A DNA stretch of 64,000 nt. It comes from Vicia villosa (taxonomy: Eukaryota > Streptophyta > Magnoliopsida > Fabales > Fabaceae). The stretch spans positions 86,415,251-86,479,250 of the forward strand of contig NC_081185.1 in NCBI RefSeq assembly GCF_029867415.1, read 5' to 3'. Position numbers and translations under genes: made by a program. The notes beneath the pieces were generated by a model. It ran no database searches and was not told the DNA's origin. It saw nothing but the letters and a program-made list of their open reading frames with translations. Shown here piece after piece: positions 1 through 64,000 of the stretch; the first letter of the stretch is position 1, and each line of letters opens with the position of its first letter.

Positions 1-540
1 TTGTTAACAACCTATAAAGGATTTAGGGTTAGACCCTTGATATTACCATATTTGTATGTTAAGAGAGGATACGAAACAACATTGTAGTCTGTGATGAATT
101 TCCAACTCCATTTATTCATCAAAGTCGTATTGAAGCATTCACATTTCTTGACTCCTAAGCCTGATTCACATATTCATTTACAAATTAAAGACCAAGCAAC
201 CCATTTTATTTTCCTCTTGTTTTCTTCTCCATTCCACATAAATACTTGTTGAATCTGAACTATCTCTTGGAGGGCAACTTTCAGAGCTTTAAAGAAAGAA
301 ATTTAATATAGAGGAATCAAATTCAATATAGAGTTTAAAAGAATAACATGTCCCCATAGTGAATTGAGTTTACCTTTCCAAGAAGCTAGCCGAATTCGAA
401 GCTTGAGAAAGATGGGATCCCAGATTGTTCGCTTTTTTGGATTGGCCCCAATTGGTAAACGAGAGAATGTGAAAGGAAAATGACTATTATCATAAGATAA
501 AGAAATATGAAGTTGCCCTAAAAAATTATACTTCAATGTA
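1..540 (-). pseudogene. LINE (non-LTR) reverse transcriptase, C-terminal fragment
   Basis: Read on the minus strand, 536 to 303 encodes a run containing LPIGANPKKRTIWDP, RLASWKGKLNSLWG and LLNSILNLIP. These match the conserved block at the C-terminal side of plant LINE reverse transcriptases. The similarity continues in other frames towards position 1 (FKALKVALQEIVQIQQ, MWNGEENKRKIKWVAW), with stops and frame changes between blocks. It is therefore a decayed, 5'-truncated copy that leaves the window on the left. The polymerase catalytic block (YADD-type) is not present here. No function is expected. Confidence 0.9.
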
Positions 541-640
541 GAAACCCAAGATTTTACTCTTATGGAAATTAACGTTTAGGCCAAAGACCAATTATGGATA
601 ATGATGTGATGTGAGGCTATGGTGGGTAATCATATGTATA
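541..640. other. Unassigned sequence
   Basis: No coding similarity, repeat structure or element end is recognised between the LINE fragment and the Tat-like LTR. Confidence 0.4.
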
Positions 641-1067
641 AGCGTTCTTTAAGCTTTTATAAATGACATGACTTTAGGGAACTTTTGGAACCTGTTCAGT
701 GCTGACCTAAGGCCTGGGACCCACTGCTTTGTACTGACTAAAGGACCTATAGATCGAGGCCAATTATCTAGCCTACTATGTCAGACCCACAGTATAAATA
801 CCTTCATAAAGGATTCCTAGGTACACAACTTCTAATCTCCATTTTGTACTATCAACTATCTTAAACCCTAAATTGACTTGGGCATTAGAGTGCTAACAAT
901 GGAGGTACCCTTATAGGTTCACCGTATTAGAGATCGTAAACAACGATTAATGGAACCACATCAAGACCGATATTTCGATCCATGATGTCATTGTGACGTA
1001 GTGTTTCAGAAGCTCCTCCTATCGCAGTTTTCGCAATCATCATCATTTCTAGTTTCGCAATGAAACA
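641..1067 (+). mobile_element. Tat-like Ty3/gypsy LTR, 3' part
   Basis: A TATA-like tataaata lies near 791. The segment reads like the promoter and R/U5 part of a Tat-group gypsy LTR (gacttgggcattagagtgct near 871) and ends in aaaca directly before a primer-binding site. The 5' end of the LTR is not defined; 641 is approximate. Confidence 0.6.
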
Positions 1068-1068
1068 A

Positions 1069-1082
1069 TGGCGCCGTCTATG
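1069..1082 (+). other. Primer-binding site, Tat-like element
   Basis: tggcgccgtctatg follows the LTR end by one base. TGGCGCCGT-type sites are usual in Tat/Ogre-like gypsy elements. This fixes the + orientation of the element. Confidence 0.65.
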
Positions 1083-1474
1083 TGAATCGACTACTAATTC
1101 CTATAATTTTACTAATTCCATGTTCCATCCTCATATGTGAGCTCTAAAGAGATCTTTGCCGAAGAAATCGAAGTTTGACGAAGCCGGAATCTTAGATCTG
1201 CGTCGTTTGGATCCAACAAACTCCGATTCGATAATGAAAAAGTAGAACGTCAATTCCGAGCCACCACGGAACGACGCCAACGGATGGCTCGTAACAGGCT
1301 CCAATATAGGACATCCCATTCGATTGAGGGCCTCTCCCTAAAAGCTTCCCTATTGGCAAGGCTTGCAACTCTCTCGAAAACTTTGAAATTAGTGAGTGTC
1401 ATGGCCTCTAGCAGATTTTAAGGTCTCACCAGATCCCAAAACGACACCCAAGATAACCACGCATCAACCCCTTC
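1083..1474 (+). mobile_element. Leader/gag remnant of the Tat-like element
   Basis: Sequence downstream of the PBS up to the insertion point of chromovirus E. No open reading frame of useful length remains; it is assigned by position only. Confidence 0.4.
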
Positions 1475-2569
1475 TGTGACACACTTTTTTTTTTCTTAGT
1501 TATTTAATTGGTTGATTTTCAATTATTTGGTGAAATGATGAATTATTAGTATTTATGCTAGTATATAATATAGTTGAATAATAATAATAATTATAATAAA
1601 TAATAATAATAATACCAGAATAATGTATTGTTAGTAATTCAGCCTATTCTAGTGTTAACATTAGAATTAGTGGGGGTATGATGTTAAGCCCATTAGTAGA
1701 AAAATAGTTAATGAAGAATCAATAAAAAATAAGAGGAAAAAGAGGGAATTAGAAAGATAGAGAAGTTTGGAGAATTAGAGAGAATGTGAAAGAGGAGAAG
1801 AACTCAATAGGCTAGGGCAAGGTTCCATTGAAAGAGTAGAGCACCTTCAATCCAAAGTTAAGGGTGGGGTTCTAACTCTATAACGAGTTGTATAATGATG
1901 GGGAATAGTAGTGATTAGATCCCCATAGTTGTAGGTTCTTGAGTTCTCACTTTTTGTTTTATGGGGTTTTATCTAATGATGAATTCTTGACGCGTGTTGT
2001 GTGTAATCGACGAAATTGATCTTGTTTTTGTGTGGTAGTTGAGGTATGTTGATAGCCACGGTAATTTGAGTTTTGATTGGGTACTGTTTCATGAGAATTG
2101 TGTTTTTGTAACTAGTATAAAAGGGTTTTCGCATTGTTTTCTTCTAAAATCGTAAAAATGTTTTTCATAGTAAGCAATCAATTTGCAGGAGGGAGAAATC
2201 GATTTGCACTGTCAAAGTTTGGGAAGATTTTCTTCTGCTACATGGAGCAATCGATTTGCAGCAGAGGAGCAATCAATTGCTCAACTTAAAAATTGTAAAA
2301 TTTCACTTCTGTTCAGTGAGCAATCGATTTGCATCAGGGTGCAATTGATTGCTTGACGCTAAAATTGTGAAAATACGCTACTGTAACAGGGTGCAATCGA
2401 TTTGCATGTTAGTGCAATTGATTGCGCACTGTTGGATACTAGTAGACAGTTATTGGATATAACTTATGCTTGTTGTATGTATTTTGTTATTATGCGATGG
2501 TAATATCGTTGTATGATTGATGCAATTGTTCTGTATGATGTGTTGTACGATGAAGATAACGATGGCTTG
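1475..2569 (+). mobile_element. Chromovirus E, 5' LTR, left part
   Basis: The LTR starts tgtgacacac and shares blocks with the LTR of chromovirus C (for example taagggtggggttct). It is interrupted at 2569 by solo LTR A and resumes at 25295. With the inserted DNA removed the LTR is about 1.9 kb. A 73-bp tandem array lies at 2172-2428. Confidence 0.75.
2172..2428. repeat. 73-bp tandem array of paired palindromes in LTR E
   Basis: Near-palindromes of the type gcaatcgatttgc begin at about 2172, 2245, 2318 and 2391, exactly 73 bp apart. Each is followed about 20 bp later by a second one (aaatcgatttgc, gcaatcaattgc or gcaattgattgc). That makes four units with two inverted-repeat motifs each. Confidence 0.85.
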
Positions 2570-4681
2570 TGTTGCACCCCAATTTTTGACCATTGAGATC
2601 CCACCATATCTTAAATATTAGGATCATCATTGTCATGCATTTATCATTTGCTAACCAAAATACAAAAAAAATTGTTGTTTGTTGCTTGTGTCTCAAGACA
2701 GGAGGCTGATCAAGGGGAAGCTAAGAAAATTAGGGTTTTGAAACCCACAAGGAAATTCAACATCCTTCTATGATTCAAAGGAATCTCTAATCAATACCAA
2801 GGTCCAGAGATGGGACAATGCAAGATCAATCACCTTCAAGATCATCAGAAGCACAAATTAGGGTTTTTGACCTAATTTCATTGAAGGGTTGACTTTTAAT
2901 CAGGAGATGGTTCCAAGACTCAAAATATGATTCAAAGGCATCCAAATCAACATTATAGTCCATCTATATCATTCATTTGAAGGGGGGGAGCTTGATTCAT
3001 TTGGAAATCACAAAACTGCAATTCATATAGAAAAACTCAATTGTGCAAGTCAACCTTTGACTTTTGAGAAAAATAGTCAACTATGGAATTTTAAGGATCC
3101 AAATCATCATTTCATGGACATTGAAGACAATTGATCAAAGAAAATTCAAAGAATTCATCAAGAATCAAAAAGTCAACAAAAAGTCAAATTAGGATTTTTA
3201 AGTGTATTTTGACCTAATTCATGGATCTCCAAATTTTGCTTACACACTCAAATATCTCCCAACATGAAAGTTGTTGATTTTGGCAAAACAAACAACTTAT
3301 CACATTGGAACCTTTTGCAAAAGATGATTATTTTGGGAGATATGGAATTAAGAAGATAAGTTTCAAAAGACTTAGAGAAATTTTCTAGTGTTTTGCTTGG
3401 ATTTTTTCTTAACTTTATGACCATTTTTCTCAATGATCCGAAAATAGTTTGAGGAAACTTTTAACTAGTGAATTGAAGTATGTATAAAGGGATTTCCAAA
3501 GAGCTAAGTAGCATGAAAATCCGTGGCTTGATCAAAGATATATGAATTTGTCAATAAGGCACCATGAACACTTGAAATGGAGCATTTTCATGAAGAACAT
3601 GAAGAACAAAGTCCAAAATTCATCCAAATCTGTGGGAATCTCTCAAGTACAGCCATTTTAACTTGTTCAAGAGGCCATAATCAGAAGATTACACATTCTT
3701 TTGAGCTATGGACCAAGTGTTTTATGCATTGTCCAAGTTTCATGCCATTTATGAACTAAAGTCTCCACTTCCATTTTGGAAAAGCTAGCTTTATGCACAA
3801 AGTCCACTCCTTGAGCCACTAAAATATCTCCTCTGCATCAAAAGCAAATTGAACACCACAAGAAATCTCTCCAAACTCAGAATAAAGTCATGGAAGCATG
3901 CTTGAACATGTACCTTGCCATTGGAACTCCAATTTTCTCATTTCTTCACAAACAAGCAAAGAAGTACAAAGTCACATGGGAGCTTCAAAACTCTGAAATT
4001 TTTCCTCTCACCATTTTCACTCGTGTGTTTTCTGGGCTTTTATGTTGGTTACCTTCTAAACATCATTTAGAAGCTATCCAAACACCGGTTTTGGATCTGT
4101 AACACCTAGAACCTTGATTTCTAGTCATAACTTTTCTTCCTTGTAGGTGAAATCGTGTTTGAGGTTGCAGGCACTTGTAGAACATTGTAAACATTCCTGA
4201 AGCTTCCTTGAAGGTTCCTGAAGGTGTCCAGATAATTGTAGTGTTCCCAAGTCCTCTCAAATCTTCTGCTCGACCTCATTTTCAGAGGTATGTAACTCAA
4301 CTTTGAGCTTCCTTGAATAGAGCTCAATTCATGCAGTTCTTGATACCAAAATGCTCGTTTTGACACACTAATTAATATCCCTAAGGTTTTGATCATTGAT
4401 TGTTTACATTAAGAGTTTGATTTTAAATTTCAGTTTTAGGGTTCATACCTATTTTCGGAAGATTCTTGAGTTTGAGTGAATTTAAATTAATGTTAGCTAC
4501 ATGATTGAATTCGTGGTAAACAATGGATTGAAATGCATCTTTACTTTTATCAATTTGGTTAAGATTTGAAGGATTTGTGTTTTGGCCATGGATGATGTTG
4601 TTGTTCTTCTCCAATGAAGAAGATGAAGTTGCTGGGAATTTCATATTCCATTTAGCGCGCTTTTTTAAAATATATTGAATG
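2570..4681 (+). mobile_element. Solo LTR A, left segment
   Basis: Non-coding, AT-rich LTR sequence with many direct short words (gaccta, agggttttga). The short reading frames here (for example near 3577 and 3890) have no recognisable similarity. Confidence 0.8.
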
Positions 4682-5911
4682 GTAGTTGTAATACGGTGAA
4701 CTGACTTTTTATATTTAAGCAAGCAATGTTGCGGTAAGCAAGAGTCGCCACCGAATTTTATTTTATCCAATTTAAAGAAAGGCTAAAAGAACAGAAAAAG
4801 AACCTTTTTGAAAAAAGACTGAGTTCGGGGGGTAGATTATACAAAGGGAAGGTTTAAAGCACCCTTTGTATCCATGGTTATCCATGGGCTCTTAATTTCT
4901 TAGCTCACTTTGAAATGTTTGAAAATGTTAAGGACTTTAGCTTGTAAAATAAGCGTAGCCTTTTGAAGGTTTTTGAAAAAAGGAGAGTTTGAATTTAAAC
5001 CAGAGCAAGCAATTAAGGAGCAATTACCCTAAAATTTAAAAGTTTCTGTTCTTTTAGCTTTTCAGGGCTATCCATACCATAGGAGGGTAGGAAGTCCTTT
5101 TAATGGATGTAAAGGGTCATCGAGATTATCGTTCGCCATAAGACTGACCCTGCCATAAAGAGGGAAGGTAGTCTAAGGGAAGGATAAAATAGTCATTTTT
5201 AGCAACCAATGAGGATACCTCAGCAATCGAAAGGGACTATCATCATTATATCGTAGGCAACCTCGAGGAACAAGATCATATGACCGAAGGCAACATTGAA
5301 GGGATTTATGATCTTTTAGTGATGATAATGAACTGAGGGCAACATTTGCTGAGGCATCCTCGTATCCGAGGGACTTGACTATTTTTCAATTCACAAGGCA
5401 ACAGGCAACAAGGCAACAAGAGGAATAACCTTAAAGGTGTGTGGGTGCACAATCACGTGGTTGATCAAGATATATTTATTTTATAAATTAGTTATTCTAA
5501 ATTCAATTCAAGGTTTTCACGCCCTAAATTACTAACCACGCAATCAATCATACAAAAAATAAGGCAGAAAGAATAAAATCCTACGCTATTAAAATAAACA
5601 CCTGCGGGGAAGGGGAAATAAAAGGCAAAAACAATTTGTGGGTAAACCACTAGAAATAATTAAGTAGATGATACCCTGCAATGATAACAAAAATAGACTC
5701 GTGGGCAAACCACAAGAAAATAATATCATAACCCTGCAAGACAATTTAAACAATAATAGTAAAAGGGCAAACAATAATTGGCAGGAAATAAATCAGGGTT
5801 AGAAGATAAGATAAACAAAAACGATTGGAAAATAAATTAATGGCCAAAAAGGTTTAAGGGCAGGAAACCTAGACCTACACTTAATGGACAACATCTACCT
5901 AAGACCCCTAC

Positions 5912-8451
5912 TGTAACACCCCCATTTTATTCGCTATTATTTTAGTAATTATATTGTTTGGCATTTTTAATAATTCTTTATTTATTTAGTTATTATGTGA
6001 TATAATAATTATTTAAGTATTTAATTATGAGTGTGTGTTTGTGTTATTTGGCTTAATTGAGTAATTAGAGAGATATAACTAAATGAGCCTAAGTGATAGA
6101 AACATAATGGATGGATTGGTGGGTTAAGCCCAATTGACATAAGTGAGATAGTAAGAGAAGGTTAGGGTTTTAGAGGTTAATATTTTCATTTGGGGGAAAA
6201 GATAGGAAGAAGAGAAAAGACGCAAAAGGGAAGAGAACAATGGTGGAAGAGAAAAGCTAGAAGAAACCTCATTTTCGCAGCTATGTTTCAGCAAAGAGTC
6301 ACCTTAGCAAAACGGACGTATCTCTCAATCCAACCATTGAATCGTTGCGGTACTTGGACACAACGTTCCTGACTCATAGAGGTAAGTTCTGACCGGAGCG
6401 ATTTTGAGTTTGAGGATTTTAAGTTCGTCTGATAAGCTGATTTCCGAACTGGTTTTTAGGTGTGTCTCTAAATTATGTTTGAAGGATTTATTTTGGAGAA
6501 AAGCTTAGAGCTATGGTGAAAGAGTCCATATTTGCCAAGGTAAGGGTGGGGTTCTTTCATGCTAAAGGGTTGTATGATAGTATGTTATGGTGGGTTTGAT
6601 TCTATACTTTGATATCCATGTCCTTCTATGTTGCAATTTTGGGTATTTGATGATTTGTTGGAATGTGATGATATAAATGTGATAAGTTGTGTGCAATTGA
6701 CAATCTATGTGTATTAGAATGTTGTGTTTGTTGTGGGTAAACCATTGATAGTGAAATAATGAGTTTTGGTTGTAGAATTGGAAAATAATGGAATAGAAAT
6801 ATAATAGTTGAATTGAAATTAATATAGTTTGATTATTAATTGGATAATTAAATTATTAGTTGAATTAATTCCAATAAGCCTATGTGATTGGAATATACTT
6901 GGACTTGGACCAATTATTCGATTTATCGGTAAATTACGATATTTTGAGAAATTGACCGTTATTGTGATTTGGTTGAATATTCAAGTTGAGAATAATATAT
7001 TATTATGCCAATGATGTTGTTTTGATAATTAACATTATTTCTACTTGATTTAGTTGATGATTAAAAGTCGATTTGATTTACTTGACATATTGGCATATTG
7101 AGATTATTTTGAGAATTGACCAAAAATTGTGATTTCGGTTTGGATGTCTTTGTTGCGAGTAATATTGTGATTGCCAATATGATTATTATTGTGCATTGTT
7201 ATGTGATTAACCTTATGGTATGAATCCTAGCTAATTGTCGTTAGTTTAGTAGATTATGATGATAATTGTGATGACCGTGTTAATATGTGAAATTGAGTAA
7301 TTGTGCCAATGTGCCGAAACATGATGATAATTGCAATGATCTTGATGATATGCGAATTGTATATTTGTGACGATTTTGTGAATACGTGATGTTGCATATA
7401 TTTGTGAGGACGATTTTGTGACTAAGTGAAGATGAAATATTATAGTGACGTGAATTACCTCGAATAAATGGTAATGTGATTGTGATATAAGCTTATGCCT
7501 TATGACGATACGTGATTTTGATGAGTATGTTGTGGTGTCTTGTTTGTCGAGTTACATTCCATATGCATACTCTGTGACGGCCTGAAAACTATGGCAAACA
7601 TGACGGCCTGAAAACTATGGCAAACATGACGGGCTAAATGGCAATTGGTGACGGGGGCTGAAGCTCCGATTGGTACCACATACATATGCATAGTTCGAGT
7701 CGCATTCGAGTTTGTATACCGAGTTGCATTCGATTCATTGTTATGATGTGTGGATGCATAGTTTGTGAAGTTGAATTCATTTGATATTTATTATTGATGT
7801 GTTGTAGATATGATGTACGTGAAATATGATGAGACTGTGAATATATATGTATTAATGATATATGTGTATAAGTTGGAATATATGATCCATGTTGTTGTCG
7901 TGATGCAAATTGCTTATATTGAGAAGTGGTGAATTGTGTATGATATTATCTTGCTATATCTATTATCATACTTTCCTTTATACTGTTTGATATCTCACCC
8001 CTTCTGCTGATGTTTCCCCTACCATGGGAAATGGGCAGGTACTCAAGTATATCTATGGAAGTTTGTAGCTTCATCGTGTCCAGTTGGTGTGTCGCTCTGA
8101 TACGTAGCACTTGGGGGGTTGTCTATACTGTTGTTTCTATGTTGTTCATGTTTTAGTTATTGAGTTCCAAATTGGATAATGAGAAGTACTATGATGTTTG
8201 AAGTTGTTTCCAATTAAATAATATGATTTGTTTATAAAGTCGAATGTTATGATTCCGCTGCATATTAAAATGAAGTTGGTTTGTCTAAGAGCTGTTATAA
8301 GTTGTTTTGTGCTTCTCTGAGATTAAAGTGCTATGTATCTGTTTATGAGTTGTTATATGAAGTAAGTGTGATATCCCAAATGCTTGTTGATAGTTTTTAA
8401 AATACTCTGATTTCTCGCATGATATTTTTGGGTAGTATTTGGGGTGTTACA
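5912..8451 (+). mobile_element. Chromovirus C 5' LTR
   Basis: 2540 bp, tgtaacaccccc...ggggtgttaca. Comparison of the first 785 bp with the other LTR shows about 11 differences by eye (near 1.4%). It contains a 26-bp tandem duplication (gacggcctgaaaactatggc...) at about 7576-7627. Confidence 0.93.
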
Positions 8452-8455
8452 TTAG

Positions 8456-8467
8456 TGGCATCAGAGC
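8456..8467 (+). other. Primer-binding site of C
   Basis: tggcatcagagc, one base off the usual initiator-methionine tRNA site TGGTATCAGAGC, four bases after the LTR end. Confidence 0.8.
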
Positions 8468-9405
8468 AGGTCGATCCGTCCGGCCAAGTTGTCGAGTCAG
8501 TTGAGTTGTGTGACAGTTGAATGCTGTTAGTGTTTTATTCCTTAGTACGCGACATGTGTGTGAAGCACTGTTGGTACTTGTTCGTTTTGCTGCAGGGTTA
8601 GTTTGAGCGAAGTGGGGGAGAAGCTGTGCTTCTCGGATATGTTTCAGTTGTAAGTTGTTGGTGCAATATATTGCTTAAGGAGACAGAGCAAGCAATGTAG
8701 AAGTTTGTTGGTTTCCGAATTCGAAGGTAACATGGATTTAAGATTTTGGTTGTTTAACAAGTCGGAACGTCTTGGAATAAGGATAATTGTTATAAGATGG
8801 AATTTAGGAAGTTTCCATATTCAGCATTATTGGTGGACTGTGAAGTTATCAGTTTAAGTAACCGTTGCGTAGGATGTTGACGTAAGAATAATGATTAAGC
8901 GACAGATTGCGGTAGACCTTATCAAGGGATCCTTGGCAAGAGATTGGAAAAGTTGTCAAAGTTGTTGGAACGTTCAAGTCGGAGTTAGAAATGCGAAGGG
9001 ACGAGTATGATTCCAATAATAAAAAGTGTTGATAATGGTGTAAAGGAATTCTGTTCTAATGTTATCACAAGGTGTGAGTTAGCATGTTCATATGATTTTG
9101 GGAGTTATTGAAGTATGGTACTTTTGGTGACGTAAAGGATTCTATTACAGTTGAGTAACGATGGTTTACGCTACCATTATGGTTGTCGGCTATCTATTGA
9201 CAAATTGAGGAACTGATCACCCTTAATCTCTTGTTGATAGTTGACGGAATCGTATTGGAATGGGATAAACTTATCTTAACAGCTTGATAATATTGGAAGT
9301 GAATGACTCTGTGCAAGATGGTGCGATGTTGTTTAGGTTGTTTGCAACTTTGGATGTTCATGAGGAAAGGATGATTGAGGAATTGTCGATAGTTGGCGCA
9401 TTTGC
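8468..9405 (+). pseudogene. Chromovirus C internal region, gag/protease position
   Basis: This is where gag and protease should lie. All frames are broken by stops and I cannot recognise conserved gag or protease motifs. It is assigned by position between PBS and the RT fragment. Confidence 0.5.
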
Positions 9406-9634
9406 ATAGGTGTTTCCTGAAGATGTAAGTGATTTACCGCCGAAAGTAAAAGTTGAGTTTTCGATCGATTTAGTTCCTGGAACTAGTCCTGTATCGATGG
9501 CTCCATATAGGATGTCTGCTTCTGATGTTGAAAGAGTTGAAGAGTCAAATTGAAGATTTGTTTGAGGAGAGGTTGATTCGTTCGAGTGTGTCGTCGTGAG
9601 GGGCATCTGTTTTTGTTGGTTAAGAAGAAGGAAG
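9406..9634 (+). pseudogene. Chromovirus C reverse transcriptase, N-terminal piece
   Basis: Translation shows [31 protein letters not shown] and, in a shifted frame, [15 protein letters not shown]. This is the chromovirus/Del RT N-terminal block. A tgg-to-tga change and frameshifts break it. The following polymerase core with its two aspartates is missing: the sequence jumps at about 9640 directly into RNase H, so an internal deletion removed the catalytic region. Confidence 0.85.
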
Positions 9635-9639
9635 AATTT

Positions 9640-9956
9640 GCAAGGCTTTGTGTTGAAGCAAAAAGGACAAGTTGTAGCTTATGCTTCAAGGCAACTTAAG
9701 TTTCATGAGAGGAATTATCTGACACAAGATTTTGAGTTGGCCGCCGTTGTTTTTGTTTTAAAACTTTGAAGGCACTACTTATTTGGATCGAGATTTGATG
9801 TGTATAGTGACTACAAGAGTTTGAAGTATTTGCTTGATCAGAAAGAGTTAAATATGAGACAGAGAAGATGGTTGGAATTCTTGAAGGACAAGGATTTTGG
9901 TTTGAATTACCATCCGATAGAAGCGAACGTTGTAGCCAATGCATTGAGTAGGAAAT
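9640..9956 (+). pseudogene. Chromovirus C RNase H fragment
   Basis: Conserved blocks [46 protein letters not shown] and [10 protein letters not shown] are readable in order. A stop replaces the tryptophan expected before RHYLFG. This is the normal C-terminal part of chromovirus RT-RNase H; it leads towards integrase after about 250 bp of decayed linker. Confidence 0.88.
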
Positions 9957-10204
9957 AATTGCATATGTCTATGTTGATGATTCAAGAATTGGAATTGTTG
10001 GAATATTTTGAGATTTAAGTTTGGTATGTTGAAGCTAACTTGTGGTATTCTTGATGAGATTAGAGAAGGTCAGAAATTGGATTTGAAATTGGTTGACAAG
10101 ATGACATTGATTGATCGAGGATAAGGTGATAATTTTTGGATTAATGAGAACGGTGTCATGAGATGTCGTGATTGAATTTGTATTCCTGATGTTTCAGATT
10201 TGAA

Positions 10205-10750
10205 AAAGAGAATTTTTGGATGAAGGGCATCGAAGTGGTTGAGTAGTTATCGTGGTGCTACAAAGATGTCTCAAGACTTGAGAAAGTTATTTTGGTGGCG
10301 AGGTATGAAGAAGGATATTGCGGAATTTGTGTATTCGTGTTTGACTTGTCAGAAGTCAAAGATTGAACATCAGAAACCGTCTGGTTTGATGCAACCGTTG
10401 TCCATTCTTGAGTGGAAGTGGGATAGCATTTCTATGGAATTTGTTTTGGGTTTGTCGAGGACATCGAGTAATTGTGAGGCAATTTGGGTCATTGTAGATG
10501 GATTGACGAATTTTGCTCACTCTATTTCGATAAGCATGGATTATCTGATGGAAAGAGTTGCAAAGTTATATTTTAAAAAGATTGTGAATTGGCATGGTAT
10601 TCTGTCGAGTGTTGTTTCTGATAGAGATCTGAAGTTTACTTCTAGATTTTGGAAAGTTTTGCAGAGTGATTTGATTATTAAGTTGTACTTGAGTTCTGTT
10701 TATCATCCGCAAGCTGATGGTCAAACGGAGAAGACAATTGAGTAGCTTGA
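10205..10750 (+). pseudogene. Chromovirus C integrase (zinc finger and catalytic core)
   Basis: The longest open piece (10239-10745, 168 residues) contains SCLTCQK (cysteines of the HHCC finger), the catalytic-core block with VSDRD and the late HPQADGQTEKTIE block, in normal order. The histidine half of the finger lies just upstream in another frame. A tag stop follows TIE, and the C-terminal part (ALYGRKCGTPL-like, near 10775) is out of frame and shortened. The enzyme would insert retroviral-type cDNA into chromatin, but this copy is broken. Confidence 0.9.
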
Positions 10751-10896
10751 GGGTCTTTTGAGAGCTTGTATTTTGAAGCTTTGTATGGTCGAAAGTGTGG
10801 AACGCCTTTGTGTTCGTGTGAGTGTGGAGAGAGTAAGTGTAGTTTTGGCGATGAGATGGTTGTGTCGATTGTATTTTCGAGGACGAAAATATTCTA

Positions 10897-10909
10897 AGTG
10901 GGGGAGAGT
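10897..10909 (+). other. Polypurine tract of C
   Basis: agtgggggagagt immediately before the 3' LTR start at 10910; primer for plus-strand DNA synthesis. Confidence 0.85.
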
Positions 10910-11694
10910 TGTAACACCCCCATTTTATTCGCTATTATTTTAGTAATTATATTGTTTGGCATTTTTAATAATTCTTTATTTATTTAGTTATTATGTGATA
11001 TAATAATTATTTAAGTATTTAATTATGAGTGTGTGTTTGTGTTATTTGGCTTAATTGAGTAATTAGAGAGATATAACTAAATGAGCCTAAGTGATAGAAA
11101 CATAAGGGATGGATTGGTGGGTTAAGCCCAATTGACATAAGTGAGATAGTAAGAGAAGGTTAGGATTTTAGAGGTTAATATTTTCATTTGGGGGAAAAGA
11201 TAGGAAGAAGAGAAAAGAGGCAAAAGGGAAGAGAACAATGGTGGAAGAGAAAAGCTAGAAGAAACCCCATTTTCGCAGCTATGTTTCAGCAAAGAGTCAC
11301 CTTAGCAAAACGGACGTATCTCTCAATCCAACCGTTGGATCGATGTGGTACTTGGACACAACGTTCCTGACTCATAGAGGTAAGTTCTGACCGGAGCGAT
11401 TTTGAGTTTGAGGGTTTTAAGTTCGTCTGATAAGCTGATTTCCGAACTGGTTTTTAGGTGTGTCTCTAAATTATGTTTGAAGGATTTATTTTGGAGAAAA
11501 GCTTAGAGCTATGGTGAAAGAGTCCATATTTGCCAAGGTAAGGGTGGGGTTCTTTCATGCTAAAGGGTTGTATGATAGTATGTTATGGTGGGTTTGATTC
11601 TATACTTTGATATCCATGTTCTTCTATGTTGTAATTTTGGGTATTTGATGATTTGTTGGAATGTGATGATATAAATGTGATAAGTTGTGTGCAA
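10910..11694 (+). mobile_element. Chromovirus C 3' LTR, left part
   Basis: Matches 5912-6696 with few changes, then is cut by copia D. The last five bases, tgcaa, are the target duplication of D. Confidence 0.93.
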
Positions 11695-13241
11695 TGTGAA
11701 TACAAGATTACACTCAAAGATGTTTTTGATTCATGGCAAACTCAAATAAGCATTCAAACAACAAGACGGAAGCAGAAAACTCAAAGAAAAGCAAGCATTG
11801 ATCACTCATGATAGAATAGGTCAACCCATTATGTTTATATGTTTATAGGTTGACTCAACACAAGAAAAACAAAAAGAATGCAGAAAAGCAGCAGTTAGGT
11901 CGACCTACCATCAACCCAGGTCGACCTAAAATGGAGAAAAATTCATATACTCCTGCTAGGTCGACTCACACACCATTTAGGTCGACCTAAATTGATGAAT
12001 TTTACATACCAGCCTGTTAGGTCGACCTACACAACAACTAGGTCGACCTAATCTGAGAAAATGTTCCCAGAACGCATCAGAAGAGGATTCTGGTCGACCT
12101 ACTCCTTCAACAGGTCGACCTAATTGGGAGCAAACTTCAGCAAGCACTGCTAGGTCGACCTAACCCCTACAAGAGGTCGACCTAACTGATCAAGAAAGTC
12201 CAAAAATCAGTTTTTCTTGGTTCCAACTGTTATGCAATCATATATATTGTGCAAGGCTTAATTATTCAGAACACCAACGACTGAAAGATACACAAACGCT
12301 TCTCATCTTCGTTCTTCATCATCTCCAACACAATTACACATAATCATTCTTGCGTTGCGGGTTAGTGATGAGTTCGATAACGTCCATGGAACGGAATTGA
12401 AGATTCCTAGTGGGTGAAGGTTTGTGGGGTTTGTTGGTGAATAAAATCTGCGGGTTTTGTCCTCCACGACGGGTGGTTCTTGGGGGTTTTTATCAAGAGA
12501 CGTTCATTGAGGATTCGGCTGAGTGTAACGATTGAGGAACGGGGAGTTCAAGGAATCAAGACACTGCAGAAGGGAATCAAAGTGAAGCTCTTGGATAACC
12601 TTGATCTTGTTCAAGATTAAGGGGGAAGAAGATTCAAAGGATCGACATAATTGATTTATCGTTTATCGCTTTGTTATCTTCTTTGTATATACTACTTTTA
12701 ACATTAATGAAAGATTACCCAATTTCAATTTGGAATTGGGGGCAGACGTAGTCGTAGCGAGGACGATCGACGAACTGCCTAAACAAATATCGTGTTCTTG
12801 TCGCTTTCCTTTTTCATTTACATTCTGTTCATATTTGGTTATAATAGCAAATTGATCAACGATTCGAGTGTTAAGATTGTGAATTAAGAACCTATATAAA
12901 CATCACAATCCATCACATATTGAATCACCATCAATTTGATCATTATCACCAAGTGTTTGTATATTTGTTTCTATCACTCTTACTGCATTGCAAACATTGT
13001 CCATCATACAAGAAGTTAATCTGATTTTCAATAAGAGCAACGCTTTGATTCTGCAACATATACTCTTATCACTTATCTCAAGTCTTCGACTGGTTTTAAA
13101 CACATATATAATCGTTTCGATAGTGGTTCGGAATAGACGCGAGTCGATTCAGAATCACTTCCGCTGAAAAGTCGTTTAACTCCGTAAAACTGTGAACGAT
13201 CTATTCACCCCCCCTCTAGATCCTAAGGCCAGCGTCTAACA
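11695..13241 (+). mobile_element. Copia D 5' LTR
   Basis: tgtgaatacaag...gtctaaca, 1547 bp. Ten taggtcgaccta palindromes lie at 11896-12186, upstream of a TATA-like tatatatt near 12241. Confidence 0.95.
11896..12186. repeat. Array of ten taggtcgaccta palindromes in D 5' LTR
   Basis: Motifs start near 11896, 11918, 11957, 11978, 12017, 12039, 12090, 12111, 12151 and 12172. They form five pairs with about 21 bp inside a pair and about 60 bp between pairs (one interval is longer). One copy (11957) has lost its right arm. The second LTR carries the same array at 17434-17724. Confidence 0.93.
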
Positions 13242-13243
13242 AG

Positions 13244-13255
13244 TGGTATCAGAGC
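13244..13255 (+). other. Primer-binding site of D
   Basis: tggtatcagagc, the classical initiator-methionine tRNA site of plant copia elements, two bases after the LTR end. Confidence 0.93.
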
Positions 13256-13295
13256 TTTGGTTTATTCCGTGCTACGTGAAACACTTATTGGAAAG

Positions 13296-14408
13296 ATGGC
13301 TTCCGGACCTAAAGGGGCTCATAATAGAGCTCCAGTTTTCAACGGTGAAAACTATGGCTATTGGAAGGATTGTATGTGTGTCCACATCAATGCAATTGAT
13401 AGGAACATCTGGACAGCTATTGTCAATGGTCCCTTTCAGATCACCATGACAAATGCAGCTGGTGCAGTTGTTCCAAAACCAGAAAATACTTGGGATGCTG
13501 AAGATGAAAAGAGATATGCATACGATTGGAAAGCGAGAAACATTCTAATCTCAGCTCTAGGAGTTGATGAATACTATCGCGTTTCCCATTGTAGATCAGC
13601 TAAAGCTATGTGGGACACATTGCAAGTTGCCCACGAGGGAACGGATGATGTCAAACTAGCTAGGATCAATACGTTAACTCAAGAGTTCGAACTCTTCCAC
13701 ATGGAAGATGGTGAATCCATCGAAAACATGCAGAAGAGATTCGTTCATCTGAAAAATCGGTTAAATTCTCTTGATAGACCTGTTTCCAATGCAGTTGCTA
13801 CTAACAAAATCTTAAGATGTTTGAACAGGGAATGGCAACCCAAAGTTACAGCAATAAAGGAAGCAAATGATCTAAACACTTTAGATATCACAACTCTATT
13901 TGGTAAACTAGAGGAACATGAACAACACCTTAAATGCCTTGACATGCATGAGAAAAGGACAAAGAAAGAAAAGAACATGGAGAAAGAGGTAGAGAAGAAG
14001 TCAATAGCTCTAAAAGCTTCGAGCTCCAAGACCTCAAAACGAGAGCCAAAGGATAGTGACACAAGTGATGACGAAGACTCCGATGATGAGGAAATGGGAC
14101 TGTTTGTGCGAAGATACAACAAATATCTAAAGAAAAATGGAGCAAAACATTCCGACAAAGGCAAAAGATCGTATACTCCTTTATATAGTAAATACACTTT
14201 TGTACCAAAAGTATCAACTAGCAAAACTCCATATTCTCATCATATTACCTGTCATTATTGTTGCAAAAAGGGACATACCATTGAAAAATGCAAATTTAGG
14301 AGAATTTTAGTTCCTAAAGGAGTATTTCAATGGTTGCCTAAGTGCAACAAATTGTGTACTCACTACCAAGGACCCAATGAAAATTGGGGACCTCCCTCTT
14401 TAAATTAA
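13296..14408 (+). CDS. Copia D Gag (UBN2-type, CCHC)
   Basis: A 370-residue open frame from ATG 13296 (MASGPKGAHNRAPVFNGENY). An in-frame ATG at 13257 lies only two bases after the PBS and is less likely. The N-terminal half is the copia Gag capsid-type region (FNGENYGYWK, YDWKARNILISALG, MWDTLQVAHEGT). Then follow a lysine- and acid-rich linker and a CCHC zinc knuckle (CHYCCKKGHTIEKC, 14250-14291). It would form the virus-like particle and bind the RNA. In SIRE-like elements gag and pol are usually one frame; here gag stops after GPPSLN and the protease continues in another frame, suggesting a small indel near 14400. Confidence 0.92.
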   Translation: MASGPKGAHNRAPVFNGENYGYWKDCMCVHINAIDRNIWTAIVNGPFQITMTNAAGAVVPKPENTWDAEDEKRYAYDWKARNILISALGVDEYYRVSHCRSAKAMWDTLQVAHEGTDDVKLARINTLTQEFELFHMEDGESIENMQKRFVHLKNRLNSLDRPVSNAVATNKILRCLNREWQPKVTAIKEANDLNTLDITTLFGKLEEHEQHLKCLDMHEKRTKKEKNMEKEVEKKSIALKASSSKTSKREPKDSDTSDDEDSDDEEMGLFVRRYNKYLKKNGAKHSDKGKRSYTPLYSKYTFVPKVSTSKTPYSHHITCHYCCKKGHTIEKCKFRRILVPKGVFQWLPKCNKLCTHYQGPNENWGPPSLN

Positions 14409-14409
14409 T

Positions 14410-14743
14410 CTTGCAGGAAAAGTGTCTTGACATTGCCGAAAGGTTGTGGTTCCTTGATAGCGGATGTTCAAGACACATGACTGGAGACCTATCTCTTTTC
14501 GTTGAGTTTCAAGCAAAGAAAAAGGGGTATGTCACCTATGGAGATAACAATCGGGGAGCCATACTTGGTAAAGGAAGTGTAGGTAACCCTTCTACCACTA
14601 CTATAACTGATGTGCTGCTAGTAGAAGGTCTTAAATATAATCTTTTAAGTATAAGTCAATTGTGTGACAAAGATTTTAAAGTAATGTTTACAAATTCTGG
14701 CTGCACAATAGAACATACTAAAAAAAAAAGACATTATGTTTAA
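14410..14743 (+). pseudogene. Copia D protease and start of the pre-integrase region
   Basis: WFLDSGCSRHMTGD contains the aspartic protease DSG at 14456-14464. The block ITDVLLVEGLKYNLLSISQLCD follows, as usual between protease and integrase. The frame ends after an A-run near 14720 that probably gained or lost a base, and sequence resumes in the next frame as [12 protein letters not shown] (GAG-pre-integrase motif). Confidence 0.88.
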
Positions 14744-16724
14744 GGGCTTAAGATTAAACAACATCTACATGCTAAAGCTGATGAGGGCATATTCCTTGGT
14801 TACTCAATCTAGCAAAGCATATCGGATATATAATAAGAGATTACTTATAGTAGAAGAGTCAGTACACGTGTCTTTTGATGAATCTTATGCAAAATATGTC
14901 GAGAAAGGTCTTTCATTTAATGGTGCAGGTCCGTCCACTGAAGACATTGTCAAGAATAAGGAAGACGAGAATGAAAGTATTGTAAAGAAAGATGCTGAGA
15001 GAGAGAAAGATGAGTCTCACAATGAAAATGAAAAAGAAAGCATCTCAAACAATGAAGAACTTCCCAAGGCCTGGACAAATGTGAAAGACCATCCAATTGA
15101 CAATATAATAGGAGACATCTCAAGGGGCGTTACAACACGCTCAAAGATAAGTAACTTCTGTCATCATTTTGCTTTTGTTTCACAAGTTGAGCCGAAAAAC
15201 GCTAAGGATGCATTACTTGATGAGCATTGGCTAATGGCCATGCAAGAAGAATTAAACCAATTTAAACGGAATGATGTTTGGGACTTAGTCCCTCATCCGG
15301 GAGATCATCAAGTAATAGGCACTAGATGGGTCTTTCGTAACAAACTTGATGAAAACGGCGTTATTACTAGAAACAAAGCTAGATTAGTTGCCCAAGGTTA
15401 TAATCAAGAGGAAGGTATTGATTATGAAGAGACATACGCTCCTGTAGCACGTCTCGAAGCTATTCGCCTCTTACTTGCTTATGCTTGTTCTAAAGACTTC
15501 AAACTATTCCAAATGGATGTTAAGAGTGCCTTTCTAAATGGCTATATAAATGAAGAAGTCTATGTTGCTCAGCCACCCGGCTTTGAGAATTACATGTATC
15601 CAACTCATGTCTATAAGCTGAAACGTGCTCTATACGGTCTTAAACAAGCCCCTCGGGCTTGGTACGAACGTTTGAGCAAATTTCTCCTTAGTCAAGGGTA
15701 CTCTAGGGGTAAAGTTGACACTACTCTCTTTATTAAAAGAAAAGATAAGGATATTCTCTTAGTCCAAATTTATGTAGATGATATTATATTTGGGTCGACT
15801 AATGCAAAACTTGTCAAAGACTTTTCTAAGCTTATGCAGAGTGAATTTGAGATGAGTCTCATGGGTGAGCTAAATTTCTTCCTTGGCCTACAAATCAAGC
15901 AACTTAGTCATGGAACGTTTGTGAATCAAACTAAATATTGTACGGAGCTGCTCAAAAGATTTGGAATGAGTGAAGCAAAGGAAATTGACACACCTATGGC
16001 AACAAATACTAATCTAGACAAAGATGAGAAAGGTAAAGAGGTTGACGTGAAATTATACCGAGGTATGATAGGTTCACTATTGTATCTTACTGCCTCAAGA
16101 CCAGACATTATATTTAGTGTGTGTATGTGTGCAAGATATCAATCCTGTCCAAAAGAATCTCACTTGAAAGCTGTCAAAAGAATTCTGCGACACTTACGTG
16201 GAACTACTACATATGGCCTATGGTATCCAAAAGGAAATGAGTGTCATTTGGTAGGATTCTCCGATTCAGATTTTGCTGGCTGCAAATCCGATAGAAAAAG
16301 CACTAGTGGAACGTGTCATCTATTCTCAAACTCATTGATAAGTTGGCATAGTAAGAAACAAGTATCGGTTGCATTATCCACTGCTGAGGCAGAATATGTA
16401 GCTGCTGGAAGCTGCTGTGCACAAATATTATGGCTCAAGCAACAACTTCTTGACTTTGGTATTAAGCTTGATCGCATACCTATCATGTGCGACAACACAA
16501 GCGCCATAAACTTGAGTAAAAATCCTGTCTTACACTCACGTACCAAACATATTGAAATAAGACATCACTTTCTACGAGATCATGTAGAGAAAGGAGACGT
16601 TACTTTTGAACATGTAGAAAGCAAGAAGCAACTAGCTGACATCTTCACCAAACCTCTAGCAACGGAGCAATACTTCAACATTCGTAGGGAATTAGGGATA
16701 CTCGATATCTCTAATTTGGGCTAA
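14736..16724 (+). CDS. Copia D reverse transcriptase and RNase H, integrase deleted
   Basis: 662 residues. The sequence jumps from the pre-integrase motif NNIYML (about 14765) directly to the [18 protein letters not shown] block that normally follows integrase. The HHCC finger and DDE core are therefore missing, and this junction also has a local frame change. After an acidic linker comes a complete [48 protein letters not shown] and the catalytic YVDD at 15771-15782. RNase H follows with [33 protein letters not shown] and LADIFTKPL. It copies element RNA into cDNA. Without integrase it would depend on enzymes of related elements. Confidence 0.93.
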
Positions 16725-17218
16725 TTACGTTTGTTTTCTCTTAATATTATTTCTTTACTTTATGTATATATATATTTTTCTTGCTAACATTCTTCTTAGC
16801 GTAAAGGTAGTTCATCATCAAGCCAGGCGTCATATTGAAAAAGCGGTAACGTAATTGTTGTTCACTTCCAAAAATATTATTGATACTATAATATGCTATC
16901 AATTAACATGCTTATAGTGACTTCATGCATAAAAATTGCTCTTGCTCACATATGTGTCTCATGCTATCACTAACTACCTTTTATCTACTATACTGTACAT
17001 GCTAGCATTGTTATCTATGGTTCTCTTGTTACTCTCCTATTCTCTTGTTTTCTCTTTTTGATGTTGACAAAGGGGGAGAAAGATGCTGAGTGCTGAGTGT
17101 ACGGGGGAGCTTTGTTGAGAGATTGCCTTGTTGAGAGATAGATGCTGGATGTACGGGGGAGCTTTGTTGAGTCTTTATCACTTACTACCAAAGCTTAGAC
17201 GAATGGTTTGCCATCATC
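16725..17218 (+). mobile_element. Copia D 3' untranslated spacer
   Basis: Between the RNase H stop and the PPT. It holds a purine tract caaagggggagaaag near 17070 and a short direct repeat (gctggatgtacgggggagct-like, near 17085 and 17143). No env-like reading frame, which some SIRE elements have, is present. Confidence 0.75.
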
Positions 17219-17232
17219 AAAAAGGGGGAGTA
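17219..17232 (+). other. Polypurine tract of D
   Basis: aaaaagggggagta directly before the 3' LTR. Confidence 0.9.
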
Positions 17233-18779
17233 TGTGAATACAAGATTACACTCAAAGATGTTTTTGATTCATGGCAAACTCAAATAAGCATTCAAACAAC
17301 AAGACGGAAGCAGAAAACTCAAAGAAAAGCAAGCATTGATCACTCATGATAGAATAGGTCAACCCATTATGTTTATATGTTTATAGGTTGACTCAACACA
17401 AGCAAAACAAGAAGAATGCAGAAAAGCAGCAGTTAGGTCGACCTACCATCAACCCAGGTCGACCTAAAATGGAGAAAAATTCATATACTCCTGCTAGGTC
17501 GACTCACACACCATTTAGGTCGACCTAAATTGATGAATTTTACATACCAGCCTGTTAGGTCGACCTACACAACAACTAGGTCGACCTAATCTGAGAAAAT
17601 GTTCCCAGAACGCATCAGAAGAGGATTCTGGTCGACCTACTCCTTCAACAGGTTGACCTAACTGGGAGCAAACTTCAGCAAGCACTGCTAGGTCGACCTA
17701 ACCCCTACAAGAGGTCGACCTAACTGATCAAGAAAGTCCAAAAATCAGTTTTTCTTGGTTCCAACTGTTATGCAATCATATATATTGTGCAAGGCTTAAT
17801 TATTCAGAACACCAACGACTGAAAGATACACAAACGCTTCTCATCTTCGTTCTTCATCATCTCCAACACAATTACACATAATCATTCTTGCGTTGCGGGT
17901 TAGTGATGAGTTCGATAACGTCCATGGAACGGAATTGAAGATTCCTAGTGGGTGAAGGTTTGTGGGGTTTGTTGGTGAATAAAATCTGCGGGTTTTGTCC
18001 TCCACGACGGGTGGTTCTTGGGGGTTTTTATCAAGATACGTTCATTGAGGATTCGGCTGAGTGTAACGATTGAGGAACGGGGAGTTCAAGGAATCAAGAC
18101 ACTGCAGAAGGGAATCAAAGTGAAGCTCTTGGATAACCTTGATCTTGTTCAAGATTAAGGGGGAAGAAGATTCAAAGGATCGACATAATTGGTTTATCGT
18201 TTATCGCTTTGTTATCTTCTTTGTATATACTACTTTCAACATTAATGAAAGATTACCCAATTTCAATTTGGAATTGGGGGCAGACGTAGTCGTAGCGAGG
18301 ACGATCGACGAACTGCCTAAACAAATATCGTGTTCTTGTCGCTTTCCTTTTTCATTTACATTCTGTTCATATTTGGTTATAATAGCAAATTGATCAACGA
18401 TTCGAGTGTTAAGATTGTGAATTAAGAACCTATATAAACATCACAATCCATCACATATTGAATCACCATCAATTTGATCATTATCACCAAGTGTTTGTAT
18501 ATTTGTTTCTATCACTCTTACTGCATTGCAAACATTGTCCATCATACAAGAAGTTAATCTGATTTTCAATAAGAGCAACGCTTTGATTCTGCAACATATA
18601 CTCTTATCACTTATCTCAAGTCTTCGACTGGTTTTAAACACATATATAATCGTTTCGATAGTGGTTCGGAATAGACGCGAGTCGATTCAGAATCACTTCC
18701 GCTGAAAAGTCGTTTAACTCCGTAAAACTGTGAACGATCTATTCACCCCCCCTCTAGATCCTAAGGCCAGCGTCTAACA
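17233..18779 (+). mobile_element. Copia D 3' LTR
   Basis: 1547 bp, near-identical to 11695-13241, including the palindrome array (17434-17724) in which one copy reads aggttgacct. Confidence 0.95.
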
Positions 18780-18784
18780 TGCAA

Positions 18785-20543
18785 TTGACAATCTATGTGT
18801 ATTAGAATGTTGTGTTTGTTGTGGGTAAACCATTGATAGTGAAATAATGAGTTTTGGTTGTAGAATTGGAAAATAATGGAATAGAAATATAATAGTTGAA
18901 TTGAAATTAATATAGTTTGATTATTTATTAATTGGATAATTAAATTATTAGTTGAATTAATTCCAATAAGCCTATGTGATTGGAATATACTTGGATTTGG
19001 ACCAATTATTCGATTTATCGGTAAATTACGGTATTTTGAGAAATTGACCGTAATTGTGTTTTGGTTGAATATTCAAGTTGAGAATAATATATTGTTATGC
19101 CAATGATGTTGTTTGGATAATTAACATTATTTCTACTTGATTTAGTTGATGATTAAAAGTCGATTTGATTTACTTGACATATTGGCATATTGAGATTATT
19201 TTGAGAATTGACGAAAAATTGTGATTTCAGTTTGGATGTCTTTGTTGCGAGTAATGTTGTGATTGCCAATATGATTATTATTGTGCATTGTTATGTGATT
19301 AACCTTATGGTATGAATCCTTGCTAATTGTCATTAGTTTAGTAGATTATGATGATAATTATGATGACCGTGTTAATATGTGAAATTGAGTTATTGTGCCG
19401 ATGTGCCGAAACATGATGATAATTGCAATGATCTTGATGATATGCGAATTGTATATTTGTGACGATTTTGTGAATACGTGATGTTGTATATATTTGTGAG
19501 GACGATTTTGTGACTAAGTGAAGATGAAATATTATAGTGACGTGAATTACCTCGAATAAATGGTAATGTGATTGTGATATAGGCTTATGCCTCGTGACGA
19601 TAAGTGATTTTGATGAGTATGTTGTGTTGTCTTGTTTGTCGAGTTACATTCCATATGCATACTCTGTGACGGCCTGAAAACTATGGCAAACATGACGGCC
19701 TGAAAACTATGGCAAACATGACGAGCCAAATGGCAATTGGTGACGGGGGCTGAAGCTCCGATTGGTACCACATGCATATGCATAGTTTGAGTCGCATTCG
19801 AGTTTGTATACCGAGTTGCATTCGATTCATTGTTATGATGTGTGGATGCATAGTTTGTGAAGTTGAATTCATTTGATATTGATTATTGATGTGTTGTAGA
19901 TATGATGTACGTGAAATATGATGAGACTGTGAATATATATGTATTAATGATATATGTGTATAAGTTGGAATATATGATCCATGTTGTTGTCGTGATGCAA
20001 ATTGCTTATATTGAGAAGTGGTGAATTGTGTATGATATTATCTTGCTATATCTATTATCATACTTTCCTTTATACTGTTTGATATCTCACCCCTTCTGCT
20101 GATGTTTCCCCTACCATGGGAAATGGGCAGGTACTCAAGTATAGCTATGGAAGTTTATAGCTTCATCGTGTCCGGTTGGTGTGTCGCTCTAATACGTAGC
20201 ACTTGGGGGGTTGTCTATACTGTTGTTTCTTTGTTGTTCATGTTTTAGTTGTTGAGTTCCAAATTGGATAATGAGAAGTACTATGATGTTTGAAGTTGTT
20301 TCCGATTAAATAAGATGATTTGTTTATAAAGTCGAATGTTATGATTCCGCTGCATATTAAAATGAAGTTGGTTTGTCTAAGAGCTGTTATAAGTTGTTTT
20401 GTGCTTCTTTGAGATTAAAGTGCTATGTATTTGTTTATGAGTTGTTATATGAAGTAAATGTGATATCCCAAATGCTTGTTGATAGTTTTTAAAATACTCT
20501 GATTTCTCGCATGATATTTCCGGGTAGAATTTGGGGTGTTACA
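18785..20543 (+). mobile_element. Chromovirus C 3' LTR, right part
   Basis: Resumes exactly where 11694 stops (corresponds to 6697-8451) and ends ggggtgttaca. With the left part the 3' LTR is 2544 bp against 2540 bp for the 5' LTR. Confidence 0.93.
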
Positions 20544-21350
20544 CCTACGGCTACTAGGGTTTCTAAAATAATCGAGGCTAGACAAACCCTAATTATTTGA
20601 GAGGTAAACCGTGACTTACAGTGGACGATTTGCGACGAGTCTTGGCCTAAGGATGATCAGAAAAGCTTCAGGAATGCCTAAGGATTGTGTAACAACGCTT
20701 AAATCTCCTTAAAACCCCACCAATCTTTGAAACTGAGTTTGAGTTTTCATGAAAAAAATCAAGCTCTATCCTTGATGTTCTTGGCTGCAAACGTGTATCA
20801 TCTCCCCTCATGTTGTGAACTGATCAACCATTTATAAGTGAGTGTATTAGGGCAACAAAATTACATCAAATCTCCTTTGAATCTTTGATTGAGATTTGAT
20901 TGGAAATATGATTTAAAAGTTTCTAAACTTGAGCCAAATCCAATCTTTTCCAAACAATTAGCTCTTGCACGAATTTGATAGTGAATATTGAATATTTTCA
21001 TGATTGATTATGATTGATATTAGAAACAAATCAAATCTTTTCAATTTTTCCAAAATATTTGACTTGAATCTTATGATTTTAATGAATAAAAATTCAAACA
21101 AAATCAAATATCCAGCATATTTTCGTGGCTTTCAGTATTGGAGCTTTTAGATAACTTGTATAGCAATATTGGATCTTAAAGTCATGGGCCTATTTGCAAA
21201 AAAAAAAATCATTTTGAAGCCTTTTGTTTCACATTTTTCCCTTCAAATATGTCCAACTTTGACAAGGCATATCTCCCTTAATTTTTAGATTTTTTCTTTA
21301 CCCACCTCCCTATGGGGGTCACCCCCAGCGAAAACCTCATTTTACCCCGC

Positions 21351-21468
21351 TTCGGAAATGCATTTCCGAAATATTTTTTTTTTCTAAATTTTTCCAGACT
21401 TCGGAAGTGCATTTCCGAAAAAATCCCAAAAATTGGGATTTTGACTAATTCGGAGATGCATCTCCGAA
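21351..21468. repeat. Left cluster of 20-bp palindromes
   Basis: Three perfect or near-perfect palindromes of the type ttcggaaatgcatttccgaa at 21351-21370, 21400-21419 and 21449-21468. A different inverted repeat, aaatcccaaaaattgggatt, lies at about 21421-21440. Confidence 0.92.
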
Positions 21469-22177
21469 ACAACAAAAAAAAATCTAAAAAAATCCCAAAA
21501 ATTAATTTTAGGATATTAATTAATTCAATTATCATAAATTTGATATAATTTATGAGTAATGAATAATAATTATATATTTTGATATAATTTATGAGTTATG
21601 AATAATAATTATTATATATTTCTATTTTGATTCATATTTTAAAATTTAAAATAATTTTAATTAAAATAATTAAAATAATTTCACTTACAAAATGAGTTAT
21701 AATTTTTTATTTATATATTTATATATTTATAATAATTATTATATATTTATATATTTACAAAAATAATTTTAAAAAATGAGTGTTTTAATTTATATATTTA
21801 TATATTTATATAATAATTATAATTATTATTATATATTTATAAAAATTATTATATATTTATATAATAATTATTATATATTAATTATAAATGTATTTATACA
21901 TTTATATAATAATTATAAAAATTAAAACAATGAGTGTTTTAATTTATAATATATATATTATATTTATATTTATATATTATATTTAATTTTAAATAATTCA
22001 AAATTTACTTATGAAATTAAGATGTTTTTGATTTATATAAGTTAGTAAAATAATTTTTAACTTTAAAATTGTGTAGGAAATTTTATACCTATTAATTGTA
22101 TTGATTCACCTTGATTTTATACCTATTAATTGTATTGATTCACCTTGATTTTAATTTTTTAATAATTATTGAATTCT

Positions 22178-22468
22178 TTCGGAAGTGTATATCCGAAACA
22201 TTCCAAGACCAATTTGGTCTTGGAATATTTCGGAAGTGTATATCCGAAGACACCCCCCTCCCAAAAAAAAATTCGGAAGTGTATATCCGAAGACACCCCC
22301 CTCCCAAAAAAAGGTGTTTTCGGAAATGCATTTCCGAAAACCCAAAAAAGGGGGTGTTTTCGGAAATGCATCTCCGAAAACACCTTTTTTTCGTATTTTC
22401 AAAAGTGTATTTCCGAAATAAGACAAATTTTGAAAAAAAAATAAGCGTTTCGGAAATGCATTTCTGAA
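22178..22468. repeat. Right cluster of 20-bp palindromes
   Basis: Seven copies at 22178, 22229, 22272, 22319, 22359, 22398 and 22449 (20 bp each). Variants are ttcggaagtgtatatccgaa, ttcggaaatgcatttccgaa and ttcggaaatgcatctccgaa; the last two positions are degenerate. A separate inverted repeat, ttccaagaccaa/ttggtcttggaa, lies at 22201-22225. Confidence 0.92.
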
Positions 22469-23462
22469 GTGAGGGTATTTTGGGTTTTTCACCAGAGGTG
22501 ACCAAGAAAAGAGGGAGGTGGGTAAAGAAATTTCCAATTTTTAAGGTATGGAGGAGTTCTAGGACTTTTTGGAAACCTCAAAATGTCCTCTATAAGCCAC
22601 TTTGGAATCTTTTTTTATTTGAGTATTTTATCCTGATGATATGGGCTTTGACAAAATACTTCTTTTGGTTGACTTTCAAAAAGGACCTGTAATGTTTTGA
22701 TCCATATCTCTCAAATGAAGCATTTTTAGACTTGGCATGTGAGAGACAAAGTTGTAGAGAATTCAATTTCCTTTAAATTGAGATTTGGATGGAAAATTTC
22801 TGATGTTCCATGTAAAAGTTATGGCTGGTCAAAATTTAGTTGACTTTAGGTCAAAAAATCATAATTTAGAAACTTTAGGTTTTGTTGTTTTCTGATCTTT
22901 CCTTGATGAATCATGATCAATCCTTGATCAAATGATGAATGATACTTCAAAATAAGGATGTTGACAAAAAATCAGGAATTTTGACTGCACTTTGACCACA
23001 GTTGACTTTTAGGTCAAACTAGTCGACTGTTGACTTTCTAAATAATTGACTGGGCAATCCTTGGAATTGAAGCTTGTACTTTGCCATAGAGATAGTTTGA
23101 AACATCATAAGCCATATGAAATCCATTGGAGACTTTGATTCATTGATTTTCTTTAGAGAATTCAAAACCCTAGTTCAGGAGATCATTGTTTAGGAGAGTG
23201 TGTCCTTGAGTTTTGAACTTTGGTATGAATTTGAAAGTGGAAATGGGATGGGAAAATTTTGGGGTATGACAGTAGTCATTCACTTATGACTACATCGTAT
23301 ACCACACAAATGGAAACCACTCTTGCACCTAGCGCGCGTGACCCTTAGGTCTGGGGTTCGAATCACCCTCGCTCCAGACCTTTTTATTTCTTTTATTTTT
23401 CAGTGTTTCTCAACTTGTTTTAACATGTATTGAATCTGAATGGACTCAATGAAAAATGCACG

Positions 23463-23530
23463 CACATGGCCCAATGGCTAATGTTTTATGTTGCAATAGA
23501 GAGGTCCTGAGTTCAATCCCTAGTGGCCAC
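23463..23530 (+). other. tRNA-like segment with pol III box A and box B in LTR A
   Basis: TGGCCCAATGG at 23467-23477 fits the box A consensus and GTTCAATCC at 23511-23519 fits box B, with tRNA-like spacing. No full cloverleaf is obvious, and it is not called as a tRNA gene. A second box-B-like GTTCGAATC (23356-23364) lies upstream inside a ggtctgg/ccagacc inverted repeat followed by a T-run. Confidence 0.5.
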
Positions 23531-24504
23531 ACTCTCATTTATTTTTATTACTTGTTTTGTTAAGTTTTTATTAAACTTCAAAAAATAATTAAAAATAGTA
23601 AAATTAACTTTTTTAATCCCTTCTTTTTAGTATGATTTATTTATTTCATGTATTTTCATACCATGTTAAAAAATCTCAAAAATATTTATTTCATCATTTT
23701 AAAATTAATCTAAAAACATGTTTTCTTATGTTTGAAAATCAATTAAAAATCACTTTGTCTTGATTGTTTCTTTCATATAACTTTGTGAATGTTTTGTATA
23801 TATGCGTTTAGGGTTAGAATAGAATGTCTTTGACTTTCTTTGTGTACCCTTAGACCATTTCTCTTAAAGAAATTGGTATTTTAAATTAATTAGGTTTAGG
23901 TGTTTATGTTTAACCCTAATTTGTAACTCTAATTTGAAAAACCCTAGGTTTAAAACCCTAACCCAAAAACATGTTGATCTTTTGTTTATCCCTGACTAAT
24001 TAAGTTTGTCATCTTGTACATACTTGTTGATTTTAACCCATGTTTTGTACTTAATTTTTATTTTAATCATTATTTTGTTAATTCCTCTTATGTATTGTTT
24101 ATCTAACCCCATGTTTATTTATCATATCAATCATTCATCATTCTTATATGAGTTTGAATCCAAGGGTTTAGATACATCCATCTCTCTTACACAGCGATTA
24201 TCATATTCACTTGTTTGTTCATGTGCCATATGATATCACATACACACTTGAGGTGTTTATTGTCAATTGCTTGAGTTTGTTGTTTTTGTCCAAAAGGATG
24301 GGAATGGTATTGACTAAGTTGTCAAAGGTACTCAAATTCTTTTCCAATATCTTTTACTTTTGTGTTAAGTATTTTAAAGCTTTTCATTTGTTTATGGTTT
24401 TGTATTGTTAATGCTTAACCAAACCCTTTGTTTTTTTTAACTTTGGCACTAAGAGTAGAATTATTCTCGGTGAAACTATTCTTAGTCCATTGACCTTTGT
24501 ATTA

Positions 24505-24824
24505 TTAAAGCTAGGTCTTTTTTTTGAAACCTTGGTGTTAAGAGAAGAATTATTCCCGGTGAAACTTCCCCTAACCCATTGACCTTGTATTTTAAAGCTT
24601 GGTCTTTTTGATTTATTTTAAAATTCGGTAAGTATTTTAAAGCTTAACCTTTTAAACATATTAGGTATTTTAAAGCCTAATTCCTTTTTTAAAATTGTTA
24701 AGTATTTTAAAGCTTAACCTTTTAAACTTATTAGGTATTTTAAAGCCTAATCCCTTTTTAACTTGTTAAGTATTTTAAAGCCTAACCCTCTTTTAAAAAC
24801 TTGTGAGTATTTTAAAGCTCACAA
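24505..24824. repeat. Array of hairpins with a constant loop and changing stems (LTR A)
   Basis: Units share the loop tattttaaag between variable complementary arms: GGT(T)AAG/CTTAACC (24627-24649), ATTAGG/CCTAAT (24660-24681 and 24730-24751), GTTAAG/CTTAAC (24697-24718), GTTAAG/CCTAAC (24765-24786, one mismatch) and TTGTGAG/CTCACAA (24801-24824). Two weaker units with gacc/ggtc arms precede them. Spacing is about 34 bp. Confidence 0.88.
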
Positions 24825-25294
24825 CCAAAAAGATTTTGGCCACTTTGGCCCCTTTTTTCCTTTTTAGAGGAACTACAGAAGCTTTGACTTTCCTATTGCA
24901 CTTAAGGGGTATGTAGGCCTAAGATGCGACATCTTATCGAGCTCACTTTCAAAAACTTCTTTTCCCATCCCCACCCTCTATTTCAAAGAAGTTTTGTACA
25001 TAGGATTTTCAAAAAAAGGTATGTATAAAAAAAAGACAAAAACATAAAAACAAAGAGGTTCCCATGGAGTACCATGGATATGAAGGGTGCTTAAAACCTT
25101 CCCCTTGTATAACAAACCCTCCGTAGCCAGAACTCTGATAAGTTTATTAGTTTTGATTTTAAAAACTTCTGTGGGTTTTATTCGCTCTTTCACCCATTCC
25201 TTTTTGGAAACAATAAAGCGCGGTGGCGACTCTGTTTAAAATGAGCTAAGTCTTCCCATGACTCTAGTCTCACCAAATTCACTGCTACAGCTTG

Positions 25295-26097
25295 TATTGG
25301 CGTAATATTGATGAGATAAAATTTTGTTGTAATTTATGTTATTGCATGTCACTGCCGCATGCATTCATAGTCAAGACTTGTGTCCCTTAAAAATGGCCTG
25401 TACTGGCGTAAGATGGCCTGTATTGGCGTAAGATGGCATGTATTGGCGAATGGTGAGGGCTTATGCCCTGGTGGTACCACATGCATGTGAGTCGGTGTCA
25501 GTCCCATTGTAGTATACCATGGATGAGTTGATGTTTAATGCTCAAGAAGTATAATTATGTGTGCTTAAATTGTTGTCTACTCATTATTATGCTCCCTTTT
25601 ATATTGTTATGATATCTCACCCCTTCTATTTGAATGTTACCTTTATATTGGTAACGTGCAGATGAGCCGAAGTAGCTAATACGCGGAGTTTAGAAGAAGT
25701 AGCTCTTCTTATTCCTTTGGTTTGGTTTCATTGCTCTGATATGTAACACCGGGGGGATGAACGCTTGTTTATTGCATTATTGTTATTTTATTTTGGTGAT
25801 TCTTGTTAGAGTATTATAAACTCTATTTTGGTTTTTGAAGAATTGTTGTTTAATGCTGGTCAATAATATTATTATGATGAACATGAGTACTTTCCGTTGT
25901 TTTAAATGAAGTTGAATTTGAAGACTAAGTTGAAGTTGTTTGTCGGTTCATCCGAAAAGTGTGTTATATATCTATATATGCATGTTTGCGCATATTTTAT
26001 TGTTTATGAAGTGTAGCATCCTAATATGTTGTATTTTGTTTGAAAATAATTTACTCTAATTTTTATTAAATTATCGATGTGGAATTAGGGTGTTACA
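25295..26097 (+). mobile_element. Chromovirus E, 5' LTR, right part
   Basis: Resumes after solo LTR A and ends ggtgttaca at 26097. It contains a 20-bp direct repeat near 25395-25450 (ggcctgtattggcgtaagat type) and the block ggtaccacatgcatgtg shared with other chromovirus LTRs. Confidence 0.8.
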
Positions 26098-26101
26098 TTA
26101 G

Positions 26102-26113
26102 TGGTATCAGAGC
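26102..26113 (+). other. Primer-binding site of E
   Basis: tggtatcagagc, four bases after the LTR end; the following gcaggtcggcccgtccggcc matches the leader of element C. Confidence 0.9.
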
Positions 26114-26219
26114 AGGTCGGCCCGTCCGGCCAAGTTGTCGAGTTAGTAGTGTCATTTAACAATCGAGTATTGTCAATTCAGTTTCTAACTGTTATTTGTT
26201 GTATGGTGTGAAGTAGAAG

Positions 26220-26564
26220 ATGTCTGTAAGAAATGATGTTGCGATTGTTATTGCCTAGGAAGCTATGGCTCAGGCTATGCAAAATCAACCTAACACAAGT
26301 GCGCATGATAAATCTCGTAGTTCGGAAACATTTCAAAGGGAGAATCCTCCTACCTTCAAGGGAAAGTATGATCCTGATGGAGCATTGGCTTGGATTAAGG
26401 AGATAAAAAGGATTTCCCGAGTGATGGACTGCACTCCAACACAGAAGGTGTGTTATGGTACTCACATGCTGGCAGTCAAAGCTGATGATTGGTGGCTAGA
26501 AACTCGGCAGAGGTTGGAAACTACAGGTGATAACGGAGCCCAGAAGGCACGAGCTCGTAGTTAA
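26220..26564 (+). pseudogene. Chromovirus E gag, 5' fragment
   Basis: Starts at ATG 26220 with an in-frame tag at 26256; the frame then stays open to tag 26562-26564. FQRENPPTFKGKYDPDGALAW, IKRISRVMDCTPTQKVCYGT and ADDWWLETRQRLE are the conserved start of the chromovirus Gag capsid region. Similarity ends near 26545 and unrelated sequence follows, so the rest of element E is missing. Gag would form the particle; this copy is non-functional. Confidence 0.88.
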
Positions 26565-27026
26565 TGTCGGGAGCTGAATAGGTATCGAGGTGCATCCGTT
26601 GGATATCATAAGATTTCCATGGAATACACCTAGGGCTTCCACCGAACAAATAACAAAGCAAGGAGCCGTTGGGGCTATTCTGCAATGGATGTCCCAAATC
26701 CTAGTGAAAAGAAGACCTTTCTATATCCACACCTAGATACTATTTGACACATCCGTTGGACAGGGTCCGTGTTTCGTTCGAGAAGGGGTGGGCATCACGG
26801 AATGCATCATCCTTAGATCTTCCTCCCAGACAAAGCATCTAGAAGATTATGAAGAGGTATGAGTACAAGTAAACCCGATCATTTCAACCTCGGAAAGAAG
26901 ACACAAAAACATATAACAGAGGCCGAATCATTCGCGATTCAAAGGCCCCACCCTCCAGAGCCAGCCGAGCATCAAGCCACCCAAATATAGTAAATTGGCA
27001 AACAACCAATACATTAGATGTCCGTC
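26565..27026. other. Unassigned TE-like sequence
   Basis: No reading frame or repeat recognised. It is contiguous (across solo LTR F) with the tandem array at 29386, so it may be the 3' part of a Tat-like element. Confidence 0.35.
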
Positions 27027-27031
27027 TTAAA

Positions 27032-29361
27032 CGTAACACCCCATTTCTACCCAGTAATTATAATCAAAATCAGAGTTATAAAATTTTAACTCACAAACGG
27101 GATGTCACACTTCACATTAAATCATACATCATAAAACAACTTGTTCATTTTTAAGCCACTATGAAAGCGCACTAATCTTTGTAACCTGCGGATTACCAAC
27201 ATAGGGGTAACATTCAAATAGAAGGGGTGAGATATCGAACTATATCAACAAGTGTATGATAAACAATATATATAAGAATCCGAGTAATTAAAATCACCAC
27301 TTCACAACACCAACATCACAATTCACAATACAAGTCACAATACTTCGCATAAATTCATAATTCAAGTCACGGAACTTCACATAAATTCATAATTCAAGTC
27401 ACACTTATGCAACATAAAATGCGACACTAATAATGCACATGCATGTGGTACCCATGGCTTCAGCCCCCATCGCCAGTTGCTAATTAATAGAGGCATCAAA
27501 CGAGGCATAAGCCTTCATCATTGTTTTCCAATCCAAGCCGTCACAAAATGCAAATGAATGTGACTTGATGAATGCAACATCACATACACAATCACAACAA
27601 ACTCGTTACGAGGCACACACCTATATCACTATTTTTACCAATAATTTGAGGTAATCAATCTTCACAACAATTCATGCGCTTCGCAATATTAACAAAATAA
27701 TAGCATCACATCGTCACTGGCCATAGGCCTACAACTTAGTATCAACACATCACAACAACAGATTAACAACAAAATACTAATAGCAAAGCATCAATGATGT
27801 ATATATATATATCATAAATATAATTAGCGGTATAAAGGAATATTCCCGAAACGGTCTCTCCTAAAATTATACTAACTGGTAATAAAATTTCTGTTGTTAA
27901 TTCACCACTAGTATTCCCTGCTACCTACTACAACATGCATGTTTATCGCTTATTTAACTCTAGAACCACCGTTCTTTATTTATACGTCACTATGTTACTG
28001 TTACCAAGTGATTTTCACTGCTAATTAATCTTCTGCCAAATTACTATCATTCTCTGCTTTGCACTGCTATTATCAATCCATAATTTTTTTGTAATCTACT
28101 CACTGCATTTTCACTACATTTGTTGCATTATTTTACTGTCATCAAAACTTCTTCTGCTACTAAACATCACTCATCTGCTATTACCTGTTTTCAACATGCT
28201 ATATTAGTGTAGCTCTTAAGTTGTATTAATTTTGTGTTCATATGCTATTCTCATATCAAACTAAACACACTAGCTAAACAAATCAATTAAAAGTATTAAA
28301 ATTAGTGTGGCCCCTGCCACTAACCATAAGGGACGTCCGTCCCCCCTTGAAAGCACCTAGGGCGCCCACCCTGGCATAAGGGGCGCCCGCCCCATACCTC
28401 ATGTGGCCCCCCGCCACAAACTTTTCTTCTTCCTCTTTGTTTCTTTTTTCTTTCTCATGTTTCTAGAATCCATTTGTTTCACTCATAATTTTATCCATCG
28501 ATTTACATAATACCCAGTATTTATAAGATCAGATCCAGTTAAATCAACACGACTAAATTTTACAACATTTCATCACGATCAGTTTCCTCACTGATATCAG
28601 CAAAGACATCACAACAACAACATCACATACAGATAACAAAACAAGCCAAACACAACACACAATCTCAATGATGGGTTAATTCTAATTCCTAACATAGTTA
28701 CTAGAAAATATCAACTAATACTGCAATGATATTAGGAATTTACAGTAGAGTCAAGACCAATTCCAAGAACAACAACTCACAACAGTATAACATTTAGATA
28801 GGGAAAAAATTCATCATTCCGGTATAACCTGTAACACAATTCAACACAGTTATAATTTTTAACGACCCAAAATTCCCACATATCATTTATCATAATCCAG
28901 GCTATAGAGTTGAACCCCACCCTTACCTTGGATTGGAGACCGCCCTATGATTTTTGGTCGAATTTCCTAGCCTCCGGTCTTCGCATAATTCTTCCATTCT
29001 TTTCCTCTCCTGCAGCTTCTCATATTCACTGTAGCCTCTTCGTATCTCCACCAAACCCTTGTGCCTCTTCTCACTTTTTGATAGCAAAACCACCTTACTG
29101 TTGCATATAATTTCTTTCTATTCACTTAAACCAAATGGTACTATTATATTATTGGGCCTAGTATTACACCTCCCATAATACTACTTCTAACCATTCAAGG
29201 TCCATAATAATAACAATAATATTATTCTAATACTATTTCTCCAATTCAATCAACCAATTAAATTCGACCAATAACATCACAGCTTAAATCAATATCTCAC
29301 ACTTCAACGTAAAAATCGAAATAATTTAATTAAAAATTAATTAAATTATCAGGGCGTTACA
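27032..29361 (-). mobile_element. Chromovirus-type solo LTR F
   Basis: On the minus strand it starts tgtaacgccctg (29361) and ends ggggtgttacg (27032), 2330 bp. Flanks are ttaaa (27027-27031) and ttaag (29362-29366), a target duplication with one mismatch. No PBS, PPT or coding region. It shares with C and E the blocks gatatctcaccccttct and ggtaccacatgcatgtg. GC-rich inverted repeats lie at 28307-28417. Confidence 0.8.
28307..28417. repeat. GC-rich inverted-repeat cluster in LTR F
   Basis: gggacgtccgtccc (28330-28343), agggcgcccaccct (about 28358-28371), ggggcgcccgcccc (28380-28393), flanked by ggcccctgcca and ggccccccgcca. A GC island in AT-rich surroundings. Confidence 0.8.
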
Positions 29362-29385
29362 TTAAGGACCCGAAGATCTATTGGA

Positions 29386-29790
29386 GATGCTTTTCCCGTT
29401 CGAATACAAAAATCAAACCCCCCGAAATTGTTCATGTGAAGATTCAGGGGAACTATTTAATATGCTTTGAGCGTCCGGCTACTACAATCAATTCACCACA
29501 TCTCCTTGAGCGCCTTCAGCAGTTAGTGGTGCTTTTAGATATGTTTCGAGCGCCTAACTACAACAATCAATTCCCCACAACACCTCATGCATCTTCACAA
29601 GTCAGGGGTACTATCGGATGCCCTTCGAGAGCCTAACTACATCAATCAATGCCCCACAGAGTCTCGTGCGCCTTTAGAATCAAAGGGAGTTGTCGGAGAC
29701 ACTTTGCACGTCCGACTATAATAACCAATTCCCCAAGGTTTTATTAGAGACGTTTTGCACATCCAAATACAACATTCAAATATCCCATGT
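29386..29790. repeat. Degenerate tandem array, about 77-80 bp period
   Basis: About five diverged units, each with a gagcgcctaactacaacaat-like core followed by caattccccac (near 29465, 29545, 29620, 29700 and 29750). Tandem arrays of this kind are known in the 3' untranslated part of Tat/Ogre elements; the family here is not identified. Confidence 0.65.
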
Positions 29791-30500
29791 AAAATATATA
29801 CACACTATCATGCGTAGCTGGCGCACCCCCACCCTTATGGATCTAGGAAATAAAAGGGCGAGCATGATGACGCCTGGAGACGTCCACCTCGATCCGAGCT
29901 ATCGCCTTAGGGGCAAGGATGGGGCTCCTCTACCTTTGACTGGGTAAGATCCTCTATGATGTGGGGCAAAGTTTAAAAAATGGTCGATCTAGCCGGCTTC
30001 ATGCCCTTCGTTTGTAAGTATAATTTGAAAGACCACCATGATTAACCTGACTCATACCTTATCCATATAAACGTGATTAAGGCATAGACGCGTCTAGATG
30101 GTTTAGCATGAAATAATTATAAGTACAACTAGGAGCATAAACGCTTAGAACTGAACTCGTGTACCTCTAAGTTTCAATCCAACATACGAACACCTCAAAC
30201 TGCAATAATGTTTCCTTCGTGCAAGCACATTTTGAGCACATACATGCGCTACTACCTCAGTATTCTATGGAGACATCGCGTACATCTTAAAGCAACACAC
30301 ATACGTGCGAAACAACCATATGCGGCTTCGCAAAAGACTTAAAGTCATTTACACTTTAAGCAGCTATTATTTATTGCTTTCTACTACAATTTTTTTTTTG
30401 CAAATTGCAAGATTCCTAAGCATTCTTTAGATATCCCCTGATTCTAATTCTCCTTGGATACCTGCCGGGCAATGATGACGGTTGAAAAATGAGCAATATT
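29791..30500. other. Unassigned sequence
   Basis: No coding similarity or repeat structure recognised; one T-run near 30391. Probably decayed retroelement sequence. Confidence 0.35.
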
Positions 30501-31339
30501 ATATCAAAAAGCACAAGTGATTAGCGGTAAATGTATCGTGTTTCTTGCTTGTTTTACCTTCTATTTCACGTGTGTTTTCATCATCGTTGTTGAATTTTAT
30601 GTGTTTTGTCTCCTTTGTTTGTTTTCAAGTAATGAGAGGTCAATGGAGCAAATCGAAACAAAAAAGGCCAAAGATCACACAAGATGGAGTGTTTTTAGTA
30701 CAAATTCCCCGAAACCAACATGGCCTGGCCATGTCCCATGACACAATCCATGTTGGCCATTTTGAAGCACGCTCATACAAGTAGCCAAAGGCTGACACGG
30801 CCAGTTTGTGTTCCCTAACACGACTTGTGCCACTCCTCAAACTGTTACAAACTTTTGATATTTGGATGGCTTTTGTGACCTTTTGTAATAGGTAACCTCC
30901 ATTTATTTTATGATTATTGATACATGACAATTAAGCTCGAAATTAGAGAAAATAATGGGCAACTTAAGGCTTAGAAATGAAAAAAAAAGAAATGGAAGTT
31001 TTTATTTCATCCATTATAAGGCTCAAATTCTCTTTTAGGATAATGATCTACCGCAAATGATGTATAATTTAAAATTAAGTCCAATTTATCACACTAAAAA
31101 ATTAAATAAATTCACTCACATCATAACATAAATCTTTAGTCAAGTAAACAAAGAATTTACTTACACAACACTTGCAACCCCAAAAACCTAGAAAAAGCAT
31201 GTATTTGTTTGGTTTATTAAAAAAAGAAAAAAGAAAACAACACAAATAAAGGATATGACACCCCTCCCCCGCACTTAAATCGTACATTGTCTTCAAGGAA
31301 AGAAAAACAATCATAAAATAATACACATATATAAAATAA
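30501..31339. mobile_element. Probable gypsy (Athila-like) LTR or leader remnant
   Basis: Contains catggcctggccatg (30719-30733) and further cacggcc/ggccat words in a cluster to about 30840, then AT-rich sequence up to the RT fragment. The Athila assignment rests only on proximity to the RT fragment. Confidence 0.4.
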
Positions 31340-31775
31340 GAGTAGGGAAAAAAGGAACACCCTGTTTAATTCCAAGATCAAAGGGCATCATCCTTTTTAG
31401 CATTTGATCAGTGAAGGGTAGAGGAAAGTGGTCCATCCTAGTTGTCTAGATCAGTCTCGTGTAGAAAATGCATGCTCTCCAATTGTTCCAATTATTATCA
31501 TAGATGGGGTATACGATACTAGCTTGTAAGAGTCCAGTTATCTCATTTTTTACAACATCCAAAATCAAGGAGTTATGTTGCCTTTGGGGCTGCCTAATTG
31601 ATTTTACCCCATCCTCAAACAGTATATAATGCATACACATTGACGGGTTAGTGTCAAGAATGCCAGCTAATGTCCATCCAATTGCCTTATTTTGTTTCCT
31701 CAATACTTGCAACAATTTTTGTTCTTGTTCAAATTTAAGTTTAGATGAAATTATTGCATACAACTTTTCTTCCAA
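31340..31775 (-). pseudogene. Athila-like reverse transcriptase, N-terminal fragment
   Basis: Minus-strand reading from 31775 shows KLLQVLRKQNKAIGWTLAGI, PSMCMHYILFEDG, RQPQRQHNSLILDVVKNEI and LLQASIVYPI. After a frame change it continues with MDHFPLPFTDQMLKR. These are the conserved first blocks of Athila-lineage gypsy RT. The next block (MMPFDLG) follows directly, so the middle of the polymerase appears deleted. No integrase or RNase H is attached. Confidence 0.88.
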
Positions 31776-33575
31776 GCTCTAAAGCAGATGGTTGCCAATG
31801 GTTGACAAAATTTTGGCAGTATAAACTACATTTACATATCCAACATCAATTTGTTAATATAAATCTCATAAGAAGTATCAACATGTTAAGAAGGTTCATT
31901 TTAAGCATAAACTAAACATCTAAGGGAGACTAGAGAATTCTTAAAGTTATCATGTAATGTGGACCTAATATTGGGATGAAAGGGAAGTCTACTTAATAAT
32001 ATCATACATGGATAAAATCCTAAGGTATAAGTGATTTACCCTGAACAAGGTAGAATCAAATCCTAAGGAAACATGGTATCAACAAAGAAAAAAAGTAAAC
32101 ACTTTCAAGAGATATGAGATGAACATCTCAAAGGAAGGCAAACACAAAAAAGAAATTAACCACTTTCAAAGGTATGAGATAAACCTCTCAAAAGGAAGGA
32201 GATACTACTTGAACAAGTAGAGAAAACAAAGAAGAAACCACTTCTAATGATAAAAGATAAACACCTTAAAAGAAAACAAACTCGATACTTTAAACGAGTA
32301 GAGAAGGAAACAATTTAAGAACCAAATTATAACCAATCTAGGTCAAGACTTAAGGTGGAAGATGCAAGAATAAGTTATCTCACCAACAAAGCTCAATCAT
32401 ATGAGAAGCCATGGGCCATAAACATGTTAAAAGAATACAAGAAAATTTGTTAAACAAGTCATGATATCATAACACTAGGGAATCATATATCAACAGTCAA
32501 ACAAAGTAAGGTGTGACCACTAAGAATCATAAGTATAAATCATGGTATACCTTTAAATAAAGGAATTAGACCTCGTGATACAAGACTAGCTATTAAAACA
32601 AACAAACAACCTCCAAGTTAGGAGTTAACTTGCATTGCAAGCAAAAGGGGCAAGCATAAATGAAAGTGATGCATGATTCATTTCCATATGAAAGCATACT
32701 TCAATTAACTAAGTCAAATGGGGATCCTTAACCTTAGCAATTTCACCAAACCAAAAAGAATAAAATAAGGTGGGAGAAAACAAACTATGACTCCTAGCTA
32801 GTCACCATATTGAATTGATAATCAAGTATCAATCAAGGATCAAAGGAGAAAGGTATGAGATACCTTTTAAACTTAAAATTCATAAGCAAACACAAGCATA
32901 ATCAATGACCAGTGGACTTATGATCATCAATTTGAAAATTTCTAGAGCAATAGTCAAGAAAAAGTCTCACTAGTGAATGATTAACAAATAAAGTAAACTT
33001 CAAAAGTATGCTTCAAGTAGACTTGGCTTTGTCCATGAACATAGACTTCAAGGAACCAATAACTAAGCATCAAGTCACATATGTAGTGACAAAGTTTGAT
33101 TATATGCCTCTGAAGCATCACCAAACAATGAAGAAAGAAAAATAAGTTAGTAAATCAGAAAATTGTTTGCTCTCAATAGTCATCAAAGTTGAATTGCAAT
33201 TGAAAACAAGTCATAGAACTATGAAACCATGCACTAAGGCCTAATGACCATAGAAGTCAGAAGCAAACGTTCAAAGGTAGTTTCATGATATTCAAAAGGA
33301 AATGTATATGACACTTCTCAATCATGATCTAAAAGGGATAGTGAAATAAGCTTCTAAGTTAGACGAAGAAGAAAAAGTAATTGAGTATTTGAATATTCCA
33401 TAAACATGGACTCAAAGCTCTTATCACATGAGAAGGATTAGGGGAAGAAAGAAATTATTGAACCCTTATATATTGCACCAAGGTGCATTCCCCTAATCAT
33501 AAGCTACAAACCACACATGTATAAGCAAATGAATGACCAAGTAGGAGGCAAAAGTATAAGTACCAAGTAAAGTCA
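31776..33575. other. A-rich, strand-asymmetric non-coding sequence
   Basis: No reading frames of note. The + strand is strongly A-rich. Between about 32097 and 32310 there are degenerate repeats of roughly 65-70 bp (ggtatgagataaacctctcaa type). It is probably internal or 3' sequence of a minus-strand gypsy element, continuing across LTR I to 37338. Confidence 0.4.
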
Positions 33576-33839
33576 ATTAGTGTTAGAACAAGATTTGGTT
33601 CTGCAATATGTTTATGAGTTTTGATGGTAACAATGAGTGTGTTTGTAGTGAACAATTTTGATAATCTAGTGTTTTTTGTTTGAGCTTGTAACAAATAGAT
33701 TCTGAATTTGATGAAAGGTGTGGCCAATACATCAGAAGATACCAAGTTCCACATCCGCGCTACATAAGTTCTGATGAACAATAGCGAAATGCTTCAGAAG
33801 CATCTGAAGTTATGAATCTGATACAAAGTCTGAAGAAAT

Positions 33840-36315
33840 TGAAGGTGGAGAAAAACACAAGAAAGGGGGGTTTGAATTGGGTTTTCAATAATTTCCCTTT
33901 CTTTAAAAGTCTCATGCGAAAGCTTAAGAGGTTGCTATTTATTAGAAGTTATAAGCTCTCACTTATCAGAAGCTCATCGTTTCTTAGAAGCAGTTTGCCT
34001 TCTTAGAAAGTAAATACTTTTTTGAGCTTCTGATAATTGGAAAATATTAAACATTAATAAATAAATGAAAACCAGATATATTCTGGTTCACTTGAGAAAT
34101 CCTCAAGCTAATCTAGTCCACCCTTCCGAGGTGATTTCGCCTTGAGCACAAGGACTTAATCCACTTTAACCAAACTGATTACAATTGCACGGGTAACAGC
34201 CGATGACTAACATTGCACAGACAACCCTGTGACTAAACCCCTTGCACGGGCAACACCCGGTGACTAACTCCCAATGACATGTTTAGTGATCTGAGTTAAC
34301 AGATATAACATTCATTGTCCCCTGCACAAACCACCGTTTGTGACTAACACCATTGCACAGGAAACCCCTGTGACTGACTACTGCACAAGCCACCACTTGT
34401 GACTAACAACCTTGCACAAGAACCACTTGTGACTGACCAACAATGAAATGTTCAGTAATCTGATCCAAAGATATAATATTCATTGACCCTTTTAGATTCC
34501 TGACCTTCACTCGATCTTCTAAGAGGATTTCCCACAATGACTGCAACCATTGTCTTCTCAAGCTTCTGACCTTCACTCGGTCACTCAAGGAACAATCAAC
34601 ATTCAGTTGATAAAGGTTTTCTTACAATATTATGCTTCTACATAAGCTGGATGTAAACACTAAATTAAGCACTTATTGTTTAACACATTTCCGAGCAACA
34701 ACTCATGCGTTAAAACAATTTACACGAAGAATCCTAGACCTAAAACACTATACGAGCAACAACTCTAGTGTTCGTTACATTGTTTTACAAAGATGTACAT
34801 GATTGAAAGTTGGGTAGCATCTTGTAGGGGTCTTCTTCTTCATCTTTTTTGAGCAAGTTCCGAGTAGCAACTCCTTGCTTCTTCTGATTTCTTCCAAGAT
34901 TCATATGATGATAGTTGAATGGCATATTGAAAAATATTCTTCTTCTGATCAGCTTCAGCATATCAACTTAGGCTTTAGCAACAGCTAAATTGCTTAGCAG
35001 TATTTTGATTGGTATGTGCTTCAGCTTCTCTTTCTGACATATGCTTCTTGATATCAGCTTGTTAGCGTAGTCATTTTCTTCATCAGCTTGTTTATGTTAA
35101 TCTATGTTGGTTAATTTCCATTTCAAACCAAAACACAATTAACAACTGCAACGACAACAACCGTTATATTTGTAGTGATACTAACGGAATCAGAAGCTAC
35201 ATCGGATGCATATATGTGATATGAACAACATAGGCATAGCCAATGTCGTCACCTTTTGTTGGATGATTTGATCTTCTTATATAGTTCTCAAAAGAGACAT
35301 TGAAGGTTAATCTTTTGAATATCAACGACTACTTTCCAATGGATAGAATCAATCTTTGTTGTGGATAACACTTTCCTTTGTCTTGTAGCTTGATACGTGG
35401 GAGGCAGCTTCTGAGAAATAGTACATACATCTAGTTGAAGTGGTTGTGATGTACTGTTGTACTAATTTCTTCTTTCTTTGATCTTATCCTCAATTAACGT
35501 ACTTCTGGTTCTGAGGTAGTAAGCTTGGAGGAGATCAACTTATCTTCATCTTCCTTCTGATAATGATTCTGATATTTAGTTCAGAAACTACTTTGAGTGA
35601 AGAGTAGAATCATTATCCCGTGAGAGTCAGAGTCTCGTTTATCAGAATTGATAGCAGCAACTCTTCTGAAGAAACAATACTTGACTTCTAATCTGGAGTT
35701 GACTTGTGACGATGTAGCTTGTCCAGATTTTGTGTCAAAGTCCTTAAAGTTAGAACCTTGCTTTCCAAATATTTAGGCAGCAGCCAATCTGAAAACAAGT
35801 TCTTCCTTTGTTGAAGGAACTTCTGATTCTTGAAACTTTGGCCTTTGATCTTCAGCGCATCCTTGAGTCTGATCTTCATATGCTTGACTTGACCTTTGAT
35901 GTATCTGATTTGTATTTAGAATCTTTGACTTTGTCTTTAGAGATAGAAGCAGCACCTTTTCTGATGGACAAATCTCAGTTTCTGATTTATGCTTGAAAGC
36001 TCTATCTTGTATGCTGATTTGTTGGAGCACTGATTTTGACTTTGACTCCTTCTGATTACTTGTGACTTCTGAAGCAGCATCTTATTAAGAAGTGCACAGT
36101 AACTTCTTTTGATGATCATTCAGCAACAAATAGTATTTCTGAGTTGTCTTGCTTATTTCTGATGATTCTTTGCAGACAACAATCCAGAATGTCCTTGAAC
36201 AAAATATATGCACACTCAAGAAAACTATTAAAGACTAAATTGTTACATGCAAAATATATGTGCTGTTATCGTTAAAACATAGAGACTTCTTGCCTGAATA
36301 AATCTTATTCTTACA
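33840..36315 (-). mobile_element. Ty1/copia solo LTR J, inverted inside LTR I
   Basis: On the minus strand it starts tgtaagaataagattt (36315) and ends ...cccctttcttgtgtttttc...ccttca (33840), 2476 bp. Both ends match LTR I in sequence and are inverted relative to it. Flanks gaaat (33835-33839) and taaat (36316-36320) agree at four of five positions. It carries a seven-unit hairpin array at 34187-34433. Confidence 0.75.
34187..34433. repeat. Array of gcac...gtgac hairpins with changing stems (LTR J)
   Basis: Units begin near 34187, 34215, 34244, 34324, 34355, 34383 and 34414. Examples: CACGGG-caaca-CCCGGTG, CACAAAC-cacc-GTTTGTG, CACAGG-aaac-CCCTGTG, CACAAG-ccacca-CTTGTG. The outer gcac/gtgac is constant, the inner stem differs from unit to unit, and both arms differ together. 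LTR I has four related units at 36963-37076. Confidence 0.88.
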
Positions 36316-37337
36316 TAAATTAATCTGAAGACCAAGTGTTGAAAGACTCTAAAGATGCAGTTCTAAAGACTCTAAAGACTTGAAGCTCTGAAGATTCAAG
36401 TTTCTAAAGACAAATGGTTCTGAAGACCAAGTGTTGAAGACTTTGAAGACGTGGTTCTGAAGACTCTGAAGACTTGAAGTTCTGAAGATCCAAAGCTTAT
36501 TTTCTTTTCTTCCAACTTATGTTGTGAGCCTCTGAAGTTCAAGAAGATTAGAAGATAATGTTATGTAGTAAGAGGTACAAGGTACAGACGAATGTTTCAT
36601 TCCACTACTGAGAAAAGACAGACATTGCGTACTATCTTGTCTCCCAATACGTTCAAGCCGCCAATCTTCTGCAAGTTCCAGAACTTCCCTCCAACAGATG
36701 TATTATTATATTGGCTATATAAAGGGCTTGAAGAATTAAAGAGAAAGAGGCTAATTCACGACCATATCCATTCTTGAAAGACTATTCATAGCTATATACT
36801 CTTAAGTCTAGAATTTGAAATATATCGTTTACACTCAGCTTGTGTAGAAGCACTCATACTGTAAACAGACTCTGATTCAAACGGTTGTTTGATTGTGCCT
36901 CAAGAGACCTGTTGGTCAGTAGTCTTGGGAATTTTAGGACTAGAGAGTCTTAAAAATTGTTAGTCACTTGCGGTTTCTTGTACAGAGTTGTTAGTCACTT
37001 GCGGGTAGCTTGTGCATTGTATTGTGAGTCACCAATGGTTGCCCGTGCAACATTAGTCACCGGCGGTTGCCTGTACAATTATAATTAGTTTGGTTATAGT
37101 GGATTAAGACCTCGATTGAGAGAGGCGAAATCACCTTGGCGGGTGGACTATACTAGCTTTGGAATTTCTCAAGTGAACTAGTATAAACATACCTTGTTCT
37201 TTCCTTATTGTACTTTATAGTTATTATCAAGAGTAAAAAGTTTGTTGTCTAAAGAGGGCAGTTATTTTTTATTAAAGTTTTGTTTGTTAAAAACCCTATT
37301 CAACCCCCTTTCTAGTGTTTTTCACACCTTAAATTAT

Positions 37338-37990
37338 TTTTCATGTTCTTTAAGGAACATCTCATTGAACATATTCTCCTTTAGTCCAGATCTTTGGACC
37401 TTGCAAATCCTCAATGACAAGTTATGAACAGAAAATAAACTAAGAAAGATTGACAAACTTAACCAAATTAGAGGCATCAATAAAAGAATCCACAAACAAC
37501 TATCAATGATCTAATAAATTGATAAAATTTGGTGTGATTTGAGAGCCCACACAAGATCACTAAATGCGTAATAGTTGGTCTCATAAGATGATTATAGGTT
37601 GTCTAATGAAAACCAAACAAAATCATCAAGATCCAAGGGACTAGTTCACTTCAGAAATACATCAAAAATAGGTAAAAGACCTATAAATTCAAGCCAATTT
37701 TAAAAAAACATCCTTGATGTTTCTAAAAGTCAGAAACAAAAATTGGAGCTCTTGGATTCACAAGGAAAGGAGCAAATGATTTACAATCATCAAGACTAAC
37801 ATCCAAGGTGTCTAATTTTGGCATGTTTAACCAAACAAATTGTGGAAATATTAAAACAAGACTTAAAAATCCACAAAAATTGTTAATATCATCTTAATTC
37901 AAATTATAACATCAAACAAATTTTATTTGATTTTTAGAAGCAAAGGAAAATGTAAAGTTTCTCTTTGGTAGAGGGATCTTTGTGCCGTAG
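37338..37990. other. A-rich non-coding sequence
   Basis: Same character as 31776-33575 and apparently its continuation beyond LTR I. Nothing specific recognised. Confidence 0.35.
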
Positions 37991-37999
37991 GATCGGTTT

Positions 38000-38990
38000 C
38001 TTCAAGCAATTCAACGAATTGGTTCAAAGCCTTAATATCTTGTAAGCTTGGGTCGAGTACTTATTTTGAGTTTTGGCTTGATTCTTGGTTGGGAAGCATT
38101 ATATTTTGCAATCTTTTTCCGAATTTTTTCCTTTTGGTGGACAATACTCATTGTAAAATGGCGGAGTTAGGCGATTGGAATGGTGATTCGTGGGTTTGGA
38201 AGTTCTTTTTTCCAGGTGTTTCGCTTACCGGGGCAGCCGCGACTCAATTGACTTATTTATTGATTCTTCTTCATCCGGTGCATCCTTTTAGAGAGGGTCT
38301 TGATCGGTTTGTTTGGTGGAGGGATGCTTCGGGTTTTTCGGTAAGTAATGCTTATGTTGCGTTAATTTTGAGTTTACCTTCGGAGCCATATTGAATTCTT
38401 ATAGATCTTTGGCTTTTTCCCGATTGTGGAAAGCGAAAGTTCCTAGTAAGATTCATCTTTTCAGATGGAGGTTGATTTGGAATAGGCTTCCCACGAAGAT
38501 CGATTTGGCAAAACGCGGCTTTCTAGATACCAATAGTATGGTGCTTTGTCCGTTGTGCTTAGAAGTTGATGAGAATCTAGATCACCTCTTTCTTGCTTGT
38601 AGGATAACTAGTTTGTGGTGGAATCATTTGTTCATTTGGCTTCGGTTGGTTAATGTTGCTCTGACTACTTCTCTTTTAGAGCATTTTCTTTGGTTGGAGG
38701 ATTCTTGCAAAGCGGCATTTTCTTTGGATTTGGGATGGTTCTTTGGGTTGATTTTTTGTTGGGTGGTGTGAAAATGTAGGAATGATATTATTTTCAATAG
38801 CCTTGTATTGTCTTCTTTTGATGGTTTGGGTTTGATCAAATTGATTTCTTGGGAGTGGTTGCTAGTGTTTTATAAAGGGGTTTGTAGTGGTTCTTGAGAG
38901 GGTTGGTGTATTGATCCTAGGCTAGTCTTTTGTTGATTGGTTGGTGGGTTGTGTCCCCCTTTTTTTTTTTTTCTCTTTTTGTATTCTTGG
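38000..38990 (+). pseudogene. LINE 3' end (zf-RVT region)
   Basis: Reading frames around 38045-38394 show FWLDSWLGSIIFCNLFPNFF and VWWRDASGFSVSNAY. From 38391 to 38771 comes RLWKAKVPSKIHLFRWRL, NRLPTKIDLAKRGF, CPLCLEVDENLDHLFLAC and LWW. These are the characteristic C-terminal blocks of plant LINE ORF2 after the RT domain (zf-RVT, CPLC...DH motif). One frame change separates the two parts. A T-rich stretch near 38957-38972 and the GT-rich 3' region follow; no poly(A) tail is clear. A 5'-truncated, dead copy. Confidence 0.9.
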
Positions 38991-39019
38991 GTTTTTAGTG
39001 AATCCCTTTTAGCACTCCT

Positions 39020-39710
39020 AGTGCTATTTCATACAAGTGTTTCATACTTGAACTTTCATTGAAACTTTTTTCTGCACATTATTCCATACCAATTCAAAAA
39101 AGTTTCTCATTCATACATAAACACTTTAGAACTATTATATCATTGTAAATTTTCTTGCTTGAAAGAGAAGATCAATCCTAGTGATTGATATATGTTCATC
39201 AACTTTACTACTCAAATTTATTTCCAGATTTTGGTTATTATTGACTTGCTATCTATGATTGTTGGAAGCAAGGGTTTTTGATTAGTGACGGGATTGTTAC
39301 CATAATCAAGTTAGTAAATCCAAGAGGATTGTTCTTGATGGTTGAAATCTTGTTGTCCAGGATTGTTGGAAACAAGTGAGTCATTAAGGGGGGATTGTTC
39401 TCTTAGTGTGCTTAGTGAAAATCCAAGAGGATTGTTCTAGGTGTCTGTGTGGGTCTTGTACAAGTCACAAACAATAGTAAAATCTCTTTCATGTTGAAAG
39501 GGGACTGAAGTACTCTCGGACAGTGAGGGGAACCAGTATACATCATTGTGTTCTTTACTTTTCCGCATTTACGCTTTCACAAATCATAACCAGAAAAGAA
39601 AGTAACACATTTCTAAACTCTTGCACCAAACCAGAAAAATAAGAACAACTTGTTTCTAAAACCGGATAAATCTTCAAAATTATAATTCAATCCACCTCTT
39701 AGGCGCACTC
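39020..39710 (+). mobile_element. Ty1/copia LTR, 3' fragment
   Basis: Contains the aatccaagaggattgttc repeat pair, ttccgcatttacgctttca and ends near aattcaatccacctcttagg. This layout is typical of R/U5 of Angela/SIRE-like copia LTRs. No PBS follows. The 5' limit is uncertain. Confidence 0.6.
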
Positions 39711-40466
39711 TTATGCTTACATAATAGAAAACATTTTTTCATAATTTTTGGATCAAAGGATAAACATAAATAAATTTAAATTCATTAAGGAATGAATAAA
39801 ACTAAAGAAATGACATATTTAACTATTAATTTAAGTTAATATGTCACAAAATTCTGAAAAATAAAAATATGAAAAATAATTAGACTCACATAAGATCATA
39901 TTCTAATTTTTTTTGAAATTTTTGAGCTACCAAAACTAATTAAAATAAAATCAGAAAACTAAATAAAATAAATAAGAAAACAAAAGGAAAATTTAAAAGA
40001 AAAATGGTCATGGTTTCCACGCCAGGGCCCCACCTGACACCCTGACCAATCAAAAACGCCACCAATCATTTGCAAAACGACAAAGAAAATGATCCGGCCA
40101 ATCAGCGATCGTCTTATTCATTTAACAACCCAGAAAACCAAAACCCTATCCCAGGTTCAACATAGCAACTTCAGATCCTTCATACACACTCATTTCTCAA
40201 CGAAATCGCATGATCTAAACATCAAACTTAATCACGAAATTACAAGGATCAATATGATAGCAATAAATTTTTCAAACAAAGAAAGATCAACGAGAAATCT
40301 GGGTATAAAGTCACGGTTTCATTCAAAAGCGTAAAAAACTCAAGAACTTCAAACATCAATTTCAACATAAATAAACCCAACAATCATCTAAAACATATTG
40401 TTTGGCTCAACTAAGATACATAGGCATGATTTATGAACCTTAAATCACTAGTATGAGAGCTTGAAG
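39711..40466. other. Unassigned, possibly Ogre-like LTR sequence (minus)
   Basis: AT-rich with the patch ccagggccccacctgacacc near 40021-40040. This resembles, in reverse, the agggccccacattt block of LTR H. It continues after the chimeric element at 43780. Assignment tentative. Confidence 0.35.
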
Positions 40467-40471
40467 TTCCA

Positions 40472-40759
40472 TGATAGGGAGATTGATAGAATAATTTATT
40501 ATTAGTTTTATTAGTATTTTGATGTATTAGATGTTATTATGTTTTCTAGAATATTCTTAGGATAGTCTGGGCTTTAATTAGTATTGGGCCTTTAGTTTAT
40601 TATCCATTAGTATTATTATATATATGTAGTGTCTTTGACACTTGAGATCAATAAAAAAGAAATCAAAGTTTATCTTTATCTTTTATTTACTTTTAATGTT
40701 CTTCCCCTTTTAGTGTAGAAACCCTAACTCTTAGTTTTGATAGGAAAATCTTCCTATCA
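40472..40759 (+). mobile_element. 5' LTR of the chimeric element
   Basis: 288 bp. TATA-like tattattatatatatg near 40611, an agtgtc-ttt-gacact hairpin at about 40628-40642 and a polyadenylation-like aataaa at 40650-40655. Confidence 0.92.
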
Positions 40760-40761
40760 AT

Positions 40762-40774
40762 TGGTGCTTTCATT
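40762..40774 (+). other. Primer-binding-site-like sequence
   Basis: tggtgctttcatt two bases after the LTR. Sites of this type occur in Tat/Retand-like gypsy elements, suggesting the helper may be a gypsy element. Confidence 0.6.
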
Positions 40775-41047
40775 ATGTACTCAAATCCTCCTATGAATTA
40801 TGCTTATCATACACCTTCATTTCCATACCACTCTACCATAGACACCACTCCTACCACACCCTCCTTTCCATATTTCCCATGGGAAATCTTTACACCTTCT
40901 TACACTCATATTGGATCATCATCACCAAGTTTGTATCCATATCATGGATATTCACCACATCATTCATATATTTATCGATCTCATTCACATATTTATCCAA
41001 ATTATTATAACAACATTCATGAACCACACAGGCACCACACAACATAA
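40775..41047 (+). CDS. Leader reading frame, Tyr/His/Pro/Ser-rich (90 residues)
   Basis: ATG directly after the PBS-like site. The product (MYSNPPMNYAYHTPSFPYHS...) is low in complexity and rich in Y, H, P and S. I do not recognise a family. It may be a remnant of the original element's gag start or part of another captured gene. Whether it is translated is unknown. Confidence 0.4.
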   Translation: MYSNPPMNYAYHTPSFPYHSTIDTTPTTPSFPYFPWEIFTPSYTHIGSSSPSLYPYHGYSPHHSYIYRSHSHIYPNYYNNIHEPHRHHTT

Positions 41048-41161
41048 CAACTTTTGCCCTCACACACACCATTCACCCTACAGACACTCAACAATTCCAC
41101 CTATATGGGTAGCTACTACCCATAAGCAACACATCAATTTCACTATCCAACAATTTCACAA

Positions 41162-41616
41162 GTGAAAAACAAATCATTTAAGTGGTCTAAGTTGAGATTC
41201 TCCTCCTTATTATCGGTTAAAACCGAGAAACTCAAAAGAGGAAAAAGAAGAGCTATAACCAAAAAGGAAAAGAGAGCTTCTGAACCAAAAACTCAATTTT
41301 CGACGGCATTACCAACCATTTCACCAGAACCACAAATGCTCGATTCAAAAACCGAACCTCCTGACAACAATGACCTCACAGTGTATGACTACAATGAAGA
41401 TCACGAAATCGTGGAGCTCGACTCTATGGAACTGCTCGCTGAACATCTCCATTTCTGTGAGATTTGCGGGAAAGGTTTCAAGCGCGACGCGAATATCCGG
41501 ATGCACATGCGAGCGCACGGGAACAAATTCAAGACACCTGAAGTGTTGGCGAAACCTTTAGACTACGGCACCACACATCGCAGTTCGACGCGGTTCTCAT
41601 GCCCGTTTGAAGATGA
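41162..41616 (+). pseudogene. Captured STOP1-like C2H2 zinc-finger fragment
   Basis: The open frame runs upstream of the first in-frame ATG at 41336 and continues to 41974. The block IVELDSMELLAEHLHFCEIC, GKGFKRDANIRMHMRAHGNK, FKTPEVLAKP and STRFSCPFE matches the first zinc-finger region of plant STOP1-like transcription factors (proton and aluminium tolerance). The finger C-x2-C-x12-H-x3-H is intact at 41456-41518. The family normally has further fingers after RFSCPF; here the sequence switches to unrelated acidic, Gln-rich sequence, so only an internal part was captured. Upstream basic residues may also come from the donor. Confidence 0.8.
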
Positions 41617-41974
41617 TGATGAACAACAACAACAACACGAAGAAATTGATTCATCATGCACTCACAATAACAGAATCAGAAGTGACGATATCATTCCTAG
41701 CTACGATTTTCAACCGATTCGTTCACTCCCTGATTCTTCCCCCAATTTCGGTTCTTCTTTTGCGAAAAATTGGAACTCCAATTTCAACCTTGACCACCGG
41801 AGAAATCTTAAGCCAGGAGATTTGGAAAAGGCACAACTTGGTCTCTGCCACAATTACAATAGAGCAAGAGTGAAGTTTAATGATTTTCCAGATCCAGTTG
41901 TTGGTGAAGAACAAAGAGCAACAACCGCTTCATCACTACCACCTCCAAAGCCACCTGACTCAATCACGGTATGA
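41617..41974 (+). pseudogene. Captured fragment of unknown origin
   Basis: In frame with the zinc-finger piece (DDDEQQQQHEEID ... FQPIRSLPDSSPNFGSSFAK ... SLPPPKPPDSITV, stop at 41974). It has the look of ordinary plant protein sequence rather than a retroelement protein. Donor gene not recognised. Confidence 0.5.
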
Positions 41975-42019
41975 GTTTCACTGCTGCCACTTGAACGAAC
42001 TCACCATTATTTTGGTGTA

Positions 42020-42373
42020 ATGCGGAAACAAAATTCTATTGCTACTCTGATTAGTTTCTCTGCTACTCATACTCCTGTTACTTTTGTTAATCTTTTTCCT
42101 GGTTTATTGAAATTTGGTGCTTCTAGAATTGCTCATTTGATTTATGGTTTTCTTCCCAAAATTGGTGATGAGTATGTTAATGATGTGTTTGTTGTCAGCT
42201 CTGCGATACTTATGTTTGTTGATCTTGGTTGTACGAATTATGCTCGTAAGGTTCTCGACCAATGTTTGAACAAAAATACTAAGAATTGGAATACTATGAT
42301 TGCTGCTTATGTTCAACATAATTTACCACTTGAAGCAATTGATGTGTTTGTTCAAGCCTTGGATTCGGAGGAG
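42020..42373 (+). pseudogene. Captured PPR-protein fragment 1
   Basis: Starts ATG 42020. YVNDVFVVSSAILMFVDLGC, TNYARKVLDQCLNKNTKNWN and TMIAAYVQHNLPLEAIDVFV show the repeat signature of plant pentatricopeptide-repeat proteins of the PLS class (close in flavour to At3g22150-like proteins). Donor proteins are organellar RNA-binding factors several hundred residues long; only about 118 residues remain here, ending in LDSEE where a second PPR-type sequence is joined in frame. Confidence 0.8.
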
Positions 42374-42595
42374 GATGTGAACGATTTGTTTGAGGCTTGG
42401 GTTAGGTCGTTGGAAAAAAATGGGAAACCTAATAAGTCGGATGTGAATTTGTTGAATCATTATCTTAGGGTGAATCTTATGATGAGAGTTTCTGCTGCTG
42501 ATTTGCTTGAATTGTTGGCTCAAACGGAGCATTTTGATGTTTTGCCGAATACCGCGCCGTTTAATTTGGTTCTTAAGGCTATGCATCAGGCTAGG
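42374..42595 (+). pseudogene. Captured PPR-like fragment 2
   Basis: In frame with the previous piece: DVNDLFEAWVRSLEKNGKPN, LLNHYLRVNLMM and FDVLPNTAPFNLVLKAMHQA. The last part reads as another PPR-type helix pair (xLPNTxxFNLVLKAMxxA), different in style from fragment 1, so it probably derives from another PPR gene. The donor is not identified. Confidence 0.6.
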
Positions 42596-43321
42596 GTTAG
42601 TGGTGGAAAGTGGACTGATCAGGAGACACTTCTTCTCGTTGAAGCATTGGAACTTTATAAAGAAAATTGGAATGAAATTGCATGTTGGAACTAAATCAAA
42701 AGCTCAGTGCATATTGCATTTTGTTCAAATGCCAATTGAGGATAGCTTTGTTGACTGTGATGAAGATGTTGATGCTGGTTGCAAGGAAACGGCAGATTCC
42801 GCTGGAACAAACAACAATTTGTCTGTAGATGAAGATAAAGATAAAGATGGTTCAGAAGTTATTGAGAATGACACTAACATCAAAGTCCATGATGATACTT
42901 TTCAGGCTGAAGATGTTAAAGTGAAAGATAATCAAGAGGAGAATCCAAAGTTACAAGATGGTAGTGATGAGAAAACTAATGAGGGAACTTTTAAATTAGA
43001 AGATGACATTAAAGTAAAGTTGGATGAGGAAGTAGATAATGAATGTGTTATAAATGCTTTTAAGGAAGCATTTGCATCTGTTGGTTATTCTCTTGAACCT
43101 GAAGGCCCGTCTTCATTTGCCAAAAGGGTAATCCTGTCATGGCATTGGCAGCTTTCCTTTCGCAATTGGTGGGTTCTGATGTGGATGTTGCTTTAGCTTA
43201 TAACTACATAAAATCTTTGTCTGGAAATTCTCCTGGCACTGAGATTTCTTCAAGGTGTTGCTTTCTTCTAGAAGATCCACCAGATGATAAGAAAGAAACA
43301 ACTACTTCTGAGAGGGATTTT
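42596..43321 (+). pseudogene. Captured SWI3D-like fragment (SANT region and downstream)
   Basis: WTDQETLLLVEALELYKENW is the start of the SANT domain of the SWI/SNF chromatin-remodelling subunit SWI3D. It continues in other frames with KAQCILHFVQMPIEDSFVDC, CKETAD, INAFKEAFASVGYSLEPEGP, then MALAAFLSQLVGSDVDVALA, YNYIKSLSGN and LEDPPDDKKETTTSERDF. Two small deletions shift the frame, near 42683 and near 43125. The acidic stretch in between is repetitive, as in the family. About 240 codons of donor sequence run without an evident intron. Non-functional as a protein. Confidence 0.88.
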
Positions 43322-43399
43322 AATATTGCCGCTAGGCTTGCTGCCTCTACATCCTCAGCTCTCATGCTTACATCTGTTCTTTCTTCCCTTGTCGCTGAA
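43322..43399 (+). pseudogene. Captured fragment resembling RPRD/pre-mRNA-domain proteins
   Basis: NIAARLAASTSSALMLTSVL and SSLVAE resemble a conserved stretch of plant regulation-of-nuclear-pre-mRNA (CID/RPRD) proteins. It is joined in frame to the SWI3D piece. Short, so the donor call is tentative. Confidence 0.45.
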
Positions 43400-43487
43400 G
43401 TTATGCAATGGGATCCGGGAACAGTATCTCCACTCTCTTATTTATTTTTGAACCTTGAGGACAAGGTTCATGTGAACCCCGCGGCAA
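43400..43487 (+). pseudogene. Last captured piece before the 3' LTR, origin unknown
   Basis: VMQWDPGTVSPLSYLFLNLE and DKVHVNPAA in frame with the preceding fragments. The open frame runs a few codons into the LTR. Donor not recognised; no clear polypurine tract follows. Confidence 0.4.
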
Positions 43488-43774
43488 TGATAGGGAAATT
43501 GATAGAATAATTTATTATTATTTTATTAGTATTTTGATGTATTAGATGTTATTATGTTTTCTAGAATATTCTTAGGATAGTTTGGGCTTTAATTAGTATT
43601 GGGCCTTTAGTTTATTATCCATTAGTATTATTATATATATGTAGTGTCTTTGACACTTGAGATCAATCAAAAAGAAATCAAAGTTTATCTTTATCTTTTA
43701 TTTACTTTTAATGTTCTTCCCCTTTCAGTGTAGAAACCCTAACTCTTAGTTTTGATAGGAAAATCTTCCTATCA
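43488..43774 (+). mobile_element. 3' LTR of the chimeric element
   Basis: 287 bp, nearly identical to 40472-40759, ending cctatca before the target duplication ttcca (43775-43779). Confidence 0.92.
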
Positions 43775-43779
43775 TTCCA

Positions 43780-44567
43780 TGGAAGCTTACCTCTAAGTGA
43801 AAAATAAATTTATTGTGCCTCTAAATACAAAGCTTAGAAATACATTTAATCTTCTTCTACAAGCTCCAAAGATGAGGAAATGAGTAAGAATAAAGATCTG
43901 GATCAAAGGTTTTGAGCGTTTTGCGAAAAAACTTTAAAAGGGAAGAGAGAGCTCAAGTTGATTTTCTCTGAGAATCAAAACGTGTACTGAAGATGAGAGA
44001 ATGAAGAGCTTAAATAGAAGCTCAAAGTGAGGGCCTTGAGGTCATTACACACTTGAGAATGTTGGAGGGAACTCTTAGTCATTTTTTTTCCAGAATTTGG
44101 TGAAGTGTGGGTGTTTCTTGCGTTTCATGCAGGTACTAAGGCCTTCAAGCTGCATTTTGGTGAGCTCAAGGGGTTTTGTAAGTGTGATTGATGAGGTGGA
44201 GGTTGGCACGTGGGGGAAGAAAAAAGTAGAGGATTTGAATTGTTACCAAAATTGGTAATTCTGTCAACTATTATGCATGTTTGGTACGTGTCTTGCTTGG
44301 CCAAAAAGAGTAAAGGGAATGCAGGGGTAACGCATGAGTGTGAGGTACACAAGAATTCCGCAACAGAAATGCAATGTGTGCATCAAACTTCAAAATCTGG
44401 CTTGGCACCTACAGGCCTCGTGCCAATGTTCAATGTCCTCAACTTTATGCCTAATTCTCCCTTATTCTTTCATCAATTTAAATAAGCTTGCATTCTAAGA
44501 AAAGCCAGAGATGATGAGCTTTAATGTTGGTGTAGTTTCTCTAAGATTGACATGCATTTTGGTAAAA
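43780..44567. other. Unassigned TE-like sequence
   Basis: Direct continuation of 39711-40471. No coding similarity. It ends at the insertion site of solo LTR G. Confidence 0.4.
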
Positions 44568-44572
44568 CCAAC

Positions 44573-47500
44573 TGTAGCGGGGAAAATCTGAGATCTAAGC
44601 CATTAATTGACTCGACTCAATATTTCAGTGAAAGTCGCCACCACACTTTATTATTTCCAAAGGAAAAGGGAAAAGAACGAAAAAACCCAAAGTTTGTTTT
44701 TAAAACAAAAAGAGATCTTAGGTACGGGTGTTGATTATACGAGGGGAAGGTTTTAAGCACCCCTCATATCTGTGGTATCCCACAGGAACCTTTTTGAAAA
44801 TCTGTGTTTTGTAAAAGATATCGTGTGCAAAAGAAATGGTTTGTTTGATTTTTAAAATAAGCTCGGCAAGACATTATATCTTGTGCCTACATACCTCCTC
44901 AGTGCAATGGAGAAGTCAGAGCTAATGTAGTTCCGCTTTTTTAAAAAACGTTTGAAAAAGGTATAAACACATTTACCATCATCGGGGCGAATACTCAGCC
45001 ATTGATCTTAAACATGAGAACGAACGAGTTCTTTGCGCCACTAATGAGAGAAGGGCGCCAACTTGGATAAACTCGACAAGTATGCCACTAGCTCTCTCAC
45101 GTGGAAAAGATTTCATCGTGTCAATCAATATTAAGATCGTGGGGCATCGCAACTAATGACAATGATTAATCGTGCTTACTTTTTGAAAGAAAATGCCAAC
45201 AAGGGCTAAATATAGTTTTAAAGAAGATTTTAAAAGGGATTTCAAACATAAAAAGTTTTTTAGAAAAAAGAGAGGAGACTTTGAAAATTTAAGAAGTGGG
45301 AGGAGATGAAGAGGCTATCCTAGTGTGGGAAATTAAAAGTTTAAGGAAAACGATCTGACCAAAATAAGAAGTCAACACTTGACCGACGCATTACCACTTG
45401 GGGATCCAGATGAACTTATTGTCTTTAGCACCACTTGAACACATCATAAAATTCTAACGAAAATCGGGCAGAGTAACGACTGTATATGGGCGAAATCCTT
45501 ATCACGATGCCTTGGAATTAACCATCAAGGGCTTTCGAGGAAATACCTGCACACACAAACAGACAACAATCCAATGCCAGACAGACAGAATAACAACAGA
45601 ACAACAACAACATAACAGAGTCCAGAGATACTAAGTCCAACAAGTCCAAGTCTCCAAAATGCTCAGGATAGTAACCAATAGTCCATAGCCTTATGTGTTT
45701 TTTTTAGATTTTAAGTTGTTTATTAATGTTTTAGCACAAAAGTAGAGTATGGTCCAAGTGGACAAAAAGAAAATAGCGGAAACATAAACATAGCGTCCAA
45801 ATGGACAAAGAGAAAATAGCGGAAACATAAACATATGAATAATAAAATAAAGCATAAAGCGAGAAATAATAAAGAACAATATAATAAAGTGCGGAAATTA
45901 AAGTCAATTGTTAGATGTTAAAGATAACCATCTTGAAACTTGTCAAGTATGTTATCAAAGTTAGTAATAAAGATCGATGGTGAGTGAAGGATGTTCTCGG
46001 ATTTAAATTCAATGAAAGTTTATCAGAAGCTTGATAAAATCATAGCGACTACACAATAAACTTCCATAAGTCTTAAATCAACCGCATACAATTCTCTTCC
46101 ATATTTGATCTTTTTATTCGGGACACGAAATGTTGCGCTATGTTAAGCAGATCGCCAAGTGACTTATGTAGAAGTCACCCTACAACGAGGCCGGTCAACA
46201 ATCTTTGTGCTAATGCATGCTAGAAAACGATATGTAGATCGTTCTCCAAAAGCAATACCGCACGAAAAGAAAATAGGTAGCGGTCTCATCTTCATCTAGA
46301 ATCCAAAAGAATTCTCATGATGTTGAAGATTTTCATCGACCAAAAGAAAAAGAAATAAAGATGGAACCACATTAAAAGTTCCTTCCATCTTTAAGTTCAA
46401 TCACTTAATATTGCGGATTAGGATTTTCATCCCATCAACGCCCTAAGTCCATTGAATTTAAAGAGGAATTAGACCTCTAAATTTGTGATTCAAAGAAAAA
46501 TAAGAATGGAGTAGGAGAAGAGAGAGATATTGAAAAATCATCACAAACTTTCACCAAATGGATCATCAAGTATTAAATCCAAAAGAAAATTAAAATAATT
46601 TTTGGTATTTTTTGATATTATAAAAATAGTAAAACTAATACTAATATAGTTTTTTTTTTTTGTATTTTTGAATATTTGTAATGAAAACAAACTTTTAAAG
46701 AAATAAGTATATATGTGAAAACAAATTATATGGGGTTTAAAAGATAAAAGGGGATGTAACCAAGGATTGGGCGCTGCTGGGCTTAACCGTGGAGGCCCAA
46801 ACTGAATTTGAAGTCTATGAGGAAGGCGTGGTCTGAATGAAGGGTACACAGGAGAAAACGGAATGGGCCTTATGAATCCACTTGAGCCCAATTTGCCAAA
46901 TAACACAAAAAGAAGCCCTAGGTCTGTTTGGAAGCATCCCACCTGTCACACTTCTTCAGCATTCCACGATTTCTCTTTTCCTCTCTCCCCTGTTTCACGC
47001 TAAAACTCTCATTCTCCTCTCTGCTCAAACTATTCTCTCAACCCAAACTTCAATCAATTTCTCCTCTTCTTCAGTTCTGCAAACACACAAACAACAAACA
47101 ATAAACAGAGAGTAATCAGTTTTAATTTTCAGATCTTCTTCTTCGTTTCTGATTTTCGCCCGTGTTGTTGCTGATGGAATCGATTTGAAACAGAGTTTGC
47201 AAGTGATGGTTGATAGATGCGAGTTCGGTGAAGGTTGTTGAAGTTTTGTGATGTATGAAGGATATGAACGAAATCGGCGATGGTGAAGTGAAGAATTGAT
47301 GTATGAAGTTGTTCGGTTTATGAAGGGTGAGTTCGGTGAGGTTGATTGGTGACGAGCGATGTTGGTGATGATGGTGTTGGATCGATGATGCGAGGTTGTT
47401 GTGAGGCCGTGATGTGGTTGGTTTGGATTGTGAATCGATAATGATTTGTTTGAAGGAATTACTGAGATGCAAGTTTTGGTTCAGATTTGCGATGTTCAAT

Positions 47501-48639
47501 GTTTTGAAAGGTGAGTTGTATGTTGAAGTTTATGCAGGTTTATTAGAAGGTTTTATGAATATGGTGGATCTGAAAATTGATAAGGCTTGCTTGCAGGTGT
47601 AATGGATTATGCCAATGGTTGATAGATGAAGATGATTTGAAGGTTATGAATCGGTTTTATGAAGGTTGAAAGAAGCAGGGTGAATTGCTTAAGGTTACAT
47701 GGAGTGGAGTTTAGTGGTCACATTGTGAAGGTTTACGTGAAGGATCTGAAGAAGTTTTGGGTGATTGTGTTGAATCAGATGCGTTTGGAGGGGTTTGATT
47801 TTGTGTTTGATCTGGTTTGCAACAAGTTGAAGATGAAGAGAAGATGAAGGTTAATCAAGTTTTGGAGGAGAATTTGTTCTTGAAAACAATTTGGCAGCAT
47901 AACATTATATTTTTCTCCCCCCTTTCTGTGATCTGAGGCACTGTATTTATAGGTGAAATTGAGTGAGGGTAGAATAGAGATTTGAGTGAGGAGAGGAATC
48001 AAATTCGTTAGGGGAATGTGAGGATCATGCTGATTTTGCGTCAACAGAATTCATGCTGGAAAAGTTCTCTTACAAAGCTTTTGTCTGTAGTGGAATTGGT
48101 GATGAAATCCGGGTGAATTCTCAAGGAGTAATTGTGGCCTTTGATTAAAGCATTTGGATGGTTGAGATTGAATGTTGCAAGATGAATTTGGCTTTTGAAG
48201 AAATTTGGTGAATTTTTTTCTATTGCTACAGATCGTGACTTGCTGTGGACCGTGGACCTCAATTACTTTTGCTCATGGCTTGACAAATTTGAATATGGGC
48301 TTAAGACTTGGATGCAATAATAAGCATATGGGCCCAAAAACTTGAATTAATTGGACCCTCTCTTTATATTTACACCTGTTAAGAAGAAGAAAATAAAAGC
48401 AAGTAATAACAAAATAATATAGAAAAAAAATGATTTACTAATTTTAATTCAAAACTCAACTTAAACCTAAATTGAATTTAAAATTAAAATTATAAATCCT
48501 AAAAAGATTAGTAAGAATAAACAAAAAATACTATTAATTCTAAAATGGTGTATGAAATGAATGTATGTATATATTTTTGAATTTTCCAAATGAAATGCAA
48601 TGGACACATAAAATGCGGGTCAAAAATTGGGGTATGACA
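44573..48639 (-). mobile_element. Ogre-type solo LTR G
   Basis: On the minus strand it starts tgtcataccccaatttttga (48639) and ends ccccgctaca (44573), 4067 bp. It is flanked by the perfect target duplication ccaac (44568-44572 and 48640-48644). Near its end it has the gtggcgact block seen in Ogre LTRs. Start and end are related to LTR A more than to H. No internal region. The open frames inside (46541, 47122 and others) have no recognisable similarity. Confidence 0.9.
45752..45836. repeat. 42-bp tandem duplication in LTR G
   Basis: gtccaagtggacaaaaagaa... and gtccaaatggacaaagagaa... are two adjacent copies with two differences near the start. Confidence 0.85.
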
Positions 48640-49458
48640 CCAACCTAGCAGAAACATGTTGAATAAAAAGAAATATCATTCAGTTTTCAACATGTTGAAC
48701 AAGATGTCACAACATTACAGGCATGACATCGTGCTTACTGGGGCATGCTTGTTGGAGCTGATCTGTCAAGATATATCAGTTGATTTGTTAGCTACAGAAT
48801 ATTGTGGAATATTCAGTTAGCTTAGGTGTATCCAAGATCGACTCAATCAGAGATATTTGTTGGTTTATACAATATCTATAATTAGAGACAATTCAGGAAA
48901 GATTGGATTAAAAACCTATTTACTTGGAGATCAAGCAACAGACTTTGTGCAACCTCTTTGCTCCGGTTTTAGGCCCAACTCAGTCAATACTAATTCTATA
49001 AATAGACTGGCCTAAACCTAGTTTTGAGTGGAACTAATTTTTGTATTTTTTAAGGTTATAGTAATCCCTATTTTAGTTGTGTTGTAAGTTCCATGTTTTG
49101 TTCATTCGCAAACTTGTAGGTGTTGAATGATGTTTAATCTCCAAAGCAGTTAAGCAAGGAGAGTAGTGTCGTTCTCACAAGCTTTTAAGCATTGAGAATT
49201 ATGTGTCTTGGAAGAGTGTCTTCTACTTTTTATTGTTTGTGGTGTTTGTCGCAGGTTGTGACGGTGGGGATTTGAGGAGGGCCTCATACCTAGGCGAGTC
49301 TTAGGTAGAAGTCATAGGAAGGGTAGTGATTAAGTGAGATGTTGTAAACGGAGGAGTTTAGCTTCGAATTGATACTATCGTATATTGATTTCATCCCTGG
49401 CTTGATAGCCCCTGGAGTAGGAAGGTTTTTCCGAACTGGGTAAACAATTCCTTGTGTC

Positions 49459-52400
49459 TGTCATACCCCAAAATTTTCCCATCTCATTTCACTTTCAAAC
49501 TCATACAATGATTCAAGGCTCATGGGTTAACCTAAGGCACACTATCCTAATCAAAGACCTCCTGAACTGGGGTTTTGCATTCTCTTAAGAAAATTGATGA
49601 ATCAAGGGCTCCAATGAATTTCATATGTCTTATTAGGTTTCAACTATCCCCATGCCAAAATTCAAGCATCAATTCCAAAGGTTGCTCAGTCAATTGCTCA
49701 GATAGTCAACAGTCGACTAGTTTGACCTAAAAGTCAATTATGATCAAAGTACAGTTAAAATTCCTGATTTTTGGTCAACATCCTTATTTTGTAGAATCAT
49801 TCATCATTTGATCAAATTTTGATCATGATTCATCAAGAAAAGTCCAGAAATCAACAAAACTCATAGTTTCTAAATTAGGGTTTTGTAGAAGAAAGTCAAC
49901 AGAACTTTGACTGATCATACCTTTCACATGGTTTATCAGAAATTGTCCAAACAAAGCTCATTCCTAAGGAAATTCAAGTATCTACAACTTTGATGTTGGG
50001 CCCAAGACCAAGAAATGCACCAGTTGAGAGATATGGGCCAAAACATTACAGGTCCTTCTAGAAGATCGCAAAAAGCTATTTTTTGTCAAGAGCAATATCA
50101 TCAAGATAAAATCTCCAAATGGAAAATATGTTCCAATGTAGATTTTAGAGGACATCTTGGGCTTTCTAAAAAGTCGTAGAACACTTCCATACAATAAAAA
50201 TTGAAGGAGTTATGGCTTGCACAAGTTGGGAGATTTTGAAAAAATGCACAAAGTAAATACTAGCAAAAAAAAGAATTGTTGGACCAATGGGCCTAGGAGA
50301 TGGGTTTCAAACGTGTTTGTGGGCTATTTTAAGACTCTTGAATCAATTATTTCATTTTTACAATATTTATTTTATTTATTTGAATTTTAATTCAATTAAA
50401 TATTAATAAGTCATATAAAATATGAAATTATTTGTTTAAAATCAAAGATTGGATTTCCAATTAACTTCAAACATCCAATATGTCCAAATATACCATTAAA
50501 ACACGTGAAAGAAGGATGGAAGAGAGATTGGACCAAAATAGCAAGATTTTATGCAAGTTTCAATCAAATATTTTCACCAATTTTTCTCTCACAAATCATT
50601 CCATATCCAAGCTAATTCTCAACCCTAATATCACCCTCTATATAAACCTAACAAGATCAGACGAAAAATAGAAGGAAGAGGCTAGGGTTTTCAAGGAAAG
50701 AAAATTACTCAAAGTGGTGCAACTTTAAAACTCGTGTTCTAGCCACTATCAATCAAAGTTAGCTGCTCATCCATCCTCCTGGAAATCTCAGAAATCCCTC
50801 CCAACTATCCTTGAAGCATAAGGCGCATCCACTAGTGCAGCCTAACATCACCGATTTGTACATGAATTTAAATTTCAAATTGTTCGTTTGAAACCATTTA
50901 AATGCGTTTTGTATATGCATACGTGTTCATAATCATGTTTAGGTTTGTTTAGACCCATCGTGTTGAAGGTTTGTTGCAGATATGAGGATATGCCATGGCT
51001 AGGGCTCGCGAACTGTCAAGCTTCGTATGGCATGATAGAGGCATCCTGGAGAGCAAATAATTAGACTGTTAGATTCGCAATGTTTGATTTACTCGATCTG
51101 GGTTGTTTTTTTCTTTTGCACTCGCGTGTTTTCGCAGGTTGTACGAAGATGCTCACCGGAGAAGATGACCAGAGCTAGGGCTCCGGTCGTGAGCAGTGTA
51201 GGCGGAATATTTGACCAAAGACGTGGACGCTGCGTGTGTTCTCATTGGCCAGTCAAAATCAGAACCTCCCCTCTCTTCTATTGATTGGTCACGCTTGAAC
51301 ACTAGGGCCCCACATTTGACTCTTTTTGAAATTTAATTTGATTTTTAATGTTTCATATTTATTGATTGGTGTGGATTTATATGTCAGTTCATGATTCCGG
51401 TACATATGGCATTGGTGAAAGGGTAGCAAAGTGAGAGACCTGTGTTCGAACCTGGACGGCGACACACATATTTTTTACAAGTCGTTGATTCCCTTGCTCT
51501 CCCTAATCCAGCGCATAAAGTCTGACACGCGCCTACGATACACCCTCATTCATGCACCATCAGATCCATCAAGAAATAAATCCAACGCGCACAAATACGC
51601 TGGTGCACCATGGACTCTCTCAGCGCGCCACACAGGATCAGGCACCAGGTTTTTTAATCTTTTTATTATTGTTTATATGATTTTTTTAACTTTTTTTTTT
51701 CTACTACACATTTTTCAAATTAAGTTAGTTTATAATTTAAATTTAGATTTAATAAATAATTTAGATTTAGTTTTTAATTAATAATTTAAATTTAGTATAA
51801 TTATATTTAAAATTAGGTTAATAATTAATTAGGTTTATAATTAGTTTATAATTTTATTAACTAGATTAGTTAGGTTAAATAATTTAATAATTAGGATTAG
51901 TCTTAACAATTAGATAATTAATTTAGGTTTAATTAGATATATTAGATTTTAATATTTAGGTTAAATAATTTAGGTTAATATTTAGAATTTAGGGTTTTAT
52001 TTAATCAATTAACATTTTCGTAATTTTAATTTAGTTTAACTGATTTAGTGCAATTAGGCTTAGTAATTACCCTCAAACTCCAAAAATCATAGATAACTCT
52101 GGAAACTTATGGGTAGGTGTTGCCCATTAACTATAGGTTTAGGTTTACCCTTTTGTAATCAAACATTGAATTTTTTCAAACGCGATTCTCTTCTCACCTC
52201 ATACTCCCTTGATTGTCGCATGCCTTTAATTTTAAATTGTTTATTTTATTTAAATTTCGCTTTTTATTATTTATTTTAAATTCTAGAAAATGTGCATAGG
52301 TTTGCAAAAGGTTTTTTTGTAATAGTAATTAGGATTTATTTTCTGCCCTACAGGTGTTTATTGTAATAGCATAGAATCTTTAATTCTGTTTATTTTTCTG

Positions 52401-53299
52401 TTGTGGTTAGTAATCCTAGGGAGTGCAAGCCTTGCTAAAATTAACCTAGTATCACTCTAATTACAAGATAAAATATTGGAATATTGATCACCTGATTGTG
52501 CCACACACACCTTTAGGGTAACTTCTTTTGTTGCCTATTGCCATACAAATTTTAAAATAGTCAAGTCCGTCGAATACGAGGATACCTAAAGCAGATGTCG
52601 CTCTCAGTTCATAAATCATCATAAGATCATAGTCCCTTCGAAGTTTCCTAACAGAAAAATGATCTTGTTCCTCATTGTTGCCTTGGTAAATGATGATTGT
52701 CCCCATGTCTAAGGTATCCTCGTTGGTTGCCTAAAGAATAATGACTATTCTATCCTTCCCTAAGGACTACCTGCCCTCTTTATGGTAGGGACACTTTTAT
52801 GGCGAACGATACTTCCTCGATGACCCTTTTTATATCCAATGAAAAGACTTCCTTTCCTCCTATGGTATGGATAGCCCTTTCAAACTGAAAATCTGAAAGA
52901 GCAGAAATCTTAAAATTAGGGTAGTTGCTACTAATTGCTTGCTCTGATTTAAATTCAAACTCTTTTTTCCCACTTCTTTTCAAAACTACTTTCGAAAAGG
53001 CTACGCTTATTTACAAGCTAAAGTTCTTATTCAAAAACATTTTCTAATGACACATAACACTTCAGACCTTTTGAATACAAAGTGAGCTAAGCAATTAAGA
53101 GCCCATGGATAACCATGGATACAAAGGGTGCTTACACCTTCTTATTGTATAACCTACCCCCCCCCCCCCCCGAACTCAAAGTCTTTTAAAATGTCTTTTT
53201 CAGTTCTTTTAGCCTTTCTTATTGGATAAAATAAAAGTCGGCGGCAACTCTTGCTATCCGCAACATTTTTTTAAAAGTCAGTTCTCCCACCGTGTTACA
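49459..53299 (+). mobile_element. Ogre-type H 5' LTR
   Basis: tgtcatacccc...gtgttaca. Relative to the 3' LTR it has two extra blocks, about 75 bp near 50175-50250 and about 90 bp near 50835-50925. It also has a run of 15 C (53157-53171) where the 3' LTR has five. Confidence 0.93.
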
Positions 53300-53303
53300 G
53301 AAC

Positions 53304-53321
53304 TGGCGACTCTGCTGGGGA
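53304..53321 (+). other. Primer-binding site of H
   Basis: tggcgactctgctgggga, the tRNA-Arg-type site characteristic of Ogre elements, five bases after the LTR. Confidence 0.92.
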
Positions 53322-54489
53322 TACTTATAAAAGAGGGGTTACCTTAAAGTTTAGGATCACTTTAAAATTGTTTGTCTTGTTTGATTTATATTTAAAGGAT
53401 TGGCTGGTTATTTACTTGTGTGAAAGATCCTACACACGGATCTAGTGTACCTTAGGTATATGGCATGAGACCAAGGAGACTGTACGGCGTATACCGCTAT
53501 GGTTGATATGGTAGCCATCGTTAGTGTGACACTTTGGTTTTTCCTGATGTTCTTTTGGATCCGACTTGAGGAAACATTTGGCTGCAGCGTAGTGTCATTA
53601 AGCACTAATTTTCCCCTAGAACCCTAGTTGAACTTGAATTTGGCCTATTAGAAAGTAGCGAGATGGCTGGCTTTGGTTCCGACTGAAGTTGGTTGATACA
53701 CGAAGCTACACTCATATGGACTGGACTTTCATGACGTTTTCGATCGGTGATTCGATTGCTGAACTGAAATAGTGCCTTCGAGAAAGGTCAATGATATGAG
53801 CTCCCTAGAACCCGATCTTTATCTAGGACAGGTTGAACCAACTAAACTTCAGTGGGGAGGGTACTTACCTATGAACTTCATGCAAGCCTTTAAACCTAAG
53901 GACACTTGTGTGAATTGATTGTGTGTGCTGCTAACCCTTTGATTTCCTTGCAGGTTTTGTTGTAGGACTTGTTTGTCCTTACTATCTTATGCTTTGCCTG
54001 ATACATTGTATTCGCATAACCTCATGACATCATGACATCATAACATAGCATGATTAACTAACCCTTTCAAGGATCTTAGGAATTTAGGTTACACAAATTC
54101 AGGTTCTCTTATCAAGGACTGAATTCCTATCAAGGGGCAGTAGGATTTATTTTCCTCTAGCCACACGTCTTCCAATTCAGAGACACAGTACCTATCAAGG
54201 GGCAAGAGGATTTATTTTACTCTAGCCTTATGCTTTCAAACTCAGAAGTACAAGTATCCCGAATCAAAGGCGATGACCCACTCGATATGGTGAGCTTGAT
54301 TCTCAATTAAGGACGTTCAAGGATGAAAGCCAAGATTCTTAAGACGAAGCTGTGACTGATTCAATGTCTAAATGTCCAAACTAAATTTCCTAAAGATCCT
54401 TGAAAACATTGCATTTGCATTCATAACATCGCATAACAGGTTTCCACAACAGGTCTCTCATATTCTCTCGTGGTTTATTTCAGCACAAA
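53322..54489 (+). mobile_element. Leader region of H
   Basis: 5' untranslated and extra-ORF position of an Ogre element. No conserved domain is recognised. A duplicated tatcaaggggcaagaggattt-like block occurs near 54127 and 54192. Confidence 0.6.
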
Positions 54490-54995
54490 TGAATCTCGAG
54501 CAATCAGTTAGAAATTTTCAGGCTCAGAATGCCCAGTTCCAAACCTTGATTGTGAATTTGTCCAAAGGTCAAGACAAGCTAAGAACTTTTTTAACCAAGA
54601 AGCAGAAAGATCAGCGTAGGCAACAGGGTCGCTAACGTACTTGGAAATCCAAACCCAAAAGGTCATTGGCTCCACGGTACATGCCATTGTCTCAAGCTTT
54701 GCAACACCTACTCAATTGGAGTCTGATAACTCTCCTGCCTTCATACTCTACTCCAGCAAATCCCGCTCCCGGATACAAGCATAATGCAAGATGTGCTTAT
54801 CATTCGAAGAGTCCTGATACAAAGGATTGTAGACCATTGAAGCATATGATTCAAAACTTAATTGATAACAAAATCAATGATTTCAACTCACCTGAGAAGC
54901 CTCATATGACTGATGTTGCGCACAACCACAAAGGTCGTAATAAACGGAACCAATCTGTTAGGGCAGTTCTGATATTTACACCGACACTACAATAA
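54490..54995 (+). pseudogene. Ogre Gag fragments, first copy
   Basis: From the internal ATG at 54490: MNLEQSVRNFQAQNAQFQTL, KGQDKLRTFL (coiled-coil-like N-terminus), stop, then in another frame PLSQALQHLLNWSLITL, PGYKHNARCAYHSKSPDTKD and CRPLKHMIQNLIDNKI. The CAYH...D...CxxLK block is the zinc-knuckle-like region typical of Ogre/Tat Gag. The capsid part between N-terminus and this block is deleted, and the frame is broken by a stop near 54635. Confidence 0.82.
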
Positions 54996-55004
54996 CGATG
55001 AAAG

Positions 55005-55160
55005 CCATACATACCTAAGCGTCAATTCACCAAGATCAATATGTCATTGGCTCAAGCATTACAACATATGTTGAAGATCGAATTGATTACTCTGAGGGAA
55101 CCTCCTAAGAATCCTATGGTGATCACTGCTCCCATGCCTAATCATGACAAGTCTGACTAA
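55005..55160 (+). pseudogene. Ogre Gag fragment, second partial copy
   Basis: KPYIPKRQFTKINMSLAQAL, QHMLKIELITLREPPKNP and MVITAPMPNHDKSD, then a stop. The segment repeats the region read at about 54650-54730 in the first copy, but with the zinc-knuckle block deleted between KNP and MVI. Two differently deleted copies of the same gag region thus follow each other. Confidence 0.75.
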
Positions 55161-57228
55161 TGTCTAGAAGGATGGATTATTGGGTCATTAGCTTTGCTTT
55201 CATTTGCAATTTTCTTTCCTGTCTGTCTAAACATTTGACTCATGATAGACATTATCTGTTTTAATAATCATCATTAGTGCATTGCATATGTTTGTCTTGA
55301 ATAAATCATTTCGCTATCACTCATTTAAATTGTGTCTTTACTTTATTTATGTTTTGTGATATTCAACTTCTGCTAAGCTGGAAACCTTTTGAGGGAGGAT
55401 GACGAAAATGATACCGCAACCTCATACAGTATGCTTTTGAACAAACTATGCTGATGATGTACAAGCATTGTTTCAATTCCTAAACAGTGGAAATATAAGG
55501 ATGTTAATCCCTAGTCAACCCCCTTTAAGCCTAAGGTGTAGAAGATTTTCTTTCGCCTACAAGCTAAAACCTTAAATCATAACCTGGGGAAGGGTAGATT
55601 CTCAGTTGACTCAATCATGCCAGTTGTTATTCAACACAATCAATGATGGATTCCTGTAACCATTAAGTCAGGCAGTCAACATCTATTAAAAAGAAAAATT
55701 GTCAAATCAAAACCTATGAAGGAGAACTATCAAAAATCAAAACATCCCGCTGACTGTAATCTCAAAATAAATAGTTTAGGCAAAAGTTAGGGATAACAAA
55801 ATCAAGGTAAAAAAGAGTTTGCTAAAAATCCTCGACAAAATAAGATATTACAAAAAGAAAATATTACAAAAAGGGATGGCCGCCTGTCCAAATAAACTTC
55901 CAGTACTTTAACCATCATCAAATGTCAATGTTACGGCTTCAAGACCTGCTAGAACTTAAATGCAAAGTTAACTGAGCATAGGATCGAAGAACATCACGAA
56001 GATTGGGATGGGTACAAATAAACTTTGAGCCATTATCCTTTGTTTCTAAAACCGTGAACCAAGTCACGTTACAAGCCTTGAAAGTCCTAACTGAAGCATG
56101 GTTAGCTCGAAAGCATACTGTCACCAAAAAGGTATCATGACTCCTTAAGGTTTACCACAAAGGCTGAGTTGATATTTCGTTTTTACAAACATCGCGTTTT
56201 TATAAACACCATGCTTTTACATCTCCTGTTTTAATGTTTTTCAAAAAAACAAGACAGACATATGCATTGCACCTCATGAATTCATTATTAAACATATTTT
56301 GCTACATAATTTCAAACGTTAGCATCAAGAAGAATTTGCACAGGGTAAAACTAATGACCAAAAGCTATCTCCACAGACGAAATCATTTCAAAAGCAACGT
56401 CTCCTACGTATACAAGGGGCATGACATGTTTGTCCAATCAATTTGGGGCAATCAGGTCAAGATTCCAAGAACCTCTCTAGAATGCCTAACAATCAGGGGC
56501 ATACACCCAAGTAGGTCTAAGGCTACTTCCCGATCAGTCAGGGGCATCATACTAAGTTCATGGGTGCTAGGGGCATGTCACCCATAATACACATCTCATA
56601 AGGTCATCACGAGGCGAATCTCTTCAAGGTCCCTACTAACTGGGGAAAAGCTATGGAAGGCATGTTCAACACTTCGATCAATACTCATTGGTGTGTCCTA
56701 ATCAATACGAGTCCAAGAACGACAGTTACTATAATCACTGGGGGCAATGTTCAAGGCATCTACGCCTCCCCATAGAGCCAATGTCACAGGATCATATCCC
56801 CATAAAGTAATCTTCAAGTAGCTATCTTCAATGCCTCCTCCAACAGGGTCTATTCATCTCTCCTATCCCCATTCAGGGTACATCAAGGATCAATCATTCA
56901 AATGGCTCTCATCCCCAAGCAAAAATTATAAATCCCCAGCTGTATATCTTCAAGACAAGATCAAACATTACAATCACAACGATATGGAGATTTATTTTCT
57001 CAATCAAGAGAATAAATCATGTTCATACATCATATATCATAAACATACTCATACATCGCATACAGTACCTCATAAGTAAATTCATACATAACATGCAGGT
57101 TTCTCATTTATTTTGAGAGACTCACCACATAATACATGCATCATGACATTCCATAAAAACTAACTTTACCTTTTTCAGGCTACAGGTACAAGCAGATAAA
57201 CAATATCTCCAATTTTCAAAGATCTAAT
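55161..57228 (+). mobile_element. H internal non-coding region (3' untranslated)
   Basis: No pol domain in any frame. It contains several caggggcat words (56450-56580). Assigned to the 3' untranslated region by position and by the absence of coding similarity. Confidence 0.6.
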
Positions 57229-57310
57229 TCAGTCACCACGAACGGTGCTGACATGATCAACATTCAAAAATCTAATTTGGTCACCACGAACCATGCTGAC
57301 ACGATCAAAG
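57229..57310. repeat. Two-copy repeat, about 48 bp
   Basis: tcaccacgaacggtgctgac and tcaccacgaaccatgctgac with matching flanks; a short duplication directly before the minisatellite. Confidence 0.75.
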
Positions 57311-57344
57311 AGACAAACTTAATCATGACACTCAATTTAGAAAA

Positions 57345-57992
57345 GATCACGAAAATGGAGTCACGACAATTGAGTCACGACAATGGAGTCACGACAATGG
57401 AGTCACAACGATGGAGTCACGAAAATTGAGTCACGACAATAGAGTCATGACAATGGAGTCACGACAATGGAGTCACGACAATGAAGTCACGATAATGGAG
57501 TCACGACGACGGAGTGCGATAATAAAGTCACAACAATGGAGTCACGATAATGGAGTCCTGACAATGGAGTCACGACAATGGAGTCACGACAATGGAGTCA
57601 CGACAATGAACTCACGACAATGGAGTCACGACAATGAAGTCACGACAATTGAGTCACGACAATGGAGTCACGACAATTGAGTCACGACGATGGAGTCACG
57701 ACAATGGAGTCACGACAATGGAGTCACGACAATGGCGTCATGTCGATGGAGTCACGACAATTGAGTCACGACAATGGAGTCACGTCGATGGAGTCACGAC
57801 AATTGAGTCACGACAATGAAGTCACAACAATGGAGTCACGGCAATGAAGTCACGACAATTGAGTCACAACAATGAATTTACGACAATGGAGTCACGACAA
57901 TGAAGTCACGAAATGAAGTCACGACAATGAAGTCACGACAATTGAGTCACGAAAATGAAGTCACGACAATGGAGTTACGACAATGGAGTCAC
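57345..57992. repeat. 14-bp minisatellite (gagtcacgacaatg)n
   Basis: About 45 copies of a 14-bp unit with scattered variants (gacaattgagtcac, gacgatggagtcac, gtcgatggagtcac). An eroded extension reaches from 58022 to about 58110. It appears as an open frame (MESRQWSHDN...) only because the unit is stop-free in several frames; it is not a gene. Confidence 0.95.
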
Positions 57993-58205
57993 ATACATAA
58001 TCCCGGTATTCAGTTCAGAAACGATCATGACAATAGAATCACGGCGACGGAGTCACGATAATTGAGTCACGACAATGAATTTATGACAATAAAGTCACGA
58101 TAATCAATTCACTCTTATGATCCAGATGCTCAGGGCAATCGAGCCAACAACTTAATTCTGACACCACAGATTCGGTCTATTGTACAACTCAGTCTGACAC
58201 ATGTT

Positions 58206-58330
58206 AATACATCAACTGATGGCATCCGTAAGCCCATCCCTGATAAACTTATCAAGCTACATGGCATATCTAAGCCCATCTCAATAAATTCTCACAATAT
58301 CCTGGCGGCATCTCTAAGCCCATCCCTAAT
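58206..58330. repeat. Short interspersed repeat, three copies
   Basis: ggcatccgtaagcccatccc (58212), ggcatatctaagcccatctc (58262) and ggcatctctaagcccatccc (58306), about 45-50 bp apart. Confidence 0.85.
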
Positions 58331-58427
58331 GGTGCAAATTTCTGGGTACTCTAGTGTTCAATCCTCTTACACCTTCAGATACCAAATGGGACATAAACCA
58401 TTCTACATCCTCAGATTTAAGAAGATT

Positions 58428-58440
58428 GAACAGGGGCAAC
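58428..58440 (+). other. Polypurine tract of H
   Basis: gaacaggggcaac immediately before the 3' LTR, the form usual in Ogre elements. Confidence 0.85.
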
Positions 58441-61400
58441 TGTCATACCCCAAAATTTGCCCATCTCATTTCACTTTCAAACTCATACAATGATTCAAGG
58501 CTCAAGGGTTAACCTAAGGCACACTCTCCTAATCAAAGACCTCCAGAACTAGGGTTTTGCGTTCTCTTAAGAAAATTGATGAATCAAGGGCTCCAATGGA
58601 TTTCATATGGCTTATTAGGTTTCAAACTATCTCCATGCAAAAAAATTCAAGCTTCAATTCCAAAGGTTGCTCAATCAATTGCTCAGATAGTCAACAGTCG
58701 ACTAGTTTGACCTAAAAGTCAATTATGATCAAAGTACAGTCAAAATTCCTGATTTTTGGTCAACATCCTTATTTTGTAGAATCATTCATCATTTGATCAA
58801 ATTTTGATCATGATTCATCAAGAAAAGTCCAGAAATCAACAAAACTCATAGTTTCTAAATTAGGGTTTTGTAGAAGAAAGTCAACAGAACTTTGACTGAT
58901 CATATCTTTCACATGGTTTATCAGAAATTGTCCAAACAAAGCTCATTCCTAAGGAAATTCAATTATCTTCAACTTTGATGTTGGGCCCAAGACCAAGAAA
59001 TGCACCAGTTGAGAGATATGGGCCAAAACATTACAGGTCCTTCTAGAAGATCGCAAAAAGCTATTTTTTGTCAGGAGCAATATCATCAAGATAAAATCTC
59101 CAAATGGAAAATATGTTCCAAAGTGGCTTTTAGAGGACATCTTGGGCTTTTAAGAAAATGCACAAAGTCAATATGTGCAAAAAAATGAATTGTTGGACCA
59201 ATGGGCCTAAGAGATGGGTTTCAAACGTGTTTGTGGGCTATTTTAAGACTATTGAATCAATTATTTTATTTTTATAATATTTATTTTATTTTTTTGAGTT
59301 TTAATTCAATTAACTATTAATAAGTCATATAAAATATGAAATAATTTGTTTAAAATCAAAGGTTGGATTTCCAATTAACTTCAATCACCCAATATGTTCA
59401 AATATACCATTAAAACACGTGAAAGAAAGATGGAAGTGAGATTGGACCAAAATAGCAAGATTTGATGCAAGTTTCGATCAAATATTTTCACCAATTTTTC
59501 TCTCACAAATCATTCCATATCCAAGCTAATTCTCAACCCTAATCTCACCCTCTATATAAACCTAAGAAGATCAGACGAAAAATAGAAGGAAGAGGCTAGG
59601 GTTTTCAAGGAAAGAAAATTACTCAAAGTGGTGCAACTTCAAAACTCGTGTTCTAGCCACTATCAATCAAAGTTAGCTGCTCATCCATCCTCCTGGAAAT
59701 CTAGGGAGTCCCTCCCAACTATCCTTGAAGCATAAGGCGCATCCAATCGTGTTCATAATCATGTTTAGGTTTGTTTAGTCCCATCGTGTTGAAGGTTTGT
59801 AGCAGATTTGAGGATATGCCATGGCTAGGGCTCGCGAATTGTCAAGCTTCGTATGGCATGATAGGGGCATCCTGGAGACCAAATAATTAGACCATTAGAT
59901 TCACAATGTTTGATTTACAAGATCTGGGTTGTTTTATTCTTTTACACTCGCGTCTTTTCGCAGGTTGTACGAAGATGCTCACCAGAGAAGATGACCGGAG
60001 CTAGAGCTTCGGTCGTGAACAATGTAGGCGGAATATTTGACCAAAAACATGGACGTTGCGTGTGTTCTCATTGGCCAGTAAAAATCAGAGCCTCCTCTCT
60101 CTTCTATTGATTGGTCACGCCTGAACACTAGGGCCCCACATTTGACTTTTTTTGAAATTTAATTTGAATTTTAATGTTTCATGTTTATTGATTGGTGTGG
60201 ATTTATATGTCAGTTCATGATTCCGGTACAGATGGCATTGGTGAAAGGATCTCAAAGTGAGAGACCTGTGTTCGAACCAGAACGGCGACGCATATACTAT
60301 TTACAAGTCGTTTATTCCCTTGCTTTCCCTGATCCAGAGCATAAAGTCTCACACGCGCCTACGATACACCCTCATTCATGCACCATCAGATCCATCAAGC
60401 AATAAATCCAACGTGCACAAATACGCTGGTGCACCATGGACTCTCCCAGCGCGCCACACAGGATCAGGCACCAGGTTTTTTAATCTTTTTATTATTATTT
60501 ATATTATTTTTTTACTTTTTTTTTCTACTACACATTTTTCAAATTAAGTTAGTTTATAATTTATATTTAGATTTAATAAATATTTTTGATTTAGTTCTTA
60601 ATTAATAATTTAAATTTAGTATAATTAATTTTAAAATTAAGTTTATAATTAGTTTTTAATTTTATTAACTAGATTAATTAGGTTAAATAATTTAATAATT
60701 AGGATTAGTCTTAACAATTAGATAATTAATTTAGGTTTAATTAGATAAATTAGATTTTAATATTTAGGTTAAATAATTTAGATTAATATTTAGAATTTAG
60801 GGTTTTATTTAATCAATTAACATTTTCGTAATTTTAATTTAGTTTAAGTGATTTAGTGCAATTAGGCTTAGTAATTACCCTCAAACTTCAAAAATCATAG
60901 ATAACCCTAGAAACTTATTGGTAGGTGTTGCCCATTAACTGTAGGTTTAGGTTTACCCTTTTGTAATCAAACATTGAATTTCTTCAAACGCGATTCTCTT
61001 CTCACCTCATACTCCCTTGATTTTCGCATGCATTTAATTTTAAATTGTTTATTTTATTTAAATTTCGTTTTTTATTATTTATTTTAAATTCTAGAAAATG
61101 TGTATAGGTTTGCAAAAGGTTTTTTTGTAATAGTAATTAGGATTTATTTTCTGCCCTACAGGTGTTTATCGTAATAGCGTAGGATCTTTAATTCTGTTTA
61201 TTTTTCTGCTGTGGTTAGTAATCCTAGGGAGTGCAAGCCTTGCTAAAATTAACCTATATCACTCTAATTAAATGATAAAATATTTGAATATTGATCACCC
61301 GATTGGGCCACACACACAGCTTTAGGGTAACCTCTTTTGTTGCCTGTTACCTTACAAATTTTAAAATAGTCAAGTCCCTCGAATACGAGGATACCTAAAG

Positions 61401-62098
61401 CAAATGTCGCTCTCAGTTCATAAATTATCATAAGATCATAGTCCCTTCGAAGTTGCCTAATAGAAAAATGATCTTGTCCCTAGATGTTGCCTCGGTAAAT
61501 GATGATTGTCCCCATTGCTAAGGTATCCTCGCTGGTTGCCTAAAGAATAATGACTATTTTACCCTTCCCTAAGGACTGCCTGCCCTCTTTATGGTAGGGA
61601 CAGTTTAATGGCGAACGATACTTCCTCGGTGACCCTTTTTATATCCAATGAAAGGACTTCCTACCCTCCTATGGTATGGATAGCCCTTTCAAACTGAAAA
61701 GCTGAAAGAACAGAAATCTTAAAATTAGGGTAGTTGCTACTAATTGCTTGCTCTGATTTAAATTCAAACTCTTTTTCCCACTTCTTTTCAAAACTATGTT
61801 CAAAAAGGATACGCTTATTTACAAGCTAAAGTCCGTATTCAAAAATATTTTTCTAATCACACACTACACTTCAAACCTTTTAAATACAAAGTGAGCTAAG
61901 CAATTAAGAGCCCATGAATAACCATAGATACAAAGGGTGCTTACATCTTCCCTTTGTATAACCTACCCCCGAACTCAAAGTCTTTTAAAAGGTCTTTTTA
62001 TGTTCTTTTAGCCTTTCTTATTGGATAAAATAAAAGTCGGTGGCGACTCTTGCTATCCGCAACATTTTTTTAAAAGTCAGTTCTCCCACAGTGTTAGA
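58441..62098 (+). mobile_element. Ogre-type H 3' LTR
   Basis: 3658 bp, high similarity to the 5' LTR, with the two deletions described there. TATA-like tctatataaac near 59550. A tRNA-like segment at 60232-60290 corresponds to 51406-51466 in the 5' LTR (box B-like gttcgaacc). Confidence 0.92.
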
Positions 62099-62316
62099 GT
62101 GTCCTTTACCTTTCTGCACTATTTTCCATTACTACTGTCATCTTGCTCCATTAATTTCATCAACAGATATTTGTGTCGTGACATCTCATTCGACATCACA
62201 TATATGATACCATAATTTTAGTTGGTGTTGATAGATATTAGAAATGAAGTTTGGAAATGAATGGAATCTTGGCACGAAAGTTGGTGATGATGGCTGGTGA
62301 GTCTGCACGCGTGTTG

Positions 62317-64000
62317 TGTAACACACCTCTAATACCCCGCAACAATTAATAAAATTTAATCAGAGTAACATGCAACAAGGGTGTCACAATTCATAAATAA
62401 AGAAAACCATATTCGTCATATGTCATGCATTCACCAAGAACATCTAAACATAACTCATAATTCAAATTATCATGTTTACAAAGCGGAAATAAATCGTTAA
62501 GTCAACATCACATCATTAATGTATCAGACTTCAAAAATAATTTAAACAAATAGAGTTATTATCTAGAACTCAAAACATCGCGTTCCCAGTGTTACATCTA
62601 CCAGAGCATGACACCTGACACAACTACTAAACCGACTTATGAGCTAATCCTCACCAAGTCAAGCCGCTATCCTCAATCTGAAAAATGACAACAAGTAAGG
62701 GTGAGTCTCATCGTAGTTAACCAATGTTATTGCATCATAAATAAAAATATATCATAGTTATATCATTCACCCAATCGTTTCATATTCAGACATTCCGTCA
62801 TACACATCTTCATCAATTATCGAGTCATAACACAGAATACATCATTCATGTTATAAAAGTTATGCACATGTATGAAACTGACACTATGCATGTGGTACCA
62901 AACATCATCAATGGGAATCACCCACCGACCGATCTAACATCATCCAGATACGGCCCTGCCAGCACAGATTCCACACAATGGGAATCTTGCCCATCACTGA
63001 ATCCTCTCATCATTAGGATTCAACCCTCATCAAATGATTATGAATGCATGCAAACATATATACAACATACTGTTATCATCATCATTTTATGAGTAGCATC
63101 ATCTTATACTCATTTCATCATTATCATCATCATTAACAAGCATGTTCATATATACATTAACATCATTCAATAAATTATATAACAATAATTCATACAGATC
63201 TATCAGTTCAAAAGTTACACGTCGTCAAACTTTCAAAATTCACAAAACAGCAAAAATCTGCATCTCACGCTGGCCATACGCGTACCATACGTGTATGAGC
63301 AGAACAAGTTTTCCACATAAAACACACCCATACGCGTACCAACAAGCCATACGCGTACCAGCTAGACATCATACGCGTATCATACGCGTACCAGCAGAAG
63401 GTGCATTTTGATGCACAATTGGGGAGCGTACAATATGCGTACCACCCCGCCCATATGCGTATCATACGCGTACCATACACGAATGGACAGTAGTTCCAAA
63501 AACCTGCAACTTACCCATTCGTCTTCTTCGAGAATCCATTCGTTTCAGCCTGCGATTTGGGTCTAAAACCAGAAATTCCACATTCTAAACAGCATAGGAT
63601 TCATCCAACATCAATAGTATATGACTCTATATTCGATTTTACTCATCACAACCTAAATCTACTCAGTTATTTGGGATTACCAGTCATAGATTTCAACCCA
63701 AATGATGAACACAAACAGTAAAATCAGAACATGGAACCTATTGATCTAAATAATACTCTTAATCAACATCATCATCCACATCACGATAATAGAGATTAAA
63801 TGGAGAGTCCTCCCTTACCTTAGCCGAAAGTTCTTGATTGGTCTCTCCCTCTTCAGTTCTCCTTCACGTTCTTCATGTTCCAAAACCTTCAGTCTCTCTT
63901 TTCACGTTCTGTCCTTTCTTTCCCAATTCTAATTATTTTATGAAAAATAATAATAAAATTAGTAAAGACTTTACTACACCACAACCCCTTCTTTTACTAA
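62317..64000 (-). mobile_element. Chromovirus-type LTR K, partial (runs off the window)
   Basis: On the minus strand the LTR ends ...gaggtgtgttaca at 62317; its start lies beyond 64000. It shares the tggtaccacatgcat block (62883-62900) with C, E and F and carries a cluster of catacgcgtacc inverted repeats (63270-63481). Whether coding sequence follows is unknown. Confidence 0.7.
63270..63481. repeat. Cluster of atacgcgtat-type inverted repeats in LTR K
   Basis: At least ten copies of catacgcgtac or variants (atacgtgtat, atatgcgtat) in about 210 bp, several in close pairs. Confidence 0.9.

Follow-up and report, generated by a model that had tools for sequence, protein, structure and literature searches.

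Structure of the Element

The window, a 64,000-nucleotide stretch of Vicia villosa DNA, contains at positions 40472–43774 a short LTR element of 3.3 kb with chimeric ORFs. Near-identical LTRs, TG..CA ends, and a short target site duplication (TSD) give it the structure of an LTR retrotransposon. Its features are as follows.

40467..40471, no strand: 5′ TSD, TTCCA, identical to 43775–43779
40472..40759, + strand: 5′ LTR, 288 bp, TGATAGG...CCTATCA (repeat pair and sequence read)
40762..40774, + strand: putative primer binding site TGGTGCTTTCATT, directly after the 5′ LTR (sequence read)
40775..41047, + strand: family-specific leader ORF (MYSNPPMNYAYH...), which opens the family frame; stop at 41045
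41126..41974, + strand: C2H2-containing ORF (“STOP1-like”) with a PPPKPPD spacer at its end; parts found again in other members
42032..42372, + strand: PPR-A piece (donor match)
42374..42596, + strand: PPR-B piece, At1g26460-like (donor match)
42590..42596, + strand: PPR-B/SWI3D junction, with 7-nt donor microhomology
42590..43318, + strand: SWI3D piece (donor match)
43147..43148, + strand: SWI3D exon-exon junction; a 375-nt GT..AG donor intron is missing here
43324..43400, + strand: CID-gene piece, RPRD-like (donor match; same stretch in elements L009 and L010)
43400..43487, + strand: conserved family 3′ end (QWDPGTxSPLSYLF...; GAACCTTGAGGACAAGGTTC; CCCCGCGGCAA adjoining the LTR)
43488..43774, + strand: 3′ LTR, 287 bp (repeat pair and sequence read)
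43775..43779, no strand: 3′ TSD, TTCCA (sequence read)

An earlier, sequence-only reading of the locus described two 288-bp LTRs with few differences and a perfect TSD. The TSD is TTCCA on both sides and the LTRs differ by 4 substitutions over 286 aligned positions, as that reading held; the TGATAGG/CCTATCA ends are also as described, and the length applies to the 5′ LTR, but the 3′ LTR is one of 287 bp. The motif T(G/A)GTGCTTTCAT lies directly 3′ of the LTR in all 13 complete elements of the family discussed below. The putative primer site, which may match tRNA-Thr, is the same or nearly the same in the 12 other complete elements (TAGTG in L012, L014, and L019). The window contains no tRNA genes.

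Within the element, Pfam recognizes PPR (E 5e-6), Myb/SANT (E 1e-5, with SWI3/SMARCC also recognized), and C2H2, the last (E 2e-4) scoring too low to pass the Pfam cutoff. The cargo had been listed as STOP1-like, two PPR, SWI3D, and RPRD-like pieces, all on the + strand. Donor DNA bears out the two PPR pieces, the SWI3D piece, and the CID/RPRD-like piece, while “STOP1” is reduced to a C2H2 finger. Domain scans of the ORFs and interior frames found no retroelement domain, gag-pol included, in agreement with the reported absence of a retroelement protein; the element thus lacks the gag-pol of an autonomous element.

The leader ORF, the C2H2 ORF, PPR-A, PPR-B, and both SWI3D exons have one codon phase in common, and the PPR-PPR-SWI3D frame spans 239 codons from stop to stop. 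Two small deletions shift the SWI3D stretch at ~42678–43118 into another frame. The pieces had been called partly fused in frame. The fusion is real, but the phase is one throughout and the damage came later. The window element is a slightly decayed family member.

Donor Genes and the Spliced-RNA Route

Donor genes were located for four pieces of the window element. For PPR-A, the closest gene in a genome search is at C7:88089515-88089855(-) (90.3%, E 3e-129), with a frame free of stops over the entire 1 kb around the match. PPR-B comes from a gene at C2:102668571-102668793(-) (91.5%, E 5e-84), where its source is an ATG-bearing ORF that is likely the first exon. The SWI3D donor, C74:952184-953317(-), gives two matches of 91% and 95% (E 3e-239 and 1e-69), and the CID piece matches C4:11406430-11406506 (E 3e-25). 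As in chimeras of the maize Bs1 type, the interior is composed of pieces from several unrelated host genes. A donor gene for the C2H2 piece was not found among 43 matching places, 7 of which were inspected (L030–L036); all 7 show family LTR or leader matches. An ordinary gene with the same order of pieces, an outcome named beforehand as fatal to the chimera, was sought and rejected: among 83 proteins the best coverage of the PPR/SWI3D frame is 55%, and among the scored genome places full query stretches match the element alone.

At base level, the window element lacks precisely the 375-nt GT..AG intron of the SWI3D donor. The lipoxygenase (LOX) and copper amine oxidase (CuAO) pieces of two sister elements each lack two introns with the same precision, so that five of five donor introns compared at base level are gone. 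Three more are missing by coordinates only, at least two from the CID gene and one from a further probable donor. The window element tests one intron; its PPR pieces span none. Joining through spliced RNA, as the sequence-only reading proposed, is upheld by these losses, and the kept introns that were to count against it were not seen in any piece compared with its donor.

Template switching, the other part of that proposal, is upheld at some joins and not at others. Both donors are known at two junctions in the window element, and microhomology is present at one of them: at PPR-B/SWI3D, both donors read GCTGGGG and the element reads GCTAGGG (7 nt), but at PPR-A/PPR-B the donors have no clear microhomology. 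In the sister LOX piece there is an internal jump on a 10-nt donor repeat. A gap of 284 bp against the LOX donor is not a single intron: at base level it consists of an intron and a jump within an exon, at this 10-nt repeat.

Capture at the level of DNA, through gene conversion, aberrant repair, or Pack-type transposition, is known for Pack-type elements and Helitrons from the accessible part of the reviews. For the present element it is highly improbable and is rejected because the donor introns are absent, precisely in all five base-level cases and by coordinates in the other three. The recognized cargo also sits on the sense strand, within an LTR structure bounded by TSDs. No inverted repeat pairs of ≥20 nt occur in 39000–45500. 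With direct LTRs, no such inverted repeat pair, and no donor introns, the window element is not a Pack-type DNA transposon.

An Apparently Non-Autonomous Family with Shared Modules

The element described in the sequence-only reading is not a lone chimera but one of a family. A genome search with the 5′ LTR gave 42 matches among 40 scored of 1681 candidates, and 12 complete sisters were picked by LTR similarity (n = 13 with the window element). The same LTRs and ends flank different cargoes across members. Sisters have LTRs and mostly TSDs (unclear in L010 and L012), and 11 of the 13 complete elements have 0–4 LTR substitutions. Host cargo is recognized in seven of the 13 (Pfam E ≤ 0.001; for the sisters, longest sense ORFs only), with no Pfam-recognized host domain in the other six, and it is also found in further members and annotated chimeras. 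Cargo varies between members, and its domains are cut inside the Pfam profile. Pieces are reshuffled and shared among the members examined: the leader, C2H2, PPR-A, and CID-tail pieces are found in relatives, and much of the chain in the window copy is therefore inherited. Two protein searches that used family ORFs as queries gave 9 and 8 hits, every one of them a V. villosa protein, and 10 annotated proteins of this species contain family sequence.

The family is apparently non-autonomous and without its own replication enzymes. Among the long ORFs of the 12 sisters, the one retroelement match is a weak gag (L011, E 0.02). No helper element was found among L021–L028 or through a gag-like leader search. 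L021 and L022 have only one LTR; L023–L025 have an LTR and leader with no second LTR within ~4.7 kb; L026, L027, and L028 turn out to be additional copies or a chimera; and the gag-like leader search yielded another chimera, L043.

A Recurrent Open Frame

In three-frame scans of nine interiors, all Pfam matches (E ≤ 0.001) are confined to the leader frame, the remaining two sense frames having no match; L011 has no match at this threshold in any of the three, and the antisense of three interiors has no Pfam match. In 15 of 16 interiors, with L013 as the exception, none of 200 shuffles gave a sense ORF as long as the longest one observed. The longest ORFs reach 960 aa in the complete elements and 1123 aa in a genome scan, and two interiors, of 960 and 563 codons, have no stop from end to end. 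Of 1389 candidate gag-leader places, 150 were scored, and 50 of these have an open frame of ≥500 aa.

Such frames could in principle arise with no selection, from the exon origin of the pieces and the choice of long-ORF elements for study. Re-phased chains still yield long ORFs, and in the window element alone the observed frame equals the expected one (re-phasing simulation, not significant, P 0.56 and 0.46). Moreover, L041 and L033 entered through cargo searches, and P0084–P0093 through ORF searches. This explanation is nonetheless distinctly unlikely. The three-frame scans place no Pfam domain outside the leader frame, donor phases agree with the leader phase, and re-phasing, which gives P from 0.01 to 0.21 in seven other elements, reaches 0.01–0.02 in five of eight elements at six pieces.

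Leader dN/dS is 0.16–0.58 (10 pairs of 5 elements), with dS > 0.9, near saturation, in 5 of the 10 pairs. Cargo values range from 0.49 to 1.05: 0.53 and 0.49 for the PPR pieces against their donors, 0.66 for the window element against a sibling, and 1.05 for the SWI3D piece against its donor. The PPR and window/sibling values are below 1, so the cargo may be under some amino-acid constraint. By analogy with what has been proposed for maize Bs1, the chimeric ORFs might encode useful proteins, with leader and fused domains translated and selected for a host or element function. The constrained leader, the long open frames with two stop-free interiors, the ten annotated proteins, and the three cargo comparisons at 0.49–0.66 are consistent with this idea. 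It is still unlikely, given the SWI3D value of 1.05 and a cargo that differs among members and is cut inside domain profiles; the low values against donors partly reflect constraint on the donor branch.

Proposed Mechanism

The evidence argues strongly for a recently active, non-autonomous V. villosa LTR family that serially captures pieces of spliced mRNA by template switching and whose open frame is selected. Such a family would retain only its LTRs, a primer-like site, the leader ORF, and a short 3′ end, with host mRNA pieces captured between. Capsid, reverse transcriptase, and integrase would be supplied by a helper element, in line with the borrowed enzymes proposed in the sequence-only reading, and host mRNAs would be co-packaged with sister RNAs. 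Reverse transcriptase would then change template at short homologies, and chimeras with one frame open from the leader to the 3′ end would survive better. The open frame is most likely explained by degradation or inefficient use of element RNAs that carry an early stop, or by a need to produce the leader. In either case, the cargo would be mostly open-frame filler and not a working enzyme.

A broader proposal is evenly balanced between acceptance and doubt. Judged from sequence, a plant LTR family may constitute a standing exon-shuffling system, with serial harvest of spliced mRNA pieces, recombination among members, and a selected single frame behind a conserved leader. One genome would then probably encode hundreds of chimeric proteins of 500–1100 residues, some of which may be made; this number is an extrapolation from the 150 places scored among 1389 candidates, 50 of which have a frame of ≥500 aa.

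Accounts of gene capture by LTR elements in the accessible literature deal mostly with individual chimeras or with catalogues. A young family whose donors can be identified, whose joins show microhomology, whose introns are precisely lost, and in which an open frame recurs allows direct tests of how template switching onto cellular mRNA occurs in plants and of whether an open frame is required by a non-autonomous element, either for packaging or to avoid decay of its RNA. Retroelement chimeras are also present among the “uncharacterized proteins” annotated in V. villosa, with consequences for gene counts and for databases of domain architecture.

Comparison with Known Systems

TRIMs are very small elements without coding capacity; the window element, at 3.3 kb with chimeric ORFs, is not one of them. 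The searched literature names no such family, most subscription papers being outside its reach. LTR elements capture host genes in rice and sorghum as well, where 672 and 1343 captured genes, respectively, were counted and then examined for expression and for selection (Jiang & Ramachandran 2013, PMC3726574); the accessible text of that study makes no mention of one LTR family that builds chains serially and in frame. Veju and BARE-2 are described in available excerpts as template-switch chimeras of LTR retrotransposons (PMC13317346), and LTR-associated retrocopies, one with an intron kept, are similarly described from dicots (PMC4838847). The proposed switching between co-packaged RNAs and the RNA-based copying are common to these cases and the V. 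villosa family. As far as those excerpts go, however, Veju and BARE-2 are element-element chimeras and the dicot retrocopies are of single genes, whereas the V. villosa chains join several genes within a transposing family.

Maize Bs1 was reportedly described by Jin and Bennetzen in 1994 and by Elrouby and Bureau in 2001 and 2010. According to the portions of later papers available, it is an LTR element with pieces of plasma membrane ATPase, xylan endohydrolase, and beta-1,3-glucanase in one hybrid ORF (PMC13317346, PMC7264820). On the same partial sources, the V. villosa family resembles Bs1 in being made up of LTR elements with several host-gene pieces fused in a hybrid ORF, and one chimera, P0092, likewise carries a plasma membrane H+-ATPase piece. 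Bs1 is one chimera of three genes, whereas the V. villosa family comprises many different chains that share modules, along with a leader under constraint and an open frame that recurs among members. By this analogy, the V. villosa family works like Bs1, but is diversifying as a family.

Structure of the Element

The LTR element of the window is 3.3 kb long, flanked on each side by the TSD TTCCA, and its LTRs carry 4 substitutions over 286 aligned positions.

40472-40759: 5' LTR of the window element
43488-43774: 3' LTR of the window element

Between the LTRs are a primer-site-like stretch, a family-specific open reading frame (ORF) directly 3' of it, termed the leader, a C2H2 ORF, two PPR pieces (PPR-A and PPR-B), a SWI3D piece, a piece of a CID gene, and a short conserved 3' end. 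A domain search found no gag or pol domains in the element.

The window holds other repeats. Long direct copies at 49458-53300 and 58440-62099 are 89-99% alike and ~8.8-9.0 kb apart, and part of their sequence recurs in inverted orientation at 22747-23202. A minisatellite with a 14-bp, TCACGACAATGGAG-like unit spans 57313-58034. Three direct-repeat pairs of 98-99% identity (5912-6211/10910-11209, 11694-11993/17232-17531, and 6692-7132/18780-19224) are perhaps LTRs or nested elements.

Shared Ends and Differing Middles

An LTR query has at least 42 matches in the genome (40 of 1681 candidates scored), and many matches among the scored candidates are paired 1.8-3.4 kb apart. Thirteen complete elements were examined: the window element and 12 sisters chosen by LTR similarity (L009-L020). 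The window's 5' leader is common, at the DNA level, to six of the 12 sisters (L009, L010, L014, L017, L018, and L019), and the last 43-161 nt of its interior to eight; the remaining four end in a related ACCTTGAGGACAAGGTT stretch. The middles of the 13 differ, except in the near-copy pairs L009/L010 and L014/L017. Where shared, L014 and L017 are 96% and 99% alike; an extra 825-nt stretch found only in L017 (interior ~263-1090) interrupts the long frame. LTR-LTR substitutions number 0-4 in 11 of the 13, with 8 in L016 and 30 in L012, a figure affected if the L012 pairing joins two different elements, as it may. Family members also stand in tandem at regular spacing (C762:177720-210054, ~2.9 kb; C1:251360395-251366686, 2926 bp; C7:15186022-15192151, 3.0 kb), as if whole-element arrays arose by LTR-to-LTR recombination.

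Host Cargo and Its Donors

Host pieces are present at Pfam E ≤ 0.001 in seven of the 13 complete elements; at that threshold no host domains were found in L011, L012, L013, L016, L018, or L020. L011 has a weak gag-like Pfam match, and L013, L016, and L020 have only coiled-coil-like matches, below Pfam cutoffs. Family sequence also occurs in 10 proteins annotated in V. villosa, 386-998 aa long (P0084-P0093), eight of which (P0086-P0093) match the leader. Public databases label these proteins (LOC131634591 and others) uncharacterized; their domain combinations are odd, and P0088 has no Pfam match.

Host pieces in complete elements (Pfam E ≤ 0.001) and examples from annotated proteins
Window element: Myb and PPR
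L009, L010: copper amine oxidase and CID
L014, L017: DUF7796
L015: short-chain dehydrogenase and sugar transporter
L019: lipoxygenase and HSP70
P0087: kinase and ketol-acid reductoisomerase
P0089: exportin (Cse1, IBN_N) and SEO
P0091: HSP70, epimerase, beta-glucan exohydrolase, and arginine decarboxylase
P0092: DNMT1, beta-glucan exohydrolase, and plasma membrane H+-ATPase

The window element and a further family locus, L041, share a stretch of C2H2 tail and PPR-A that is 92.6% identical over 769 nt.

The V. villosa genome (2.03 Gb, 1888 contigs) was searched for relatives and for donors, the ordinary host genes matching cargo pieces. The SWI3D query (42590-43487) matches contig C74 in two blocks, at 91% and 95%. 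In the donor sequence, a 375-nt intron (GTAAGT...CTGCAG) is flanked by ATGGCATTG and GCAGCTTTC; the piece lacks this intron and is continuous across the exon border. It ends at the donor position between GAGAG and GTATGC, which, judged from sequence, likely coincides with the donor exon end. The copper amine oxidase piece of L009 is missing two introns of the closest gene (on C1), and the lipoxygenase piece of L019 is missing two relative to a gene of the lipoxygenase cluster on C7; the latter also jumps within an exon at the 10-nt repeat TGCTGTTGTT, with the frame kept. The CID piece (window 43324-43400) matches C4:11406430-11406506 at 95%, adjoining three C4 blocks (11394907, 11396575, and 11406224) to which the L009 CID piece aligns. 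Five donor introns are missing at the base level and three by coordinates, the latter (at least two in CID and one in a gene at C281/C473) taken from the positions of match blocks. No retained donor intron was seen in the SWI3D, copper amine oxidase, lipoxygenase, CID, and C281/C473 pieces compared. PPR-A (C7:88089515-88089855, 90.3%) and PPR-B (the ATG-bearing ORF of the gene at C2:102668571, 91.5%) are uninformative on introns because each matches a single donor block. At the joins, PPR-B meets SWI3D exactly at GCTGGGG, 7 nt common to both donors; PPR-A and PPR-B meet with no clear homology between their donors.

A Single Reading Frame

One codon phase runs through the leader, C2H2, PPR-A, PPR-B, and both SWI3D exons of the window element, and it is the native phase of all three donors tested. 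In this copy, three stops interrupt that frame 5' of 42692, and part of SWI3D is shifted out of it. Translating nine interiors (window, L009, L019, L011, L015, L028, L014, L041, and L033) in the three sense frames, with X for each stop, placed all Pfam matches at E ≤ 0.001 in the leader's frame; L041 and L033 were picked non-randomly, through cargo searches. Because some matches hit the same piece, the piece count is taken as ~15. Set against 200 dinucleotide shuffles, the longest sense ORF is longer than any shuffled counterpart in 15 of 16 interiors, the exception being L013 (317 versus a shuffle maximum of 326). A re-phasing simulation gives a modest effect for individual elements and is negative for the window element alone. 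In the gag-like leader subfamily, 150 of 1389 candidate places were scored; their open frames have a median of 338 and a maximum of 1123 aa, reaching at least 500 aa in 50, 700 in 39, and 900 in 14.

The leader has dN/dS of 0.16-0.58 (10 pairs among five elements). Against their donors, the values are 0.53 for PPR-A, 0.49 for PPR-B, and 1.05 for SWI3D; the window element against its sibling L041 gives 0.66. From these small counts, we read the family as a constrained leader followed by cargo that would serve as open-frame filler.

Proposed Mechanism

The LTR element would be driven by a putative helper, with spliced host mRNAs and sister RNAs presumably co-packaged with the element RNA. Reverse transcription would then switch template onto these co-packaged RNAs. 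Such template switching in a helper-driven LTR element would explain why cargo lies in sense orientation and lacks introns, as well as the microhomology and the mosaic of shared pieces. At the family locus L023, a 121-residue frame (~7976-8338) lies ~3 kb 3' of a family LTR and leader; by eye it resembles a Ty1/copia polymerase end, and could either belong to a nested insertion or point toward the helper.

Relation to Known Elements

The family is not named in the literature searched, and the main text of the V. villosa var. glabrescens genome paper lacks words beginning with "chimer" or "non-autonomous". In the portions of the literature consulted, the closest known case is maize Bs1. Relative to Bs1, what seems new is the scale, the serial reshuffling, and the one-frame rule.
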